Of a stretch of 64,000 nt of DNA, positions 1 to 64,000 are shown piece by piece; within the stretch, counting starts at the first letter, position 1, and each line of letters opens with the position of its first letter. The stretch spans positions 62,001 through 126,000 of the forward strand of contig JAJZDI010000005.1 of the NCBI GenBank assembly GCA_021806045.1, given 5' to 3'. The notes below the pieces were generated by a model. The model did not search any database. It was not told the DNA's origin and saw only the letters and a list, made by a program, of their open reading frames with translations. The DNA comes from Actinomycetes bacterium (GTDB taxonomy: Bacteria > Actinomycetota > Acidimicrobiia > Acidimicrobiales > RAAP-2). The translations under genes were made by a program, and so were the position numbers.

Positions 1-1536
1 CTGGGACCGGCCCCGGTCGAGGAGGTCGCCGACCACCGCACCCACGCCGCCGGCAGTGGTCGACACGTCAGTCGCCACGGTCGACACCACGGTCGACACC
101 ACGGTGCCGACCACCCCACCACCTGCCGGCGCCGTCGTGCCCCGGCCCGGTGGCGGTGACGGAGCTGGTGTCGGTGCCGGTGATGGCACTGGCGCCGGCG
201 ACGTCTTGGGAGCCGGTGCCGGCGTGGCCACGCTGGTGGGCACGGTCGTCGATCGGATGGCGACGAGTGATCCGGGCTGCCCGGCCGACGACGTCGAGTG
301 GTTCGTCGTGCCGCCGGCGGCCGCTGGCGTACCCGGCACCGTCGCATGCGGGGAGGGCGGCGGGGCAACGGTGGTCGGCGTGGTCGCCGGTGGCTGGGCA
401 GGAGCGGCTACCGGCGGTTGGCCGCTCCGCGTCGTATGGGGCTCCGGGGGTAGGGCGACGTGCAGCGCGCCTGTCTCGAGGACCGGTGCAGCGCCGCCGG
501 CGAGGGCCAGCCCAGCCACCAGCGCGGCGGATGCCGCCCGGGTGCGACGCCGGGGGCGCTCAGCGATCCTCGCGATGCCGCCGGCAGCGCCCGCGGCATC
601 GCCACCGGTGATGAGGGCGAGGGACGCTCCGGAGCGCTTCGCCCGGCGACGCTGGTACAGGTCGGCATCGGCGAGATCCAGAAGGTCGGTGATCCGGGCG
701 GCGGGATCGGACGTGGTCGCCATTCCCCAGCTGAAGGGTGGCGCACCGGCGGTCACCCGCTCGAGGAGCGCCGGGACGTCGGCTGCACTCGCTCCGGCCA
801 GCACGGCGACGAATTCGTCGCCGCCGATCCGGTACAGGGCGTCGCCAGCCCGGAGGTGTGAGGCGAACGAGCCGGCCAGCGCCACGAGCGCCCGATCGCC
901 GGCGGCGTGGCCTTCGCGGTCGTTGGTCTCCTTCAGCCCGTCCAGGTCGACCATCACCACGGCCAGCCGTTGGCCGAAGCGGCCCATCTGCGCCAGCGTC
1001 CGGGTGAGCTCCGTATGAAGTGCCCGGCGATTGCCGGCTCCGGTCAGAGGATCGACGAGGGCGGCCTGCTCGAGGCGGTCGAGGGCTTCGTCGGCGGCAT
1101 GATCGGCGATGACCCGCACCGAACGTTCGATGGCGATGTCATCTCGCGGGTCGGATCCGGCGTCGATCACCTCCGGCAGGAGCAGGAGGCGCTCCCGCAT
1201 GAGGCGCACTGACCCGTGCGCGTCCGACCAGCGTCGACCGGCCCGTTCGGCCACGCGGTGTGCCCAGACGTCCTCGCCGGTGTGCTGGCGGCCGCCGCCT
1301 CCTCCGCGCTGGAGCTCGACCAGCAGGCGAAGTGCGGCGATGACGCCGACGGCCTCGTCGTCGGGCCAGCTGTCATCGGTTCCCGACGGGATGTCGAGGT
1401 CCTCGGTTCCCGTGGCGCGACCGGCGAAGGCCTGGTCGGCGGCGCCCGACCCCAGGTGGTCGTCCCCACCGCGGCCAGCGAGCTGCCGCCACTGCTCGGC
1501 GATCTCGTGGTCTGTCGCTGCCCTCAGCGTGACCAT
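1..1536 (-). CDS. Diguanylate cyclase (GGDEF), membrane-anchored, 3' end outside window
   Basis: Makes c-di-GMP from GTP. Read on the minus strand from ATG at 1536; the stop lies beyond position 1, so the gene is partial. Residues 1-155 form a polar N-terminal region with no sensor domain I recognise. The GGDEF domain begins near residue 159 (DPLTGAGNRR) and has an intact GGDEF active-site motif near residue 240. Five residues before it is an RxxD (RAGD) inhibitory I-site, so product inhibition is likely. After the catalytic domain come a basic stretch, one hydrophobic segment (near position 500) and a long Pro/Thr/Ala/Val-rich tail up to the window edge. That order, with the cyclase N-terminal and cytoplasmic and the membrane anchor plus probable extracytoplasmic tail C-terminal, is unusual. 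Divergent from the exported repeat gene at 1754. Cyclase identity is secure; the role of the tail is unknown. Confidence 0.85.
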   Translation of the reverse strand, partial: MVTLRAATDHEIAEQWRQLAGRGGDDHLGSGAADQAFAGRATGTEDLDIPSGTDDSWPDDEAVGVIAALRLLVELQRGGGGGRQHTGEDVWAHRVAERAGRRWSDAHGSVRLMRERLLLLPEVIDAGSDPRDDIAIERSVRVIADHAADEALDRLEQAALVDPLTGAGNRRALHTELTRTLAQMGRFGQRLAVVMVDLDGLKETNDREGHAAGDRALVALAGSFASHLRAGDALYRIGGDEFVAVLAGASAADVPALLERVTAGAPPFSWGMATTSDPAARITDLLDLADADLYQRRRAKRSGASLALITGGDAAGAAGGIARIAERPRRRTRAASAALVAGLALAGGAAPVLETGALHVALPPEPHTTRSGQPPVAAPAQPPATTPTTVAPPPSPHATVPGTPAAAGGTTNHSTSSAGQPGSLVAIRSTTVPTSVATPAPAPKTSPAPVPSPAPTPAPSPPPGRGTTAPAGGGVVGTVVSTVVSTVATDVSTTAGGVGAVVGDLLDRGRSQ

Positions 1537-1710
1537 GGTCCAGATGCCTCCCCGGTTCCGTGCCGTCCCTACCCAGAAGGCGACCGGAACAGTCCCACCA
1601 ACACAATACGTAGTGGAGAACTCACATGGAGCGTCGACCTTGCGAAACGTCCGAAAATTGTGATTTGCGCCCGTAAGGTCCGTGCGGTCGGCCCGTTTCC
1701 CCTCCGTCAC

Positions 1711-1732
1711 CTGCCGGCAGCGAAGCCGGCAG
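1711..1732 (+). other. Hairpin in the leader of the repeat-protein gene
   Basis: Perfect 8-bp inverted repeat (CTGCCGGC / GCCGGCAG) with a 6-base loop, 21 bases before the ATG at 1754. It could be a leader RNA structure or a protein-binding palindrome. I could not fit it to a known riboswitch class. Confidence 0.35.
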
Positions 1733-1753
1733 TCCGCGAACGAAGGGGAATAC

Positions 1754-2686
1754 ATGTCAGCGATCAGTAGGACGGCGAAGATCGTCGGAAGTGCGGCAGG
1801 CGTGGCTGGCCTGGTCATCGTGGCCGGAGGGGCCCTCCCGGGCAGCGCATCACCTGCGCTCCCGATGCCGAAGCTTCCCAGCCTGCCCACCGGCACCCAG
1901 TGCGTGAGCACGCCGGCGCCGCCGGCCAACCCGCTGCCCGTCTCCGGTTCCGACCTGGGAACGGCGTCGGTCGCCGGTGGTGGCGGCTCCCTGAGCGTGT
2001 CGTCCACCAAGGGCGCCACCCTGTGCATGACGCCCCCCGCCGCACCTTCGGGTCTGCCCTCGGGTCTGCCCTCGGGTCTGCCCTCGGGTCTGCCCTCGGG
2101 TCTGCCGTCCGGTCTGCCGTCCGGTCTGCCCTCGGGTCTGCCCTCGGGTCTGCCCTCGGGTCTGCCCTCGGGTCTGCCCTCGGGTCTGCCCTCGGGTCTG
2201 CCCTCGGGTCTGCCCTCGGGTCTGCCCTCGGGTCTGCCCTCCGGTCTGCCGTCCGGTCTGCCCTCCGGTCTGCCGTCACTCCCCGGTTCGGGCTCCGGCG
2301 GCTCGGGCTCGGGGCTTCCCGGCCTGCCCTCCGGCACCCAGTGCGTGAGCACGCCGGCACCTCCGGCCAACCCGCTGCCCATCTCGGGCTCGGGCGGTGG
2401 CTCGGTGTCGATCGCCGGTGGTGGCGGCTCCCTGAACGTGTCGTCCTCCAAGGGCGCCACCCTGTGCGTGACGCCGCCGGCCGCCCCGTCGCTCCCTGGC
2501 TCGGGTTCGGGCTCGGGGCTTCCCGGTCTGCCCTCCGGCACCCAGTGCGTGAGCACGCCGGCTCCCCCGGCCAACCCGCTGCCCATCTCGGGCTCGGGCG
2601 GTGGTGCGGTGTCGATCGCCGGTGGTGGCGGTTCCCTGAACGTGTCGTCCTCCAAGGGCGCCACCCTCTGCATGACGCTGCCGTAG
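1754..2686 (+). CDS. Exported three-module repeat protein with SGLP linker
   Basis: 310 residues, function unknown. ATG at 1754 is chosen because a GAAGGGGA ribosome-binding site lies just upstream and a signal-like N-terminus follows (basic SRTAK, then a hydrophobic run to about residue 32 ending in Ala/Ser). The mature part has three copies of a ~50-residue module, each starting near TQCVSTPAPPANPLP and ending at KGATLC, so each has exactly two cysteines that could pair. Modules 1 and 2 are separated by 19 tandem SGLP tetrapeptides (2048-2275); modules 2 and 3 by a short Gly/Ser linker. Modules 2 and 3 are almost identical in DNA, suggesting recent duplication. It resembles a stalked surface or adhesin-like protein by architecture only. 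No cell-wall sorting signal is visible. Confidence 0.75.
   Translation: MSAISRTAKIVGSAAGVAGLVIVAGGALPGSASPALPMPKLPSLPTGTQCVSTPAPPANPLPVSGSDLGTASVAGGGGSLSVSSTKGATLCMTPPAAPSGLPSGLPSGLPSGLPSGLPSGLPSGLPSGLPSGLPSGLPSGLPSGLPSGLPSGLPSGLPSGLPSGLPSGLPSGLPSLPGSGSGGSGSGLPGLPSGTQCVSTPAPPANPLPISGSGGGSVSIAGGGGSLNVSSSKGATLCVTPPAAPSLPGSGSGSGLPGLPSGTQCVSTPAPPANPLPISGSGGGAVSIAGGGGSLNVSSSKGATLCMTLP
2048..2275 (+). repeat. 19 x 12-bp tandem repeat encoding SGLP
   Basis: Nineteen in-frame 12-bp units (tcgggtctgccc and variants with tcc/ccg codons) inside the exported repeat protein. The unit is a multiple of three, so copy-number change would keep the frame. Variants cluster near units 4-6 and at the 3' end; the central units are identical, as expected from slippage or unequal exchange. 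Confidence 0.95.
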
Positions 2687-3168
2687 TCCTCGTCATGCCA
2701 CCTCTGCCGGCACCACGCGAACCTGCCGTGTCGAACGGGGTTACCCCCGTGTCCCGCTCGACAGGTGCCGGCTCGTCGCCCACCTCCGGACTCCCGCTAC
2801 CCCTACCCACCAGCGCGAGTGGACCCGTCCGTACGGTCACGCCGTCCCTACCGGCGTTCGTACACGCTGACGAGCCCGCTTCGACAACCGGCGGGAGCTC
2901 CGGAGGGGGCGACTTTTTCCCCGGGGACGATGGTCATCGGCAACGAGCTTCGGCCACCGGGTTCGGGGCGGGCGCGCCTCCGGGGCACTGAGGCGCTCAA
3001 CCGCTGAACGGCCCACCGGCCGACTGATGTCAGGACTGCAGCCGACCCGCCCGGGTGGATCCCTCCGCCCGGGCGGCGGCGCGCCCGGCGTCTGCTCGGG
3101 ACTCGGCGTGGTGCCGCGATGGACCCCACGCCGCCCCAGGTCCCGCCGGGACCGTACTGCACCTCCGT
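2687..3168. other. Gene-free interval between repeat-protein gene and tRNA-Pro
   Basis: About 480 bases with no ORF I would defend on either strand. It contains a nested hairpin at 2729-2763, a likely terminator for the upstream gene. The rest is GC-rich and shows no clear promoter or repeat. Confidence 0.6.
2729..2763 (+). terminator. Nested hairpin, probable terminator of repeat-protein gene
   Basis: Outer arms TGTCGA/TCGACA enclose an inner ACGGGG/CCCCGT stem with loop TTAC, starting 43 bases after the stop codon at 2686. There is no T-tract, as is common for GC-rich actinobacterial terminators. Confidence 0.4.
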
Positions 3169-3246
3169 TGGTCGGGCTGCCCGGATTTGAACCGGGGACC
3201 TCTGCGTCCCGAACGCAGCGCGCTAACCAAACTGCGCCACAGCCCG
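3169..3246 (-). tRNA. tRNA-Pro (anticodon CGG)
   Basis: Read on the minus strand: 7-bp acceptor CGGGCTG/CAGCCCG, D arm with GGTTAGCGC, anticodon stem CTGCG/CGCAG around loop TTCGGGA (anticodon CGG), and T arm CCCGG-TTCAAAT-CCGGG. The discriminator is A and the 3' CCA is encoded. It decodes CCG, a common Pro codon at this GC content. It lies 36 bases downstream of the CBS/CorC gene on the same strand. Confidence 0.96.
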
Positions 3247-3282
3247 TATGGGGGGCGGATGACCGCTCCCTCGACCCTGATG

Positions 3283-4203
3283 CTAACCGACGGCGCCGCT
3301 CTCGTCGGTGGGTGGATCGTCCGCATCCCCCAGGGTGTCCGGTAGCTGGCTCCCGGTGCGTTCGAAGATCACCTTGGCCACGCGCCGCCGGTCCATCTCG
3401 GCGATCCGCAGGGTCCATCCGTCGATCTCCAACGACTCCCCCTCGGCGGGGATGTGGCCGAACCCGTCGAAGCAGAAGCCCCCGAGCGTCACGTACTCGC
3501 CGTCCGGCAGGTCGACGTCGAGGGCGTCCCGAACGTCGTCGACGTTCATCCTGGCGTCCACCAGCCATCGGCGGCCATCCACCCGGACGACGTCGGGTTC
3601 GTCGTCGGGGTCGAACTCGTCCGGCAGGGCACCGACGAGCGCCCCGAGGACGTCCTTCACGGTCAGGACCCCCTCGACACCGCCGTGCTCGTCGACCACC
3701 ACGGCGAAGGCCCGCCGTTGGCGACGCATCTCGGCGAGGACGTCGAGGACGTAGCGGGACTCCGGCACCAGGTAGGGCTGCCGCAGGCGACGCGAGATAG
3801 CGACGGGGTCGAGCTCGAAGCCAGCGGTGCGTCCGCCTCCCGCATCGCGGGCCTCGGCCGGCCCACCAGCGGCCCGGCGGTTGCCACCGCCGATCCGCCA
3901 CCCGGCCCGGAACAGGTCGTTGACGAACAGGACGCCCACCAGGTCGTCCAGGTGGTCGGCGTAGACGGGGAAGCACTGGTGCCCCGTCTCGCGCACGGCT
4001 CTCGTCACGTCGTCGGCCGAGACGGGGATGGCCAGGGCGACGACGTCCACCCGAGGCGTCATGACCTCGCGGACGGTCGTCTCGCGCAGGTCCCGGAGCG
4101 CCTCGGTGATGATCTGCTCCTGAGCGTCGCCCCCGGCGCGGATCTCGGTGCGACCGCGTGCGCCTTCGGGTGACGCGCCGGTCCGGTCACGCCTGCGGAA
4201 CAT
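3283..4203 (-). CDS. CBS-pair / CorC_HlyC domain protein
   Basis: 306 residues. Two CBS motifs (about residues 44-100, starting with VREVMTPRVDV, and 143-192) are followed by a CorC_HlyC domain (about 205-285). CBS pairs bind adenine nucleotides; the C-terminal domain occurs in Mg/Co efflux-associated proteins (CorC, CNNM-like). The DUF21 membrane domain found in many relatives is missing, so this is the soluble CorC-type architecture. A Gly/Arg/Ala-rich insert (about 101-130) separates the CBS repeats. The start is placed at ATG 4203 because it follows the stop of the receiver gene (4221); a longer frame reaches 4467 but would overlap that gene almost entirely. Same strand as the receiver gene, 17 bases downstream. 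Substrate unknown. Confidence 0.85.
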   Translation of the reverse strand: MFRRRDRTGASPEGARGRTEIRAGGDAQEQIITEALRDLRETTVREVMTPRVDVVALAIPVSADDVTRAVRETGHQCFPVYADHLDDLVGVLFVNDLFRAGWRIGGGNRRAAGGPAEARDAGGGRTAGFELDPVAISRRLRQPYLVPESRYVLDVLAEMRRQRRAFAVVVDEHGGVEGVLTVKDVLGALVGALPDEFDPDDEPDVVRVDGRRWLVDARMNVDDVRDALDVDLPDGEYVTLGGFCFDGFGHIPAEGESLEIDGWTLRIAEMDRRRVAKVIFERTGSQLPDTLGDADDPPTDESGAVG

Positions 4204-4220
4204 GCGGGCGCCCAGGTCGT

Positions 4221-4655
4221 TCAGGCGCCGACCGATGCCTGTCCGGCTCGCACCGACGTCGGTACGTAGGACTCGTCGAAGAACGTCCCGCCGTGGAGGA
4301 GCGTGGCGACCGCCCGACGGAGCCTGATCGGGTCGAGCGGTTTGACCACCCAGCCCTCGGCGCCGGATCGGCGTGCGAGGAACACATCGGGCCTGCGGTC
4401 GAGGAGCATCAGCACGGGGATGTGGGGGAGCTGGCCGTAGGACGCCTCGAGGCGGAGCTCCAGGCACACGGCCATGCCGCCCATGGAGCCCATCTGCAGA
4501 TCGACGACGAGCAGGTCGGGAGCCTCCTCGGCCACCATGGCCAGGGCTTCGGGGCCCGAGGTCGCCTCGATGACCTCGACCCCCGGGCCTGCCGCGACCG
4601 CTGCGACCTCCGCCCGGACCGATGGTGCGTCACTTGCCACGATGATGGTGGGCAC
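4221..4655 (-). CDS. Stand-alone response-regulator receiver domain protein
   Basis: 144 residues, one receiver domain and no output domain. The phosphoacceptor is Asp52 in LLVVDLQMGSMGG, the acidic pocket residue is Asp9 and the conserved lysine is Lys105 in VVKPLDP. The usual Thr/Ser at the end of beta-4 is replaced in VLMLLDRR, so signalling kinetics may differ. No histidine kinase is adjacent. It lies between the ArsA-like ATPase genes and the CorC-like gene, all on the minus strand, but a 50-base gap separates it from the ATPase gene. Single-domain receivers usually act by protein-protein contact; the partner is unknown. Confidence 0.8.
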   Translation of the reverse strand: MPTIIVASDAPSVRAEVAAVAAGPGVEVIEATSGPEALAMVAEEAPDLLVVDLQMGSMGGMAVCLELRLEASYGQLPHIPVLMLLDRRPDVFLARRSGAEGWVVKPLDPIRLRRAVATLLHGGTFFDESYVPTSVRAGQASVGA

Positions 4656-4705
4656 GGACGCAGGTTAGCCGTTCGGCGGGGGCCCTTGGCTCGGCCCCGG
4701 TCGGG

Positions 4706-5797
4706 TCACGACCCGAAGAGGACGGCCGCCACCTCCTCCAGCCCGGCCAGATCGTGGACGTCCGAGCTGAGCATGGGTACGCGCACGACGGGTGCCGGGT
4801 CCACCTGGCGGACGAGGGCGGCGATGGTGTCCTCCTCCCGGTCGGCCGCTGCCGAGACGGCGCGCAGGTTGGCCACCATGAGGCCGAAGTCGGCGCCAGC
4901 GGCACCGGGCGGCGCGTCGGGCACGCCGGCCAGCACGCCGGGGGTGGCGAACCGGGGGAGGACCCGGTTCACCACCAGGGCGGCCGTCGACATCTCCGAC
5001 TCCTGGAGCTTGGCCGCGAAGTGCACAGCCTCGTCGACGGAGTCGGGCCTGGGCGCCGCCACCAGGACGAACGCGGTCGACGGCTGGGCGAGGAGGTCGC
5101 GCACGTGCTGGGCCCTCACCCGGAACCCCTCCTCCATGCCCTCGAAGAGCTGGAAGAAGACCACGGCGTCCTTCACGATCTCTGCTCCGGCAACCTTGGC
5201 GATCGTGCGCAGCAGCGCCTGGGCGGCGACGCCCATGACCCGGAGCGAGGCCCGGGTCGGCATCATCAGGACCTGGAACAGCCGGTTGGAGAGGAAGTGG
5301 GTGAGGCGCCTCGGGGCGTCGAGGAAGTCGAGGGCGTTGCGTGACGGCGGGGTGTCCACCACCACCAGGTCGAACTCGTCGCTCGTCACCAGCTCGTGGA
5401 GCTTCTCCATCGCCATGTACTCGTGGGTCCCCGACAGCGAGGTGCTGAGGCTCCGGTAGATGCGGTTGGCCAGGATGCCCTCCGCCTGTTCGGGTGAGTC
5501 GGCCTCCCGGTGGACCAGGTCGTCGAAGGTGCGCTTGGGGTCGAGCATCAGGGCGGCCAGGCGCCCGGGCCACGGCCCGTCGATGTCGGTGGGCGTGTTC
5601 GGGAGGGTGTCCACACCCAGCGAGTTGGCCAGCCGGCGGGCGGGGTCGATGGTGACGACGCACGCCTGCCGCCCGGCGCGTGCCGCCTCGAGGGCGAGGA
5701 CGGCCGCGGTCGTGGTCTTGCCGACGCCACCGGAGCCACAGCAGACGATGACGTGGCGCTCGGCGACGAGCTCCGACAGCCCGGCAGCCGGCGTCAC
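4706..5797 (-). CDS. ArsA/GET3-family ATPase, second of pair
   Basis: 363 residues. P-loop GSGGVGKTT at about 21-29 with the deviant Walker A lysine typical of the SIMIBI ArsA/Get3 class, then VTIDPARRL and VVVDTPPSRNALDFLDAPRRL motifs. It has no arsenical-binding cysteine cluster, so arsenic efflux is unlikely. The GTG at 5797 overlaps the stop of the upstream ATPase by four bases (GTGA), indicating coupled translation. Paired ArsA-like ATPases next to whiB occur in other actinobacteria (from memory, Rv3679-Rv3680 beside whiB4 in M. tuberculosis, where redox roles have been proposed). The two paralogues probably form one complex. Confidence 0.88.
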   Translation of the reverse strand: MTPAAGLSELVAERHVIVCCGSGGVGKTTTAAVLALEAARAGRQACVVTIDPARRLANSLGVDTLPNTPTDIDGPWPGRLAALMLDPKRTFDDLVHREADSPEQAEGILANRIYRSLSTSLSGTHEYMAMEKLHELVTSDEFDLVVVDTPPSRNALDFLDAPRRLTHFLSNRLFQVLMMPTRASLRVMGVAAQALLRTIAKVAGAEIVKDAVVFFQLFEGMEEGFRVRAQHVRDLLAQPSTAFVLVAAPRPDSVDEAVHFAAKLQESEMSTAALVVNRVLPRFATPGVLAGVPDAPPGAAGADFGLMVANLRAVSAAADREEDTIAALVRQVDPAPVVRVPMLSSDVHDLAGLEEVAAVLFGS

Positions 5798-6813
5798 GGC
5801 GCGACCGGTTCGTGTTGGGGGATGGCGGCGATGCCCCGGGCCAGGGATGTGGCCAGGGCCTCGAGCTCGGCTGGGCCGATGGTGGCGCTGAACACGAACG
5901 GCGCCCGGAGCTGGGGCAGGGGGAGCTCGGTGGCGAGCCGGGCCGCCTGCTCGGCCTGGAGCGACACCCGCCCGTGCCGGAAGGCCCAGGCGGCGTCGAG
6001 GGCGGCCTCCGTCGTGGCGTCGACGGCGACCCCGGCCCGCGCCGCTGCGCCGGCCGCTCGCAGGCCCACCTGGCCGGGTGGCTCGTCGATCCCGTTCACG
6101 ATGATGGGCCCGAGGGCCACCCCCACCTCGTCCTCCAGCCGGTAGGCGGCCTCGACGGCTTCGTTGACGGGCATCTCCTCCGGCAGGGTGACGAGGACGA
6201 CCTGGCAGCGGGACGGGTCGGTGAGGAGCTCCACCACGTCGGCTGCCTGGGCGCGGACGGGGCCGCCCCGGGCGGCGGCCAGCAGGCCGCTCGCCGAGGT
6301 GAGGAAGGTCATGGCGTGCCCGGTGGCGGGAGCGTCGACGATGATCAGGTCGGCCACCCGCTCCCGTTCGAGCTGTTTGATCTTCCCGAGGACGAGGATG
6401 TCGCGGATCCCCGGGATGGCGCCGGCCACGACGTCGATGATCCCGGAGGAGACGAGGCGCTTGGAGATGCGCTTCATGCCGTGATCGGCCAGGTACTCCA
6501 GCAGGGCGTCGTCGGGGGTGATCATGCGGGCGTGGACCGTGCCCGGCGGGACGGCGCCCGCGGGCGGGTCCGCGCCGTCCTCGACGACGGTGGCGCCGGC
6601 GGCGCTCAGGATGGTGGCGTCGTAAGCGAGGGCGGTGGCATGCCCGAACGCGGCGGAGACGCCGGTCCGGCCCTCGAGCTCGACGACCAGCACCGACAGG
6701 CCGGCGTCCGCGGCCATGCGGGCCAGGGCCGCGGCCATCGTGGTCTTGCCCACGCCCCCCTTGCCGGCGACCACGAGAACGCGACTCTGTGCGCAGAAGG
6801 ACCGGACGTCCAT
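5794..6813 (-). CDS. ArsA/GET3-family ATPase, first of pair
   Basis: 339 residues, ATG at 6813. P-loop GKGGVGKTT at about 17-25, a switch region in VELEGRTGVSAAFG, and LIIVDAPATGHAMTFL matching the ArsA family. As in its partner there are no paired metal-binding cysteines. It is first in a two-gene minus-strand operon, overlapping the next gene by four bases, and is divergent from whiB across 232 bases. A longer frame extends to 6978, but ATG 6813 starts directly before the conserved beta-1/P-loop unit. Confidence 0.88.
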   Translation of the reverse strand: MDVRSFCAQSRVLVVAGKGGVGKTTMAAALARMAADAGLSVLVVELEGRTGVSAAFGHATALAYDATILSAAGATVVEDGADPPAGAVPPGTVHARMITPDDALLEYLADHGMKRISKRLVSSGIIDVVAGAIPGIRDILVLGKIKQLERERVADLIIVDAPATGHAMTFLTSASGLLAAARGGPVRAQAADVVELLTDPSRCQVVLVTLPEEMPVNEAVEAAYRLEDEVGVALGPIIVNGIDEPPGQVGLRAAGAAARAGVAVDATTEAALDAAWAFRHGRVSLQAEQAARLATELPLPQLRAPFVFSATIGPAELEALATSLARGIAAIPQHEPVAP

Positions 6814-6971
6814 GACGACCGGAGCGTAGCGCCACGATCCCGTCCTCCAGCGGGCAGCGACGTGGACTCCCCTGGCCGGGAGGCACGCCGCCGGCGGCAC
6901 AACGGGCGCCCATGGGCCGCCCTGGACGTCCGCGGTCGGCCGTGCTGCGGAAGAATTCCTGGTCACGACCC

Positions 6972-7001
6972 TTGTCACCTGCCGATCCCGCCGTGTACCT
7001 T
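6972..7001 (+). promoter_or_regulatory. Candidate promoter for whiB
   Basis: TTGTCA (6972-6977), 18-base spacer, TACCTT (6996-7001). The -35 matches sigma70 consensus in 5 of 6 positions, the -10 only in 3. It would start transcription about 40 bases before the whiB ATG. Judged by eye only. Confidence 0.4.
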
Positions 7002-7045
7002 CGGGGCCGGAGGAGTGTCGTGGGCACGAAGGGGGCGCAGTTCAC

Positions 7046-7303
7046 ATGACGCAGGCGGTCGAGAGTTGGCAGGTTCGCGCGTCGTGTCGCGGGCCCCAGG
7101 CGGACATGTTCTTCCCGCCGGCGCATCCGGAGCGCAAAGAGGAGCGTGCCCGCAGAGAGTCCCAGGCGAAGCAGATCTGCCGCACCTGTCCCGTGTGCAC
7201 CGACTGCCTCGAGTACGCCATCCGCATCCGTGAGCCTCACGGGATCTGGGGCGGCCTGAACGAGGCGGAGCGCAAGCAGCTGGCGGACCGTCGGGCCGGC
7301 TGA
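7046..7303 (+). CDS. WhiB-family [4Fe-4S] transcriptional regulator
   Basis: 85 residues. Cluster ligands Cys14, Cys45, Cys48 and Cys54 (an extra Cys51 sits between) match C-x(n)-C-x2-C-x5-C, followed by the G(I/V)WGG turn (GIWGGL, about 67-72) and a basic C-terminal tail. WhiB proteins bind sigma factor region 4 through the cluster and respond to redox state or NO; they are restricted to Actinobacteria and their phages. Its position divergent from the ArsA-like pair resembles whiB4 in mycobacteria, but sequence alone does not settle the subfamily. ATG 7046 has GAAGGGGG upstream. Confidence 0.95.
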   Translation: MTQAVESWQVRASCRGPQADMFFPPAHPERKEERARRESQAKQICRTCPVCTDCLEYAIRIREPHGIWGGLNEAERKQLADRRAG

Positions 7304-7340
7304 CCTGGGCCGGGACCGCACACCCGGCACGACGGGCTCC

Positions 7341-8276
7341 TCAGGGCTGACGGAGGCCGAGCGCCTGGTCAGCCTGGCGGACGCCGGGTGAGGAACAGAC
7401 GGCCGCCGGGCGTTGTCCCGTGGCTGTGCAGATCCCTGCGCTGAGCTGGTTCGCCGCCGCGATGATCGCTTCCGTGGTGATCGCTGTCGGGTCGGTGAGC
7501 TGCCCGGCGATCGACGTCATGGGAGCGGAGCCGAGAACGGCCGGGCTGAATTGGGAGGTGGCCAGCGCCTCGATGCCGGCCACGTCCACCAGGGGAAGGG
7601 TGCCGGGCGGCATGCCGTCGGCGGCGGCCTGGCTGGCTCGGTCGAGTGCGGGTCGGTCCCGCGCCGGCACGGTGCCGAGGGACTGGAACGCCCCGTCGGG
7701 TCCCCGGACGTTCGAGAACTGCTCGGTGGCCGAAAGGACGACGTACGGGCTGGTGTAGGTCGCTCCGACGAAGGAGAAGGAGTGGACGGCGGGGAAGGCC
7801 GCGTTCGACGAGGACGCGACGGCCGACAGCCGCGTGAATTGGCCGAACCGGGCCAGGGCGACGACGAGGGGCCACCGCTCGGCGGCGCAGAACGCGCAGT
7901 ACTCGGCACCCACGTAGATGACCTCGGGCTTGCCCCGATCCGTGATGGTGGACGGCGGTGACAACACGGTCGGCGCCGTCCACGACGCGTTCGCCGGTCC
8001 GTTGCCCACGGCGTCGAACACGGCGGCAGGGACGCCCGACACCTGGGCCACCACCACCGCCGGTGCCGTGGCCTGGTGGACGGCGTTCCGGGCCGGTGGC
8101 CGGGCGGTGATGGCCACGATGACGAGGACGATGACCCCCAGCACGATGGCGATGGTCGCCCCCAGGGCGAACCGGGCGGTGCGGGTCAGTGCGATGGGCT
8201 GCGGGGTCCGCCGCTCCTCCAGCTCGCCGTCGGCCGGTCGGACGTCGTCACCGGGTTGGTCGTCCCCTCCGGCCAC
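7341..8276 (-). CDS. Membrane-anchored DUF929-like thiol-disulfide protein (1)
   Basis: 311 residues. An acidic cytoplasmic N-terminus and one membrane helix (about 36-57) are followed by an extracytoplasmic domain with a thioredoxin-like CxxC at Cys127-Cys130 (GAEYCAFCAAERW). Two further cysteines near the C-terminus (GICTATG, AVCSSPG) could form a structural disulfide. The DUF929 assignment is from the motif and layout. GTG at 8276 begins three bases after the stop of the VKOR gene, so the two are co-transcribed. Probable role: oxidising or isomerising exported proteins with VKOR as partner. Confidence 0.78.
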   Translation of the reverse strand: MAGGDDQPGDDVRPADGELEERRTPQPIALTRTARFALGATIAIVLGVIVLVIVAITARPPARNAVHQATAPAVVVAQVSGVPAAVFDAVGNGPANASWTAPTVLSPPSTITDRGKPEVIYVGAEYCAFCAAERWPLVVALARFGQFTRLSAVASSSNAAFPAVHSFSFVGATYTSPYVVLSATEQFSNVRGPDGAFQSLGTVPARDRPALDRASQAAADGMPPGTLPLVDVAGIEALATSQFSPAVLGSAPMTSIAGQLTDPTAITTEAIIAAANQLSAGICTATGQRPAAVCSSPGVRQADQALGLRQP

Positions 8277-8279
8277 GGC

Positions 8280-8831
8280 TCACGCCGGGTCGTCGGCCCG
8301 ATGGGCACCGGTGGACACCGGGCCAGCGCGGGATCCGTCCGCATCGTTGCCACCGTCCGGGTCCTGGGCGCCCCCGTCCCAGGTGCCCGCGGCGGCGAGG
8401 GCGTAGGGGGTGGCGGGAGCGATGATCACGAAGAGGAAGAAGGTCACGACGTGTACCGACGTGCACCACATGCAGAGGGACTTGATGATGAACAGCTCGG
8501 CACTGATCAGGTAGATGATCATCCCCACGCCGCTGATGGACAGGGCCAGGCGGGCCCAGTGGACCCACCGGCGCCCCGCCCGCCACGCCATGGGGGTGCA
8601 CAGGAGCAGCATCGGCACGAAGAAGGCCAGCCCCAGCACGGCCACCGGGATCCCGAAGACGTAGGACTGCGGGCTGGTGGTGACCTTCTCACAGTTGATG
8701 AAGCCGCCGCCTGCTGGGCAGCTGAGGCTGACGTGCGTGTCGAAGTGGGTGATGGTCAGGTAGGTGGCCACCCCCAGCCCGAAGACGGTCAGGACCAGGG
8801 TGGTGGCGGGCTGCCAGCGCAGGGGACGCAC
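8280..8831 (-). CDS. Vitamin K epoxide reductase (VKOR) family membrane oxidase
   Basis: 183 residues, four or five membrane helices. It has the loop cysteine pair Cys38 and Cys47 (SCPAGG...NCEKV) and the catalytic CMWC pair Cys120/Cys123 in a later helix, the hallmark of VKOR, which passes electrons from thiols to quinone. In actinobacteria VKOR replaces DsbB for re-oxidising a Dsb-like protein. Here it is flanked on the same strand by two CxxC proteins of the same family, the obvious substrates. Start GTG 8831, 37 bases after the upstream stop. The C-terminal ~40 residues are polar and unconserved-looking. Confidence 0.9.
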   Translation of the reverse strand: MRPLRWQPATTLVLTVFGLGVATYLTITHFDTHVSLSCPAGGGFINCEKVTTSPQSYVFGIPVAVLGLAFFVPMLLLCTPMAWRAGRRWVHWARLALSISGVGMIIYLISAELFIIKSLCMWCTSVHVVTFFLFVIIAPATPYALAAAGTWDGGAQDPDGGNDADGSRAGPVSTGAHRADDPA

Positions 8832-8868
8832 GGTCAGGCTCCGCTGCCCTGACTGCCTACGGGCCCGG

Positions 8869-9915
8869 TCACAGCTTCAGCGCCTTGGTCGCCGCCTTCA
8901 CCCCGGCGCTCGAGCACACGTTGGCGGGTTGCTGCCCGGTCCCGGCGCAGATCCCGGCGGTGATGTAGTTGGCTGTGGCAACGATTGCCTGGGTGATGGT
9001 GTTGGTCGGGTCGGACAGCACGGATGCGATCTGCTGCCACGTCAGCCCGGAGAGGATCAGCGGGGTGTAGGACGCTCCGGAGACGATCACCTTGTTGTCG
9101 ATGTCCATGTAGGGGAACGAGATCCCCTGGGTGTTCCCGGGGACGAACGGCGGGGCCGCGTACTTGTTGAGGACCGCCTGCTGTTCCTTGGTGGGCGTCT
9201 GGAGGGTGGTGTAGCCCGCGCACGACGTGTTGGCGGCGTCGGCGATGTTGGTGCACGCCTCGATCGCCTGGAAGGTGACGTAGGAACTGGTGAGCGTGGC
9301 CGTCCGGAAGCTGAACGTGTGGGTGTTGCTGGCGTAGTCCGTGGGTGAGGAGCCGGTGATCTGCAGGCCCGACCATGTCCCGAACCGGGACAGGGCGGCG
9401 ACCACGGCCCACCGCTCGGCTGCACAGAACGGGCAGTACTCGGCGCCGTAGTAGAGGACGGCGGGCGCATGGCCCCCGAGTGACAGGGCCGGCTGGCCGG
9501 TGATGACGCTGGGCGCGGTCAGCTGGGCCGAGCCCGGCGCGGTGACGCCCACCGTGTTGAAGACGGAGGCGGGGATGGAGGTCACGTCGTGGACGACGTT
9601 GGCCGGCGCCGGGGTGACCGGGATCGGGCCGGAACCGTTGCCCGTCGCCGTGTTGGAGCCTCCGGTCACCTTCACGATCACCAGCACGGCGACCACCACG
9701 ATCACCAGGCCCACCGCCCCCCAGGCGATGAGGGCACCGGACGGGCCGCGCGGTGCCGGGGCGCCGCCGCGCGGTGCCGGGGCGCCGCCTCGCCGCGCGC
9801 CACCGGCCCCTTTCCCGGTGACGGGACGGCTCTGCTGGCGGCTCTGGTCCTTGGCCGAGGCGGGCTTGGGGGTGTTGCCGCCCTTGGAGGCTCCCGGCTT
9901 GTTGTCGGCTGCCAT
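8869..9915 (-). CDS. Membrane-anchored DUF929-like thiol-disulfide protein (2)
   Basis: 348 residues, first gene of the disulfide operon and a paralogue of the gene at 7341. The Lys/Gly/Pro-rich cytoplasmic tail carries a duplicated GGAPAPR unit; one membrane helix follows (about 61-83), then an extracytoplasmic domain with CxxC at Cys161-Cys164 (GAEYCPFCAAERW). Additional cysteines (EACTNI, TSCAGY, GICAGT, NVCSSA) suggest two structural disulfides. ATG 9915 is chosen at MAADNK; a longer frame to 9993 adds only an Arg-rich stretch. Divergent from the alpha/beta hydrolase gene. Two versions around one VKOR suggests either division of substrates or an oxidase/isomerase pair. Confidence 0.78.
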   Translation of the reverse strand: MAADNKPGASKGGNTPKPASAKDQSRQQSRPVTGKGAGGARRGGAPAPRGGAPAPRGPSGALIAWGAVGLVIVVVAVLVIVKVTGGSNTATGNGSGPIPVTPAPANVVHDVTSIPASVFNTVGVTAPGSAQLTAPSVITGQPALSLGGHAPAVLYYGAEYCPFCAAERWAVVAALSRFGTWSGLQITGSSPTDYASNTHTFSFRTATLTSSYVTFQAIEACTNIADAANTSCAGYTTLQTPTKEQQAVLNKYAAPPFVPGNTQGISFPYMDIDNKVIVSGASYTPLILSGLTWQQIASVLSDPTNTITQAIVATANYITAGICAGTGQQPANVCSSAGVKAATKALKL

Positions 9916-10043
9916 CGTCGCTGGTACTCCCCTCGAACGCCGGCGCTTCCGGCCGCGTGAGCGTACCGCCTGGCGGGGCGGCGGTGCCGTCATCGCGCCG
10001 GGGTCCCCACCGAACGTTCCCAGTGGTCATATGCTCACGCTCC

Positions 10044-10958
10044 ATGTCGGCGATGGCCTTCCTGCCCGACCTGCCGCTCGTGCCCGGCGTCCGCCGGGAA
10101 CGCACCGCGGCGCCTGCCCGCATGGCCGGGGGCCGGGTGGTGGTGGACGGCCGGAGCGTCCCGTTCCACACGGCCGGCTCGGCCGGGGGTCCCGTCGCCG
10201 TGTTCCTGCACGGCTGGGGGCTGCGGCCCAACAGTTACCGGGCGGCCATCGAGCACGTCGCCCGGGCCGGTTGCCGGGTGGTGGCTCCCGCCCTCCCCGG
10301 GTTCGGCGGCACCCGCGAGCTCTCGGGCGACCAGCGGTCCTTCCCGGGGTACGCGGCATGGGTGGGCCGGTTCCTCGACGCCGTCGGGGTCGACCGTGTG
10401 GACCTGGTGGTCGGCCACTCGTTCGGCGGCGGCGTGGCCACCCAGTTCGCCCACGACGCCGGGGGCCGGGCGGGCTCGCTGCTGCTGGCCAATGCCATCG
10501 GCAGCCCCGTCTGGTCCATCAGGGCGGCGGAGGTCCGGACCATGGTCGAGCGACCGGTGTGGGACTGGGGCCGCCACCTGGGGACCGATCTCCTGCACGG
10601 GCCGGGGATGCTGCGGATCCTGCCCCCGATCGTGGAGGACGTCGTCCCCAACCTGCTCACCAACCCGCTCGGGTTCTGGCGGACGGGCCAGTTCATCCGC
10701 CGGGCCGATCTGGTCGGTGCGCTCGCCGACCTGCGGGACCGTGGGCTCCCGATCGAGGTCCTGTGGTCCGATCGCGACCGTCTGGTGCCCCGGTCGGCCT
10801 TCGACGCCGTCCGGGAGGCGGCGGGCGTCGAGGGACGGGTCGTCGAGGGACCACACGCCTGGCTCGTCGGCGACCCGGTCCCCCTGGGCGAGTCGGCGCT
10901 GCACTGCCTGGTGGCCGCTGGCGGCCTCCCGGCACGCTGCGCCCCCTTCCCGGCCTGA
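10044..10958 (+). CDS. Alpha/beta-hydrolase fold protein
   Basis: 304 residues. Oxyanion-hole HGWG near 56-59, nucleophile elbow GHSFGG with Ser126, probable acid in LWSDRDRLVP and catalytic His in GPHAWL near the end. Length and motifs fit soluble esterase/lipase-like hydrolases; substrate unknown. Start ATG 10044 or, nine bases later, ATG 10053; both keep the fold intact. Divergent from the disulfide operon and 91 bases upstream of the Nudix gene. Confidence 0.85.
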   Translation: MSAMAFLPDLPLVPGVRRERTAAPARMAGGRVVVDGRSVPFHTAGSAGGPVAVFLHGWGLRPNSYRAAIEHVARAGCRVVAPALPGFGGTRELSGDQRSFPGYAAWVGRFLDAVGVDRVDLVVGHSFGGGVATQFAHDAGGRAGSLLLANAIGSPVWSIRAAEVRTMVERPVWDWGRHLGTDLLHGPGMLRILPPIVEDVVPNLLTNPLGFWRTGQFIRRADLVGALADLRDRGLPIEVLWSDRDRLVPRSAFDAVREAAGVEGRVVEGPHAWLVGDPVPLGESALHCLVAAGGLPARCAPFPA

Positions 10959-11049
10959 CGCAACCTGGGCACCGGCGCTCGGCGGGGACGGTGGGTCCGC
11001 CGCCCGGACGGGTAGGCGGCGCCGTACCCCGGCCCGGTACCCTGACGGC

Positions 11050-11925
11050 ATGCCCCCCGTCCGCGACGCCGCCACGATCATGCTCGTGCGGGACGCGCTC
11101 GACGGTTCGGGTATCGAGGTCTGCATGCTCCAGCGCAACCTGGCCGCCGAGTTCGTCGCCGGCGCCTACGTGTTCCCCGGTGGCGCGGTGGACGACGCCG
11201 ATCGCCAGCCCGAAGCCGCCCGGTGGTGTGAGGGGAGGACGGACCGCACCGCCAGCGAGGCCCTCGGCCTGGAGGTCGGAGGGCTGGCCTTCTGGGTGGC
11301 CGCACTGCGGGAGTGCTTCGAGGAGGCCGGCGTGCTCCTCGCCCGCCACCGGGGTGAGCCCGGCCGGCCGGGCCCGCTGCTCGACACGTCCGATCCGGCC
11401 ATGGCCACGCGTTTCGCCCGCCACCGGGACGACCTGAACGAGGGGCGGGTCGGTCTCGCCGAGGTGTGCGAGGCGGAGGACCTGGTGCTCCCGGTGGGCG
11501 ACATCCACTACGTGAGCCACTGGATCACCCCGGAGGTCGCTCCCAAGCGCTACGACACCCGCTTCTTCGTCGCGCTGTCCCCGTCCGGCCAGCAGGCCGT
11601 CCACGACGACGGCGAGACCATCGCCACCAGTTGGGTCCGGCCGGCCGACGCACTCGACCAGGCCGGCGCCGGGCGCATCGAATTGATGCCGCCGACGGTG
11701 GCCAACCTGTCCGCCATCGGCCGGTTCCCCACCGCCGACGCCGTGATCGACTGGGCCAGGTCGGTGACCGACGTGCCGACCATCCTGCCCATCGTCCGGG
11801 TGGAGGGAGGCGAGCTCATCGTGCTGCGGCCCGGTGATGCCGGTTACGACGAGGCAGCGGCGGAGGCCGCTGCCGCTGCCCGGGATGGCGCACCCGGGCC
11901 CGGACTGGCCGCCGGCGGGGCGTGA
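11050..11925 (+). CDS. Nudix hydrolase, NUDT19-like with split Nudix box
   Basis: 291 residues. The Nudix box is present but interrupted: FPGGAVDDAD near residue 40 is separated from ALRECFEEAGVLL by about 35 residues, the arrangement of the NUDT19/RP2 class active on CoA derivatives. The REXXEE glutamates that bind Mg are intact (RECFEEAG). ATG 11050 follows a short gap, and the stop overlaps the next gene by four bases (GTGA), so it is coupled to the metallo-hydrolase. CoA-ester hydrolysis is a reasonable guess. Confidence 0.85.
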   Translation: MPPVRDAATIMLVRDALDGSGIEVCMLQRNLAAEFVAGAYVFPGGAVDDADRQPEAARWCEGRTDRTASEALGLEVGGLAFWVAALRECFEEAGVLLARHRGEPGRPGPLLDTSDPAMATRFARHRDDLNEGRVGLAEVCEAEDLVLPVGDIHYVSHWITPEVAPKRYDTRFFVALSPSGQQAVHDDGETIATSWVRPADALDQAGAGRIELMPPTVANLSAIGRFPTADAVIDWARSVTDVPTILPIVRVEGGELIVLRPGDAGYDEAAAEAAAAARDGAPGPGLAAGGA

Positions 11926-12809
11926 CCCCGGGCGCTACCCCGCCGCCGTTCCCCCACGACGAACCCGTCCACGTCGTCCCCGGGGTCGTGCGCGTCACGG
12001 CCGCCAACCCGGGTGTGATGACCGGCCCCGGTACCAACACCTACCTGGTGGGAACGGAGGATGTCGCCGTCATCGATCCGGGACCCGACGACGCCGCCCA
12101 CCTGGCCGCGGTGGTCGCCGCCGGGGCCGGCCGCATCCGCTGGATCCTCGTCACCCACACCCACCCTGACCACGCGCCGGGCGCCGCCGCGCTGGCCCGT
12201 GCGACGGGCGCGGTCCGCATGGGGTTCGCCTCCCGTGACCAGTTCGCCGCCGAGGCGACCCTGGCCGACGGCGACGTGGTCCCGGTGCCCGGCGCGCCGC
12301 TGCGTGCGGTGCACACGCCGGGCCACGCCTCGAACCACCTCTGCTACCTGGCCGACCTGGGCGCGGGTGCATCGCCCCGGCGGGTCCTGTTCACCGGTGA
12401 CCACGTGATGGACGGGTCCACGGTGGTCATCAGCCCTCCGGACGGCGACCTTGATGCCTACCTCGCCAGCCTCGAGCGCGTGCTCCGGCTCGACCCGCCA
12501 GCCGACGCCCTGGCGCCCGGCCACGGCTCGCTGATCACCGACCCGCCCGGCGCGCTGCGGGCGATCCTGGACCACCGCCGTGCCCGCACGGCGAAGGTCC
12601 AGGACGCGCTGGCCCGACGAGGTCGGGCCACGGTCGCCGAGCTGCTCCCCGACGCCTACGACGACGTCGACGCCGCCCGCCACCCCATCGCCGCCCGGTC
12701 GCTGTGGGCCCATCTGCGTTCGCTGGCCCGGGGTGGGCAGGTGGGTACGAGCGACGTGGACGACCCCGATGCCACCTGGTGGGTCGTGGGCAGGGACGTG
12801 GCTGGCTGA
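11922..12809 (+). CDS. Metallo-beta-lactamase fold hydrolase, LACTB2-like
   Basis: 295 residues, GTG start overlapping the Nudix stop. Zinc motif HTHPDH at 79-84, followed by HTPGHASNH, FTGDHVM and PGHG motifs, gives the full ligand set for two zinc ions. The C-terminal ~70 residues look like the winged-helix extension of LACTB2-type enzymes. Such proteins are hydrolases of RNA or thioesters; the substrate is not evident. Together with the Nudix gene and RidA downstream, the neighbourhood resembles the M. tuberculosis Rv3672c-Rv3678c region (from memory). Confidence 0.87.
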   Translation: MTPGATPPPFPHDEPVHVVPGVVRVTAANPGVMTGPGTNTYLVGTEDVAVIDPGPDDAAHLAAVVAAGAGRIRWILVTHTHPDHAPGAAALARATGAVRMGFASRDQFAAEATLADGDVVPVPGAPLRAVHTPGHASNHLCYLADLGAGASPRRVLFTGDHVMDGSTVVISPPDGDLDAYLASLERVLRLDPPADALAPGHGSLITDPPGALRAILDHRRARTAKVQDALARRGRATVAELLPDAYDDVDAARHPIAARSLWAHLRSLARGGQVGTSDVDDPDATWWVVGRDVAG

Positions 12810-12832
12810 CGGGCACCGGGTGGCCGGTCAGC
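12805..12832. terminator. Bidirectional hairpin between convergent genes
   Basis: 10-bp stem with one mismatch (gctgacgggc / gccggtcagc) and an 8-base loop, spanning the end of the metallo-hydrolase gene and the end of the Mrp gene, which converge here. Placement supports a shared terminator. Confidence 0.5.
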
Positions 12833-14024
12833 TGCCGGCCCGCACCGCCTCCTCCACCCGGGCCAGCAGGCGGGCACTGCACCCGGCCATGGGCACCACG
12901 GGGGCCAGCTCGGTGGCCACCCGCTCGGCCAGCCCGGCGAAGACCGGTGCCAGCTCGCCGCCACCGGCCGCCACCGGCTCGCCTGCGTCGCCCCCGGCGG
13001 GCAGGGACGGGTGGAGGGGAACGGTGCCGGCCAGGGGCACTCCCAGCTCGGTGGCCAGGCGCGAACCGCCCCCCGAGCCGAACAGCGGGTAGTGCTCGCC
13101 GTGGTCACAGGTGAACCCGCTCATGTTCTCGACGACCCCGATCACCCGGAGGTGTCCCTTGCGGGCCATGGCCGCAGCCCGCGCCGCCACCTTCTGGGCG
13201 GCGAGGGGCGGCGTGGTGACGATGAGCACCTCGGTACGGGGCAGCATGCGTGCCAGGCCCATCTGGATGTCGCCCGTCCCCGGGGGCATGTCGATGAGCA
13301 GGTAGTCGAGGTCGCCCCAGTGGACGTCCTCCAGGAACTGCTGGACGGCACGGTTGAGCACCAGGCCACGCCACATGATGGCGCTGTCCTCGCCGGCCAG
13401 GAACCCCATCGAGAGCACCCGCAGCAGGCCGGGGCCCACCCGTCGCTCCAGCGGCACCATCTTGGACTGGCGGGCTTCGATCTCGCCCTGCATGCCGAGG
13501 AGCCGGGGGATGGAGAACCCCCAGATGTCGGCGTCGAGGACGCCCACCACCAGTCCCCTGCCGGCGAGGGCGACGGCCAGGTTGGCGGTGACCGAGCTCT
13601 TGCCCACCCCACCCTTCCCGGACGAGACGGCGACGACGCGCGCCCGCTCGGGGACGGCGGTGGCCGGTGCCCGCTCGGCAGCGACCCGGCGGGCCACGTC
13701 CATCACGGCTGCACGCCGGGCGGCGTCCATCACCGTCGTGTGCACATGCACCGACGTGACGCCGGCGAGCGTGCCGATCCTTGCGGTCACGTCGTCCCGG
13801 ATCTGGTTGCGGAGGGGGCACCCGGCGATGGTCAGGGCCACGCCGACCTCGACCTCGCCACCGGCACCGACGTCGACCGTGGTCACCATGCCCAGGTCGA
13901 CGATGCTGGCGCCGAGCTCGGGATCGACCACCGCCCCGAGGGCGGCCCGGACCTCCTCCTCGCTCGGTGGGGTCGCACCCTCCACGTCGGGCTCCCCGGC
14001 TGGCGGCAGCGGTCCGCTCGGCAC
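12828..14024 (-). CDS. mrp: Mrp/ApbC-family Fe-S cluster carrier ATPase
   Basis: 398 residues. N-terminal DUF59/MIP18 domain (about 20-105, VVDPELGASIVDLGMV) followed by a P-loop ATPase with SGKGGVGKSS at 135-144 and DMPPGTGD. Mrp proteins bind and deliver [4Fe-4S] clusters. The usual C-terminal CxxC ligand pair is not intact: the position after ENMSGF reads TCDHG, leaving one cysteine. GTG 14024 is chosen because it is the first start before the DUF59 domain; there is no strong ribosome-binding site. Divergent from erpA, a second Fe-S maturation gene, across 198 bases. Confidence 0.88.
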   Translation of the reverse strand: MPSGPLPPAGEPDVEGATPPSEEEVRAALGAVVDPELGASIVDLGMVTTVDVGAGGEVEVGVALTIAGCPLRNQIRDDVTARIGTLAGVTSVHVHTTVMDAARRAAVMDVARRVAAERAPATAVPERARVVAVSSGKGGVGKSSVTANLAVALAGRGLVVGVLDADIWGFSIPRLLGMQGEIEARQSKMVPLERRVGPGLLRVLSMGFLAGEDSAIMWRGLVLNRAVQQFLEDVHWGDLDYLLIDMPPGTGDIQMGLARMLPRTEVLIVTTPPLAAQKVAARAAAMARKGHLRVIGVVENMSGFTCDHGEHYPLFGSGGGSRLATELGVPLAGTVPLHPSLPAGGDAGEPVAAGGGELAPVFAGLAERVATELAPVVPMAGCSARLLARVEEAVRAGS

Positions 14025-14222
14025 GAGGACGAGCGTACCGGCGACCGGGCGCGCACCGGCCGGACCAGGAACCGGCCGGACCAGGGGCCCGGCGAACGAC
14101 CGGGCGGGCGGCGGGGTAGGATGGCACCGCCGCCGCACCGGAGGGGATGCAGGTCGTCGGGTGACCGCCCGGGTGGGCCTGCGCCGGATCGGCGCCGACA
14201 ACGTTCTCGAGGAGGTAGGCCG

Positions 14223-14588
14223 ATGACCATCACGTCGCAGCCCGTCAGCATCGGCAGCAAGCCGGTACCCGTCACCCTCACCGACGCAGCCGCGTCCAAG
14301 GTCGCAGAGCTCCTCTCCCAGGAGGACACCGACGAGCTCGCCCTGCGCGTGGCCGTCCGGCCCGGTGGGTGCTCGGGCTTCAGCTACGAGATGTTCTTCG
14401 ACTCGGAGATCGCCGACGACGATGTGGTCCGTGAGTTCGGGACGGTGAAGGTCGTGGTCGATCCGACCAGCGCCGACCTGCTCACCGGCTCCACCCTCGA
14501 CTACGCCGATGGGCTGACCGACGCGGGGTTCCACGTCACCAACCCCAACGCCACCCGCACCTGCGGCTGCGGCTCCTCCTTCAGCTGA
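14223..14588 (+). CDS. erpA: Iron-sulfur cluster insertion protein, ErpA/HesB family
   Basis: 121 residues. The three A-type carrier ligands are present: Cys50 (GGCSGF) and the C-terminal CGC pair Cys114/Cys116. A-type proteins carry [2Fe-2S] or [4Fe-4S] clusters to apo-targets such as the ferredoxin-type protein encoded next. GAGGAGG lies a few bases before ATG 14223. A much longer frame runs upstream but is a shadow of the antisense mrp gene. Confidence 0.93.
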   Translation: MTITSQPVSIGSKPVPVTLTDAAASKVAELLSQEDTDELALRVAVRPGGCSGFSYEMFFDSEIADDDVVREFGTVKVVVDPTSADLLTGSTLDYADGLTDAGFHVTNPNATRTCGCGSSFS

Positions 14589-14613
14589 GCGCGGCCGCGC
14601 TGCGCTGAGCCCG

Positions 14614-16218
14614 ATGACGGCCGACGGCGGTCTCCGCTGCACGGTCGACGGCATCGAGGTCGCCCTCCCGGCGGACGGCGCCACCCTCCTCGACGTCCTG
14701 CGTGACCAGCTGGGCATCCACTCGGTCAAGGACGGCTGCAGCCCGCAGGGCCAGTGCGGGTGCTGCACGGTGTGGGTTGACGGCGCCCCCCGCGTCTCCT
14801 GCGTGACGCCGGCCCGCCGTGTGGCCGGGCGGGAGGTCACCACCCTCGACGGCCTGCCGGACGACGTGCGCCAGCTGTGGGCCGACGCTCTGGTGTCGAC
14901 GGGTGGCAGCCAGTGCGGCTTCTGCACGCCGGGGATCATCATGCGCCTGGGTGCGGTGGTGTCGCCGGGGGAGCCGGCGCCGATCGACCAGGTGGAGCGG
15001 GGGCTCGCCGCCCACCTGTGCCGGTGCACCGGTTGGCAGACGATCGTCGAGGCGGCCGAGGCGGTGGGGGCGGGCCAGCTGCCGCCGTCCGGGCGCGATC
15101 TCGACGCCGCCGCCCGGCGGGCGACGCTCGAGGGCCAGGCGACCCAGCGGGTGGGACCGGGGGTGGCGCTGGGCGACGGGGGCTTCGCCGACGACAGCGC
15201 ACCGGTCGGCGCCCTGGTGGCCGTGCCCGACCCGACAGGGGGCTACGCCATCGGCTCGGACCTGGCCGAGGCCCGCCGGAACGCCGGCACCGTCCAGGGG
15301 AGGCGGTCGACGGTGACCGCCGCCCCGCCCCTGCCGCTGCCTGCGGGGTCGTGGGACCTCACGCTGCAGACCTCGTGGGTCGAGCCCGCCTACCTGGAGC
15401 CGGACGCCTCGTGGTGCGATCCGGGTGGGGTCCCGGCCGCGCCGCTCGGCAACGGTGGTGCGTTCGGGGGCAAGGTGGCGAGCCCGGTCGCCGGCCATGC
15501 CCGTGAGCTGGCTGACCGATATGGCCGGCCGGTGCGTGTGCTGTGGCGGCGCGAGGACGTCGTCCGCCGCGGTCCGAAGCGCCCACCGGTGGCGGGCGGC
15601 ATCCGGGTGGATGGCACGGGGGTGCTCCACGTGGGCGCACCGCCCGGCGTCGATCTCGGCCGCGCCATCGAGGCGGCGTCCGCCGTGGCACCGGGGCTGA
15701 CCGTCGAACGCGTCGAGCTGACCGGCCCGGCGGCGTCCACCGCCCTGCGGGCCGCCGTGTGGGCTGAGGCGGCCGTCCTCGCCAGATGCGCGTCGGTGCT
15801 GGGAGTGGCCGGCCCCGGGCAGCACGTCGACGTGCCGGTCTCGGTGGCGGATCCCGCCGGCGGCAGCGCACGGGTACGGCTGGCTGCGGATGGGACCGTC
15901 GACGTCGAGGTCGAGGCGGGTGACGTGCTCGACCTGACCGTCCTCCGCTCCTACTGCATCGGGAGCGTCCACCAGGCACTCGGGTGGGTGACGAGCGAGG
16001 GCGTGGCCGTCGACGCCGACGGAACGGTGCTGGACCTCACCGTCCGCTCCTTCGGTGTCGTGCCGGCCCGCGCCATGCCCACCGTCCGGGTGCGCCCGCT
16101 GCCCGGTGACGGTCCGCCGCGCCGGGTGTCGGATGCCGTGTTCGCGGCGGCCGCCGCCGCGTTCTGGCTGGCAGCGGGGTTGGCGCCGAAGTGGCCCGTC
16201 GCGGGACAGGGCACGTAG
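14614..16218 (+). CDS. Fused [2Fe-2S] / miniature molybdopterin-binding protein (xanthine dehydrogenase-like)
   Basis: 534 residues. Residues 1-150 are a xanthine/CO dehydrogenase small subunit: plant-ferredoxin-like motif with Cys42, Cys48, Cys51, Cys63 (CSPQGQCGCC) and the helical [2Fe-2S] motif Cys101, Cys104, Cys136, Cys138 (QCGFC...CRC). After a linker, about 250-534 resembles pieces of the large molybdopterin subunit: GNGGAFGGK, RPVRVLWRREDV, and a C-terminal segment like the end of XdhB/CoxL. It is less than half a normal large subunit (~760 residues), and where the catalytic Glu (GxGE) is expected it reads PGDGPPRRVSD. It may therefore not be a working hydroxylase. Twenty-five bases after erpA, which could supply its clusters. 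Upstream of ridA. Confidence 0.75.
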   Translation: MTADGGLRCTVDGIEVALPADGATLLDVLRDQLGIHSVKDGCSPQGQCGCCTVWVDGAPRVSCVTPARRVAGREVTTLDGLPDDVRQLWADALVSTGGSQCGFCTPGIIMRLGAVVSPGEPAPIDQVERGLAAHLCRCTGWQTIVEAAEAVGAGQLPPSGRDLDAAARRATLEGQATQRVGPGVALGDGGFADDSAPVGALVAVPDPTGGYAIGSDLAEARRNAGTVQGRRSTVTAAPPLPLPAGSWDLTLQTSWVEPAYLEPDASWCDPGGVPAAPLGNGGAFGGKVASPVAGHARELADRYGRPVRVLWRREDVVRRGPKRPPVAGGIRVDGTGVLHVGAPPGVDLGRAIEAASAVAPGLTVERVELTGPAASTALRAAVWAEAAVLARCASVLGVAGPGQHVDVPVSVADPAGGSARVRLAADGTVDVEVEAGDVLDLTVLRSYCIGSVHQALGWVTSEGVAVDADGTVLDLTVRSFGVVPARAMPTVRVRPLPGDGPPRRVSDAVFAAAAAAFWLAAGLAPKWPVAGQGT

Positions 16219-16284
16219 GGTGGTCGGCGGCGACGGGGCCGGAGACCACCTGCGATGCGGAGGCGGAACGATGGGACAGGCGAG

Positions 16285-16662
16285 GTGAGCACGCCGATCG
16301 GTCCGTACCGGCCGGTTGTCCGGGCGGGTCCGTGGCTGATCTGCTCGGGCCAGCTCGGCCTGGAGCACCAGCCGGCGCCCGCCGGTGGTCCCCCCCGCCT
16401 GGTGGAGGGGGGGACGGTGGCCCAACTGACCCAGGCGCTGGCCAACGGGGCGAGGCTCCTCGAGGGCGAGGGCTCGTCCCTCGGCGACGTGGTCAAGGCC
16501 ACGGTCTTCCTGGTCGATATGGAGGAGTACGGCGCCGTGAACGAGGCCTACGTCCGAGCGTTCGGGACGCACCGGCCGGCGCGCACGGTGGTGGCTGTGG
16601 CCGCGCTCCCCATGGGCGCGGCAGTGGAGGTCGAGCTGTGGGCCTACGCTCCGACGGAGTGA
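16285..16662 (+). CDS. RidA (YjgF/YER057c/UK114) family protein
   Basis: 125 residues. RidA enzymes hydrolyse reactive enamine/imine intermediates. Family features: STPIGPY near the N-terminus, GQLG, and RPARTVVAVAALPMGAAVEVE, with the arginine that binds the substrate carboxylate. GTG 16285 is preferred over ATG 16255 because it places STPIGPY at residue 2, as in the family. The stop overlaps the kinase gene by four bases (GTGA). Confidence 0.87.
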   Translation: MSTPIGPYRPVVRAGPWLICSGQLGLEHQPAPAGGPPRLVEGGTVAQLTQALANGARLLEGEGSSLGDVVKATVFLVDMEEYGAVNEAYVRAFGTHRPARTVVAVAALPMGAAVEVELWAYAPTE

Positions 16663-18287
16663 GTGACCCGGCCGCGTGGGGATGGGCCGAGCAGCTCTTC
16701 GACCTGTTGGAGGAAGGCGTCGTCGTGGTCGACGGCGACGAGCGGATCCAGGTGTGGAACGCAGGAGCGGAGCGGACGCTCGGGCGCCAGGCCTCCCAGG
16801 TGGTCGGGCGGCGGATCGACACCGTGTTCGACCCGTCGTCGGTGGCCGTGATCCGGGGCATGCTGGCCGCCTGCCCCACCACCCGACCCCCTGTCGGCGA
16901 CCCGTCGCGGCTCGGCCCCTTCCCCGTGTCGGAGACCCGCGACGCCCACCAGCGCCCCGACGGCCGGCGGGTGGCCATCGAATGGACCTGCTACCCGGTC
17001 TTCCACTCTGACGGGGAGTTCTTCGGCGTAGCGGCCGTCGTCGCGGACGTGAGCGCGGTGACGGTGGCGGACAAGCAGCGCGCCGCCCTGTCCCGGCTCA
17101 GCACCAGGGCGCTGGGGGCCGGCGCGGCGCGTGAGGTGCTCGACCTCGCCGTGGCCGCCGTGGCGGAGGCGCTCGACGTGGCCTACGTCTCGCTGCTCGA
17201 GATGGTGCCCGAGCGGGACGAGTTCGTGCTGGTGGCCACGCACGGTTGGGAGCACGCAGAGCTCGGCGTGACCACCATCAAGCTGGCCGAGGGGGCCCAG
17301 TCGGTGGTGGCGCTCACGACCGACGGCCCGGTCGTCTCGGAGAACGTGTGGTCGGATCCCCGCTTCAACCCGTCGGTGCTGTTGCGCAGCTTCCAGCGCC
17401 GGGTGGGGGCGAGCGCCATGGTCGCCATCCGTGCCGGTGGGCGGCCGTGGGGTGTCCTGGCCGCCCACGACACGTCGAACCGTGCGTTCACCCGCGAAGA
17501 GCTCGACGTGTTCCAGACCATCGCCAACGTGGTGGCGACCGTGGTCGAGCGTGAGCAGTCGGGTCGGCAGTCGATCGACGACGACCGGCAGCTGCAGCTC
17601 GAGATGGTCGGCAAGATCGCCACCGGTGTGGCGCACGACCTGAACAACGTCCTCTCGGGCATCGACGCACTGGCCGCGCTGGCAGCCGACGACATGGAGC
17701 TCACCCCGGGGCTGTCCGAGATCCTCGAGCACATCCGGGCCGAGGTCGACATCGGGCATGCCATCGTCTCCCAGGTGGTCGAGTTCACCAACCTTGTCGC
17801 CTCCGACGACGTTCCCGTCGAGCTGGCGGAGTTCCTCGACGAGCTCGTCCGGCGCCTGGCCCGCACGGTGCCGGCCGGCGTATCCCTCCGGTTCCGGCCC
17901 ACCGGGCAGCCGATCACCGTCGCCGTCGGCGCGGTCACCGTCCACCGGATCGTGACCAACCTGGTCACCAACGCTGTGGCCGCGCTGTCCGGCAGTGGCA
18001 CCGTCCGGGTCGAGGCGTCCGTCGAGACCGTCACCGTCGTGACCTCGGTCGATCGGGAGCTGTCCTCGGGCCGGTGGGCACGGATCGACGTGATCGACGA
18101 CGGACCCGGCATCGACCCCGACCTGTTGGAGCGGGTGTTCGATCCCACGTTCACCACCAAAGCGGGCGGCATGGGCCTGGGTCTCACCCAGGTCCTGGGG
18201 TTGACCACCCGGTATGGCGGGCGGGCCCAGTTGGAGCGCCGACCCGAGGGGGGGATGATCGCCTCGGTGTGGCTGCCGACGGTGTGA
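16659..18287 (+). CDS. Cytoplasmic PAS-GAF histidine kinase
   Basis: 542 residues without membrane helices. PAS domain about 11-135, GAF domain about 150-298, then a kinase core with phospho-acceptor His326 (GVAHDLNNVLSG, the HWE/NtrB-like H-box style), N-box NLVTNAVAAL, G1 DDGPGI and G2 GMGLGL. GTG 16659 overlaps the ridA stop. The nearest regulator gene (18298, opposite strand) encodes a GlnR-like protein lacking a phosphoacceptor, so it is not a convincing partner; the kinase is effectively orphan in this window. Confidence 0.87.
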   Translation: MSDPAAWGWAEQLFDLLEEGVVVVDGDERIQVWNAGAERTLGRQASQVVGRRIDTVFDPSSVAVIRGMLAACPTTRPPVGDPSRLGPFPVSETRDAHQRPDGRRVAIEWTCYPVFHSDGEFFGVAAVVADVSAVTVADKQRAALSRLSTRALGAGAAREVLDLAVAAVAEALDVAYVSLLEMVPERDEFVLVATHGWEHAELGVTTIKLAEGAQSVVALTTDGPVVSENVWSDPRFNPSVLLRSFQRRVGASAMVAIRAGGRPWGVLAAHDTSNRAFTREELDVFQTIANVVATVVEREQSGRQSIDDDRQLQLEMVGKIATGVAHDLNNVLSGIDALAALAADDMELTPGLSEILEHIRAEVDIGHAIVSQVVEFTNLVASDDVPVELAEFLDELVRRLARTVPAGVSLRFRPTGQPITVAVGAVTVHRIVTNLVTNAVAALSGSGTVRVEASVETVTVVTSVDRELSSGRWARIDVIDDGPGIDPDLLERVFDPTFTTKAGGMGLGLTQVLGLTTRYGGRAQLERRPEGGMIASVWLPTV

Positions 18288-18297
18288 GGCTGTCCGA

Positions 18298-18978
18298 TCA
18301 GGGCGACCAGGTCGTCTGGCCGAAGCGGTAGCCGACGGACCGGACCGTCTGGATGAGCGAGGCGTGCTCCTCGCCCAGCTTGGCCCGAAGCCGCCGGATG
18401 TGCACATCGACGGTGCGGGCCCCCCCGTAGTACTCGTAGCCCCACACCCGGCTGAGGAGGGTCTCCCTCGTGAACACCTTGCCCGGTCGCGCGGCCAGGA
18501 ACCGGAGCAGTTCGTACTCCATGTAGGTGAGGTCGAGCACGCGACCGGCCACGGCGGCCTGGTAGGTCTCCAGGTTGAGGACGAGGGGGCCGTGCTCCAG
18601 CAGTTCGGACCGCAGCCCGCGGCCCGTCCGCCAGAAGAGGTGGGCCAGCCGGACGGTGAGCTCGTCGGGATTGACCGGGTCGAGGCACAGGTCGTCGAAG
18701 AGGTCCTCACGTAGTTCGAGGTCGGCCAACTGGCCGGGACCCACGATCACGATGACGGGCGCGAGCGGCACCTCGCGCGAGCGGACGGACCGGCACAGGG
18801 CGAACGCACCGGCGGGATCGTCGCATGCCGAGATGACGGCGCCGGCCCACCCGTCCTCGGGCTCGAGGCCTGCTGCCTGGTCGGGCCCGTCGACGGCCCG
18901 CCACGGGTAGCCGGCCCGCTCCAGCACGCCGGCGACCACCGACGGGAGCGGATCGGGGAAGCAGAGCAGCGGTTCCAT
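18298..18978 (-). CDS. glnR: GlnR-type atypical OmpR-family regulator of nitrogen metabolism
   Basis: 226 residues. The C-terminal winged helix (about 130-224; AGRVLDLTYMEYELL, VWGYEYYGGARTVDVH, TVRSVGYRFG) closely matches actinobacterial GlnR as I remember it. The receiver-like N-terminus lacks the chemistry of a phosphorylated regulator: beta-3 reads AVISACDDP with Ser where the Asp should be, and the lysine position reads LCLDPVNP. GlnR is known to work without a cognate kinase. Two glutamine synthetase genes follow immediately upstream on the same strand, the classic GlnR targets, and a candidate site precedes glnII. Confidence 0.8.
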   Translation of the reverse strand: MEPLLCFPDPLPSVVAGVLERAGYPWRAVDGPDQAAGLEPEDGWAGAVISACDDPAGAFALCRSVRSREVPLAPVIVIVGPGQLADLELREDLFDDLCLDPVNPDELTVRLAHLFWRTGRGLRSELLEHGPLVLNLETYQAAVAGRVLDLTYMEYELLRFLAARPGKVFTRETLLSRVWGYEYYGGARTVDVHIRRLRAKLGEEHASLIQTVRSVGYRFGQTTWSP

Positions 18979-19051
18979 GTGGGGCCTGCCTCCTTCCGTG
19001 TGTCCGGGTCTCGTCGGGTGTGGTGGGGTGTCGGGTGTCGGGTGCCGGCGC

Positions 19052-20404
19052 TCAGAGCAGGGGCAGGTAACGGTCGAGCTCGAACGGGGTCACCTGCGAC
19101 GTGTAGGCGGACCATTCGGCCCGCTTGTTGCGCAGGAACCACTCGAAGACGTGGTCGCCCAGCGTGGTGGCGACCAGCTCGGATCTCGACATGGCCGAGA
19201 GCGCCTCGTCGAGGCTGGCGGGCAGGTGGACGATGCCCTCCGCCGCCAGGTCCTCCGGTGTCAGGTCGAAGAGGTTGGCACGGGCCTCGCCGGGCAGGTC
19301 GTAGCCCTTGGTGATGCCCTCGAGCCCGGCGGCCAGGATGACGGCGAAGGCGAGGTAGGGGTTGCACGCGCTGTCCGGCGCCCGGTACTCGATCCGGGTC
19401 GACTCCGGCTTCGACGCCTTGACCACCGGCACCCGAACCAGGGCCGAGCGGTTGTTGTGTGCCCACGACACGTGCACGGGGGCCTCGTAGCCGGCGACCA
19501 GGCGCTTGTAGGAGTTGACCCACTGGTTGGTGATCGCCGTGATCTCGCCGGCGTGGTGGAGGAGGCCGGCGATGAACTGACGGGCCAGTTCCGAAAGGCC
19601 GTGCGGCGCACCCGGCTCCACGAACGCGTTCTCCTCGCCCCGGAACAGCGACAGGTGGGTGTGCATGCCCGAGCCCTGCACCCCGGCCAGCGGCTTGGGC
19701 ATGAAGCTGGCGTGGACGCCCTGCTGGCGGGCCAGCTCCTTGACCACCTGGCGAACGGTCATCACCGTGTCAGCCATGGTGAGGGCGTCGGTGTAGCGGA
19801 GGTCGATCTCGTGCTGGCTGGGTGCATCCTCGTGCTGGGCGTGCTCGACGGGGATGCCCATCTCCTCCAACGTGAGCACCGTCTGCTGGCGGATGGTCGA
19901 GGCGCGGTCGGCGGCGGTCAGCTCGAAGTAGGACCCGGAGTCGAGCCCGCGGGGAGGTCGCGAGGCGTCACTGTCCTCGAAGTAGAAGAACTCGATCTCC
20001 GGTGCGGCGAAGAAGGTCAGTCCCGCGTCGCGTGCACGTCCGAGGGTACGGCGGAGCACGTGCCGCGGGCAGCCCTGGAATGGCGTGCCGTCGAGGTCGA
20101 AGATGTCGCAGAAGACGCGGGCGACCGGAGCGCCGTCGGGCTCCCGCCCCCCGGTTCCGTGCCAGGGGAGGAGCTGGAACGTGGTGGCGTCCGGGCGGGC
20201 GAGGACGTCGCTCTCCTGGACCCTGCTGAAGCCGTCGATGGCCGATCCATCGAAGGTCATCCCCTCCTCGAGGGCGTTCTCCAGCTCGGCCGGCGTGATC
20301 GAGAACGTCTTCGGCGTGCCCAGCACGTCGGTGAACCACAGCTGGACGAACCGGATCCCGCGCTCTTCCACCGTCCGGAGGACGTACTCGCCCTGGCTGT
20401 CCAT
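19052..20404 (-). CDS. glnA: Glutamine synthetase, GSI type, Phe at the adenylylation position
   Basis: 450 residues. Converts glutamate, ammonia and ATP to glutamine. GSI signatures: MTFDGSAIDGFSRVQESD, PEIEFFYF, EHAQHEDAPSQHEID, GSGMHTHLSLF, NNRSALVRVP and EYRAPDSACNPYLAFA. Length fits the GSI-alpha/GlnA4-like group rather than the ~470-residue GSI-beta. At the site where GSI-beta has an adenylylated Tyr (NLYDLP), this protein has Phe379 (NLFDLTPED), so GlnE-type control is excluded. ATG 20404 (MDSQGEY) is chosen over a 16-residue longer frame. Upstream of glnR on the same strand. A gamma-glutamyl-amine ligase activity, as for some GlnA paralogues, cannot be excluded. Confidence 0.88.
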   Translation of the reverse strand: MDSQGEYVLRTVEERGIRFVQLWFTDVLGTPKTFSITPAELENALEEGMTFDGSAIDGFSRVQESDVLARPDATTFQLLPWHGTGGREPDGAPVARVFCDIFDLDGTPFQGCPRHVLRRTLGRARDAGLTFFAAPEIEFFYFEDSDASRPPRGLDSGSYFELTAADRASTIRQQTVLTLEEMGIPVEHAQHEDAPSQHEIDLRYTDALTMADTVMTVRQVVKELARQQGVHASFMPKPLAGVQGSGMHTHLSLFRGEENAFVEPGAPHGLSELARQFIAGLLHHAGEITAITNQWVNSYKRLVAGYEAPVHVSWAHNNRSALVRVPVVKASKPESTRIEYRAPDSACNPYLAFAVILAAGLEGITKGYDLPGEARANLFDLTPEDLAAEGIVHLPASLDEALSAMSRSELVATTLGDHVFEWFLRNKRAEWSAYTSQVTPFELDRYLPLL

Positions 20405-20501
20405 GTGCTCATGCCTCCCGGTGGCAGGGGTGCCGGACCTTCGGTCCGCCACCCGCGATTGTCGCAGGTCGATCCCGGCCGTGAGCCGGGACGGTGGTGG
20501 A

Positions 20502-20539
20502 ACGAGAGGAGCCGGGCCCGGGGGCCCGGCTCCTCTCGT
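20502..20539 (-). terminator. Strong hairpin terminator after glnII
   Basis: A perfect 18-bp inverted repeat with a 2-base centre (arms start ACGAGAGGAGCC and end GGCTCCTCTCGT), 57 bases past the glnII stop and about 100 bases before the next synthetase gene. It should separate the two synthetase transcripts or attenuate read-through. Confidence 0.75.
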
Positions 20540-20596
20540 CGATTGGTCCGACCGGCGTCCCCGGGCGGGCCGCCGGGTCGTCGGACGGGAACCGCC

Positions 20597-21604
20597 TCAG
20601 CCCTCGATGGCGCTGCAGACGGTGTTGGTGATCAGCCGGCTGACCACGTAGGGGTCCATGTTGGCGTTCGGCCGCCGGTCCTCGAGGTAGCCCTTGCGGT
20701 CCTTCGCCACCTGCCACGGGATCCGGATGGATGCACCCCGGTCCGAGGTCCCGTAGCTGAACTGGGTGTAGTGGGCGGTCTCGTGGTGGCCGGTGAGCCG
20801 GTCCTCGATCCCGATGCCGTAGTTGTTGACGTGCTCGTCGACGTTCTTCCCGATCGCCTCGCAGGCGGCGATGATGTGGTCCCAACCGCCCTCCTCGCGC
20901 ATCGGCTTGATGGAGAAGTTCGTGTGGGCACCGGCGCCGTTCCAGTCGCCCAGGATCGGCTTCGGCTCCAGGGTGGCGAACACGCCGAAGTCCTCGGCGA
21001 TGCGGAAGAGGAGCCAGCGGGCCACCCACAGCTGATCACCGATCAGCGGCGGGGGCAGGATCCCGATCTGGAACTCCCACTGACCCATCATCACCTCGGC
21101 GTTGGTGCCCTCGATGGCCAGACCGGCCTGCAGACAGGCGGCGGTGTGGCGCTCGACGATGTCACGGCCGGGCATCTTGTCGCCGCCCACGCCGCAGTAG
21201 TACGGGCCCTGGGGGGCCGGGTAGCCGGCGGTGGGCCAGCCGAGGGGCCGCCCCTCCTTGAAGAAGGTGTACTCCTGCTCGATGCCGAACCACGGCTCGT
21301 AGGAGGCGTACTTCTCGGCGACCTCGACGCAGGCGGCCCGGGTGTTGGTCGGGTGGGGGGTGAAGTCGGTGTGGAGCACCTCGCACATGACCAGCACGTC
21401 CTCAGGTCCCCGCAGGGGGTCCGGGCAGACGAAGACCGGGTTGAGGACGCAGTCGGAGTCACTGCCCTCGGCCTGGTTGGTGCTCGACCCGTCGAACCCC
21501 CAGATGCCCGGCTCCTTGCCGTCGGCGACGATCTTCGTCTTGCTCCGCAGGAGAGGCGACGGCTCCGTACCGTCGATCCAGATGTACTCCGCTTGGTATG
21601 GCAC
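20597..21604 (-). CDS. glnII: Glutamine synthetase type II (eukaryotic-like)
   Basis: 335 residues, the normal GSII length. Signatures include WGFDGSSTNQAEGSDSD, PWFGIEQEYTFF, GWPTAGYPAPQGPYYCGVG, GDWNGAGAHTNFS and the RP/DRRPNANMDPY C-terminal region. GSII enzymes are decameric, not adenylylated, and in Streptomyces and Frankia are GlnR-controlled. GTG 21604 is picked because GAGGAG lies five bases upstream; a second GTG six bases earlier would overlap that site. About 115 bases upstream is a row of four GlnR-like half-sites. Confidence 0.93.
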   Translation of the reverse strand: MPYQAEYIWIDGTEPSPLLRSKTKIVADGKEPGIWGFDGSSTNQAEGSDSDCVLNPVFVCPDPLRGPEDVLVMCEVLHTDFTPHPTNTRAACVEVAEKYASYEPWFGIEQEYTFFKEGRPLGWPTAGYPAPQGPYYCGVGGDKMPGRDIVERHTAACLQAGLAIEGTNAEVMMGQWEFQIGILPPPLIGDQLWVARWLLFRIAEDFGVFATLEPKPILGDWNGAGAHTNFSIKPMREEGGWDHIIAACEAIGKNVDEHVNNYGIGIEDRLTGHHETAHYTQFSYGTSDRGASIRIPWQVAKDRKGYLEDRRPNANMDPYVVSRLITNTVCSAIEG

Positions 21605-21718
21605 TCGCACTCCTCTGCTCGTCCGTTTGATGATGATCGGCGCCGCCGGTCGTGGACCGGGGGGCCGGACCCGCCGGGGTGCGGACCCCCGACGAGGCAC
21701 CCAGCCTGCCAGATCGGC

Positions 21719-21756
21719 GTGTCCCGGCTGTTTCCCGTATGTAAATACTGCGTGAA
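21719..21756 (-). promoter_or_regulatory. Candidate GlnR binding site upstream of glnII
   Basis: Four 5-base half-sites at exact 11-base intervals. Read toward glnII they are TTCAC (21756-21752), TTTAC (21745-21741), GAAAC (21734-21730) and GACAC (21723-21719), each ending in AC. The Streptomyces GlnR box is gTnAC-n6-GaAAC repeated, so spacing agrees exactly and sequence agrees in 4-5 bases per half-site. The patch is AT-rich compared with its surroundings. Confidence 0.55.
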
Positions 21757-21858
21757 CAGGCGGCCGCGCGCCAGGTGGCCTCCCGGGGGACGCGAATTCC
21801 ATGGGCCGGCCGGCCCCGGGCTCCTGGGGGCCGGCGACCCGCCGGTAGGCTGCTGCCC

Positions 21859-23592
21859 ATGTCGAGGGTGCGGTTGGCGCTGTGCCAGCTCAACAGCGTC
21901 GTCGGCGATCTCGACGGCAACGCGGCTCGTATCGTCGAGGCGCTGGCGGAGGCCGAAGCGGCAGGGGCGGACATCGCCGTCTTCCCCGAACTGAGCATCA
22001 CCGGGTACCCCCCCGAGGACCTGGTCGAGCGCCCGGCGTTCGTGGCCGCGAACCTGATCGCACTGGACGAGGTGGTGCGGGCCACCGGCCGGTGCGCCGC
22101 AGTGATCGGGTTCGTGGACCGGATCGGTGAGCGGGGCAGGGCCAACGCGGCAGCGCTTGCCGTCGAGGGCCGGGTGGTGGCCAGCTACCACAAGCGGATC
22201 CTGCCGAACTACGGCGTCTTCGACGAGCAGCGCTGGTTCGCACCGGGGACGAGCCCGGTCGAGACGTTCGTGGTGGCCGGGGTGACCGGCGCCCTGTCGG
22301 TGTGCGAGGACGTGTGGGTGCGCGGCGGTCCGGTGGCTGCACAAGCGGTCGCCGGCGCCCGGCTGATCTGCAACATCAACGCGTCGCCGTACTCGGCCGG
22401 GCGGCGCGACGACCGCCTGGCCATGCTCCGGGAGCGGGTCGAGGAGACGGGCTGCACGATCGCTTACGTCAACCAGGTCGGCGGCCAGGACGAGCTGGTG
22501 TTCGACGGCGGGTCGATGGTGGTGGCCCCGGACGGGACCCTGGTGGCCTCGGCCCGCCAGTTCGTCGAGGAGATCCTGGTGGCCGACGTCGACGTGCCGG
22601 ACCAGCCGGCCCGCCCGGCCCACCCGGACGGCGGTAGCGGGGCCCGCCGGCCGCCCTCGGTCGTCGTGACCACCGCCACGCGGGGCACGGGTTCCCTGCC
22701 GGGCACGGTCGCCGACGTGCCCCGGGCCGATGCCGAGGTCTACGACGCACTCGTCCTCGGCACGAGGGACTACGTCCGGAAGAACGGTTTCACCGACGCC
22801 GTCATCGGTCTGTCGGGCGGCATCGACTCCTCCCTGGTGGCCGTGGTGGCGACCGACGCGCTCGGATCCGAGCACGTGCACGGTGTGGCCATGCCGTCGC
22901 GCTACTCCAGCGAGGGGTCGGTCGCCGATGCCGCGACGTTGGCGGCCAACCTGGGGATCGACCTGGTGACGGTGCCCATCGAGCCGGCGCACGGTGTCTT
23001 CGGCGAGATGCTCGCCGCCGTGCTCGGCACGGAGCCGGCCGGCCTGACCGACGAGAACCTCCAGTCACGGATCCGGGGCGTCCTCCTCATGGCGATCTCC
23101 AACGCCACCGGCCGTATCGTCCTCACCACCGGCAACAAGTCGGAGATGGCGACGGGGTACTCCACGCTCTACGGCGACTCCGCCGGAGGGTTCGCCGTCA
23201 TCAAGGACGTCCCGAAGACACTGGTCTACGCACTGTGCCGCTACCGGAACGCCATCGCCGGAGGTGAGCTGGTGCCCGCCGCGGTGCTGGAGAAGCCACC
23301 GTCCGCGGAGTTGCGCCCCGACCAGCGCGATGTGCAGTCCCTCCCCCCCTACGAGGTCCTCGATCCCGTGCTGGCCGGGTACGTGGAGGGGGACCGCTCG
23401 GTGGAGGAGCTGGTGGCCGAGGGGTTCGACCCCGACGTCGCCGCCCGGGTGGCCGACCTGGTCGACCGGGCCGAGTACAAGCGACGCCAGATGCCCCCGG
23501 GGGTCCGCATCACGACGAAGGCGTTCGGCAAGGATCGGCGCATGCCGATCACCAACCGCTACCACGGCACGGCGCCCGGGGCCGACCGGTGA
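21859..23592 (+). CDS. nadE: Glutamine-dependent NAD+ synthetase
   Basis: 577 residues. N-terminal nitrilase-type glutaminase (about 1-265) with triad Glu44 (FPELSITGY), Lys in YHKRILPNYG and Cys in SVCEDVW; C-terminal NAD synthetase with the PPi loop SGGIDSS near 319, LTTGNKSE and KDRRMPITNRY. It amidates deamido-NAD using glutamine. The glutaminase domain makes it depend on the product of the adjacent glutamine synthetases. ATG 21859; the stop overlaps the next gene by four bases. Confidence 0.95.
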   Translation: MSRVRLALCQLNSVVGDLDGNAARIVEALAEAEAAGADIAVFPELSITGYPPEDLVERPAFVAANLIALDEVVRATGRCAAVIGFVDRIGERGRANAAALAVEGRVVASYHKRILPNYGVFDEQRWFAPGTSPVETFVVAGVTGALSVCEDVWVRGGPVAAQAVAGARLICNINASPYSAGRRDDRLAMLRERVEETGCTIAYVNQVGGQDELVFDGGSMVVAPDGTLVASARQFVEEILVADVDVPDQPARPAHPDGGSGARRPPSVVVTTATRGTGSLPGTVADVPRADAEVYDALVLGTRDYVRKNGFTDAVIGLSGGIDSSLVAVVATDALGSEHVHGVAMPSRYSSEGSVADAATLAANLGIDLVTVPIEPAHGVFGEMLAAVLGTEPAGLTDENLQSRIRGVLLMAISNATGRIVLTTGNKSEMATGYSTLYGDSAGGFAVIKDVPKTLVYALCRYRNAIAGGELVPAAVLEKPPSAELRPDQRDVQSLPPYEVLDPVLAGYVEGDRSVEELVAEGFDPDVAARVADLVDRAEYKRRQMPPGVRITTKAFGKDRRMPITNRYHGTAPGADR

Positions 23593-24233
23593 CCGTCCCC
23601 GGGGCGCGCCCGGACGGGGCCGGCGCCACGTTCCTCACCCTCACCGAGAGCGCCCGGCGGGCGGGTGCCGCACGGTGGGTGGAGAGCCGGCTGTTCGCCG
23701 TCACCGGCGGGTGGGCGACCTCGGCGCCCCTGCCGGCGGCCCAGGTCCACTTCGCCGGGCAGAGTGCCCACCATGCCAGGCACGCCGAGCTGTGGCGCCA
23801 GCGCATCCCCGTCCTCGCCTGGGTCGACCCCGATGCGCTCACCATCGCACCGTCCGGCCCCGTCGAGGCCGCCCTCGACCGCCTGGTGGGGATCGCGGGG
23901 GGTGACGGAGCGGGAGGGGAGAACGGCAGCCCTGGCGCGCTGCCCCTCCTGGCCGGGCTGGCCCGGGTGGTCCTTCCCCGGTTGGTCGTCAGTTACCAGC
24001 GCCACCGCGCCCGGTGCTCACAGGTGGCCGACGGCCCGGTGATCGACACCCTCGACGTCGTGCTCGCCGACACGGTCGACGACTGGCGGCGCTGTGAGGG
24101 GATGGTGCAGGAACTGGCGGTCCGGCCGCACGATCTGGCCGCAGTCCACCAATTCGTCGACGACCTGGAGCGCCTGTTGGTCCAGGTGGAGGGGGCTCCG
24201 GGGCTGCTCGAGCCGTTGCGCCACGGTGGGTGA
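23589..24233 (+). CDS. Unrecognised protein, possibly helical-bundle
   Basis: 214 residues, GTG start overlapping the nadE stop (GTGA), so it is co-translated with nadE. I recognise no family with confidence. The sequence is largely helical, with HxxE/H-rich stretches such as HFAGQSAHHARHAELW and WRRCEGMVQEL spaced as in ferritin-like bundles, and a Gly-rich loop near residue 105. No signal peptide or membrane helix. The coupling to nadE is the only functional clue. Confidence 0.7.
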   Translation: MTVPGARPDGAGATFLTLTESARRAGAARWVESRLFAVTGGWATSAPLPAAQVHFAGQSAHHARHAELWRQRIPVLAWVDPDALTIAPSGPVEAALDRLVGIAGGDGAGGENGSPGALPLLAGLARVVLPRLVVSYQRHRARCSQVADGPVIDTLDVVLADTVDDWRRCEGMVQELAVRPHDLAAVHQFVDDLERLLVQVEGAPGLLEPLRHGG

Positions 24234-24261
24234 GCACAGGGAGGCGTGCCAGGACGGCGTC

Positions 24262-24307
24262 CCCTCCGTGGCCGGGTCTGGTCGCCCTCCGTGGACGGGT
24301 CTGGTCG
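24262..24307 (+). repeat. Tandem 23-bp direct repeat upstream of sigma gene
   Basis: Two adjacent 23-base copies (24262-24284 and 24285-24307) beginning ccctccgtgg and ending gggtctggtcg, differing at one base. They lie in the 213-base gap before the sigma factor gene and could be duplicated regulator sites or a chance duplication. Confidence 0.85.
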
Positions 24308-24446
24308 GAGGACTTGACGCGTTCGGTAAACTTCGAGTGCGGCACGTTGCGCCCGTTGGGCGTTCGGATGAGCCACCCGCCGGATAGAGGAGCCAGGTTG
24401 CCCCCCACCATCAGGAACGGCGATCGGAAGGCGGGAGCCCACACCA

Positions 24447-25412
24447 GTGGGCCTGACGAAGGATTCGAGGACGTTGGCTAAGGAGCGGCTGGAGCGAGAT
24501 GACGAGGACCTGGTCCGGCTGTACCTGACGGACATCGGCCAGTACCCGCTTCTCACCAAGGACGACGAGGTCCGGCTGGCCCAGGCCATCGAGGCAGGGC
24601 GCGAAGCGGATGCCGAGCTGGCGTCCGCCCCGAAAGGTCTGACCCCGGCCAAGAAGCGCGAGCTCCGTCGCACCGCGCTCCAGGGTGAGCACGCCCAGCA
24701 GACGTTCGTCCAGTCGAACCTGCGCCTCGTGGTGTCGATCGCGAAGAAGTACCAGGCGTCCGGCCTGCCCCTCCTCGACCTCATCCAGGAGGGGAACCTG
24801 GGGCTCATGCACGCCGTCGAGAAGTTTGACTGGCGCAAGGGGTTCAAGTTCTCCACCTACGCCACGTGGTGGATCCGACAGGCGATCACGCGGGGCATCG
24901 CCAACACGGGCAGGACCATCCGGCTGCCGGTGCACGCCGGCGACACTCTGGCCCGGGTGCAGAAGGCCCAGGCCCGCCTGGAGCTCAAGTTCGGCCGGCC
25001 GGCCACACTCGCCGAGCTGGGTGCCGAAGTGGAGATGCCCGAGGACAAGCTCGTCGAGGCCCTCCGCTTCCGGGCGGAGCCGTTGTCCCTCTCCGAGCCG
25101 CTCCGTGAGGACGGCGACGCCGAGCTCGGCGACGTGGTCGAGGACCGTTCCGCCGAGTCACCCTTCGAGGTGGCGGCCGTGTCCCTTCTGCCCGACGAGA
25201 TCGGCCGGCTCCTGTCCCCGCTCGACGAGCGTGAGCGGGAGATCCTCCGGCTGCGTTTCGGCCTGGATCGCGGTGAGCCGCGCACGCTCGAGGAGGTGGG
25301 CGAGCACTTCAACCTGACCCGGGAGCGGATCCGCCAGATCGAGGCCCGGGCCATGTCGAAGCTCCGCCACCCGTCGTCGGACACGGGGGCACGCGACCTG
25401 CTGACCGTCTGA
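24447..25412 (+). CDS. Sigma-70 family RNA polymerase sigma factor, group 1/2
   Basis: 321 residues. Region 1.2 (DLVRLYLTDIGQYPLL), region 2 (NLRLVVSIAKKYQ, LDLIQEGNLGLMHAVEKFDW, KFSTYATWWIRQAITR), region 3 and region 4 with helix-turn-helix LTRERIRQIEARAMSKLR are all present. There is no long acidic region 1.1, so it is of the SigB/HrdB-related group; whether principal or alternative cannot be told from one gene. GTG 24447 has GGGAG nine bases upstream; TTG 24474 after GAGGA is a realistic alternative start that would drop only nine residues. Confidence 0.9.
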   Translation: MGLTKDSRTLAKERLERDDEDLVRLYLTDIGQYPLLTKDDEVRLAQAIEAGREADAELASAPKGLTPAKKRELRRTALQGEHAQQTFVQSNLRLVVSIAKKYQASGLPLLDLIQEGNLGLMHAVEKFDWRKGFKFSTYATWWIRQAITRGIANTGRTIRLPVHAGDTLARVQKAQARLELKFGRPATLAELGAEVEMPEDKLVEALRFRAEPLSLSEPLREDGDAELGDVVEDRSAESPFEVAAVSLLPDEIGRLLSPLDEREREILRLRFGLDRGEPRTLEEVGEHFNLTRERIRQIEARAMSKLRHPSSDTGARDLLTV

Positions 25413-25424
25413 GGTCGGCAGCAG

Positions 25425-25441
25425 CCGCCCTCCGGGGGCGG
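25425..25441 (+). terminator. Short GC hairpin after sigma gene
   Basis: CCGCCC / GGGCGG with a 5-base loop, 12 bases after the sigma factor stop and between convergent genes. No T-tract. Plausible but weak. Confidence 0.35.
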
Positions 25442-25489
25442 ACGACCGCCGGCCCCTGCCGGGAGAGGTGCGCCAGCCGTTCGTCGTCG

Positions 25490-26170
25490 TCAGTCGGGAG
25501 CGGTGAGCCGGTAGCCGGCACCCCGCACGGTGAGGATCAACGGCGCCCTGCCCGCCTCGTTCACCTTGCGACGCAGGTGGCCCACGTAGACGTCGACCAC
25601 GTTGCTGCCCGGCTCGAAGGCGTAGTCCCACACCTGGTCGAGGATCTGGGCCCGCGACAGCACCTGGGTCGGATGGCGCATGAACAGCTCGAGGAGCGCC
25701 CACTCCCGGTGCGAGAGGTCGATGCGGCGGTTGGCTCGCCACGCCACCTTCGAGAGCAGGTCGAGCCGCAGATCGCCCACGGTGAGGACGGTCGCCTCCG
25801 TCTGGACCTCGCTGCGGAGGACGGCACGGATCCGCGCCAGCAACTCCTCGAACGAGAAGGGCTTGGTCATGTAGTCGTTGGCACCGGCATCGAGGCCCAG
25901 CACCTTGTCCGTCACCTCGGCCCGGGCGGTCAGGATGATGACCGGCGTGGTACCCCCGCGCTGCCGGTGGCGACGCAGCACGTCGAGGCCGTCACCCTCG
26001 GCCAGCCCGAGGTCGAGGAGGACCAGACCGATCGACGACCCTTCGGCCCGCAGCACGGCGTCGGCCACCAGCGCCGTGTCGACGATGTCGGTGGCGTGTC
26101 CCTCGGCGCCCAGCCCCTTGCGGAGGAAGGACGCGATGCCTGGGTCATCTTCGACGACGAGGATCCGCAC
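25490..26170 (-). CDS. OmpR/PhoB-family response regulator
   Basis: 226 residues. Complete receiver: Asp8/Asp9, phosphoacceptor Asp53 (VLLDLGLAEGDG), Thr81 and Lys103 (TKPFSFEEL), then a winged helix (about 130-226) ending in TVRGAGYRL. GTG 26170 starts one base after the kinase stop; the ribosome-binding sequence is inside the kinase 3' end. It is last in the nine-gene minus-strand operon and is the natural partner of the adjacent kinase. Confidence 0.93.
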   Translation of the reverse strand: MRILVVEDDPGIASFLRKGLGAEGHATDIVDTALVADAVLRAEGSSIGLVLLDLGLAEGDGLDVLRRHRQRGGTTPVIILTARAEVTDKVLGLDAGANDYMTKPFSFEELLARIRAVLRSEVQTEATVLTVGDLRLDLLSKVAWRANRRIDLSHREWALLELFMRHPTQVLSRAQILDQVWDYAFEPGSNVVDVYVGHLRRKVNEAGRAPLILTVRGAGYRLTAPD

Positions 26171-26171
26171 C

Positions 26172-27617
26172 TCAGATCCCGACCATCTCCACCGGCAGGG
26201 TGGCCCGCACCCGGTCCGGGGGGATCGTGATGGTGGCGCGGCAGCCGCCGAGGGGCGACGACCCGAGCGCGAACGTGCCGCCATGGGCTCGGGCCACCGC
26301 GGCGACGATGGCCAGACCCAGACCACTGCCACCGGAGGCGGCCTGTTCCGGCCGGCCGAAGCGGGCCAACGCCACGGCGATCTGGTCTGGTGCCAGTCCG
26401 GGCCCGCTGTCGTCGACCGAGATGGCCACCCCGCCGTCGGCCTCGAGGGTGGCGGCGATGGCGATGGTGTCGTCCGCTCCGGTGGCCTTCACCGCGTTGT
26501 CGAGCAGGTTCAGCAACGCACCCCGGAGCTTGTCGGCGTCCACGTCGATGACGACGTCGGGCGCTTCCGAACGCGTCCACTGGCGTGGGGCGAGGACCAC
26601 GGCGGCCTCGAAGGTGTCGGCCACCATGGCGCGCAGGTCGACCGGGTGCGTCTCGAGGAAGTCGGGCTCGAGCACCCGGCCGAGCATGAGGAGGCGCTCC
26701 ACCAGGTTGCGCATGTGGTCGAGCTCGTCGATGACCGTCTGCACGGTGGACCGCACCTCGTCAGGGTCCTCGACCCCCACCCGCTGCATCACCTCGAGGT
26801 GGCCCCTGGCGACGGTCAGCGGGGTGCGCATCTGGTGGGAGACGTCCGAGATCAGGCGCCGCTGGGCCTCGATGGCGGCCGACAGGCGGTCGAGCATGCC
26901 GTCGAACGTGGCGGCCAGCTGGCCCACCTCGTCGTCGGTCCCCTGGTCCCCCAGTCGGCGGTCGAGCTCGCCCTGGGCTGCGGCGTCGGCGGCGGCGGTG
27001 ATGCGACCCACGGTGCGCAGCAGCCGCCGCAGGAGCAGATAGGCGGCGACCACGGCGGCCAGAAGGGCGACCACCGCTTCGCCGGCCAGCACGAGCACCA
27101 CCCGGTGCTGGTCCGCCCGGATGCCGGTCAGGTCGGCGGCGGCCACAAGCGTTCCGAGGGTCCGGGTGCCGGACCGGATGGGTGAGACGACGACCAGGAG
27201 AGGCATGCCGCCGGCCGTCAGCTCGTCCGTCGACGTGGTCTGCGGCGGACGGTCCAGGAGGGCCTGGAGCGTGGGATCGGCCAGGAGCGGTCCCGAGCCG
27301 GTGCTCCCCAAGTGGACGGGGCCGGCCAGGCCGACCAGGAGGTAGTCGCCTTTCGGGAGGACCTGGGCCGAGAGGTAGCGGACGGACCGGGCGGCAAGGT
27401 CGGTGGGTGCCGTGCTGCGCACGGTCCCCGCGTACTGGCGGACCTGGGCTGTCAGGTCGTTCGACACGGTGGCCATGGAGTGGGACGTGAAGATGCGCTC
27501 GGTCTCGAAGGTGGTCAGGCCGAGCACGATGGCCAGCAGGACGGCGAGGAACCCGGCGAGGCGCGTCGCCGTGCCCGGCCGCCGGATCCACCCATGACCG
27601 CCAGCGGCAGGTGTCAA
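26172..27617 (-). CDS. Membrane sensor histidine kinase
   Basis: 481 residues. Membrane helix about 18-37, an extracytoplasmic sensor of about 135 residues, a second helix about 172-196, HAMP, then DHp with His261 (LISDVSHQMRTPLTV) and the ATPase domain (NLLDNAVKAT, DDSGPGL, GGSGLGLAI). The start is TTG 27617, whose bases overlap the upstream stop (TTGA), matching the overlapping style of the operon. Co-operonic with the electron-transfer proteins, so it may sense redox state or the exported proteins; that is inference. Confidence 0.9.
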   Translation of the reverse strand: MTPAAGGHGWIRRPGTATRLAGFLAVLLAIVLGLTTFETERIFTSHSMATVSNDLTAQVRQYAGTVRSTAPTDLAARSVRYLSAQVLPKGDYLLVGLAGPVHLGSTGSGPLLADPTLQALLDRPPQTTSTDELTAGGMPLLVVVSPIRSGTRTLGTLVAAADLTGIRADQHRVVLVLAGEAVVALLAAVVAAYLLLRRLLRTVGRITAAADAAAQGELDRRLGDQGTDDEVGQLAATFDGMLDRLSAAIEAQRRLISDVSHQMRTPLTVARGHLEVMQRVGVEDPDEVRSTVQTVIDELDHMRNLVERLLMLGRVLEPDFLETHPVDLRAMVADTFEAAVVLAPRQWTRSEAPDVVIDVDADKLRGALLNLLDNAVKATGADDTIAIAATLEADGGVAISVDDSGPGLAPDQIAVALARFGRPEQAASGGSGLGLAIVAAVARAHGGTFALGSSPLGGCRATITIPPDRVRATLPVEMVGI

Positions 27618-28171
27618 TGGTCCCCGGAGTCCGAGGGGCTGGTGGTGGCCGTGCTCCCGTTCGACCCGCCGTCACCCGATCCGTCCGTCGGCTTGGACGC
27701 CGGCGCCGGCGACGGCGAGTCGCTCCCCGAGCCAGACGTTCCCTGGTCGGCGGTGACAGGTGGGGCCTCGGGCACGGTGGCCGGCGGTGGCTCGGTGGCC
27801 GGCGGTGGCTCGGTGGTCGCCGGTGCCTCGGTGGTCGGCGGTGCGGCACCGCCCTGACCGGACGGGGCGGCCGACCCGTTGGTGTCGGACGGCTCGGTCC
27901 CGTGCTCCACCACCACGGGCCGGGTGGCGGTGACCACCGTCGAGCCGTCGTGGGGGCTGTCGGCCGGTGCCGGCGTCGGCGACGGTCCGACGGCGGCGAC
28001 GTCGACGGCGGGCGGCGCCGGTTCAGCCCGGCTGACCAGGGCCCCACCGAGGCCACCGGCCACCAGCACCGAAGCGACCAGGGCGCCTGCGATCGGCCCC
28101 AGCCACCACGACGGACCCGGGGCACCACTGGCGGTGCCAGCCGTGACGTTGCGGGACGTCTTCGCGCTCAC
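27614..28171 (-). CDS. Single-pass anchored Pro/Thr/Ser-rich exported protein
   Basis: 185 residues. Short cytoplasmic head (VSAKTSRNVTAG), one membrane helix (about 26-46), then a long low-complexity extracytoplasmic tail rich in Pro, Thr, Ser, Ala and Gly (TTEPPPATEPPPAT, SGSGSDSPSP). No cysteine or cofactor motif is seen. GTG 28171 is chosen because it overlaps the ferredoxin stop (GTGA) and has GGAGGG just upstream; ATG codons at 28183 and 28192 are alternatives. It sits between the ferredoxin and the kinase. It could be a spacer or scaffold; no function is evident. Confidence 0.7.
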   Translation of the reverse strand: MSAKTSRNVTAGTASGAPGPSWWLGPIAGALVASVLVAGGLGGALVSRAEPAPPAVDVAAVGPSPTPAPADSPHDGSTVVTATRPVVVEHGTEPSDTNGSAAPSGQGGAAPPTTEAPATTEPPPATEPPPATVPEAPPVTADQGTSGSGSDSPSPAPASKPTDGSGDGGSNGSTATTSPSDSGDH

Positions 28172-28434
28172 CGGGCCCTCCATGCGCTCCATGGTGCCCG
28201 AACGGAGGGCGTCGTGCCCGTCGACTCGCCGGGGACCTCCCTGACGACGATGGCCTGCCGGGGGCACGCAGCCGCAGCGCGACGGAGCCGGCGGGCATCG
28301 CCCGGCTCGTCCACCTCGGCCGTGCCGACCCGGGCGAACCCCCACCCGTCGAGATCGATGGTCTCCGGGGCCAGCAGGGCGCACATGCCGTGTCCCCGGC
28401 AGCGGGTCAGGTCGATCGAGACGCGCACGGTCAT
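28168..28434 (-). CDS. Small ferredoxin with three cluster cysteines
   Basis: 88 residues. Pattern C12-x5-C18 (CRGHGMC) plus Cys57 in ACPRQAI matches single-cluster ferredoxins that bind [3Fe-4S] (SoyB/P450-type); the fourth ligand position is Gly or His. ATG 28434 overlaps the stop of the NuoF-like gene (ATGA), so the two are made together. Likely passes electrons to or from the NuoF-like flavoprotein. Confidence 0.85.
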   Translation of the reverse strand: MTVRVSIDLTRCRGHGMCALLAPETIDLDGWGFARVGTAEVDEPGDARRLRRAAAACPRQAIVVREVPGESTGTTPSVRAPWSAWRAR

Positions 28435-29834
28435 CGGGATGACCTCGCCGGCACGCGTGGCACCGCCAGCCAGCCCCCGGCCGGGCCGGGGGGGCACGGG
28501 ATCCCTGCGCGGTGCCGGTCGGCGTCCGCTCCGGACGCCCGGAGCGCGGACGAGAGGAGATGGGCGGCACCGTCGGGAAGGTGGCAGGCGCCCCGCCCGG
28601 GCAGGTCCTCGAGGAGTCGGAGCATCTGGCGCTGCGAGCGCCGGCTGGTGCGCCCGCGGGCCAGCCCGGCGGCCGAGGCGGTGAGGATGGGTAGGCCCTG
28701 GACGCACGGCCCGCACTGGCCGGCCGATCCGGCGGTGAGGAACTCGAGGAGCCGCGCCGTCTCGGCCAGCACGCACGCTCCAAGTGGCAGCACGCCGATG
28801 ACGCCGCTGCCCAGGCTCGCTCCCACGGTCCGCAGCCCGGCGGCGTCGAGCGGCAGTTGCAGCGCGGTTTGGCCGTCGACCCAGGTGCCTGCGTAGCCAC
28901 CGATGAGCACGGCGCCCGGTGCGCCGGGCACGCCGGCGGTGCTGAGCACGTCCGCCACCGAGGCGGGACCCGACACCTCGAAGACGCGTCCCGGCTCGGC
29001 GACCGCGCCCACCACGGTCACCAGGCGCGTGCCGGGCGTGGACGGGCTGCCGAGCCCGGCCCACAGCTCGGGGCCCACTCGCGTGATCATGGCGACATGG
29101 GCCACCGTCTCGACGTTGTAGACGAGGACCGGTCGGCCGCCCCCCGGTCCTTCGGTGGCGAGCGGCCGGCGGTGGGGGAAGGGAACCGGCGGACCACCGG
29201 CCAGCATCGATGCCACCGCGCTGGCCTCCCCGCTGACGTAGGAGTCGGGCCCGACGGTGATGTGCCACCGGGGATCGGCCACCCCCCGCTGGCGGCGCTC
29301 GTCGGCGGCCGCCCGGAGCGCGGCGATGGTCCCGTCTGAACCGCGGTGGACGTGCACGATGGCCTCGGCGGCCCCCGCCGCCCACACGATCAGGGCCAGC
29401 CCGTCGAGGACGAGATGAGGACGGAGCTGGCAGAGGAGGCGGTCCTTGCCGCTGGCCGGCTCGCTCTCGCTGGCGTTGACCACCACCAAGGGGGGCGTGA
29501 CGGCGGCCCGGGCAGTGGCGAGCTTGGCCGCCGAGGGGAAGGCGCCCCCACCCCGTCCCGTCAGGCCGGCCGCCTCGATGGCGGCGAGGATCGCCTCAGG
29601 GGCCAGATGGAGTCCGGCGGGTCCGAGCCGGGCGAGGTGGGCGTCGAGCGACTCCGCTCCGGCACCGGCCGGCGGCCCGGCCAGGAGCAGTGCGCCCGGT
29701 GCGCCGGGCATCGCCACGTGCCCGGCACGCGGCCCGTCGTGGCGCGCCTCGTGGCGATGGAAGTTGCGAGGCGGCATGGCGGAGTGGTTGGGGGTGGGGC
29801 GGGAGATGGGCTCGTGGCCTGCGGCACCGTTCAT
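28431..29834 (-). CDS. NuoF-like flavoprotein with SLBB domain
   Basis: 467 residues. Fits the 51-kDa NADH-dehydrogenase fold: FMN/NADH motif GLTGRGGGAFPSAAK, NASESEPASGKDR, GPDSYVSGEASAV and YNVETVAHV, then SLBB. The C-terminal Fe-S region has GQCGPCVQG and GACHLPDG, but the first ligand of the usual SCGxCxPC is Ala, leaving three cysteines. The cluster may therefore be [3Fe-4S] or absent. The N-terminal ~60 residues are His/Pro-rich and unlike NuoF. ATG 29834 overlaps the stop of the cytochrome gene. Probably the cytoplasmic electron entry point of the module; NADH use is inferred from family. Confidence 0.82.
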   Translation of the reverse strand: MNGAAGHEPISRPTPNHSAMPPRNFHRHEARHDGPRAGHVAMPGAPGALLLAGPPAGAGAESLDAHLARLGPAGLHLAPEAILAAIEAAGLTGRGGGAFPSAAKLATARAAVTPPLVVVNASESEPASGKDRLLCQLRPHLVLDGLALIVWAAGAAEAIVHVHRGSDGTIAALRAAADERRQRGVADPRWHITVGPDSYVSGEASAVASMLAGGPPVPFPHRRPLATEGPGGGRPVLVYNVETVAHVAMITRVGPELWAGLGSPSTPGTRLVTVVGAVAEPGRVFEVSGPASVADVLSTAGVPGAPGAVLIGGYAGTWVDGQTALQLPLDAAGLRTVGASLGSGVIGVLPLGACVLAETARLLEFLTAGSAGQCGPCVQGLPILTASAAGLARGRTSRRSQRQMLRLLEDLPGRGACHLPDGAAHLLSSALRASGADADRHRAGIPCPPGPAGGWLAVPRVPARSSR

Positions 29835-30739
29835 CGGACGGCGTCCTGGTGGTGGGGCCAGGCTGCCGTCGGGTGATCAGGCTGCCCGAACGGGGGCAGC
29901 GCCACCGGGGGGGTGCGCCCCGCGGCGACGCTGGATGCGCCGCCGGCCGCGGGCCACGCCACCGGGGAGGTCGGAACCGGTGCCGGGACCGTTGTATTCG
30001 CCGCTGCCGGTGTGTGCCATGGAGCCGTGCCAGCAGGCTGCACTGTCGACGGCTGGGCGGTCGACGGCTGCACTGTCGACGGCTGCACAGGGGGCTGGAC
30101 GGGCTCGGGCACGGGCCGGGAGCGACCGGCCAGCGCGCGGGTGGCGGCCACGAGGGAGACGAGCACGATGGTGGCGGCGTAGACGAGCCGGAGGGAGGCG
30201 GTGTCACTTCCGGCGGTGATCCCGTGCCAGGCGGACACGGCGAAGATCCCCAGGCTGAGTTGGTGGACCGGGTACCAGGCGTGCCGGCCCACGATGCCGG
30301 CGAGGGCTGCCGTGGCCGTGGTGAGGACGATCCCGTAGAGAGCCAGCGTCCCGAGGGTCACGGCAGCGGGCCGGTAGGTGGCGTGGCCGGGGAGGAACAC
30401 CCCCGCCCAGCCGACGCCCGCGTAGCGGTCGAGCGCGAGGGCGGTCACGTGCCCGGCGACGAGGACGACGGTGGCGGCTGCCAGCACGGCGTGGAAGCGG
30501 AGGCGGGTGGCGCGACCGACGGCCCGATGGGTGGCCCACGGATGTCGGAACCACAGCCCGGCCGTCACCAGCGCGGTGAGGGACAGGTAGGAGGCGACGC
30601 CGAGACCGCGCCCGGCGATCCACGGGAACATCCGGTTGTGGACCAGCGGCGACGTGGCGACGGCGAGCCAGTGGCCGGCCAGGACCGACCCGACGATGAC
30701 GGCGCCGGCCGTCAGCGATGTCCGGTTGCCGGCCTTCAT
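29831..30739 (-). CDS. Ferric-reductase-like transmembrane cytochrome b
   Basis: 302 residues. Six predicted membrane helices in the first ~220 residues. Two pairs of helix histidines fit the bis-heme pattern of the FRE/YedZ family: H-x13-H in RFHAVLAAATVVLVAGH and H-x12-H in HQLSLGIFAVSAWH. The C-terminal ~80 residues are a Pro/Thr/Gln/Val repeat tail (QPSTVQPSTAQPSTVQP). It would carry electrons across the membrane from the flavoprotein/ferredoxin pair. ATG 30739 overlaps the apbE stop by four bases. Confidence 0.85.
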   Translation of the reverse strand: MKAGNRTSLTAGAVIVGSVLAGHWLAVATSPLVHNRMFPWIAGRGLGVASYLSLTALVTAGLWFRHPWATHRAVGRATRLRFHAVLAAATVVLVAGHVTALALDRYAGVGWAGVFLPGHATYRPAAVTLGTLALYGIVLTTATAALAGIVGRHAWYPVHQLSLGIFAVSAWHGITAGSDTASLRLVYAATIVLVSLVAATRALAGRSRPVPEPVQPPVQPSTVQPSTAQPSTVQPAGTAPWHTPAAANTTVPAPVPTSPVAWPAAGGASSVAAGRTPPVALPPFGQPDHPTAAWPHHQDAVR

Positions 30740-31719
30740 CGGGCGACCCAGGTGAGCGACGGTGCCATCGACCGGCTCCAGGCGACCTCTCCCGCCTCGG
30801 TCACCCACAGGGCGGCGAGGCCTCGCCGTGCGGCGGCCGCCGCGATGCCAGCGGCCCCGGCCAGGAACAGGGACTTGCTCCACACCTCGGCGGCGGCGGG
30901 GTCCCGGCCCACCACGGTCACCGCGGCCAGCCCCTCGCCGCCGGGCTCGCCGGTGGCCGGATCGATGAGGTGGTGGACGGCCCGCCCGCCCGCCCGCCAG
31001 CGCCGGACCCGGGTCGATGAGGTCGCGCAGGCCCGATCCACGAGGCTGACGACGGCGACGGGCTCGGTGCCCCCGGCGGGGTCCTCCACGCCCACCATCC
31101 AGGCGTCTGCGTCGTCCGGCCGCCCGACGGCGATGCAGTCGCCACCGGCCTCGATCAGCCCGCCGCCGGTATCGGCCAGCTCGGCCGCCGCCCAACGGAG
31201 CGCCAGGCCCTTGCCGATCCCTCCGAGATCGACGGCGTCGGGACCGAGGAGGACCTCAGGGCTCGGACCACCGCGCAGGCGAGGTCGCCACGGCCCCCGC
31301 CGCATGGGCCCGGTTCGCTGGTGCGCCGCACGGCGGGTCGCCGGAACTGCCCCCGGCCTCCCGATGTCGGTGAAGGTGCGGTCGTAGCCCAGTGCCACCA
31401 ACCGGTCGTGCACCCTCGGGTCGAACGTGCCGCCGGTCGCCTGGTGCGCCGAGTGCGCGGCATGGAGTGCCCGGAAGCAGGTCTGGTCGACACGCTGCCA
31501 GCGGTCCGGGTGGCGGTTGGCGACCGACAGCGGGCTGCGCTCGTCGAATCGTGAGCACGAGTGGTCGACGGCGGTGAACACATCGAGCGCTGCCCGGGCC
31601 GCCTGCTCGGCCGCTGGACCCGTCGTAGCGGTCCGCACGGAGACGCGGGTGCCCATCGCCCGTCGGGACAGGACGAGGTCGGTGTGCCCGGAGGTGTCCG
31701 CCAGCGGATCAGGGGACAT
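30736..31719 (-). CDS. apbE: FAD:protein FMN transferase
   Basis: 327 residues. ApbE attaches FMN from FAD to a Ser/Thr of exported proteins. Motifs: RRAMGTRVSV near the start, FDPRVHDRL, DLGGIGKGLA and HHLIDPATGEP (metal and FAD binding). No signal peptide or lipobox, so it may act in the cytoplasm or be exported by another route. A degenerate Arg/Pro-rich stretch (about 135-155) replaces part of the usual insert. ATG 31719 lies 11 bases inside the upstream gene. No protein in the window has a canonical FMN-binding domain for it to modify. Confidence 0.9.
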   Translation of the reverse strand: MSPDPLADTSGHTDLVLSRRAMGTRVSVRTATTGPAAEQAARAALDVFTAVDHSCSRFDERSPLSVANRHPDRWQRVDQTCFRALHAAHSAHQATGGTFDPRVHDRLVALGYDRTFTDIGRPGAVPATRRAAHQRTGPMRRGPWRPRLRGGPSPEVLLGPDAVDLGGIGKGLALRWAAAELADTGGGLIEAGGDCIAVGRPDDADAWMVGVEDPAGGTEPVAVVSLVDRACATSSTRVRRWRAGGRAVHHLIDPATGEPGGEGLAAVTVVGRDPAAAEVWSKSLFLAGAAGIAAAAARRGLAALWVTEAGEVAWSRSMAPSLTWVAR

Positions 31720-32188
31720 AGGACGCGCCGGTGGTGGCGTGGGTGGGAGGCGGTGGCGCCGGCGCGGCGCGGACGGGTGCCGGTGCTGGCGCGGCCGCCT
31801 GGACCGGCACGGGGGTCGGTGCGGGCGCGGGTTCGGTGGCCACGGGTGCCGATGCCTGTGCGGACAGTGCGGAGATCGCTGCCTGCTCTGCAGCGATCTG
31901 TTGGCGGAGCTGGGCGATCCTGGCCAGCTGCTCGGCCTCCTGGCGCGCCAGCGCCGGCTCGGTCGTGGTGGTGGTCGCCACCACCGGCTGGGTGGCGGTC
32001 GCCGGCGCCGCCGGCGCGGTCGCCGCCGGGGGGTGCGACGCGGCCAGGACCGGCGTAGTGGTGGCCGCCCACGTGACGGCCAGCCCGGTGATGGCCGCCG
32101 AGGTCGCTACGGCCGCCGCCGGCGCCCGGAGGCGCCGGCGGTCACCACTGGCCTTGTCGAGCCCGCTCCCGGGGACGGCCTCAGCCAT
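31709..32188 (-). CDS. Exported coiled-coil Ala/Pro-rich protein
   Basis: 159 residues. Membrane or signal helix (about 22-48), a charged coiled-coil segment (EAEQLARIAQLRQQIAAEQ), then an Ala/Pro/Val-rich tail ending in TTGASYVP. That end loosely resembles the ApbE modification motif SGATYTS, but the modified Thr would be Val. The gene overlaps the next (apbE) by 11 bases and the previous by 8. Its pairing with apbE is why I mention it; no family recognised. Confidence 0.68.
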   Translation of the reverse strand: MAEAVPGSGLDKASGDRRRLRAPAAAVATSAAITGLAVTWAATTTPVLAASHPPAATAPAAPATATQPVVATTTTTEPALARQEAEQLARIAQLRQQIAAEQAAISALSAQASAPVATEPAPAPTPVPVQAAAPAPAPVRAAPAPPPPTHATTGASYVP

Positions 32189-32753
32189 CAGAGGAGCCCG
32201 ACGATCCCGACGATCCCGACGAGGAGTCGGGGCTCCTGTCGGAGCCCGACCCCGAGGTCGTGGTGCCAGAGCCCGACCCCGAGGTCGTGCCCGATCCTGT
32301 CCCGGACGAGGACCCGGACGTCGACGTGCCGCCCCACTCGGTGGCGTCGGAGCCCCGGTGGTCGTCGCCGTAGCTCCCGCTGCCCGAGCTGCCTTCCGAG
32401 GGCTCGGACGGTTCGGTCCACGTCGGCGTGGTCACGGGCGGCGCCGTCACCGGCGGAGGCGTCGTCACCGGTGGTGTCGTCGTCGGTGGGGCTGCTTCGC
32501 GCGCCGCCGCCGCCGCCTTGGCCGCCGCCAGCTGCTTGTCGAGGCTGGCCTTCTCGGCGGCCAGGCCGTTGATCGTGTTGCCGAGGGTGTCCTGCGTCGA
32601 GGACGGCGCCGGTGTGGTGACCGTCGTGTGGGTCGGGCTCGTGGTCGTCACCGCCGGGTGGGACGGGGCCGAGGGTGCGGCCGTTGCCACCCCTCCGGCG
32701 ACCAGCCCCGCTGACGCTGCGATGCCGACGATCCAGGGCTTGAGTGGCGACAT
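32181..32753 (-). CDS. Exported Ser/Gly/Thr-rich protein, first gene of redox operon
   Basis: 190 residues. Signal peptide-like N-terminus (MSPLKPWIVGIAASAGLVAGGVATAA, cut near residue 26), a short coiled coil (INGLAAEKASLDKQLAAAK), a Thr/Pro stretch and a C-terminal Ser/Gly-rich low-complexity region. No cofactor motif. ATG 32753 has GGAGG seven bases upstream, the clearest ribosome-binding site in the operon, supporting this as the first gene. Shares the helix-plus-tail design of the proteins at 31709 and 27614. Confidence 0.72.
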   Translation of the reverse strand: MSPLKPWIVGIAASAGLVAGGVATAAPSAPSHPAVTTTSPTHTTVTTPAPSSTQDTLGNTINGLAAEKASLDKQLAAAKAAAAAREAAPPTTTPPVTTPPPVTAPPVTTPTWTEPSEPSEGSSGSGSYGDDHRGSDATEWGGTSTSGSSSGTGSGTTSGSGSGTTTSGSGSDRSPDSSSGSSGSSGSSDG

Positions 32754-33037
32754 GAGGGTTCCTCCATGGGTGGGTCTCGGTGCGTTTCGGTGACGCGTGG
32801 TGCGATGCCGACAACTGTGCGTGCCGTAGCTGAGCGCAACGTGAAACGTCGATGAACGTTCCTTCATGAATCGGGCCCATGGGGGTGGGGCCGGACGGGG
32901 TCGGGCGTGGGCGCCCTCGGGACGACGCGTGCCCCCAGACGAGTTCCGGGAGGCGGGCGCCAGTGGCTCGGAAGGGCCGCCGGAGGGGTTGCGGCCGCCG
33001 GTGCGCGCCGGCGGGTGAGCGGCTACCATCGCCCGGT

Positions 33038-33112
33038 ATGAAGAAGCTGCTCGTCCTGGCCGTTCTCGTCGCGCTCGGGGTCGTCGCCGCCAAGCGGCTC
33101 CGCGCCGCCTGA
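33038..33112 (+). CDS. Possible 24-residue single-helix membrane peptide
   Basis: MKKLLVLAVLVALGVVAAKR followed by LRAA: a two-lysine start, one hydrophobic helix and a basic end. It resembles the very short DLW-39-like actinobacterial membrane peptides in design. No ribosome-binding site is evident before ATG 33038. It lies alone in the gap between the redox operon and the HAD gene, so it may be a chance ORF. Confidence 0.4.
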   Translation: MKKLLVLAVLVALGVVAAKRLRAA

Positions 33113-33217
33113 TCCACCGGCCACCTGGCCAACGGGCCGGCCGGCCGCCGGTCCCGACAACGCACGGCAGGTAACCTGCGAGGCGACCCGCCTCCGCCAG
33201 CCGAGGCGCGCCCGTGC

Positions 33218-34006
33218 TCAGGTCGGCGGGTTCCGCCTCATGATCCGCCAGGCCAGCAGCAACGCGCCGGTCACGGCGACGGCTCCCGCTGCGGTGGCCG
33301 TCGCCGGGAGGCTCGGCACCGGGACGCGATCCCGGAGGCGGACCGGCTTCGTGAACTGGACGGTCTCCCAGCCGCGCTCCCGGGCGACCTTGGCCAGGAC
33401 GCGGTCGGGATTGACCGCCACCGGGTGGCCGACCGCCTCGAGCATCGGGAGATCGGTGTACGAGTCCGAGTAGGCCGACGAACCGCCCAGGTCGAGCCCG
33501 TCAGCGGCGGCGAGGTCACGGATGGCCTCCGCCTTGAAGGGGCCGTAGGCGTAGAACGCCATCTCGCCCGTGTAGCGGCCGTCGTCGTCGACGACGGCCC
33601 GGGTGGCGATGGCGCCGTCGACGCCGAGGTGGTCGGCGAGGGGCTGGACGATCTCCTCGGGTGACGCCGAGACCAGGTAGACGCGTTCGCCGGCGGCGCG
33701 GTGGGCCTCGATGAGATCGAGGGCCTCCGCGTAGATGATCGGCTCGACCGTCTCCTCCAGTGCCTCGCGCACGATCCCACGGATCTGCTCCCGGTCCCAC
33801 CCGCGGGTCAGGGTGAGCATGGACTCCCGGACCCGCTCGAGCTTCTGCTCGCTCGCCCCCAGGTGCAGGTAGATGAGCTGTGAGGCCAGGGCTCGGACGA
33901 CCAGGCGGCGGTTGATGAGGCCGCCACGGTAGAAGGGTCCGCCGAACGCGGCGATCGAAGCCTTGGCGATCACCGTCTTGTCGAGGTCGAAGAAGGCGGC
34001 GCGCAC
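33218..34006 (-). CDS. HAD-IB family phosphatase with C-terminal membrane anchor
   Basis: 262 residues. HAD motif I FDLDKTV (nucleophile Asp), motif II VSASPEE, motif III lysine in GPFKAEA and motif IV SDSYTDLPML. The HAD-IB subclass includes SerB-like and acyl-phosphate phosphatases; the substrate is not identifiable. The last ~25 residues form a hydrophobic helix ending in basic residues, a tail anchor. GTG 34006 is six bases after the upstream trkA stop, same strand. Confidence 0.85.
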   Translation of the reverse strand: MRAAFFDLDKTVIAKASIAAFGGPFYRGGLINRRLVVRALASQLIYLHLGASEQKLERVRESMLTLTRGWDREQIRGIVREALEETVEPIIYAEALDLIEAHRAAGERVYLVSASPEEIVQPLADHLGVDGAIATRAVVDDDGRYTGEMAFYAYGPFKAEAIRDLAAADGLDLGGSSAYSDSYTDLPMLEAVGHPVAVNPDRVLAKVARERGWETVQFTKPVRLRDRVPVPSLPATATAAGAVAVTGALLLAWRIMRRNPPT

Positions 34007-34012
34007 CGACCT

Positions 34013-34675
34013 TCAGTGTCCCACGAGAAGCTGCTGGACCCGGTCCTCCGCCTCGGCCGTCACCAGAACCAGCACTTCGTCGCCGGCGGCCAGGCGCGTG
34101 TCGCCCCTCGGCACGATCAGCCGGTCGTCGCGCACGACGGCGACGACGGTGGCCTCCCGGGGGACGCCCAGGTCGGCGATGCTCGACCCGGCGGCGGGCG
34201 AGTCGTCGGCCAGGGTGACCTCCACCAGGTGGGCGTTCCCTCCCTCGAACCGGAGCAGGCGCACGAGGGAGCCGACCGACACCGCCTCCTCGACCAGCGC
34301 GGTGAGGAGCTGCGGGGTGGACACCGAGACGTCGACCCCCCAGCTCTCGTTGAAGAGCCACTGGTTCTTCGGATGGTTGACCCGGGCCACCACCCGGGGA
34401 ACGGCGAACTCCTGCTTGGCCAGCAGGGAGATCACCAGGTTGTCCTCGTCGTCCCCCGTGGCGGCCACAACCACGTCCACGTCGGCCATGCCGGCCGCGT
34501 CGAGCGAGCTGACCTCGCACGCGTCGGCGGCCACCCACTCGATGTCGAGGCTCGGGCGCAACCGCTCGACCAGGTCGGGGTCCTGCTCGAACACCAGCAC
34601 GTGGTGGCCGACGGCGTGGAGGTCGGCGGCGATGGCCGTCCCGACGCTGCCGGCCCCGGCGATGGCGACCTTCAT
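34013..34675 (-). CDS. TrkA-family K+ channel/transporter regulatory protein (2)
   Basis: 220 residues. Rossmann RCK_N domain with GAGSVGTAIAADL and acidic FEQDPD for NAD(H) binding, then an RCK_C domain (about 135-220). The pair resembles CeoC of mycobacteria. The stop of the upstream paralogue overlaps ATG 34675 (ATGA). Regulates K+ uptake through a membrane partner, here probably the divergent APC permease. Confidence 0.9.
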   Translation of the reverse strand: MKVAIAGAGSVGTAIAADLHAVGHHVLVFEQDPDLVERLRPSLDIEWVAADACEVSSLDAAGMADVDVVVAATGDDEDNLVISLLAKQEFAVPRVVARVNHPKNQWLFNESWGVDVSVSTPQLLTALVEEAVSVGSLVRLLRFEGGNAHLVEVTLADDSPAAGSSIADLGVPREATVVAVVRDDRLIVPRGDTRLAAGDEVLVLVTAEAEDRVQQLLVGH

Positions 34676-35379
34676 CGCCCGCCTCCGTGGCCCGAGGGCG
34701 TGCCCGACCCGGCCGAGGCCGGCTCGCCCGCAAGCCTGGCCTCGAGGTCGGCGCGGGCGTCGACGGCCACCATGAGATGGAGGACGTCGCCCTCCTGGCC
34801 CACCAGCTCGCCGATGTCGAGCCGGGCCACGCCTGCCCGGGTGACCGAGACGAGCCGGACCTCGCCGGGCCGGTCGAGTGTGCGGAGGAGCTGGCCGGCC
34901 AGATGGTCGGGCAGGGTCCGCTCGACCAGGGTCACGGTCCCCGTGGTGTCCGACCACTCGGTGGCGGAGGTGCCCGGGATCAGCCGGCGCTCGACCTGGT
35001 CGATGGTCCACGAGACGGTGGCGACGGTGGGGATGCCCAGGCGCAGGTAGATCTGGGCCCGACGGGGGTCGTAGATCCGGGCGACGACGTTGGCGATCTC
35101 GTACGTCTCGCGGGCGATCCGGGCGGTGAGGATGTTCGAGTTGTCGCCGCTCGTCACCGCGGCCAGCGCGCCGGCCCGGTCGGCGCCGGCCTGGTCGAGC
35201 GCGTCGCGGTCGAAGCCCGATCCGACGACCGTCGTGCCCGGCCAGCCGGCGGGCAGCCGGCGGAAGGCCCGGAGGTTCTTGTCCAGGATGGCCACCGAGT
35301 GGCCGTTGGCGGAAAGGCGGGTGGCCAGGCCGGAACCCACCCGACCGCAGCCGACGACGATGACGTGCACGGGCACCAT
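34672..35379 (-). CDS. TrkA-family K+ channel/transporter regulatory protein (1)
   Basis: 235 residues, CeoB-like. Nucleotide-binding VVGCGRVGSGLATRL and ILDKN at the end of beta-2, TSGDNSNIL, then an RCK_C domain. ATG 35379 (MVPVHVIVVG) starts right before the Rossmann strand. Forms a coupled pair with the gene at 34013 and is divergent from the permease across 57 bases, so one small promoter region serves both directions. Confidence 0.9.
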   Translation of the reverse strand: MVPVHVIVVGCGRVGSGLATRLSANGHSVAILDKNLRAFRRLPAGWPGTTVVGSGFDRDALDQAGADRAGALAAVTSGDNSNILTARIARETYEIANVVARIYDPRRAQIYLRLGIPTVATVSWTIDQVERRLIPGTSATEWSDTTGTVTLVERTLPDHLAGQLLRTLDRPGEVRLVSVTRAGVARLDIGELVGQEGDVLHLMVAVDARADLEARLAGEPASAGSGTPSGHGGGR

Positions 35380-35436
35380 GCAACACGCAAGACCGGGGCC
35401 TGACAACTCGGCCCCACCCTGCACCGTGTTTTACTG

Positions 35437-37854
35437 ATGCCCATGGACGCCCCCACCTCCGTGGAGCAGCCACCCCCGTACCCCCGGCAGCGGGCGGTCC
35501 GCCCGGCCTCGGCCGCAACCCCTTCGATCGACCTCCCCGAGACGCTCCGGTACCGCCTGAAGAACAAGCTCCTCGGTCCTCCGCTCGTCAACGAGCAGCT
35601 CAGCTCGGAGCGCCTGGGTCGCCCGACCGCCCTCGGCGTGCTCGCCCCCGACTGCATCTCGTCGTCGGCGTACGGCACCGAGGAGATGCTCAACCAGATG
35701 ATCCGGTTCGTGGGGTTGGCCGCCTTCTCCCTGGTGGTCCCCATCACCGTGGCCATCCTCGGCGTGCTGTTCTTCGTCACCCTGTCCTATCTGGACGTCC
35801 TCCATCTCTATACGAAGTCCGGCGGTGCGTACGTGGTCGCCCGGGAGAACTTCGGCTCCAACGTGGCCCAGGTCGCCGCTGTCGCCCTCCTCATCGACTA
35901 CACGGTGACCGTCGCCGTCCAGACGGCGGCGGGCACCGCTGCGCTGACGTCGGCCTTCCACGGCCTGCTCCCCTACACGGTGCCGATCACCGTGGGCGTG
36001 GTCCTGCTCCTGCTCTACGGCAACCTCCGCGGGATCCGCGAGGCGGGCCGGATCTTCGCCTTCCCCACCTACTTCTTCATCGTCTCCCTCGGCATGGTGA
36101 TCGTCGTGGGGTACGTCCGGGAGGCGGCCGGCCAGCTGCACCCGATCCCCCTTCCCCACGAGGGGATCGGTCCCGTGGGCACGCCCGGGCACGGGTTGCT
36201 GATGGGGCTGGCGTTCATCACCCTGCTGCGGGCGTTCGCCAACGGCGGCTCGTCGCTGACCGGACTCGAGGCCATCTCCAACGGTGTGGCGTCGTTCCGG
36301 CCCCCGGTCAGCCGGAACTCGCGTTCCACGCTCATCCTCATGAGCTCGGTCCTCGCGTTCCTGGTGTTCGGCGTGACGATGCTGGCCCACTGGACCCATG
36401 CCGTCCCCTACACGGCCGGGTCGCCCACCGTGGTCTCGCAGGAGGTCCGCGCCGTCTTCGGCACCACCGGCCTCGGACACGCCCTCTTCTACGTGGTCCA
36501 GTTCGCCACCCTGCTCATCCTCTACACCGGCGCCAACACCAGCTTCAACGGGTTCCCGTTCCTCGCCAGCTTCGTGGCCGAGGACTCGTTCCTCCCCCGC
36601 CAGCTGACCCGGCGGGGGCACCGCCTGGCCTTCTCCAACGGGATCATCGTGCTTGCCATCGTGGCCATCGCCCTGCTGCTGGCCACCGACGCCAAGGTCG
36701 ACAGCCTGGTGGCCCTCTACGCCATCGGCGTCTTCACCGGGTTCGCCATGGCCGGGGCGGGCATGACCCGCCACCACTTCAAGGTGCGGTCGGGACGATG
36801 GCGGAAAGGCATGGTGGTGAACGGCTTCTCGGCCGTGCTCACCGCCAGCATCGTCCTCATCTTCGCCATCGTGAAGTTCACGGAGGGCGCCTGGGTCATC
36901 GTGGTCGTCGGTCCCCTGATGTTCCTGGGGCTTCTCCGCATGCACCGCCAGTACCAGCGCGAGGCAGCCCAGCTGGTGGAGGGGGCCCCGGCGGCGGCCG
37001 AGGCGCCGGTCCTGTCGCGCCACCTCGTCGTCGTCCTGGTGGACCGCCTCGACATGGCGACCGCCCGTGCCGTCCAGTACGCCCGGACGCTGCTCCCCGA
37101 CGAGCTCCGGGCGGTGCACTTCTGCATCGACGACGTCGAGGCGGCCACCCTCGAGGCGGGGTGGGCGAGGCTGGGTCTGAGCCATCTCCCGCTCGACGTC
37201 ATCGAGTGCTCGGACCGCCGGCTGACCCGTGCCGCGCTGCAGCTGGCGGCGGAGAGCATCGCCGACGGCGACACGGAGCTCACCATCCTCCTGCCCCGCC
37301 GGGGCTATGCCGGAGGCTGGAACAGGCTGCTCCACGACCGGACGGCCGACCGGATCGCCACCGTCGTCAGCCAGCTGCCGCACGTCAACGCCACGGTCGT
37401 CCCCTACCAGCTCACCGGGGGCTGGTTCGCCCGCCGGCGGGAGTGGGGTCGGCCACCGGCCGGCGCCGGCCGGCCGGGGGAGGCTCCGGTGGCGGGCGGG
37501 GGAGCCGGCGAAGGCGCCCCCGCCCGTGACGAGCTCGAGCGGGCCGCGTTCGGCGAGCGGGTGGACGACGCCCAGCCCATCGGCGAGGTCCAGTGGCGCC
37601 GCCGGGTGCGGATCGCCGGGCGGATCCGGTCGGTCCGGGTCCAGCCCAGGGCGGGAACGGCCAACCTGGAGTGCGTCATCGCCGACGGGACCGGCCAGCT
37701 GCTCCTCGTCTTCCAGGGCCGCCGGAAGATCCCCGGCATCCAGCCGGGCGCCCGCATGCTGGTCGAGGGGATGGTGGGTGACTGGAGCCACCGCCAGGCC
37801 ATTCTCAACCCGGACTACGAGCTCGTCGCCGGCCCCGACGCCGACGCCGAATGA
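35437..37854 (+). CDS. APC-superfamily permease fused to a C-terminal OB-fold domain
   Basis: 805 residues. About 12 membrane helices in 70-510 (e.g. SGGAYVVARENFG, GNLRGIREAGR, GANTSFNGFPFL), fitting amino-acid/K+ permeases of the KimA-like type. A soluble region (about 525-660) resembles the cytoplasmic domain of such carriers. After a Gly/Ala/Pro linker (about 668-700) the last ~90 residues form an OB-fold: RRRVRIAGRIRSVRV, LECVIADGTGQLLLVF and MLVEGMVGDW. The ORF is continuous. In mycobacteria and Streptomyces I recall separate permease, OB-fold and trkA genes in this neighbourhood, so this looks like a fusion of neighbours. K+ transport is inferred from the trkA genes. Confidence 0.85.
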   Translation: MPMDAPTSVEQPPPYPRQRAVRPASAATPSIDLPETLRYRLKNKLLGPPLVNEQLSSERLGRPTALGVLAPDCISSSAYGTEEMLNQMIRFVGLAAFSLVVPITVAILGVLFFVTLSYLDVLHLYTKSGGAYVVARENFGSNVAQVAAVALLIDYTVTVAVQTAAGTAALTSAFHGLLPYTVPITVGVVLLLLYGNLRGIREAGRIFAFPTYFFIVSLGMVIVVGYVREAAGQLHPIPLPHEGIGPVGTPGHGLLMGLAFITLLRAFANGGSSLTGLEAISNGVASFRPPVSRNSRSTLILMSSVLAFLVFGVTMLAHWTHAVPYTAGSPTVVSQEVRAVFGTTGLGHALFYVVQFATLLILYTGANTSFNGFPFLASFVAEDSFLPRQLTRRGHRLAFSNGIIVLAIVAIALLLATDAKVDSLVALYAIGVFTGFAMAGAGMTRHHFKVRSGRWRKGMVVNGFSAVLTASIVLIFAIVKFTEGAWVIVVVGPLMFLGLLRMHRQYQREAAQLVEGAPAAAEAPVLSRHLVVVLVDRLDMATARAVQYARTLLPDELRAVHFCIDDVEAATLEAGWARLGLSHLPLDVIECSDRRLTRAALQLAAESIADGDTELTILLPRRGYAGGWNRLLHDRTADRIATVVSQLPHVNATVVPYQLTGGWFARRREWGRPPAGAGRPGEAPVAGGGAGEGAPARDELERAAFGERVDDAQPIGEVQWRRRVRIAGRIRSVRVQPRAGTANLECVIADGTGQLLLVFQGRRKIPGIQPGARMLVEGMVGDWSHRQAILNPDYELVAGPDADAE

Positions 37855-37872
37855 GGCCGCCGACGGCGAACC

Positions 37873-37901
37873 TTGCCCGGTGCGCCGAATGTGGCTAGTT
37901 T
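37873..37901 (+). promoter_or_regulatory. Candidate promoter for hppA
   Basis: TTGCCC (37873-37878), 17-base spacer, TAGTTT (37896-37901), about 175 bases before the hppA start. The long GC-rich leader between has a GGCCGGC/GCCGGCC hairpin. Consensus match is modest. Confidence 0.35.
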
Positions 37902-38075
37902 CTCCCCGCGCTGTACGGGCCGCCGCGCTGGGCGGCGCGCGCCCGAACCCGGTACTTCCGGCGATAGCCGGTCGTGTCCATCGGGAGGCCGGCTTGCCGG
38001 CCCGGCGAGCGGCCTCGCCGCCGCGATGACAACCCGGCGCCTCGAGCACGACCTGAACCGAAGGGAGCAGTACCG

Positions 38076-40409
<2,334 letters not shown>

Positions 40410-40497
40410 CGGCCCGGCGGACCCACGACCAGGTGCCGGTGGCAGCTGGTGGTGGGTTGACAGCCTGGCCCGGAGCCTCCACCCTGGCGTGACGACC

Positions 40498-43374
40498 ATG
40501 CCGACCTCGACGGAACCCACGGCGAGCGGGAACAGTGGGCGCCGACGCGCCGGGTCCGCCGCGTCCGGCGGCGGGCGGCCGCTGGTCATCGTGGAGTCGC
40601 CGGCCAAGGCGAAGACGATCGCCGGCATGCTCGGCCCGGAGTACGTGGTCGAGTCGTCGATCGGCCACATCCGGGACCTGCCCAGGGGGGCCGACGAGGT
40701 GCCTGCCGCCCTGAAGGGTGAGGCGTGGGCCCGCCTCGGCGTCGACGTGGACAACGGCTTCAAGCCGCTCTATGTGGTCTCGCCGGACAAGAAGCAGCAC
40801 GTGGCCAAGCTCAAGAGCCTCGTGAAGCAGGCCAGCGAGGTCTACCTGGCGTCCGACGAGGACCGCGAGGGGGAGTCCATCGCCTGGCACCTCCTCGAGG
40901 TCCTCTCGCCCACCGTCCCCGTCAAGCGGATGGTGTTCCACGAGATCACGCCGGCGGCCATCGAGCGGGCCGTGCACGAATGGCGTGACGTCGACCGCCG
41001 GCTGGTGGACGCCCAGGAGGCCCGCCGCATCCTGGATCGCCTCTACGGCTACGAGGTCTCCCCCGTGCTGTGGAAGAAGGTGATGCCCCGCCTGTCGGCC
41101 GGGAGGGTCCAGAGCGTGGCCACCCGCATGGTGGTCGAGCGCGAACGGGCCCGGATGCGGTTCCGCTCGGCCGCATGGTGGGGCATCGAGGGAACGTTCG
41201 CCGTCGCGGAGGCATCGGAGGGCTCGCCCGCCACCCTCGACGCGTCGCTGGTGAGCATCGACGGGGTGGCCCTGGCCACCGGGCGCGACTTCGGCGAGTC
41301 GGGTGAGCTGGTGGCGAAGGGCCCCGTCCACGTGCTGGGCGAGGCGGAGGCACGGGCACTGGCGGCGGGGCTGGAGGGGCAGCCGTTCTCGGTCACGTCG
41401 GTGACCGAGAAGCCGTTCCGCCGCTCCCCGGCAGCCCCCTTCATCACCTCCACCCTCCAGCAGGAGGCCGGTCGCAAGCTCCGCTTCAGCGCCCAGCGCA
41501 CCATGCAGGTGGCCCAGCGCCTGTACGAGGCCGGATGGATCACCTACATGCGGACCGACGCCACCACCCTCTCCGACCAGGCGCTGACCGCGGCCCGGCG
41601 CCAGGCGGCCGAGCTCTACGGCGCCGACTACGTGCCCTCCCAGCCCCGCCGCTACGAGCGGAAGGTGAAGAACGCCCAGGAGGCCCACGAGGCCATTAGG
41701 CCGGCCGGTGAGGAGTTCCGGACCCCGGACCAGGCCGCGTCCTCGCTGTCCGGCGACGAGCTCCGCCTCTACGAGCTGGTGTGGAAGCGCACGGTCGCCT
41801 CGCAAATGGCCGACGCCACCGGCACCAGCGCCCAGGTCCGCCTGGCCGGGTCCGCCCCGGACCGGACCACGGGCACGTCGCGCACGGCCGAGTTCCAGGC
41901 CACGGGCAAGGTGATCCGGTTCCCCGGGTTCCTCCGCGCCTACGTGGAGGGCGAGGACGACCCCGAGGCCGAGCTGGCCGAGCGGGAGGTCCACCTCCCG
42001 CCCCTGGCCGAGGGTGATCCCCTCGCCACCCGGTCCCTCGAGCCGGGTTCCCACGCCACCCAGCCGCCGGCCCGTTACACGGAGGCGTCGCTGGTGAAGG
42101 CGATGGAGGAGCTCGGGGTGGGGCGGCCGTCGACCTATGCGAGCGTGATCGCCACCATCCTGGATCGGGGCTACGTCTGGAAGAAGGGGACGGCACTCGT
42201 CCCCTCGTTCACCGCGTTCGCGGTGGTGGGCCTGCTGGAGCGGTACTTCGGCGAACTGGTGGACTACGGCTTCACCGCGTCGATGGAGGACGACCTCGAC
42301 GCCATCGCCTCGGGCCAGGCCGAGGCGCTGCCCTGGCTGGAGCGCTTCTACTTCGGGACGGCCGGGCCGGGTGCCAACGGTGGTGCCGACGCGGCCCATA
42401 CCGACGGCCGGCTCGGGCTCAAGCGCGAGGTCGCCACCTATCTGGGTGAGATCGACGCCCGCGAGATCAACTCGATCCCCATCGGCGAGGATGCCGCCGG
42501 GCGGGTGATCGTCGCACGTGTCGGCCGTTACGGGCCCTACCTGCAGCGGGGCGACGACCGGGTCTCGATCCCCGATGACCTGGCGCCGGACGAGCTGACG
42601 GTGGAGCGGGCCACCGAGCTCCTCGACGCGCCGTCGTCGGACCGTGTGCTCGGCACCGACCCCGAGACGGGGCTCGACGTCTGGGTCCGGGCCGGCAGGT
42701 TCGGCCCCTACGTGCAGCTGGGCGAGGTCACCGAGGGCGGGGATCGGCCCCGTACGTCGTCGCTGTTCGCGTCGATGAGCCCGGCGTCGATGACCCTCGA
42801 CCAGGCCCTCGACCTCCTCTCCATCCCCCGGACGGTCGGCGTCGATCCCGACGATGGCCAGGAGATCATCGCGTTGAACGGCCGGTTCGGTCCCTACCTG
42901 AAGAAGGGGAACGACAGCCGGAGCCTGGCAGCGGAGGAGCAGCTGCTGACGGTGACGGTGGACGAGGCCCGTGCCCTGTTCGCCCAGCCGAAGACGGGGA
43001 GGGGCCGCGCCGCAAAGCCGCCGCTGCGTGAGCTCGGACCCGATCCCGAGTCCGGCCAGCCGATGGTGCTGAAGGACGGCCGTTTCGGTCCCTACGTGAC
43101 CGACGGCACCACCAACGCGTCGCTGCGGCGGGGTGACGACGTCGAGACCTTGACGGTCGAGCGGGCGGCCGAGCTCCTGGCCGAGCGCCGTGCTGCCGGC
43201 CCTTCCACCCGGGGGAAGAAGACAGCCGCCAAGAAGACAGCCGCCAAGAAGACAGCCGCCAAGAAGACAGCCGCCAAGAAGACAGCCGCCAAGAAGACTG
43301 CGGCCAAGAAGACTGCGGCCAAGAAGACTGCGGCCAAGAAGACTGCGGCCACGTCCCCGGAGGACGGGAGCTGA
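40498..43374 (+). CDS. topA: DNA topoisomerase I
   Basis: 958 residues. TOPRIM domain (LVIVESPAKAKTI at the start, DEDREGESIAWH), active-site Tyr350 in GWITYMRTDATTL, and PRLSAGRVQSVATRMVVERE. The C-terminus has four TopA repeat domains without zinc cysteines (NGRFGPYLKKG, DGRFGPYVTDG), then a lysine tail of nine KKTAA units (43216-43350), as in other actinobacterial TopA proteins where the tail aids processivity. ATG 40498 chosen; an in-frame GTG nine bases earlier is possible. Followed by tmk with a 4-base overlap. Confidence 0.96.
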   Translation: MPTSTEPTASGNSGRRRAGSAASGGGRPLVIVESPAKAKTIAGMLGPEYVVESSIGHIRDLPRGADEVPAALKGEAWARLGVDVDNGFKPLYVVSPDKKQHVAKLKSLVKQASEVYLASDEDREGESIAWHLLEVLSPTVPVKRMVFHEITPAAIERAVHEWRDVDRRLVDAQEARRILDRLYGYEVSPVLWKKVMPRLSAGRVQSVATRMVVERERARMRFRSAAWWGIEGTFAVAEASEGSPATLDASLVSIDGVALATGRDFGESGELVAKGPVHVLGEAEARALAAGLEGQPFSVTSVTEKPFRRSPAAPFITSTLQQEAGRKLRFSAQRTMQVAQRLYEAGWITYMRTDATTLSDQALTAARRQAAELYGADYVPSQPRRYERKVKNAQEAHEAIRPAGEEFRTPDQAASSLSGDELRLYELVWKRTVASQMADATGTSAQVRLAGSAPDRTTGTSRTAEFQATGKVIRFPGFLRAYVEGEDDPEAELAEREVHLPPLAEGDPLATRSLEPGSHATQPPARYTEASLVKAMEELGVGRPSTYASVIATILDRGYVWKKGTALVPSFTAFAVVGLLERYFGELVDYGFTASMEDDLDAIASGQAEALPWLERFYFGTAGPGANGGADAAHTDGRLGLKREVATYLGEIDAREINSIPIGEDAAGRVIVARVGRYGPYLQRGDDRVSIPDDLAPDELTVERATELLDAPSSDRVLGTDPETGLDVWVRAGRFGPYVQLGEVTEGGDRPRTSSLFASMSPASMTLDQALDLLSIPRTVGVDPDDGQEIIALNGRFGPYLKKGNDSRSLAAEEQLLTVTVDEARALFAQPKTGRGRAAKPPLRELGPDPESGQPMVLKDGRFGPYVTDGTTNASLRRGDDVETLTVERAAELLAERRAAGPSTRGKKTAAKKTAAKKTAAKKTAAKKTAAKKTAAKKTAAKKTAAKKTAATSPEDGS
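43216..43350 (+). repeat. 9 x 15-bp tandem repeat encoding KKTAA tail of TopA
   Basis: Nine perfect-length 15-bp units: five aagaagacagccgcc then four aagaagactgcggcc. The two homogeneous blocks suggest two successive expansions. In-frame, so copy number can vary without breaking the protein. Confidence 0.95.
43359..43373 (+). promoter_or_regulatory. Ribosome-binding site and CTG start of tmk
   Basis: GGAGGA (43359-43364), a 6-base spacer, then CTG (43371-43373), whose last two bases begin the topA stop (TGA at 43372). This mirrors the ATGA/GTGA/TTGA overlaps elsewhere in the window, with CTG as the initiator. It decides the tmk start because no ATG, GTG or TTG precedes the P-loop in that frame. 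Confidence 0.65.
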
Positions 43375-44033
43375 GCGACGGCCCCCGGGCTCCGGAGGCC
43401 GCCCCCCGTGGCCGGCTGGTCGCGTTCGAGGGGATCGACGGCTGCGGCAAGTCCACCCAGGCGGCTCGTGCCGCCGCCTGGCTCGGTGCCGAGTTGACCT
43501 TCGAGCCGGGTGCGACCCGCCTGGGCCAGGCCCTCCGCCCGCTGGCCCTCGGGGCGCCGGGAATGGTGCTCGACCCGACGGCCGAGGCGCTGTTGATGCT
43601 GGCCGACCGTGCCCAGCACGTCGCCGAGGTGGTGGGCCCCGCCCTCGCCGGCGGGCGGTGGGTCGTGACCGACCGCTACGGCGCGTCGACCCTCGCCTAC
43701 CAGGGCTATGGCCGAGCCATCGACCTCGACCTCCTCGTACGGCTGCAGGCGTGGGTCACGGGAGGCGTGGAACCCGACCTCAACGTGTTGATCGACGTGC
43801 CGGTCGATGACGCCCTGGCCAGGCGTGGCGGCCGGGCGACCGATGGCATCGAGTCGCTCGACGGCGGGTTCCACGGTCGGGTGGCCGACGGGTTCCGGGC
43901 TCAGGCCGCGGCGGACCCGGCCCACTGGCTGGTCGTCGACGGGCGACCCGATCCCGACACCGTCGCCGCGTCCGTGCGGGCTGGGATCGCCAGCCGAGTG
44001 GGAACGCCGAGCGGAACGGGTGGTGGCGCGTGA
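43371..44033 (+). CDS. tmk: Thymidylate kinase, CTG start
   Basis: 220 residues from CTG 43371. Phosphorylates dTMP to dTDP. P-loop FEGIDGCGKST at about 19-29, DRYGASTLAYQGYG near 102, and LIDVPVDDALARRGG. Starting at the first conventional codon (TTG 43494) would delete the P-loop. Between the CTG and that TTG I find no ATG, GTG or TTG in frame. A CTG at 43416 is a second possibility but has no ribosome-binding site. The LID-region arginine pattern is short. The stop overlaps holB (GTGA); tmk-holB order is conserved in bacteria, supporting the identity. Confidence 0.88.
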   Translation: MSDGPRAPEAAPRGRLVAFEGIDGCGKSTQAARAAAWLGAELTFEPGATRLGQALRPLALGAPGMVLDPTAEALLMLADRAQHVAEVVGPALAGGRWVVTDRYGASTLAYQGYGRAIDLDLLVRLQAWVTGGVEPDLNVLIDVPVDDALARRGGRATDGIESLDGGFHGRVADGFRAQAAADPAHWLVVDGRPDPDTVAASVRAGIASRVGTPSGTGGGA

Positions 44034-45145
44034 CGGGCGGGACCGTCTCGGCGGTGCCGGTGCCTGAGCTGTTCACCGGCGTCGTGGGTCAGCCAGCAGC
44101 GCTGACCGCGCTGACGGCGGCCGCCCGCCGTCCGGTCCACGCCTACCTGTTCGAAGGGCCGCCGGGCGCCGGCAAGCGGGCTGCAGCGGCGTCCTTCGCC
44201 GCCGCGCTCCTCTGCCCGAGCGGGGGCTGCGGGTCCTGCCCGGCCTGCCGGCGGGCACTGGCGGGGACCCATCCCGACCTCGTCGAGTTCGAGCGGACCG
44301 GTGCCGGCCTCGACATGGACACCGTCCGGGCCGTGGTGGCGCGGGCGCAGCGCCGGCCCATGGAGGCCGACCGGCAGGTCCTCATCGTCCCCGACCTCCA
44401 CCTCGCCGCCCGGGCGGTGCCGGCCCTCCTCAAGACGGTCGAGGAGCCCCCGCCGGGCACCGTCTTCGTGCTGCTGGCCGACGAACACCCTCCGTGGCTC
44501 GAGACCATCGCCAGCCGGTGTGCCCGGGTCCGCTTCACTTCGGTTCCCCACGCGGCTCTGGCCGGCTGGTTGGTCGACCAGGGCGTCGACAGGGCCGAGG
44601 TCGACGCCATCGCCTCCGCCGCCGGTGGCAGGGTGGACCGGGCCCGGCTGCTGGCCACCGATCCGGCCTTCGCCGAGCGTCGGGAACGGTGGCGCACCAT
44701 ACCCTCGCGTCTCGACGGCTCCGGCCACACCGTGGCCTCGCTGGTGGACGAGGTCCTCGCCGCCACCGACGCCGCCCTCGAGCCGCTGCGGTCGGTGCAC
44801 GCGGCCGAGCTCGAGGCATTGGCCGCTCGGGCCGAGGCGACGGGCGTGTCGCGGTCCTCGGGTCGCAAGGAGGCCGAGGAGCGCCACCATCGCCAGGAGC
44901 GGCGGTACCGCACGGACGAATTGCGGGCCGGCCTCGCCGTCCTGGCCGAGGAGTACCGGGAGCGTGCCCGGCGGGCTGCCACGGCGACGCCGGTCGGAGG
45001 GGCGACCGCCCACGAGCTGCGACGATGCCTCGACGCGGTCGAGGCCGTCACCGCGGCCTCCGGGGCGCTCGGTCGCAACCCGAACGAGGGGCTCCTCCTC
45101 CAGGCGCTGTTCGCTGGCCTGTCGGGCATGGGGGCGGCTGCCTGA
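44030..45145 (+). CDS. holB: DNA polymerase III delta' subunit
   Basis: 371 residues, GTG 44030 overlapping the tmk stop. Clamp-loader subunit: FTGVVGQPAAL, P-loop GPPGAGKR (Lys kept, Thr replaced, as in non-hydrolysing delta'), zinc cysteines CPSGGCGSCPAC, VLIVPDLHL and LLKTVEEPPPGTVF. Lacks the SRC arginine-finger motif in exact form but has ASRCARVRF. The C-terminal region has a long charged helix (GRKEAEERHHRQERRYRTDE). Position after tmk supports the assignment. Confidence 0.92.
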   Translation: MTGGTVSAVPVPELFTGVVGQPAALTALTAAARRPVHAYLFEGPPGAGKRAAAASFAAALLCPSGGCGSCPACRRALAGTHPDLVEFERTGAGLDMDTVRAVVARAQRRPMEADRQVLIVPDLHLAARAVPALLKTVEEPPPGTVFVLLADEHPPWLETIASRCARVRFTSVPHAALAGWLVDQGVDRAEVDAIASAAGGRVDRARLLATDPAFAERRERWRTIPSRLDGSGHTVASLVDEVLAATDAALEPLRSVHAAELEALAARAEATGVSRSSGRKEAEERHHRQERRYRTDELRAGLAVLAEEYRERARRAATATPVGGATAHELRRCLDAVEAVTAASGALGRNPNEGLLLQALFAGLSGMGAAA

Positions 45146-45218
45146 CGAGGCCGGCCGGGCGCCCACGACCCCCGGGACGCCGGTGCCGGCGCGTCGGATA
45201 GCCTGAGGCCCGCAGTTC

Positions 45219-45294
45219 GCCTGGGTAGCTCAGCCGGCAGAGCAACGCACTCGTAATGCGTAGGTCAGGGGTTCGATTCCCCTCCCAGGCTCCA
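45219..45294 (+). tRNA. tRNA-Thr (anticodon CGT)
   Basis: 76 bases with encoded CCA. Acceptor GCCTGGG/CCCAGGC, D arm TAGCTCAGCCGGCAGAGCA, anticodon stem ACGCA/TGCGT around CTCGTAA (anticodon CGT), T arm AGGGG-TTCGATT-CCCCT. Decodes ACG. Lies between holB and sigR. Confidence 0.97.
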
Positions 45295-45348
45295 CGACGT
45301 CAGGGGTGGCGCTTCGCCTTCGCCCCGACCAGTGTGTAGGGTGCTCCC

Positions 45349-45927
45349 ATGGCCGATCAGGCGGAGTTTGCCGAGCTCGCCATGGTGCACATGGCCGCCC
45401 TCTACACGGCCGCCCTCCGCCTGACCCGCAACCCCTCCGACGCCGAGGACCTCGTCCAGGAGACGTACCTCAAGGCCTACCGGGCGTTCGGCAGCTTCGC
45501 CGAGGGGACGAACCTGAAGGCCTGGCTCTACAAGATCCTGACCAACACGTTCATCAACTCCTATCGGGCGAAGAAGCGGCGCCCGGAGGTGGCGGACGTG
45601 GAGGACGTGGAGGACCTCTACCTCTACCATCACCTCGCCGCCGATCAAGCGGGCGGCCTGGGACGAAGCGCTGAGGACGAGGTGCTGGACCGGTTCACCG
45701 ACTCGGACGTGAAGGAGGCGATCGAGTCGCTTCCCGAGGCGTTCCGCATCGCCGTGCTCCTGGCCGACGTGGAGGGCTTCTCCTACAAGGAGATCGCCGA
45801 CATCACCGACGTGCCGATCGGCACGGTGATGAGCAGGATCCACCGCGGAAGAAAGGCGCTCCAGAAGGCGTTGGCAACCTATGGTGCCGTTCACGGACTG
45901 GTCGTGACCGGCGGCGATGGCCACTAG
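45349..45927 (+). CDS. sigR: ECF sigma factor, SigR/SigH type
   Basis: 192 residues. Region 2 with [20 protein letters not shown] and [20 protein letters not shown], very close to Streptomyces SigR and mycobacterial SigH; region 4 with [20 protein letters not shown] 12-residue acidic insert lies between. SigR directs the thiol-oxidative stress response and is released when its zinc anti-sigma factor is oxidised. Its anti-sigma gene follows at once. I did not find the GGGAAT-n18-GTT autoregulatory promoter upstream. Confidence 0.93.
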
Positions 45928-45940
45928 GAGAGCGGGCCCG

Positions 45941-46294
45941 ATGGATCGTGAGGAACAGGAGTCCGGGAGCGGGCAGGCGGAGCTCGATCCGGACGCGCCC
46001 ATCACCATGGCCGGCTTCCCCAGCTGCGACGAGACGATCGAGCGCCTTTACTACTACCTGGACGGCGAGCTGACCGAGCAGCGCCGGGAGGAGATCGGCC
46101 GCCACCTGGACCTGTGCGGTCCGTGCGGGTCGGCGGTCGAGTTCGAGGCCGAGCTGCGTAAGGTGGTCGCCAACCGGTGCCGGGAGCGTGTCCCCGACTC
46201 CCTCATCGACCGGGTGGCCGCCGCTCTCGACGCCGAGCAGCTGCGGGCGCGTGCCGGCGGGCTCGAGTCGGCCGGCCCGGCGGATCCCCGTTGA
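45941..46294 (+). CDS. rsrA: Zinc-binding redox anti-sigma factor, RsrA type
   Basis: 117 residues. ZAS motif H-x3-C-x2-C (RHLDLCGPC) plus an upstream Cys in FPSCDETIERLYYYLDGEL: the layout of RsrA/RshA, which hold zinc when reduced and release sigma when a disulfide forms. ATG 45941 is preferred: AGGAGA lies ten bases upstream, whereas ATG 45917 sits inside the sigR end with no such site. Pairs with the SigR-type gene before it. Confidence 0.9.
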   Translation: MDREEQESGSGQAELDPDAPITMAGFPSCDETIERLYYYLDGELTEQRREEIGRHLDLCGPCGSAVEFEAELRKVVANRCRERVPDSLIDRVAAALDAEQLRARAGGLESAGPADPR

Positions 46295-46337
46295 CCGCGG
46301 GCCTCGCGCCGGCGGGCCTGCTCCCTAGACTGTCGCC

Positions 46338-47498
46338 ATGACGCTCGGAGAACCCTTCCGGTCGGGCAACGACACACGGTCGGGAACGTCGAGCGCGGTG
46401 TCCTGGTCGGTGGCGGAGCGCACGGCGGCGTGGGTGGGCAACCGCACGCCGCCCCCCGACGGCTACCGCTCCGACGAGCTCCAGGCCCACTTCGACCGGG
46501 TGACGGCGGAGGCCGAGGAGCTGGTGGCCGCGTCCACCGGGCTCCGGGCCCCGACGGGGCCGGCCCGGGCGCGCGTGACCGATCGGGCCGGGTGGGTCCA
46601 GGCCAACACGGCGTCGTTCCGCCGCCTGATGGGCCCGCACCTCGACCGCCTCGACCCCGTGTCGCGCCTGGGCGCGCTCGGGCGAGCCGGGCCGTTGTCC
46701 GAGCGTGCCGCACGATCGTTCGCCGCCGCCGGCCGGGTGGCCACCGGAGTTCAGATGGGTGCCATCCTCGGTTGGATGTCCACCCGGGTGCTCGGGCAGT
46801 ACGACCTGCTCCTCACCGAGGAGGCCGCCGAGGACCAGGATCTCGTCTACTTCGTCGGGCCGAACGTGGTCGCCCTGGAGCGCCGCTATGGCTTCGAGCC
46901 TGAGGAGTTCCGCCTGTGGCTGGCCCTCCACGAGGTGACCCACCGGTGCCAGTTCACCGCCATCCCGTGGATGCGCGACCACTTCGTCTCCCTCGTGGAC
47001 CAGGGCCTCAGCTCGCTGGATCCGGACCCCGCGCGGTTCGCCGAGGCCCTGCGGCGGGTGACGGAGGAGATCCGCGCCGGTCGCAATCCGCTGCGGGAGG
47101 CGGGTGCCCTCGGGCTCGTCGCCTCCGAGGAGCAACTTGAGGTCCTGCACCGGATCCAGGCGCTCATGAGCCTGCTCGAAGGGCACGGCGACGTCACCAT
47201 GGACCGGGCCGGGGCCGCCGTCATCCCGAGCGCGGCCCGCTTCAGCCGGGTGTTGCGGGAGCGCCGCCACCAGGCCCGTGGGCCGGCCCGCCTGCTGCGC
47301 CAGCTCATCGGCCTCGAGGCGAAGCTCCGCCAGTACGAGGAAGGGGAGCGTTTCATCGGCGCCGTCGAGGCATCCGGCGGTCCCGAACTGCTGGCCAGGG
47401 CGTGGGAGGGACCCGAGTGGCTCCCCACGCTGGCCGAGATCCGCGACCCGCAGGCATGGATCCGCCGTGTCGGCACCCAACCCGCCCTCTCCATCTGA
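46338..47498 (+). CDS. DUF2342 zinc-metalloprotease-like protein
   Basis: 386 residues. HEVTH (HExxH) in LALHEVTHRCQFTAIPWMRDH plus LEGHGDV further on; the family is annotated as a zinc-dependent metalloprotease or 'F420-biosynthesis associated' protein, without proven substrate. The gene regularly precedes tilS and hpt in actinobacteria (from memory Rv3626c in M. tuberculosis). Cytoplasmic, no signal peptide. ATG 46338; its end overlaps tilS by 32 bases. Confidence 0.88.
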   Translation: MTLGEPFRSGNDTRSGTSSAVSWSVAERTAAWVGNRTPPPDGYRSDELQAHFDRVTAEAEELVAASTGLRAPTGPARARVTDRAGWVQANTASFRRLMGPHLDRLDPVSRLGALGRAGPLSERAARSFAAAGRVATGVQMGAILGWMSTRVLGQYDLLLTEEAAEDQDLVYFVGPNVVALERRYGFEPEEFRLWLALHEVTHRCQFTAIPWMRDHFVSLVDQGLSSLDPDPARFAEALRRVTEEIRAGRNPLREAGALGLVASEEQLEVLHRIQALMSLLEGHGDVTMDRAGAAVIPSAARFSRVLRERRHQARGPARLLRQLIGLEAKLRQYEEGERFIGAVEASGGPELLARAWEGPEWLPTLAEIRDPQAWIRRVGTQPALSI

Positions 47499-48513
47499 GC
47501 TCGCAGACGCGCTCCTCGGCCGCTGCGACTTCCCGCCACCGGGAACGCCGCTGACCTGCGCCGTCTCCGGTGGACCGGACTCGCTGGCCCTCCTCTACCT
47601 GGCCACCCGTGCCGGCTGCCGGGTCACCGCCGTCCACGTGGATCATGGCCTCCGCCCCGGGAGCGCGGCGGAGGCCGGCATCGTCGAACGCGCTGCGGCC
47701 CGTTTCGGCGCCGCCTTCAGGGCGGAGCGGGTCGACGTCGTCCCCGGGCCCAACCTCGAGGCCCGCGCCCGGGACGCCCGCCGGGCGGCGGTGGGCGTGG
47801 ACGCGGCCACCGGTCACACGGCCGACGACCAGGCCGAGACGGTGCTGGCCAACCTGCTGCGGGGGGCGGGCGTCGACGGCCTGGCCGGCATGCGTCACGG
47901 TCCCCGCCACCCGATCCTGCGGCTTCGGCGGTCCGAGACCCGGGCGCTGTGCGAGGCACTGGGCCTGCACCCGGTGGACGATCCCATGAACCGGGACCCC
48001 CGGTTCCTGCGGACCTCGGTGCGCTCCCGCCTCCTGCCCCTCGTGAACGAGCTGGCCGGGCGGGACGTGGTGCCCGTCCTGGCACGGCAGGCGGAGCTCC
48101 TGGCTGGGGACGCCGACGTGCTGGCCGAGGTGGCCGGACTGGTCGACGCCACCGATGCCCGGGCGCTCGCCGGTGCGCCGGTCCCCGTCGGGCGCCGGAT
48201 CGTACGCCGCTGGCTGGCCGGCCTGGGTCCGCATCCTCGCTCCTCCGCCGAGATCGAGCGGGTCCTGGCCGTGGCCCGGGGCGATGCGGTGGCGACGGAA
48301 CTGGAAGGGGGGGTGCGCGTGTCCCGCTCCCGAGGTCGCCTGTCGGTGGCGCCGTCACCGTCCGGTGTCGTGGACGTGTCGGTGCCCCCTGGCGTCGACC
48401 CGGCCGAGCCACCGGCCGACCGCTCGGAGATGCCCGGACGGTCGGGCCCGCTCCTCCGGTACAGTCGGCCCGTGCCGAACGGCCCCATCGCCCGAGCGGG
48501 TGACCAGGGATGA
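47467..48513 (+). CDS. tilS: tRNA(Ile)-lysidine synthetase
   Basis: 348 residues. Converts C34 of tRNA-Ile(CAU) to lysidine. PP-loop motif AVSGGPDSLALLYL, VHVDHGLRPGSAAEA, and GHTADDQAETVLANLLRG. Starts at GTG 47467, 32 bases inside the upstream gene, the only conventional start before the PP-loop. Ends with a 4-base overlap to hpt. The C-terminal substrate-binding domain is short and Pro-rich, as in other actinobacterial versions. Confidence 0.92.
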   Translation: MSAPNPPSPSELADALLGRCDFPPPGTPLTCAVSGGPDSLALLYLATRAGCRVTAVHVDHGLRPGSAAEAGIVERAAARFGAAFRAERVDVVPGPNLEARARDARRAAVGVDAATGHTADDQAETVLANLLRGAGVDGLAGMRHGPRHPILRLRRSETRALCEALGLHPVDDPMNRDPRFLRTSVRSRLLPLVNELAGRDVVPVLARQAELLAGDADVLAEVAGLVDATDARALAGAPVPVGRRIVRRWLAGLGPHPRSSAEIERVLAVARGDAVATELEGGVRVSRSRGRLSVAPSPSGVVDVSVPPGVDPAEPPADRSEMPGRSGPLLRYSRPVPNGPIARAGDQG

Positions 48514-49088
48514 GCGAGCGGGGTGTCGACCCCGACGGGGTCGTCGGCGACGTCGTCGTCTCCGAGGAGCGCCTCCTGCGCCGGATCGACGAGCTCGGTG
48601 CGGAGATCAGCGCCGACTACGCCGACCGGCCCCCCCTGCTGGTGGGGGTGCTGAAGGGCGCCTTCACCTTCATGAGCGACCTGTCCCGCTCGATCCGCCT
48701 ACCGGTCGAGATCGACTTCATGGCGGTGTCGTCCTATGGCAGCGCCACCCGGACCTCGGGCGTCGTCCGCATCGTCAAGGACCTCGACGCCGACCTGGCC
48801 GGCCGGCACGTCCTGGTGGTCGAGGACATCGTCGACAGCGGCCTCACGCTCAATTACCTCCGCCGCTACCTGTGGGCGCGGGGGCCGGCCAGCCTCGAGG
48901 TGTGCGCCCTCCTGGTCAAGGAGGGCCGCCAGCGGACCGACCCCGACCTTCGCTACGTGGGGTTCCGGATCCCGCCGGACTTCGTCGTCGGCTACGGGCT
49001 GGACGTGGGCGAGCGCCTGCGGAACCTCCGTGCCGTCCACGCCTACCTGGGCGACCAGGAGCGAGCAGCGGGGCCGACCGCCCCGTGA
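48510..49088 (+). CDS. hpt: Hypoxanthine(-guanine) phosphoribosyltransferase
   Basis: 192 residues. PRPP motif [29 protein letters not shown] and the C-terminal [14 protein letters not shown]. Salvages hypoxanthine and guanine to IMP and GMP, the latter supplying GTP for folE downstream. ATG 48510 overlaps the tilS stop. In most actinobacteria ftsH follows; here there is instead a 196-base spacer with tandem repeats and then folE. Confidence 0.95.
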
Positions 49089-49185
49089 GCCGGCGGACGA
49101 GTGGCCGGGCGCACCCCGTGCCCGGGCGGAACGAGCCGTTCTGCCCGGCCCGGCGCACGGACCGGGTGGATCGGGCGGGTGGAAC

Positions 49186-49275
49186 GGATCCGGTGTGGAC
49201 CGAGGATCCGGTGAGGAGCGCGGAACCTGTGAGGAGCACGGATCCGGTGAGGAGCACGGATCCGGTGAGGAGAGG
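49186..49275 (+). repeat. 5 x 18-bp tandem repeat containing Shine-Dalgarno-like cores before folE
   Basis: Five consecutive 18-base units of the form ggatccggtgaggagcac with substitutions. Four contain GTGAGGAG, an anti-16S-like core; the last leads into GAGGAGAGGAGC directly before ATG 49285. The array fills the hpt-folE gap where ftsH would be expected. Confidence 0.9.
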
Positions 49276-49284
49276 AGCAGCGGG

Positions 49285-49854
49285 ATGAGCGTTGATGCCC
49301 AACGGGTCGAGCGGGCGGTGACCGAACTGCTCGAGGCCATCGGCGAGGACCCCGATCGGGACGGACTGCAGCGCACCCCGGCCCGGGTCGCCCACATGTA
49401 CGCCGAGCTGTTCGCCGGGCTCGACGAGGATCCGGGCTCCCACCTCGAGGTCACCTTCGCCGCCGACCACGACGAGATGGTGATGGTGCGGGACATCCCC
49501 TTCGCCTCGCTGTGCGAGCACCACCTGATCCCGTTCATGGGTCGGGCGCACGTGGCCTACATCCCGGCGGACGATGGACGCATCACCGGTCTGTCGAAAT
49601 TGGCACGGCTGGTCGACGGCTATGCCCGGCGCCTCCAGGTCCAGGAGCGCATGACCTCACAGATCGCCAACGCCGTCGAGGCGGCCCTGGCCCCGAAGGG
49701 GGTCCTGGTGGTGGTGGAGGCCGAGCACCTGTGCATGTCGATGCGGGGGGTGAAGAAGCCCGGGACCCTGACGGTGACGTCGTCGGTCCGGGGCCTGTTC
49801 AGGACGGACTCGGCCACCCGGGCGGAGGCGATGCAGTTCGTCCACGGTCGTTGA
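49285..49854 (+). CDS. folE: GTP cyclohydrolase I
   Basis: 189 residues. First step of folate synthesis, GTP to dihydroneopterin triphosphate. Zinc ligands in LCEHHLIPF and [37 protein letters not shown] and [10 protein letters not shown] are all family hallmarks. ATG 49285 follows several overlapping GAGGAG cores. An open frame continues upstream through the 18-bp array but is judged non-coding because residue 1-20 matches the normal FolE beginning. Confidence 0.96.
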
Positions 49855-49870
49855 GGGCGCCGTGGCGCCC
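49855..49870 (+). other. Hairpin between folE and folP
   Basis: GGGCGCC-GT-GGCGCCC immediately after the folE stop. Could stabilise the folE 3' end or attenuate; no T-tract, and the 2-base loop would have to open in RNA. Confidence 0.35.
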
Positions 49871-49915
49871 GCCGGCTCGGCAGGGCGGCGCCCCGGTCGC
49901 CTACGCTGGGCGACC

Positions 49916-50740
49916 ATGATCCGGCCGCCTGAGCGTGGACGTCCGTTGGTGATGGGCATCCTCAACGTCACGCCGGACTCGTTCTCCGACGGGGGGGAGT
50001 GGTTCGAGACCGACCGGGCCATCGCCCGGGGTCACGACATGATCGACCAGGGGGCCGACATCGTGGACGTGGGTGGGGAGTCGTCCCGACCGGGGGCCCG
50101 GCCGGTCGACACGGACGAGGAGCTCCGCCGGATCGTGCCCGTGGTCCAGGCCCTGGCCGGTGCCGTCCGGGTGTCGGTCGACACGGTGAAGGCCGATGTC
50201 GCAGGGGCTGCCCTCGCCGCCGGTGCGACCCTGGTGAACGACGTCTCCGCCACCCTGTGGTCGGTCGCTGCCGAGCACGGTGCCGGCTGGGTGGCCATGC
50301 ACCGGCGGGGGACGCCCGCCGACATGCAGGACGATCCCACCTACGACGACGTGGTCGCCGACGTGAGCGCCTTCCTGGTCGCACGGGCGGAGGAGGCCAG
50401 GGCGGCGGGCGTGGAGGAAATCTGGATCGACCCGGGCATCGGGTTCGGCAAGACCGCCGAGCACAACCTCGCCCTTCTCGGCGCCACCGCCGAGCTGGCC
50501 GCCACCGGCTATCCGGTCCTCGTCGGCACCAGCCGGAAATCATTCCTCGGGGCCCTGGCCAGGGACGCTGGCGGCCGTCCCGCCCCCGTGCACCAGCGGC
50601 TGGCCGGTTCGGTGGCCACCGCCACGTGGGCGATGGTGCAGGGCGCGTCGATGGTCCGCGTCCATGACGTCACCGAGACGGTCCAGGCAGCCAGCCTGGT
50701 CGGGTGGGGTCCCGGCCGGGTGCCGGAGCCGGCGCGATGA
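49916..50740 (+). CDS. folP: Dihydropteroate synthase
   Basis: 274 residues. Joins p-aminobenzoate to hydroxymethyl-dihydropterin diphosphate; target of sulfonamides. MGILNVTPDSFSDGG, DIVDVGGESSRPGA, LVNDVSA, DPGIGFGKTAEHN and GTSRKSFLG are intact. ATG 49916 gives the normal short N-terminus. The stop overlaps the next gene by four bases (ATGA). Confidence 0.96.
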   Translation: MIRPPERGRPLVMGILNVTPDSFSDGGEWFETDRAIARGHDMIDQGADIVDVGGESSRPGARPVDTDEELRRIVPVVQALAGAVRVSVDTVKADVAGAALAAGATLVNDVSATLWSVAAEHGAGWVAMHRRGTPADMQDDPTYDDVVADVSAFLVARAEEARAAGVEEIWIDPGIGFGKTAEHNLALLGATAELAATGYPVLVGTSRKSFLGALARDAGGRPAPVHQRLAGSVATATWAMVQGASMVRVHDVTETVQAASLVGWGPGRVPEPAR

Positions 50741-51279
50741 GGGGGAAGTGGGCCGCTGGCATCCCGCCCCGCAACTTCACCTGGGTCATCCGTGACCGGC
50801 TCGCCATCAGCGAGCGCCCGGGCGGCTTCGCTCCCAACCACCGGCGGGTGCGCCGGAACGAGGAGATCATCTGGTTGCGGGCCCAGGGCTTCACCCGGGT
50901 GGTGTCGCTCCTGCCCTCACCCCACAACCTGGCTGCCTACGACGAACAGGGGCTGGCCTGCGTCCACTTCCCGATGCCGCCCTCGGGCGACGTCCGGGGT
51001 GTGCTCGGTGACGTGTTCCAGTGGCTGCACGGGGAGATCACCACCGGTGAGCGGGTGCTCGTCCACCAGGACGAACTGGGAGATCGGGTGATGGGGGTGG
51101 CCGCCGGGTACCTGGTGTGGTCGGCCCGCCTGCCCGACGCACCCCAGGCCACGACGGTGGTGGAACGGCTCATCGGCCACCCGATGGGGCCGGCGGGGAG
51201 GGAGCTCGTGGCCCTGTCCGTCGATCTCGCCCCGCCCGAGCCGCCGGCCGCCGCCGGCTCGGCCCGGACGCCCGCCTGA
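50737..51279 (+). CDS. Dual-specificity-phosphatase-fold protein with catalytic Cys replaced by Gln
   Basis: 180 residues. The layout fits bacterial dual-specificity/tyrosine phosphatases: FTWVIRDRLAISERPGG, EEIIWLRAQGFTRVVSLL, a general-acid loop region, then the signature position VLVHQDELGDRVMGVAAGYLV. The active motif should be HC-x5-R; here it is H110-Q111-x5-R117, so the nucleophile is lost while His and Arg remain. It is thus a likely pseudophosphatase that could still bind a phosphate or pterin-phosphate. It overlaps folP by four bases and is two bases before folB. The folate pathway lacks an obvious phosphatase for dihydroneopterin triphosphate, but this protein could not use the usual chemistry. 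Confidence 0.72.
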   Translation: MRGKWAAGIPPRNFTWVIRDRLAISERPGGFAPNHRRVRRNEEIIWLRAQGFTRVVSLLPSPHNLAAYDEQGLACVHFPMPPSGDVRGVLGDVFQWLHGEITTGERVLVHQDELGDRVMGVAAGYLVWSARLPDAPQATTVVERLIGHPMGPAGRELVALSVDLAPPEPPAAAGSARTPA

Positions 51280-51281
51280 AC

Positions 51282-51677
51282 GTGCCGGATCCCCGCTCGG
51301 TGGACGGCTCGAGCCGGATCGAGGTTCGCGGGCTGCGGGTGGTGGCCACCCACGGGGTGCTCCCCGAGGAGCAGGCGAGACCTCAGCCGTTCGAGATCGA
51401 CGTGGACCTCGTGGTCGATCTGTCCACCGCTGCGGGGAGCGACAGCCTGGCGGACACCGTCGACTACGGGAACGTGGTGGACAGGATCGTCGCCCTCGTG
51501 TCCGCCGGCCCGCCGCAACGCCTGCTCGAGTCGCTCGCCGACCGCGCTGCCCTCGATGCGCTCGCCGCAGACGACCGTGTGCTGTCGGCGACGGTCACGG
51601 TGCGGAAGCTCCGGCCCCCGGTAGCCGCCGACGTCGCTTCTGTCGGCGTGCGGATCACACGGTCCCGGATCCGGTGA
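51282..51677 (+). CDS. folB: Dihydroneopterin aldolase
   Basis: 131 residues. IEVRGLRVVATHGVLPEEQ, DTVDYGNVVDRI and the C-terminal VTVRKLRPPVAADVASVGV match FolB. Cleaves dihydroneopterin to hydroxymethyl-dihydropterin. GTG 51282 starts two bases after the previous stop; the ~12-residue polar lead is longer than in many FolB proteins. Confidence 0.94.
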   Translation: MPDPRSVDGSSRIEVRGLRVVATHGVLPEEQARPQPFEIDVDLVVDLSTAAGSDSLADTVDYGNVVDRIVALVSAGPPQRLLESLADRAALDALAADDRVLSATVTVRKLRPPVAADVASVGVRITRSRIR

Positions 51678-51698
51678 CGGTCGTCCGGTGACGGTCGT
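51671..51698 (+). repeat. 14-bp tandem duplication at the folB-folK junction
   Basis: ccggtgacggtcgt occurs twice back to back (51671-51684, 51685-51698). The first copy contains the GTGA overlap expected for a folK start, but from that GTG the frame stops after five codons; the functional GTG is in the second copy. Confidence 0.9.
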
Positions 51699-52188
51699 CC
51701 GGCCCGATCGGCCGACCGTCCGGGCCTTCATCGGCCTGGGCTCGAACCTGGGGGACCGCTGGGCCCACCTCCGCCGGGCCGTCGACCAGCTCCGGGGGGA
51801 CGGCTCCGCCACCGTCACCGGCATCTCGCCCGTCTACGAGACGGCGCCGGTCGGCGGGCCGGCCGACCAGGGTCCGTACCTGAACGTCGTGGTTGAGCTG
51901 GCTGTACCCGCACCGTGCGACCCCTACCGCCTGCTCGCCGAGTGCCGGCGCCTCGAGGCGGCCGCCGGGCGGGTGCGCGTCGTCCGCTGGGGGCCACGCA
52001 CCCTTGACGCCGATGTGCTCTGGATCGACGGGGTGACACTCGACGATCCCGAGCTCACCGTCCCCCATCCCCGGATGTTCGAGCGTCGCTTCGTCATGGC
52101 GCCGCTGTCAGCGCTCGCCCCGGACCTGGCGGACCCGGCTGCGGTCGGACGCGCTGGTGGCGACGTGGCCGAGGTGGGTACACTGTGA
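51688..52188 (+). CDS. folK: Hydroxymethyl-dihydropterin pyrophosphokinase
   Basis: 166 residues. FIGLGSNLGDRWAHL, SPVYETAPVGGPADQGPYLN, WGPRTLDADVLWID and VPHPRMFERRFVMAPL are diagnostic. Transfers pyrophosphate from ATP to make the folP substrate. GTG 51688 lies 11 bases after the folB stop, displaced from the usual overlapping position by a 14-bp duplication. Confidence 0.95.
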   Translation: MTVVRPDRPTVRAFIGLGSNLGDRWAHLRRAVDQLRGDGSATVTGISPVYETAPVGGPADQGPYLNVVVELAVPAPCDPYRLLAECRRLEAAAGRVRVVRWGPRTLDADVLWIDGVTLDDPELTVPHPRMFERRFVMAPLSALAPDLADPAAVGRAGGDVAEVGTL

Positions 52189-52254
52189 GCTTCAGATGAA
52201 GATGCTCTGACGCGAACGGCACTCGTTGCAGGCCGGAACGTCGAAAGGGGTCTC

Positions 52255-53088
52255 GTGGACGCGGTGCGCGTGATCGGTCCGGGACGGGCCGGGCGATCAG
52301 TGGTTGCGGCACTCGAAGCCGTAGGGGGGGTCGCCGTGAATGGGGTGCTGGGTCGTGGCGACCCCGTGGAAGGTGCTGGCCACGGTGTCGATCTCCTGAT
52401 CGTCGCCACGCCGGACGACGCCATCGCTGGCGTTGCCGGGCGGATCGAGCCCGACGAGGGGACGGTGGTGGTCCACCTGTCCGGAGCGTGTGGCCTGGAC
52501 GTGCTGGCGCCCCACCCCCATCGGGCCAGCCTCCATCCGCTGGTCGCCCTGCCCGACGCCGAGCGTGGTGCTCGCCGGCTGCGCGACGGGACGACCTTCG
52601 CCGTGTCGGGATCGGACGAGGTCGCACTGGCCGCCATGGGCCGGATCGTGGCGGTTCTCGGGGGAACGGCTGTCGTCGTCCCCGAGTGGGCCCGCACCGC
52701 CTACCACGCTGCGGCGGCCGTCGCCGCCAACCACCTGGTCGCTCTCCTCGGCCAGGTGGAGCGCATCGCCGCCGAGGCCGGCCTCCCCCTCTCGCTGTTC
52801 GAAGGCCTCGTCCGTGGTGCCGTCGACGACGCCTTCTCCGCCGGTCCCGGCCGTGCGCTGACCGGCCCGGCGGCCCGGGGTGACCTCGGGACGCTGCAGC
52901 GCCACCGCGACGTGCTGGCGGCACTGCCGGGCGGGTCCGAGGAGGTGGCCGCCTACGACGCCCTGGTCGCCATGGCACGCCGCCTGGTCGCCGACGGTCC
53001 TGCCACCTACAGTCCTGCCACCGGCGGTCCCGCCACCTACCGGCCGGGCGTGGTACGGGCCGGCCACGACGCCGGTGCCGCAGCATGA
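52255..53088 (+). CDS. Rossmann-like / DUF2520 protein
   Basis: 277 residues. N-terminal nucleotide-binding fold (RVIGPGRAGRSVV, VDLLIVATPDDAI), a SGACGLDVL...ASLHPL segment typical of DUF2520, and a helical C-terminal domain (about 150-250) like the ketopantoate reductase/6-phosphogluconate dehydrogenase superfamily. Found next to panC in many actinobacteria, so a pantothenate role (for example ketopantoate reduction) is often suggested but unproven. GTG 52255 has GAAAGGGG upstream. The C-terminal tail has a degenerate GPATYSPATGGPATY repeat. Overlaps panC by four bases. Confidence 0.85.
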   Translation: MDAVRVIGPGRAGRSVVAALEAVGGVAVNGVLGRGDPVEGAGHGVDLLIVATPDDAIAGVAGRIEPDEGTVVVHLSGACGLDVLAPHPHRASLHPLVALPDAERGARRLRDGTTFAVSGSDEVALAAMGRIVAVLGGTAVVVPEWARTAYHAAAAVAANHLVALLGQVERIAAEAGLPLSLFEGLVRGAVDDAFSAGPGRALTGPAARGDLGTLQRHRDVLAALPGGSEEVAAYDALVAMARRLVADGPATYSPATGGPATYRPGVVRAGHDAGAAA

Positions 53089-54128
53089 CCGCCGCCACCG
53101 TGCCCGACCTGCCGGACGAGCCGACGGGTAGGCCCGCGGCCGTCTTCACCCTCCTGTCCGAGTACGCGTCCGCGCTCGACAACGTGCGTGCCGGCGGGCG
53201 CACGGTCGGTTTCGTCCCGACGATGGGGGCGCTGCACGCCGGCCACCAGGCACTGGTGGCGAGGGCGGCCTCCGAGTGCGATGTCGTCGCCGTGAGCATC
53301 TTCGTCAACCCCCTGCAGTTCGGGGACCCTGACGACCTGGAGCGCTATCCCCGCTACCCGGACGCCGACGTCATGGCCGCCGGAGATGCGGGGGCGACGT
53401 TCGTGCTCATGCCCGAGGTGGCCGAGATGTACCCGGCATTCCCGGCACCGGTGCCGACGGCCGTCACGGTGAGTGGCCTGGCCGATCGGTGGGAGGGCGC
53501 GGCCCGGCCCGGCCACTTCAGCGGCGTCGCCACCGTGGTGGCGAAGCTCTTCGCCATCACCGGCCGCTGCCGGGCCTACTTCGGGGAGAAGGACTACCAG
53601 CAGCTGGCCGTGGTCCGCCGCATGGCGAACGACCTCTCGTTCCCCGTCGAGGTGGTCGGGTGCCCGACGGTGCGCGACGACGACGGGCTCGCCCTCTCGA
53701 GCCGGAACGTGCGCCTCAGCCCCGACGAGCGCCGGGCGGCGGCCGTGATCCCCCAGGCCCTGGCGGCCGGGGCACGGGCCATCACCGAGGGCGAGTACCG
53801 GCCGTCGATGGTCGAGGCCCTCATGAGCCAGGTCATCGCCGAGGAGCCGGCCGTCGAACTGGACTACGCCGTCGTGGTCGACGGCAACGACCTCACCCCG
53901 GCCATCGCGCTCCGGCCCGATCGACCGCTCCGGCTCCTCCTCGCCGCCCGGGTGGGCGGCGTCCGGCTGATCGACAACCTGGATCCGGCAGCCGGATCGA
54001 ACGGGATTCCCGCGCCGCAGCGTTCGGTCTCCTATGCAGCAACCCCGATCAACCCGACCCAGCCGGTGATGGTGCACCGCAGCCGGCCCGTTCCTGCTCC
54101 CGCCGCAGATCAGAAGAAAGAGAAGTGA
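53085..54128 (+). CDS. panC: Pantothenate synthetase
   Basis: 347 residues. Condenses pantoate and beta-alanine with ATP. VGFVPTMGALHAGHQALV, SIFVNPLQFG, GHFSGVATVVAKLF, FGEKDYQQL and LSSRNVRLSP are intact. It is 40-60 residues longer than usual because of a Pro/Ser-rich tail (about 300-347) ending in KKEK; the last codons carry the ribosome-binding sequence for panD. ATG 53085 overlaps the upstream stop. Confidence 0.96.
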   Translation: MTAATVPDLPDEPTGRPAAVFTLLSEYASALDNVRAGGRTVGFVPTMGALHAGHQALVARAASECDVVAVSIFVNPLQFGDPDDLERYPRYPDADVMAAGDAGATFVLMPEVAEMYPAFPAPVPTAVTVSGLADRWEGAARPGHFSGVATVVAKLFAITGRCRAYFGEKDYQQLAVVRRMANDLSFPVEVVGCPTVRDDDGLALSSRNVRLSPDERRAAAVIPQALAAGARAITEGEYRPSMVEALMSQVIAEEPAVELDYAVVVDGNDLTPAIALRPDRPLRLLLAARVGGVRLIDNLDPAAGSNGIPAPQRSVSYAATPINPTQPVMVHRSRPVPAPAADQKKEK

Positions 54129-54133
54129 GCCCC

Positions 54134-54526
54134 ATGCGCCGACGCATGATGAAGTCCAAGATCCACCGCGCGACGGTCACGGACGCCAACCTCAACTATG
54201 TGGGGTCCATCAGTCTGGACCCGGCCCTCATGGAGGCCGCCGACGTGCTCGAGTGGGAGCAGGTGACGGTGCTCGACATCGACAACGGCGCCCGGTTCGA
54301 GACCTATGCCATCGTCGGGGGACCGGGCGAGGTGTGCCTGAACGGCGCGGCCGCCCGGCTCGTCCACCGGGGCGACAAGGTGATCGTGATCACCTACGCC
54401 GACTACGAGCCGGCCGAGCTCGAGGAGTTCGCACCTCGGATCGTCCACGTGGACGGGGCCAACCGGATGATCGACGAGGAGAGCGCCAAGCTCGACGCAG
54501 AGCTCGACCGCATCACCCAGGCGTGA
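54134..54526 (+). CDS. panD: Aspartate 1-decarboxylase (pyruvoyl)
   Basis: 130 residues. Makes beta-alanine for panC. Self-cleavage site Gly-Ser in NYVGSISLD gives the pyruvoyl group; KSKIHRATVT at the start and YADYEPAELEEFAPRIVHVD at the end match the family. ATG 54134 gives MRRRMMKSK; initiation at the internal ATG 54146/54149 would yield the commoner MKSKIH start. AGAGAAG lies upstream. The stop overlaps nadB. Confidence 0.95.
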   Translation: MRRRMMKSKIHRATVTDANLNYVGSISLDPALMEAADVLEWEQVTVLDIDNGARFETYAIVGGPGEVCLNGAAARLVHRGDKVIVITYADYEPAELEEFAPRIVHVDGANRMIDEESAKLDAELDRITQA

Positions 54527-56199
54527 GCGACGCGACAGCCGGCTGGGGAGCGCGGCACGGCGACCTCGACGTCCTCGTCGTCGGCAGCGGTGTCGCCGGG
54601 CTGTCGTGCGCGCTGCGCCTCGCCTCCGGTGGGCTCCGCGTGGGGGTCCTGACCAAAGGGGAGCTCGTCCAGTCGGCCACCCGCTGGGCCCAGGGTGGGG
54701 TGGCCGCCGTCCTCGGCGGCGACGAGGACTCGACCGATCTCCACCTGGCAGACACGCTGGCCGCCGGTGCCGGTCTGTGCGACGTGGACGCGGTGCGGGT
54801 GCTCGTCGACGAGGGACCGGTGCGGGTGCGGGAGCTGATCGCGCAGGGCGCCCGGTTCGACATGGGCCCGGGCGGGGACTTCGCACGGGCCCGGGAGGGC
54901 GGCCACTCGGCAGCCCGGGTCGTCCACGCCGGCGGTGCGGCCACCGGTGCCGAGGTGGAACGGGCCCTGGTGGAGGCGACACACCAGACGGCAGCCGCCG
55001 TCCTCGAGGGGTGGTTCGCCCTCGAATTGCTGGTCGAGAGTGGCCGGTGCCGGGGCGTGCGTTCCCTGCCCCCGCTGGGTGCTGACGGCGCACCTGCGCC
55101 GGCCGTGGACGTGCGTGCCGCTCATACCGTGCTGGCCACCGGCGGGGCCGGCCAGCTCTACGCGGTCACCACCAACCCACCCGAGTCCACGGGCGACGGG
55201 TTGGCCATGGCCCTGCGTGCCGGCGTGCCCGTGGCCGACGTCGAGTTCATGCAGTTCCACCCCACCGCCCTGCATCATCCGGCGATGCCCCGCCCGTTGC
55301 TGTCCGAGGCGCTCCGTGGGCACGGCGCCCTCCTGCGCGACGCGTCGGGGGAGCGGTTCGTCGACGAGCTGGCCCCCCGGGACGTGGTGAGCAGGGCGAT
55401 GGCCGCCCGCATGCGGGCACAGGGAGTGGAGCACCTCTGGCTCGATGCCACCGGGCTCGAGGCCTTCGGCTCGCGCTTCCCGACGATCTCGGCCGAGCTC
55501 GAGGCGGTCGGGTTGGACCCGGCATCGGACTGGCTGCCCATCGCCCCGGCCGCCCACTACCTGTCCGGCGGCGTCATGACCGACCTCCGTGGTGCCAGTG
55601 CCCTTCCGGGCCTGTGGGCAGCCGGCGAGGTGGCGTGCTCGGGCGTCCACGGCGCCAACCGGTTGGCGTCGAACTCCCTCCTCGAGGGCATGGTGTTCGG
55701 GGCCCGGCTGGCCGAGGCCGTGCTCGACGGTGTCGACGGACCGGCCCCGACCGGCGTGATGCACGCGCTCCTCGACGGGGGATCCGACGACCGTGGCCCG
55801 CTCGATGCCGCCCCGCTGGCCCAGGCGGGATCGGCGGGCACGGTGCCTCCTCCGGGCGACCCGTCGGGTCCACTCGACGCGGCCAAGGCCCGGGAGGACC
55901 TCCAGCGGGTGATGACCTCCGGTGCCGGCGTCATCCGCGACGCCGCCTCGTTGGACGGCGCCGCCCGCGCCGCCGACCTGCTCCGTAAGGCGGCGCCCGC
56001 CGTGCACGATCGGGCGTCGGGGGAGCTCGCCGACCTGCTCGACGCCTCCCGAGCGGTGCTCCGGGCGGCGTCTGTCCGGACCGAGACCCGGGGTGCCCAC
56101 GCCCGCAGTGACCATCCCGACACGGATCCGGCATGGCGTCGGAGGATCGTCCTCAGCGCGGGTAGGGTCGCCGTTCTGGACGAGCTGGTCGCGCCGTGA
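54523..56199 (+). CDS. nadB: L-aspartate oxidase
   Basis: 558 residues. FAD enzyme oxidising aspartate to iminoaspartate for quinolinate synthesis. DVLVVGSGVAGLSCALRLA (FAD), TRWAQGGVAAVL, EFMQFHPTALHH, and AGEVACSGVHGANRLASNSLLEG are diagnostic. GTG 54523 overlaps the panD stop. The C-terminal helical domain is present but shortened. nadA is not in the window, so quinolinate synthase must lie elsewhere. Confidence 0.94.
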   Translation: MSDATAGWGARHGDLDVLVVGSGVAGLSCALRLASGGLRVGVLTKGELVQSATRWAQGGVAAVLGGDEDSTDLHLADTLAAGAGLCDVDAVRVLVDEGPVRVRELIAQGARFDMGPGGDFARAREGGHSAARVVHAGGAATGAEVERALVEATHQTAAAVLEGWFALELLVESGRCRGVRSLPPLGADGAPAPAVDVRAAHTVLATGGAGQLYAVTTNPPESTGDGLAMALRAGVPVADVEFMQFHPTALHHPAMPRPLLSEALRGHGALLRDASGERFVDELAPRDVVSRAMAARMRAQGVEHLWLDATGLEAFGSRFPTISAELEAVGLDPASDWLPIAPAAHYLSGGVMTDLRGASALPGLWAAGEVACSGVHGANRLASNSLLEGMVFGARLAEAVLDGVDGPAPTGVMHALLDGGSDDRGPLDAAPLAQAGSAGTVPPPGDPSGPLDAAKAREDLQRVMTSGAGVIRDAASLDGAARAADLLRKAAPAVHDRASGELADLLDASRAVLRAASVRTETRGAHARSDHPDTDPAWRRRIVLSAGRVAVLDELVAP

Positions 56200-57221
56200 G
56201 CGGGCCGGACGTGCCGGGCGGCCGTGGCGAACGGCGCCCGGTCACCGAGAACGGGAGTGGCGAGGGCGTGGACGAGGGAATGACCGGGAGGTCGGCCGGC
56301 GCCGTCTCCTGGGTCGATGTCGATCCGCCCCGGCCTGCGGTCCTCGACGTGGTGGCCCGGGCGCTTGCCGAGGACCTCCTGCCCATGGGCGACCTGACGG
56401 CCGGCCTGGTGCCGCCGGACGTCAACCGGGCCGTGGCCGTGGTCAGCCGGGCCGAAGGCGTCGTGGCCGGTCGAGCCTGCGCCGAGGAGGTCTTCGCCCA
56501 GGTCGACCCGACGGTGGCCGTCGACTGGCGCCTCCCCGACGGCGAGCCGGTCGCCCCCGGCGCGGTGGTCGCCGTCGTCGAGGGCCCCCTCCGCTCGATC
56601 CTCACCGCCGAGCGCACCGCCCTCAACCTGCTCTGCCACCTGTCCGGCATCGCCACGCTGACCAGGCGCTATGTGGACGCCGTCACCGCCGCCAATCCGT
56701 CGACCCGCGTGCTCGACACCCGCAAGACCCTGCCCGGCCTGCGATCCGTCCAGAAGGCGGCAGTGCGTGCCGGCGGCGGCACCAACCATCGGGGCAGCCT
56801 GTCCGAGGCCGTGCTGGTGAAGGACAACCACCTGGGCGGTCTCACCATCGCCGAGGCCGTCGCAGTCGCCGCCCGGCGCTGGCCGGGACGCATGATCGAG
56901 GTCGAGTGCGACACCGCCGACCAGGTGGTCGAGGCGGTCGCCGCCGGCGCCACCGTCGTCATGCTCGACAACATGTCCCCGGAGGACGCAGCCCGGTGCG
57001 TCGGTCTCGTGCGGCGTGACGGTCCGGGCGTCCTCGTCGAGGTGTCAGGCGGCGTCACGCTCGAGCGTGCGCCCGCCTACGCGGCCGCCGGCGTCGACCT
57101 GGTGTCGGTCGGGGCGCTCACCCATTCGGCCCCCAGCCTCGACCTCGGTCTCGACCTCATGGACGGTCCCCGTCCCGGCCCCGACCCCCAATCGACCGCC
57201 CCCGACCGGCAAGGGAGCTGA
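56196..57221 (+). CDS. nadC: Nicotinate-nucleotide pyrophosphorylase (carboxylating)
   Basis: 341 residues. Quinolinate phosphoribosyltransferase. EDLLPMGDLTAGLV, ALNLLCHLSGIAT, RVLDTRKTLPGLR, GGGTNHRGSLSEAVLVKDNH and EVECDTADQVVEA match. Begins at GTG 56196 overlapping nadB; the first ~35 residues are a Gly/Arg/Glu-rich extension, so GTG/ATG codons inside it (e.g. ATG 56280) are possible starts. Confidence 0.94.
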   Translation: MSGPDVPGGRGERRPVTENGSGEGVDEGMTGRSAGAVSWVDVDPPRPAVLDVVARALAEDLLPMGDLTAGLVPPDVNRAVAVVSRAEGVVAGRACAEEVFAQVDPTVAVDWRLPDGEPVAPGAVVAVVEGPLRSILTAERTALNLLCHLSGIATLTRRYVDAVTAANPSTRVLDTRKTLPGLRSVQKAAVRAGGGTNHRGSLSEAVLVKDNHLGGLTIAEAVAVAARRWPGRMIEVECDTADQVVEAVAAGATVVMLDNMSPEDAARCVGLVRRDGPGVLVEVSGGVTLERAPAYAAAGVDLVSVGALTHSAPSLDLGLDLMDGPRPGPDPQSTAPDRQGS

Positions 57222-57223
57222 CC

Positions 57224-58063
57224 ATGCTGCTCGCCATCGACGTCGGCAACACCGAGACCGTCGTCGGCCTGTTCACCGACGACCTGGCCGCCGGTGCGAC
57301 CGTCGCCCACGGCGACGGCACCGAGCCCGCGGGTCTCGCACACCACTGGCGGCTGTCGACCGTCGCCGAGCGGACGGCCGACGAGCACGCCCTGCTCCTG
57401 ACCCAGCTCCTCGATCTCGACGGCCTGGACATCGACACCGAGGTCAGCGGCATCGCCGTCACGTCGTCGGTCCCGCTCGTCACCGCCAGCCTCCGGCAGA
57501 TGGCCTCCCGGTGGTTCGACGTCCCCACCGTCGTGCTGGAGCCGGGCGTGAAGAGCGGTATGCCCATCCTCTACGACAACCCGAAGGAGGTCGGGGCCGA
57601 CCGGATCGCCAACGCGGTGGGCGCCTACGACCTCTTCGGGGGGCCCAGCGTCGTCGTCGACCTGGGGACGGCGACGACGTTCGACGCCATCTCGGCGGCG
57701 GGCGAGTACCTGGGGGGCGCCATCACCCCGGGCGTGGCCATCAGCCTCGACGCCCTCTTCGCACAGGCGGCCGCCCTCCGGCGGGTCGAACTGGTCGAGC
57801 CTCGCAGCGTCATCGGCAAGTCGACGGTGGAGTCGATCCAGTCGGGCGCGCTCTACGGGTTCGCCGGTCAGGTGGACGGCCTGTGCCGCCGGTTCGCTGC
57901 CGTCCTGGGCGAGTGCACCGTGGTCGCCACCGGGGGCCTGTCCGAGCTCATCGCCCCCTACGCCGACACGATCGAGCACGTCGAGCCGTGGCTCACCCTC
58001 CACGGCCTGCGCATCATCTACGACCGCAACACCCAGCCGGCAGGGACCACCCGTCGTGGCTGA
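57224..58063 (+). CDS. coaX: Type III pantothenate kinase
   Basis: 279 residues. Phosphorylates the pantothenate made by panC as the first CoA step. AIDVGNTETVVGLF (phosphate 1), GADRIANAVGA, VVVDLGTATTFD and GAITPGVAISLDAL are the ASKHA-fold signatures. ATG 57224 is two bases after nadC. Eight-base overlap with lysS. Confidence 0.95.
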   Translation: MLLAIDVGNTETVVGLFTDDLAAGATVAHGDGTEPAGLAHHWRLSTVAERTADEHALLLTQLLDLDGLDIDTEVSGIAVTSSVPLVTASLRQMASRWFDVPTVVLEPGVKSGMPILYDNPKEVGADRIANAVGAYDLFGGPSVVVDLGTATTFDAISAAGEYLGGAITPGVAISLDALFAQAAALRRVELVEPRSVIGKSTVESIQSGALYGFAGQVDGLCRRFAAVLGECTVVATGGLSELIAPYADTIEHVEPWLTLHGLRIIYDRNTQPAGTTRRG

Positions 58064-59552
58064 GGGCGCAGGAGAGGCGCAGGTGGCCGGGCCGGCGGCC
58101 GGGGACGGTCCGGCCAGGGGGAGCGCGCCGGGCGGTGGCGAGCCGGCCCGCCCGACCATCCCCTACCGCTTCGACCGCACGGCGGAGGCGGCCGACCTCC
58201 ATACCCGCTACGGCGACCTCGGTCCCGGGGACGAGACGGGGGACGTCGTCTCGGTGGCCGGCCGGGTGATGCTCAAGCGTGACCAGGGGAAGCTCGCCTT
58301 CGCCGAGTTGCGCGACTCGTCCGGATCGATCCAGCTGTTCGCGCTGTCCTCGGTGACCGAGGACTTCGAGGCGTTCAGCAGGCTGTCGCTCGGTGACTGG
58401 GTCGGAGCCACCGGCACCGTGGTCCGGACCCGGCGCGGCGAGCTGAGCGTCAAGGTGACGGGCTGGGCCCTGCTGGCCGAGGCCCGCCGGGCCTTCGGCG
58501 ACAAGTGGCGGGGCGTGACCGACGTCGAGACCCGCTTCCGCCAGCGCGAGGTGGACCTGTGGGCCAACGAGCAGAGCCGCCAGGTGCTCCTCCTGCGCAG
58601 CCGTGCCATCTCGTGGCTGCGGCGCTCGCTCGAGGACCGGGGCTTCGTGGAGGTGGAAACGCCCATGCTCCACCCGCTACCCGGAGGCGCCACGGCACGC
58701 CCGTTCGTCACCCACCACAACGCCCTCGACGCCGAGCTCTACCTCCGCATCGCCCCCGAGCTCTACCTGAAGCGGCTGGTGGTCGGTGGGTTCGAGCGGG
58801 TGTTCGAGATCGGCCGGGTCTTCCGCAACGAGGGGCTCTCCCCCCGCCACAACCCCGAATTCACCATGCTCGAGCTCTACCAGGCCTACGCCGACATCAC
58901 CGATCTGTTCACCCTGGTGGAGGACCTGGTGGCCGGTCTGGCCACCGCCCTGTGCGGTTCGACCACCCTCACCTACGGCGGCCGGAGCCTCGACCTGGCC
59001 CCACCGTGGCGGCGGGCGTCGCTGGCCGAGCTGGTCGCCGAGCACGGTGGCATCGACGTCAGCCTGGACACCCCCCTCGACGAGCTGCGGCGGCTGGTCA
59101 CCGAGACCGGGGTGGAGGTCCAGCAGTCCTGGGGCCCGGGCAAGCTGCTCCTCGAGCTCTACGAGAAGCACGCCGAGCCGGCCCTGTGGGGACCGGTCTT
59201 CGTGACCGACTTCCCGGTGGAGGTGTCACCTCTGGCACGCCGCCACCGGGACGACCCCCGCCTCACGGAGCGGTTCGAGGCCATCGTGGCCGGACGCGAG
59301 CTCGCGAACGCCTTCACCGAGCTGACCGATCCCGATGACCAGCGTGGCCGGTTCGAGGCCCAGGCGGCAGCGAAGTCGGCCGGTGACGACGAAGCCATGC
59401 CGGTGGACGAGGAGTACCTGCGTGCCCTGGAGCACGGGTTGCCCCCTACGGCCGGCCTGGGGATCGGCATCGATCGCCTGGTGATGCTGCTCGCCGACGT
59501 CGCCAACATCCGGGAGGTCATCGCCTTCCCCACGCTGCGCCCCGACCGCTGA
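58056..59552 (+). CDS. lysS: Lysyl-tRNA synthetase, class II
   Basis: 498 residues. N-terminal OB-fold (GDVVSVAGRVMLKRDQGKLA), class II motif 1 near FVEVETPMLHPLPGGATARPF, motif 2 FRNEGLSPRHNPEFTMLE and motif 3 GLGIGIDRLVMLL. GTG 58056 lies in the coaX end. The first ~35 residues are Gly/Ala/Pro-rich and non-conserved. It closes the cofactor run. In many relatives lsr2 follows, but it does not here. Confidence 0.96.
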   Translation: MAEGAGEAQVAGPAAGDGPARGSAPGGGEPARPTIPYRFDRTAEAADLHTRYGDLGPGDETGDVVSVAGRVMLKRDQGKLAFAELRDSSGSIQLFALSSVTEDFEAFSRLSLGDWVGATGTVVRTRRGELSVKVTGWALLAEARRAFGDKWRGVTDVETRFRQREVDLWANEQSRQVLLLRSRAISWLRRSLEDRGFVEVETPMLHPLPGGATARPFVTHHNALDAELYLRIAPELYLKRLVVGGFERVFEIGRVFRNEGLSPRHNPEFTMLELYQAYADITDLFTLVEDLVAGLATALCGSTTLTYGGRSLDLAPPWRRASLAELVAEHGGIDVSLDTPLDELRRLVTETGVEVQQSWGPGKLLLELYEKHAEPALWGPVFVTDFPVEVSPLARRHRDDPRLTERFEAIVAGRELANAFTELTDPDDQRGRFEAQAAAKSAGDDEAMPVDEEYLRALEHGLPPTAGLGIGIDRLVMLLADVANIREVIAFPTLRPDR

Positions 59553-59713
59553 CCGGAGGCTCCAGGCTTTACAATTCCCTAATCCCCCGGTGACCTCCCT
59601 CACACGGCGCCGTGGGAGAACGGAGATGGAGGCGAGGTCATCTCGGCCCCAGACCACCGGGTCCACCAGGGATGTCGGTGGCCCGAGCACCATCTCGAGG
59701 GAAGGAACAGACG

Positions 59714-60259
59714 ATGTTGAAGAAGTTCGTGATCGGAGCGGTCGCAGCCGGGACGGTGGCGGTCGGCGCCGTCGGGACGGCAGACGCCGTGTCGGGGAAC
59801 GCTGCGCCGGTGACGACGTCGCCGGCATCGGCAGTGGTGGCGGCGAACCCGGCGACGGGCTCGGTTCCGTCGACCGGCACCAAGCGGCAGCACACGTTCA
59901 GCTGCTCGAACGGACCCAAGGTCCTCCAGCGGATCGCCACCGTCGAGGCTCACCTCTCGGCCGGCCTGCCCAAGCTCCACGCCGCCGAGCAGCGGGCCAC
60001 CCAGAACGGGAAGACGAAGCGGGCAGCGAAGATCGAGCGGCTGATCACCCGCCTGGAGAGCTCGAAGCTCCAGACCCGGCTGCAGCGGGTGACCCAGCGG
60101 ATCGAGCAGACCTGCCACATCTCGGCACCTGCGGGGTCGACGGGTACTGGGTCGACGGGTACTGGGTCGACGGGTACTGGGTCGACGGGTACTGGGTCGA
60201 CGGGTACTGGGTCGACGGGTACTGGGTCGACGGGTACTGGGTCGACAGCGTCCGCCTGA
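59714..60259 (+). CDS. Exported helical protein with GSTGT repeat tail
   Basis: 181 residues. Signal peptide ([25 protein letters not shown], cut near 25), a Ser/Thr/Ala linker, an about 75-residue charged helical core ([38 protein letters not shown]) bounded by two cysteines (FSCSNG and QTCHIS) that may pair, then seven GSTGT repeats. AAGGAA precedes ATG 59714. No family recognised. Like the protein at 1754, an exported module plus tandem-repeat stalk. It sits between lysS and a convergent polyprenyl synthetase gene. Confidence 0.8.
60134..60238 (+). repeat. 7 x 15-bp tandem repeat encoding GSTGT
   Basis: Seven identical 15-bp units gggtcgacgggtact, followed by a partial unit gggtcgaca and the stop. 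The lack of any substitution implies very recent expansion and likely length polymorphism. Confidence 0.97.
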
Positions 60260-60271
60260 CGGTCGAAGCGC

Positions 60272-60297
60272 AGCCCCCGCCCGTAAGGGCGGGGGCT
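60272..60297. terminator. Bidirectional terminator between convergent genes
   Basis: Perfect 11-bp stem AGCCCCCGCCC / GGGCGGGGGCT with loop GTAA, between the stops of the exported repeat protein (60259) and the polyprenyl synthetase (60297). It serves both directions; no T-tract. Confidence 0.85.
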
Positions 60298-61274
60298 CAG
60301 GCCGTGGGCAGCCCTTGGAGTAGGGACTCGGCCAGCCTGGCCAGCCCCGAACGCAGCCCGGCGTCGGGAAGGGCGCCGGCCGCCTCGGCCGCCCGGGCCG
60401 CGTACCGCTTGCCGGCCGCCACCGAGGCGGCGATGGCCGGAGAGGTGGCGACGATGGAGCGTGCCTTGTCGCGCTCCGGCTGGCCGAGCGGCTGGCCCAG
60501 CAACGGCCGGAGCTCGGGCCCGACGGTGGGGTCCCCCAGCGCCAGGAGGACCGGCAGGGTGTAGATGCCCTCGGCCAGGTCCTGGCCAGCCGGCTTGCCC
60601 AGCTCCTCCTCGGTCCCGACCACGTCGAGGATGTCGTCGCGGACCTGGAAGAGCATGCCGAAGGTCCTGCCGAAGGTGGTCAGGGCCTCGACCTGGTCAC
60701 GGGGCAGGCCCGCCGTGATGGCGCCGATCCGGCACGACGTGGCCATGAGGGAGGCCGTCTTCCCTGCAATGGCCTGGGTGTAGTCGTCTTCGGTGCGACC
60801 GACCTGGAAGGCGGCCCGCACCTCGGTCACCTGGCCCTGGCACAGATCGCCGAGGGTCTTGGCCAGCAACGCGGCGATCTCCGTTCCCAGTCCGGCGGCG
60901 ATCTCGGCCGAACGAGCCAGCAGGAAGTCCCCGGCCACGATGGCCACCAGGTTGCCGAAGCGGGAGTTCACGCTCTCCACGTTGCGCCGCATGGTCGCCT
61001 CGTCCATGACGTCGTCGTGATAGAGGGATGCCAGGTGGACGAGCTCGACGGCGACCGCTCCGAGCAGGTCCTCCCGTGTCGCGTCCCTGCCGGCCGACGT
61101 CGCCGCGGCCAGGGCCAGGACCGGCCGGAGCCGCTTGCCGCCCGCTGCGATCAGATGGGTCGTCACCTCGTCGAGGAAGCCGTCGCCGGTCACGACGGAT
61201 TCCCGCAGGAGGGGCTCAAGTCGAGCCAATTCTGTTTCGATGGTGGGAAGACCGAGGACCTCTGTGACGTTCAC
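60297..61274 (-). CDS. Polyprenyl diphosphate synthase
   Basis: 325 residues. Both aspartate-rich motifs are present: YHDDVMDEA (FARM) and [10 protein letters not shown] (SARM), with GGKRLRPVL. Makes long-chain prenyl diphosphate, most likely for menaquinone side chains (GrcC/HepT-like); small residues before the first motif ([12 protein letters not shown]) fit a long-chain product. GTG 61274 is chosen before NVTEVLGLP; other starts reach 61373. Divergent from clpC across ~120 bases. Confidence 0.9.
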
Positions 61275-61393
61275 TGTCCATGACGATAGGCGCTCTGGCC
61301 GATCGTCGGGAAAACGAGGTCGGTGCGGGTGCGGCCGACACTCACCCCTGTAGACTCGGAGCAGTTGTTCCATACCGCATTGGAGGCGGTCGG

Positions 61394-63946
<2,553 letters not shown>

Positions 63947-64000
63947 CGGCCATGCCGGTGGGGCCGTCAGGTCCCCGCCGGCCCTCCAGGTCCTGCTTTC

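What the first reader, a model, noticed from the sequence alone, without database searches (positions are those of the whole stretch)
25490..32753. Nine-gene trans-membrane electron-transfer operon with ApbE but no recognisable flavinylated protein
Order from the promoter: two exported low-complexity proteins, apbE, bis-heme ferric-reductase-like protein, NuoF-like flavoprotein, [3Fe-4S]-type ferredoxin, anchored P/T/S-rich protein, sensor kinase, regulator. All junctions overlap or nearly touch. ApbE plus a FRE-like protein normally accompanies an FMN_bind-domain protein for extracytosolic electron flow; none is present. The substrate may be unusual or encoded elsewhere.
Basis: partly seen in the sequence, partly recalled or inferred. 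Interest (0 to 1): 0.62.

Follow-up and report, generated by a model that had tools for sequence, protein, structure and literature searches.

The report
Tail-tagged flavin carrier for ApbE
This operon probably passes electrons out of the cell through a flavin attached to the tip of a floppy, membrane-anchored protein tail; if so, it is a new kind of target for a well-known flavin-attaching enzyme and explains many copies of that enzyme that seemed to have no target.

Summary
The nine-gene operon is real (25490-32753, minus strand) and none of its proteins is FMN_bind. The missing ApbE substrate is probably in it: the second 'low-complexity' protein (P2, 31709-32188) ends THATTGASYVP, containing ApbE's motif [S/T]GA[S/T]; two divergent relatives end THATTGASVVVP and HTTTGATVVIP. 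Related ApbE loci are common in the phylum. There the gene just upstream of apbE encodes one N-in/C-out membrane helix, a low-complexity linker and a C-terminal [ST]x[GAS]S: 47 of 56 proteins (5.5 expected); 23 of 48 in a fixed-rule test on fresh loci (4.5 expected; 11 others end in a cysteine loop); 6 of 6 plasmid loci opened. These ApbEs form a distinct group: the triad Asp is Glu or Asn in 68 of 77 (Asp in 31 of 31 canonical), and a hydrophobic N-terminus occurs in 1 of 83 (24 of 30 canonical). 53 of 62 genomes with this ApbE lack FMN_bind; the window's genome has one, beside its own canonical ApbE on another contig. Best explanation: NADH, NuoF-like protein, ferredoxin, bis-heme membrane protein, then FMN on the tip of a flexible stalk. 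Flavinylation is inferred, not shown. ApbE inside and tail outside would require modification before export.

The parts
32181..32753 (-). P1: exported or anchored low-complexity protein, 190 aa, tail GSSGSSDG; position of the acidic-tailed protein of related operons, although its own tail is hardly acidic
   Evidence: related proteins two genes upstream of apbE have at least two D/E in the last four residues in 29 of 39
31709..32188 (-). P2: proposed flavin carrier, 159 aa; basic N-terminus, membrane helix, second helix, low-complexity linker, tail THATTGASYVP
   Evidence: tail statistics; tail-type relatives L281, L282; single-sequence model with helices 10-43 and 77-113 and a coil end
31721..31732 (-). 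Proposed tag T-G-A-S near the C-terminus of P2 (predicted FMN site: its Ser)
   Evidence: Sequence; motif rule from PMC12052999 and PMC8238504
30736..31719 (-). apbE, 327 aa, no hydrophobic N-terminus; Ser and His of the triad kept, Asp replaced by Glu, nearby Thr by Lys
   Evidence: Pfam; columns; N-terminus
29831..30739 (-). Ferric-reductase-like membrane protein, 302 aa, four invariant His, low-complexity C-terminal extension
   Evidence: No Pfam match itself; found by a profile of its homologues, of which 4 of 6 scanned pass the PF01794 cut-off
28431..29834 (-). NuoF-like flavoprotein, 467 aa
   Evidence: Complex1_51K and NADH_4Fe-4S; nuoF_fam below its cut-off
28168..28434 (-). Ferredoxin, 88 aa, CxxHxxC...CP
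   Evidence: Fer4_15
27614..28183 (-). P7: anchored P/T/S-rich protein, 189 aa, tail SPSDSGDH
   Evidence: no Pfam or NCBIfam match
26172..27617 (-). Sensor histidine kinase, 481 aa
   Evidence: HisKA, HATPase_c, HAMP
25490..26170 (-). Response regulator, 226 aa
   Evidence: Response_reg, Trans_reg_C

Best explanation
The operon is an outward electron-transfer chain whose last carrier is FMN attached by ApbE to a tag at the end of P2. The NuoF-like protein oxidises NADH; electrons pass through the ferredoxin to the bis-heme membrane protein, cross the membrane and reach an FMN bound to a Ser (or Thr) near the end of a membrane-anchored, flexible stalk, which carries it to an outside acceptor. 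The ApbE belongs to a cytosolic, active-site-variant group that uses a bare C-terminal tag instead of the loop of a folded FMN_bind domain. As ApbE is predicted inside and the tail outside, the tag is probably modified before the unfolded tail is exported. Shown here: gene content, tail conservation, the ApbE group and its active-site pattern, predicted topology, rarity of FMN_bind in these genomes. Inferred: flavinylation, electron path, timing, acceptor.
For: The window's P2 tail holds TGAS; two divergent relatives keep THATTGASVVVP and HTTTGATVVIP. Motif [ST].[GAS]S in the last 8 residues: 47 of 56 non-redundant P2 proteins, 5.5 expected from shuffles; 23 of 48 rule-picked proteins of fresh loci, 4.5 expected; 6 of 6 plasmid loci opened. 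Control gene further upstream: 3 of 39. The ApbE group differs from canonical ApbE at the triad Asp and in lacking a hydrophobic N-terminus. FMN_bind is absent from 53 of 62 and 19 of 33 genomes, and in 7 of the 9 positives the FMN_bind gene has a separate ApbE match within about 1 kb. DUF2271: 0 of 50. Published: a seven-residue tag suffices and works best at a terminus (PMC12052999).
Against: No modification was measured. Many tails depart from the published motif: the second position is Gly in 22 of 56 and the third Ala in only 12, and the leading Asp called strictly conserved is His in the window. Seven of 67 first-set and 11 of 48 fresh proteins have cysteine tails instead. The triad Asp is Glu and the nearby Thr is Lys in the window's ApbE, so the reaction could be altered. 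Ten of 77 loci have no assignable P2. ApbE inside and tail outside is a topological difficulty. The NuoF-like donor was found in only 19 of 77 loci, 17 of which were chosen or built on it, so that part is not general.
Confidence: 0.7

Rival explanations
1. The window's ApbE serves the FMN_bind protein encoded on contig C26, and the P2 tail is a coincidence of low-complexity sequence.
For: The genome has an FMN_bind gene, and ApbE can act in trans in principle. P2 is low-complexity.
Against: The C26 gene has its own adjacent canonical ApbE. 53 of 62 genomes with this ApbE have no FMN_bind at all. Shuffles of the same tails and the neighbouring control gene do not reproduce the motif, and it recurs in fresh loci.
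Confidence: 0.1
2. The divergent ApbE does act on the P2 tail but transfers something else or with another chemistry, for example AMP, or works without a metal; P2 is then not a flavin carrier of the usual kind.
For: Triad Asp replaced in 68 of 77, and the nearby Thr replaced by Lys in 36 of 77; the tail motif is relaxed.
Against: Ser and His of the triad are kept in 74 and 75 of 77; the genes sit beside a heme electron-transfer protein in 68 of 77 loci, which fits a redox modification.
Confidence: 0.1
3. The tail is not an ApbE target but a docking or processing signal for another partner; ApbE's target is some other protein of the operon or genome.
For: The cysteine-tailed variants show that the end of the protein is conserved even without the Ser tag. 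In two genomes (L016, L017) a P2-like protein ending SRGS lies in a cluster where no apbE was found, the group's apbE lying elsewhere in the genome.
Against: The motif marks the gene directly upstream of apbE and its best versions equal the ApbE motif. DUF2271 is absent. DUF3570, NqrB/RnfD and flavodoxin-type substrates were not searched.
Confidence: 0.1

Closest known systems
MsrQ-like flavinylation systems, including the 31 clusters with a NuoF-like protein (PMC8238504, section read)
   Same: ApbE, a PF01794-type bis-heme membrane protein, a NuoF-like NADH-oxidising protein, mainly Actinobacteria
   Different: No FMN_bind protein; short membrane protein without NAD domain; a tail-tagged stalk protein in its place; cytosolic, active-site-variant ApbE. 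The survey kept only clusters with a signal peptide or lipid site in a target gene, which would tend to leave these out
FMN_red proteins flavinylated on an unstructured C-terminal extension (PMC10979944, section read in part)
   Same: Flavinylation motif in a disordered C-terminal stretch
   Different: There the flavin folds back into a flavin-binding domain and the hosts are mostly Firmicutes; P2 has no such domain
Engineered flavin-tag (described in the review PMC12052999, passages)
   Same: A short terminal tag is enough for ApbE
   Different: Engineered, with canonical ApbE and motif; here it would be natural and paired with a divergent ApbE
FMN_bind system of the same genome (contig C26)
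   Same: ApbE, ferric reductase, exported S/T/P-rich stalk
   Different: Folded FMN_bind domain at the end of the stalk, with GVSGATYTS, and canonical ApbE

Membership tests
ApbE (FAD:protein FMN transferase) | PF02424 domain | tested here: met
   E 5.8e-46 over the whole profile
ApbE (FAD:protein FMN transferase) | Triad Ser and His | tested here: met
   CATSST and HHLIDP in the window; Ser 74 of 77, His 75 of 77 in the group
ApbE (FAD:protein FMN transferase) | Triad Asp | tested here: not met
   Glu in the window; Asp in 31 of 31 canonical enzymes
ApbE (FAD:protein FMN transferase) | FMN transfer activity | not testable with these tools
   Needs biochemistry
ApbE substrate | [S/T]GA[S/T] motif | tested here: met
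   TGAS in the window's P2; across the family the motif is relaxed
ApbE substrate | Asp six residues before the modified residue | tested here: not met
   His in HATTGAS; the review calls Asp strictly conserved but reports only minor effect of Asp to Ala
ApbE substrate | Covalent FMN | not testable with these tools
   Needs biochemistry
FMN_bind (PF04205) protein | PF04205 domain in the operon | tested here: not met
   None of nine proteins; only genome hit is on C26
MsrQ-like flavinylation system | PF01794 membrane protein with two heme sites | tested here: inconclusive
   Window protein without Pfam match; 4 of 6 homologues pass the cut-off; four invariant His; heme itself not testable
MsrQ-like flavinylation system | FMN_bind partner (typical, not universal) | tested here: not met
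MsrQ-like flavinylation system | NAD(P)H donor module | tested here: met
   NuoF-like protein
Nqr or Rnf complex | NqrC/RnfG (FMN_bind) with the other subunits | tested here: not met
   Only FMN_bind of the genome is at C26; NqrB/RnfD was not searched

The most novel reading that the evidence does not exclude
A natural C-terminal flavin tag: a widespread actinobacterial branch of ApbE, cytosolic and with a rewired active site (Glu/Lys, Glu/Thr or Asn/Thr in place of Asp/Thr), attaches FMN to the last residues of unfolded, membrane-anchored stalk proteins before the tail is threaded outwards, giving a swinging flavin arm fed by a bis-heme protein. The flavin would have no protein fold of its own around it.
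Probability: 0.5. Interest if true: 0.85.

Novelty: new variant of a known kind. Interest (0 to 1): 0.72.

Why it matters
The 2021 survey left 'orphan' apbE genomes with substrates unidentified (PMC8238504). A short tail tag on small proteins that are easily overlooked (5 of the 6 plasmid P2 frames are not in the record's gene table, which is itself incomplete) would account for many ApbE genes in Actinomycetota and is testable on one gel. It would show that a redox flavin can work without a folded domain, and it offers a tag and enzyme pair of different specificity for protein labelling.

Tried and rejected
Considered and rejected: (a) FMN_bind in trans; (b) a DUF2271 substrate (0 of 50 genomes); (c) that the TGAS tail is forced by the overlap with the apbE start: in L281 and L282 the tail is kept with no ATG or GTG from 20 nt before to 35 nt after the P2 stop (TTG was not looked for); (d) plain low complexity (shuffles, neighbouring gene). 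Not searched: DUF3570, NqrB/RnfD, flavodoxin-type substrates.

Limits of the counts. The first P2 set is 67 of 77 loci, picked by position but partly by eye; ten loci have no assignable P2 (L101, L102, L113, L116, L121, L123, L125, L128, L135, L155). Before the 56-protein test I dropped 7 cysteine-tailed and 4 near-identical proteins. In the fixed-rule test 12 of 60 loci gave no candidate and all 48 others were counted. The 39 control proteins include several that are plainly other genes, and the window's own P1 is one of the 3 hits; two of the 3 look like tandem P2 copies. Plasmid P2 frames were chosen by position, by eye, in 6 of 488 matching records. The group and canonical ApbE sets were gathered by different profiles, so their clean separation in the tree is partly by construction; that tree used 97 group members (from the first set, and every third locus number of the fresh set) and 31 canonical ones. 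One search examined 61 of the 63 genomes plus one other; a choice of 32 genomes plus the window's.

Led nowhere: promoter scan; PDB fold search for the membrane protein, no E-value below 0.001 although STEAP2 and NOX structures rank first; a single-seed FMN_bind profile that found only its seed, replaced by Pfam's own; the column read-out, wrong and redone; tail type against ApbE active-site type, no clean rule; FMN_bind loci as a source of canonical ApbE (only the C26 enzyme was found by the group profile), replaced. The genus of the window was not established.
Full report
WHAT IS THERE. The window holds nine overlapping or touching genes on the minus strand, 32753 down to 25490: two small exported or anchored proteins (P1, P2), apbE, a ferric-reductase-like membrane protein, a NuoF-like protein, a ferredoxin, an anchored P/T/S-rich protein (P7), a sensor kinase and a response regulator. 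Pfam supports the naming except for the membrane protein, which has no match of its own, and finds no FMN_bind.

WHERE ELSE IS FMN_BIND? The genome (3.1 Mb, 43 contigs, 97% complete) has one FMN_bind gene and three apbE loci. One apbE lies beside the FMN_bind gene and a longer ferric reductase on contig C26, the ordinary system. The second is the window's. The third, on C28, is a paralogue of the window's operon: short exported protein, apbE, membrane protein, NuoF-like protein and ferredoxin, with kinase and regulator. It has no FMN_bind, and its short protein ends STGSSGF.

THE TAIL. The window's P2 ends PPPPTHATTGASYVP. ApbE recognises [S/T]GA[S/T] and attaches FMN to its last residue (PMC8238504, passages; PMC12052999, section). 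I fetched 60 regions around NuoF-like hits and 60 around hits of a profile of this ApbE group in 396 genomes of the phylum; with two Solirubrobacterales loci, the C28 locus and the window, 77 loci carry the ApbE group. In 67 of them I could assign a P2: basic N-terminus, one membrane helix, a linker rich in Ala, Pro, Thr and Ser, predicted N-in/C-out in 66 of 67. The sequences differ widely, but the ends agree: VVSGGS, VTTGGS, ASSGAS, TRSGGS, SRAS, TRTS. Of 56 non-redundant Ser-tailed proteins 47 have [ST].[GAS]S in the last 8 residues (5.5 expected from shuffles of each protein's own tail), 33 end exactly with it (1.4 expected), and 21 have [ST]G[AG][ST] in the last 10 (0.8 expected). A neighbouring low-complexity gene further upstream has it in 3 of 39; 29 of 39 of those end in acidic residues.

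HELD-OUT TESTS. I then fixed a rule (among same-strand frames ending from 130 nt before to 45 nt after the projected ApbE start, take the one with the most hydrophobic helix) and applied it to 60 fresh loci of the same class. 48 gave a candidate; 23 have the motif, 4.5 expected, P about 2e-15. The 25 misses: seven near-misses (SGQS twice, TGPS twice, TKTS, and SGST and TGAT, which end in Thr where the rule asked for Ser), 11 cysteine-flanked tails, and seven that look like other genes. Six plasmid loci were opened after the motif was set (Rhodococcus qingshengii, two Arthrobacter, Gordonia polyisoprenivorans, Cnuibacter physcomitrellae, Streptomyces sp.; 6 of 488 matching records); all six P2 frames end in it (SAGS, TRAS, TRAS, TAAS, TKGS, SGGS). 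In five of the six, apbE is followed by a ferric-reductase-like, a NuoF-like and a ferredoxin gene, as in the window. L281 and L282 of the fresh set carry the window's own tail type, THATTGASVVVP and HTTTGATVVIP. As background, [ST]GA[ST] stands in the last 10 residues of 27 of 10,337 closed frames of at least 80 codons in the fetched DNA; seven of the 27 are P2 proteins.

THE ENZYME. The triad of ApbE is Asp-Ser-His (PMC12052999, section). In 77 group members Ser is kept in 74 and His in 75, but the Asp position is Glu in 50, Asn in 18 and Asp in 9, and the nearby Thr is Lys in 36 and Thr in 35. Thirty top-scoring PF02424 loci of the phylum plus the C26 enzyme have Asp in 31 of 31. Sixty fresh group members have no Asp. 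The window has Glu and Lys, the C28 paralogue Asn and Thr. A hydrophobic stretch ahead of the ApbE domain was seen in 1 of 83 group members and 24 of 30 canonical ones (a hydropathy test, not a signal-peptide predictor), so the group is probably cytosolic. A tree separates group and canonical enzymes without error, support 0.976, partly by construction.

OTHER SUBSTRATES. Of 62 genomes with this ApbE, 53 lack FMN_bind in all six frames; of 33 in a second choice, one shared, 19 lack it. Comparing by handle, FMN_bind is present in 8 of 63 genomes with the group and 117 of 333 without. Where both occur, they are on different contigs or at least about 78 kb apart, and in seven of the nine positives a separate ApbE match lies within about 1 kb of the FMN_bind gene. 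DUF2271 was found in 0 of 50. Other known substrate classes were not searched.

THE REST OF THE CHAIN. A ferric-reductase-like gene was detected in 68 of 77 loci. Four His are invariant in 42 aligned proteins and sit on two helices of a six-helix model with most of the core above pLDDT 90. STEAP2, NOX5 and a bacterial NOX rank first in the PDB fold search, with weak E-values. From the aligned start to the stop most homologues have 173 to 264 residues, and none of seven scanned has a NAD-binding match. The NuoF-like gene was seen in 19 of 77 loci, 17 of them from the set that was chosen on it or built on it; so the NuoF-ferredoxin donor is a feature of the window's subtype, not of the whole group. 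The P2 model has two helices and a coil end and no FMN_bind-like fold (single sequence, weak evidence).

HOW IT LIKELY WORKS. NADH, NuoF-like protein, ferredoxin, bis-heme protein, FMN on the end of P2, outside acceptor. Shown: the parts and their conservation. Inferred: all electron steps, flavinylation, acceptor. A metal acceptor is a guess from the acidic and often His-containing tails of P1-type proteins, and from Met-rich ones in the Streptomyces record. The difficulty is that ApbE is predicted inside and the tail outside. An unfolded tail tagged inside and then threaded out would resolve it and explain why no folded flavin domain is used; this is the boldest part and untested.

NOVELTY. 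Known: ApbE systems with bis-heme membrane proteins and FMN_bind; DUF2271, DUF3570, FMN_red and Flavodoxin_4 substrates; engineered tags. The 2021 survey required a signal peptide or lipid site in a target gene (passage), which would tend to remove these clusters. I saw no description of a natural tail-only substrate in searches of an open-access library that lacks most subscription papers. Of PMC8238504 I read sections 7 and 10 and passages, of PMC10979944 the outline and the first of two parts of the Results, of PMC12052999 sections 7 and 8 and passages; other papers only as listings. I rate it a new variant of a known kind: a familiar chain with what appears to be a new substrate class and a distinct ApbE group.

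Noticed in passing
L013, L015, L018, L019, L105, L110, L152; fresh loci L240-L245, L266, L267, L272, L273, L277: P2-position proteins that end in a cysteine loop (such as CYTSPSGNVTCY, CHTSASGTFLGCW, CSGSKCP) instead of the Ser tag, with a Ser-Gly core inside the loop in most; common in the window's own family. Function unknown.
   Followed up: partly
Position of window 32181-32753 in related loci: A second conserved small membrane protein with an acidic, sometimes His-rich tail (GDDDD, EGRDDDD); Met-rich versions in the Streptomyces record L224. It looks like a metal-binding tail.
   Followed up: partly
L016 and L017 against L101 and L102: In two large genomes of one genus, P2 (tail SRGS), membrane protein and NuoF-like genes lie together without a detected apbE, while the group's apbE lies elsewhere in the genome.
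   Followed up: partly
L116, L121, L123, L125: Group apbE genes without a detected ferric reductase but beside a protein with a lipoprotein-like start (clear in L116, L121, L125) that also ends in Ser (SGQS, SRHS, SQSS, SDAS): possibly another carrier with the same kind of tag.
   Followed up: no
G000 contig C28, locus L009 6195-11987: A second operon of the same kind in the window's genome, with Asn/Thr-type ApbE and P2 tail STGSSGF.
   Followed up: partly
L020 upstream of apbE: Two tandem P2 genes, both ending in SGGS.
   Followed up: no
L006, L007, plasmid loci L220 and L223: Membrane proteins of about 240-270 aa (L006, L007) or genes annotated DUF2231 (L220, L223), and a VIT-family gene (L223), lie near these clusters, which may point to metal handling.
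   Followed up: no
window 24447-25412 (+): A sigma-70-family sigma factor gene, by its sequence, converges on the end of the operon; no sign that it belongs to it.
   Followed up: no
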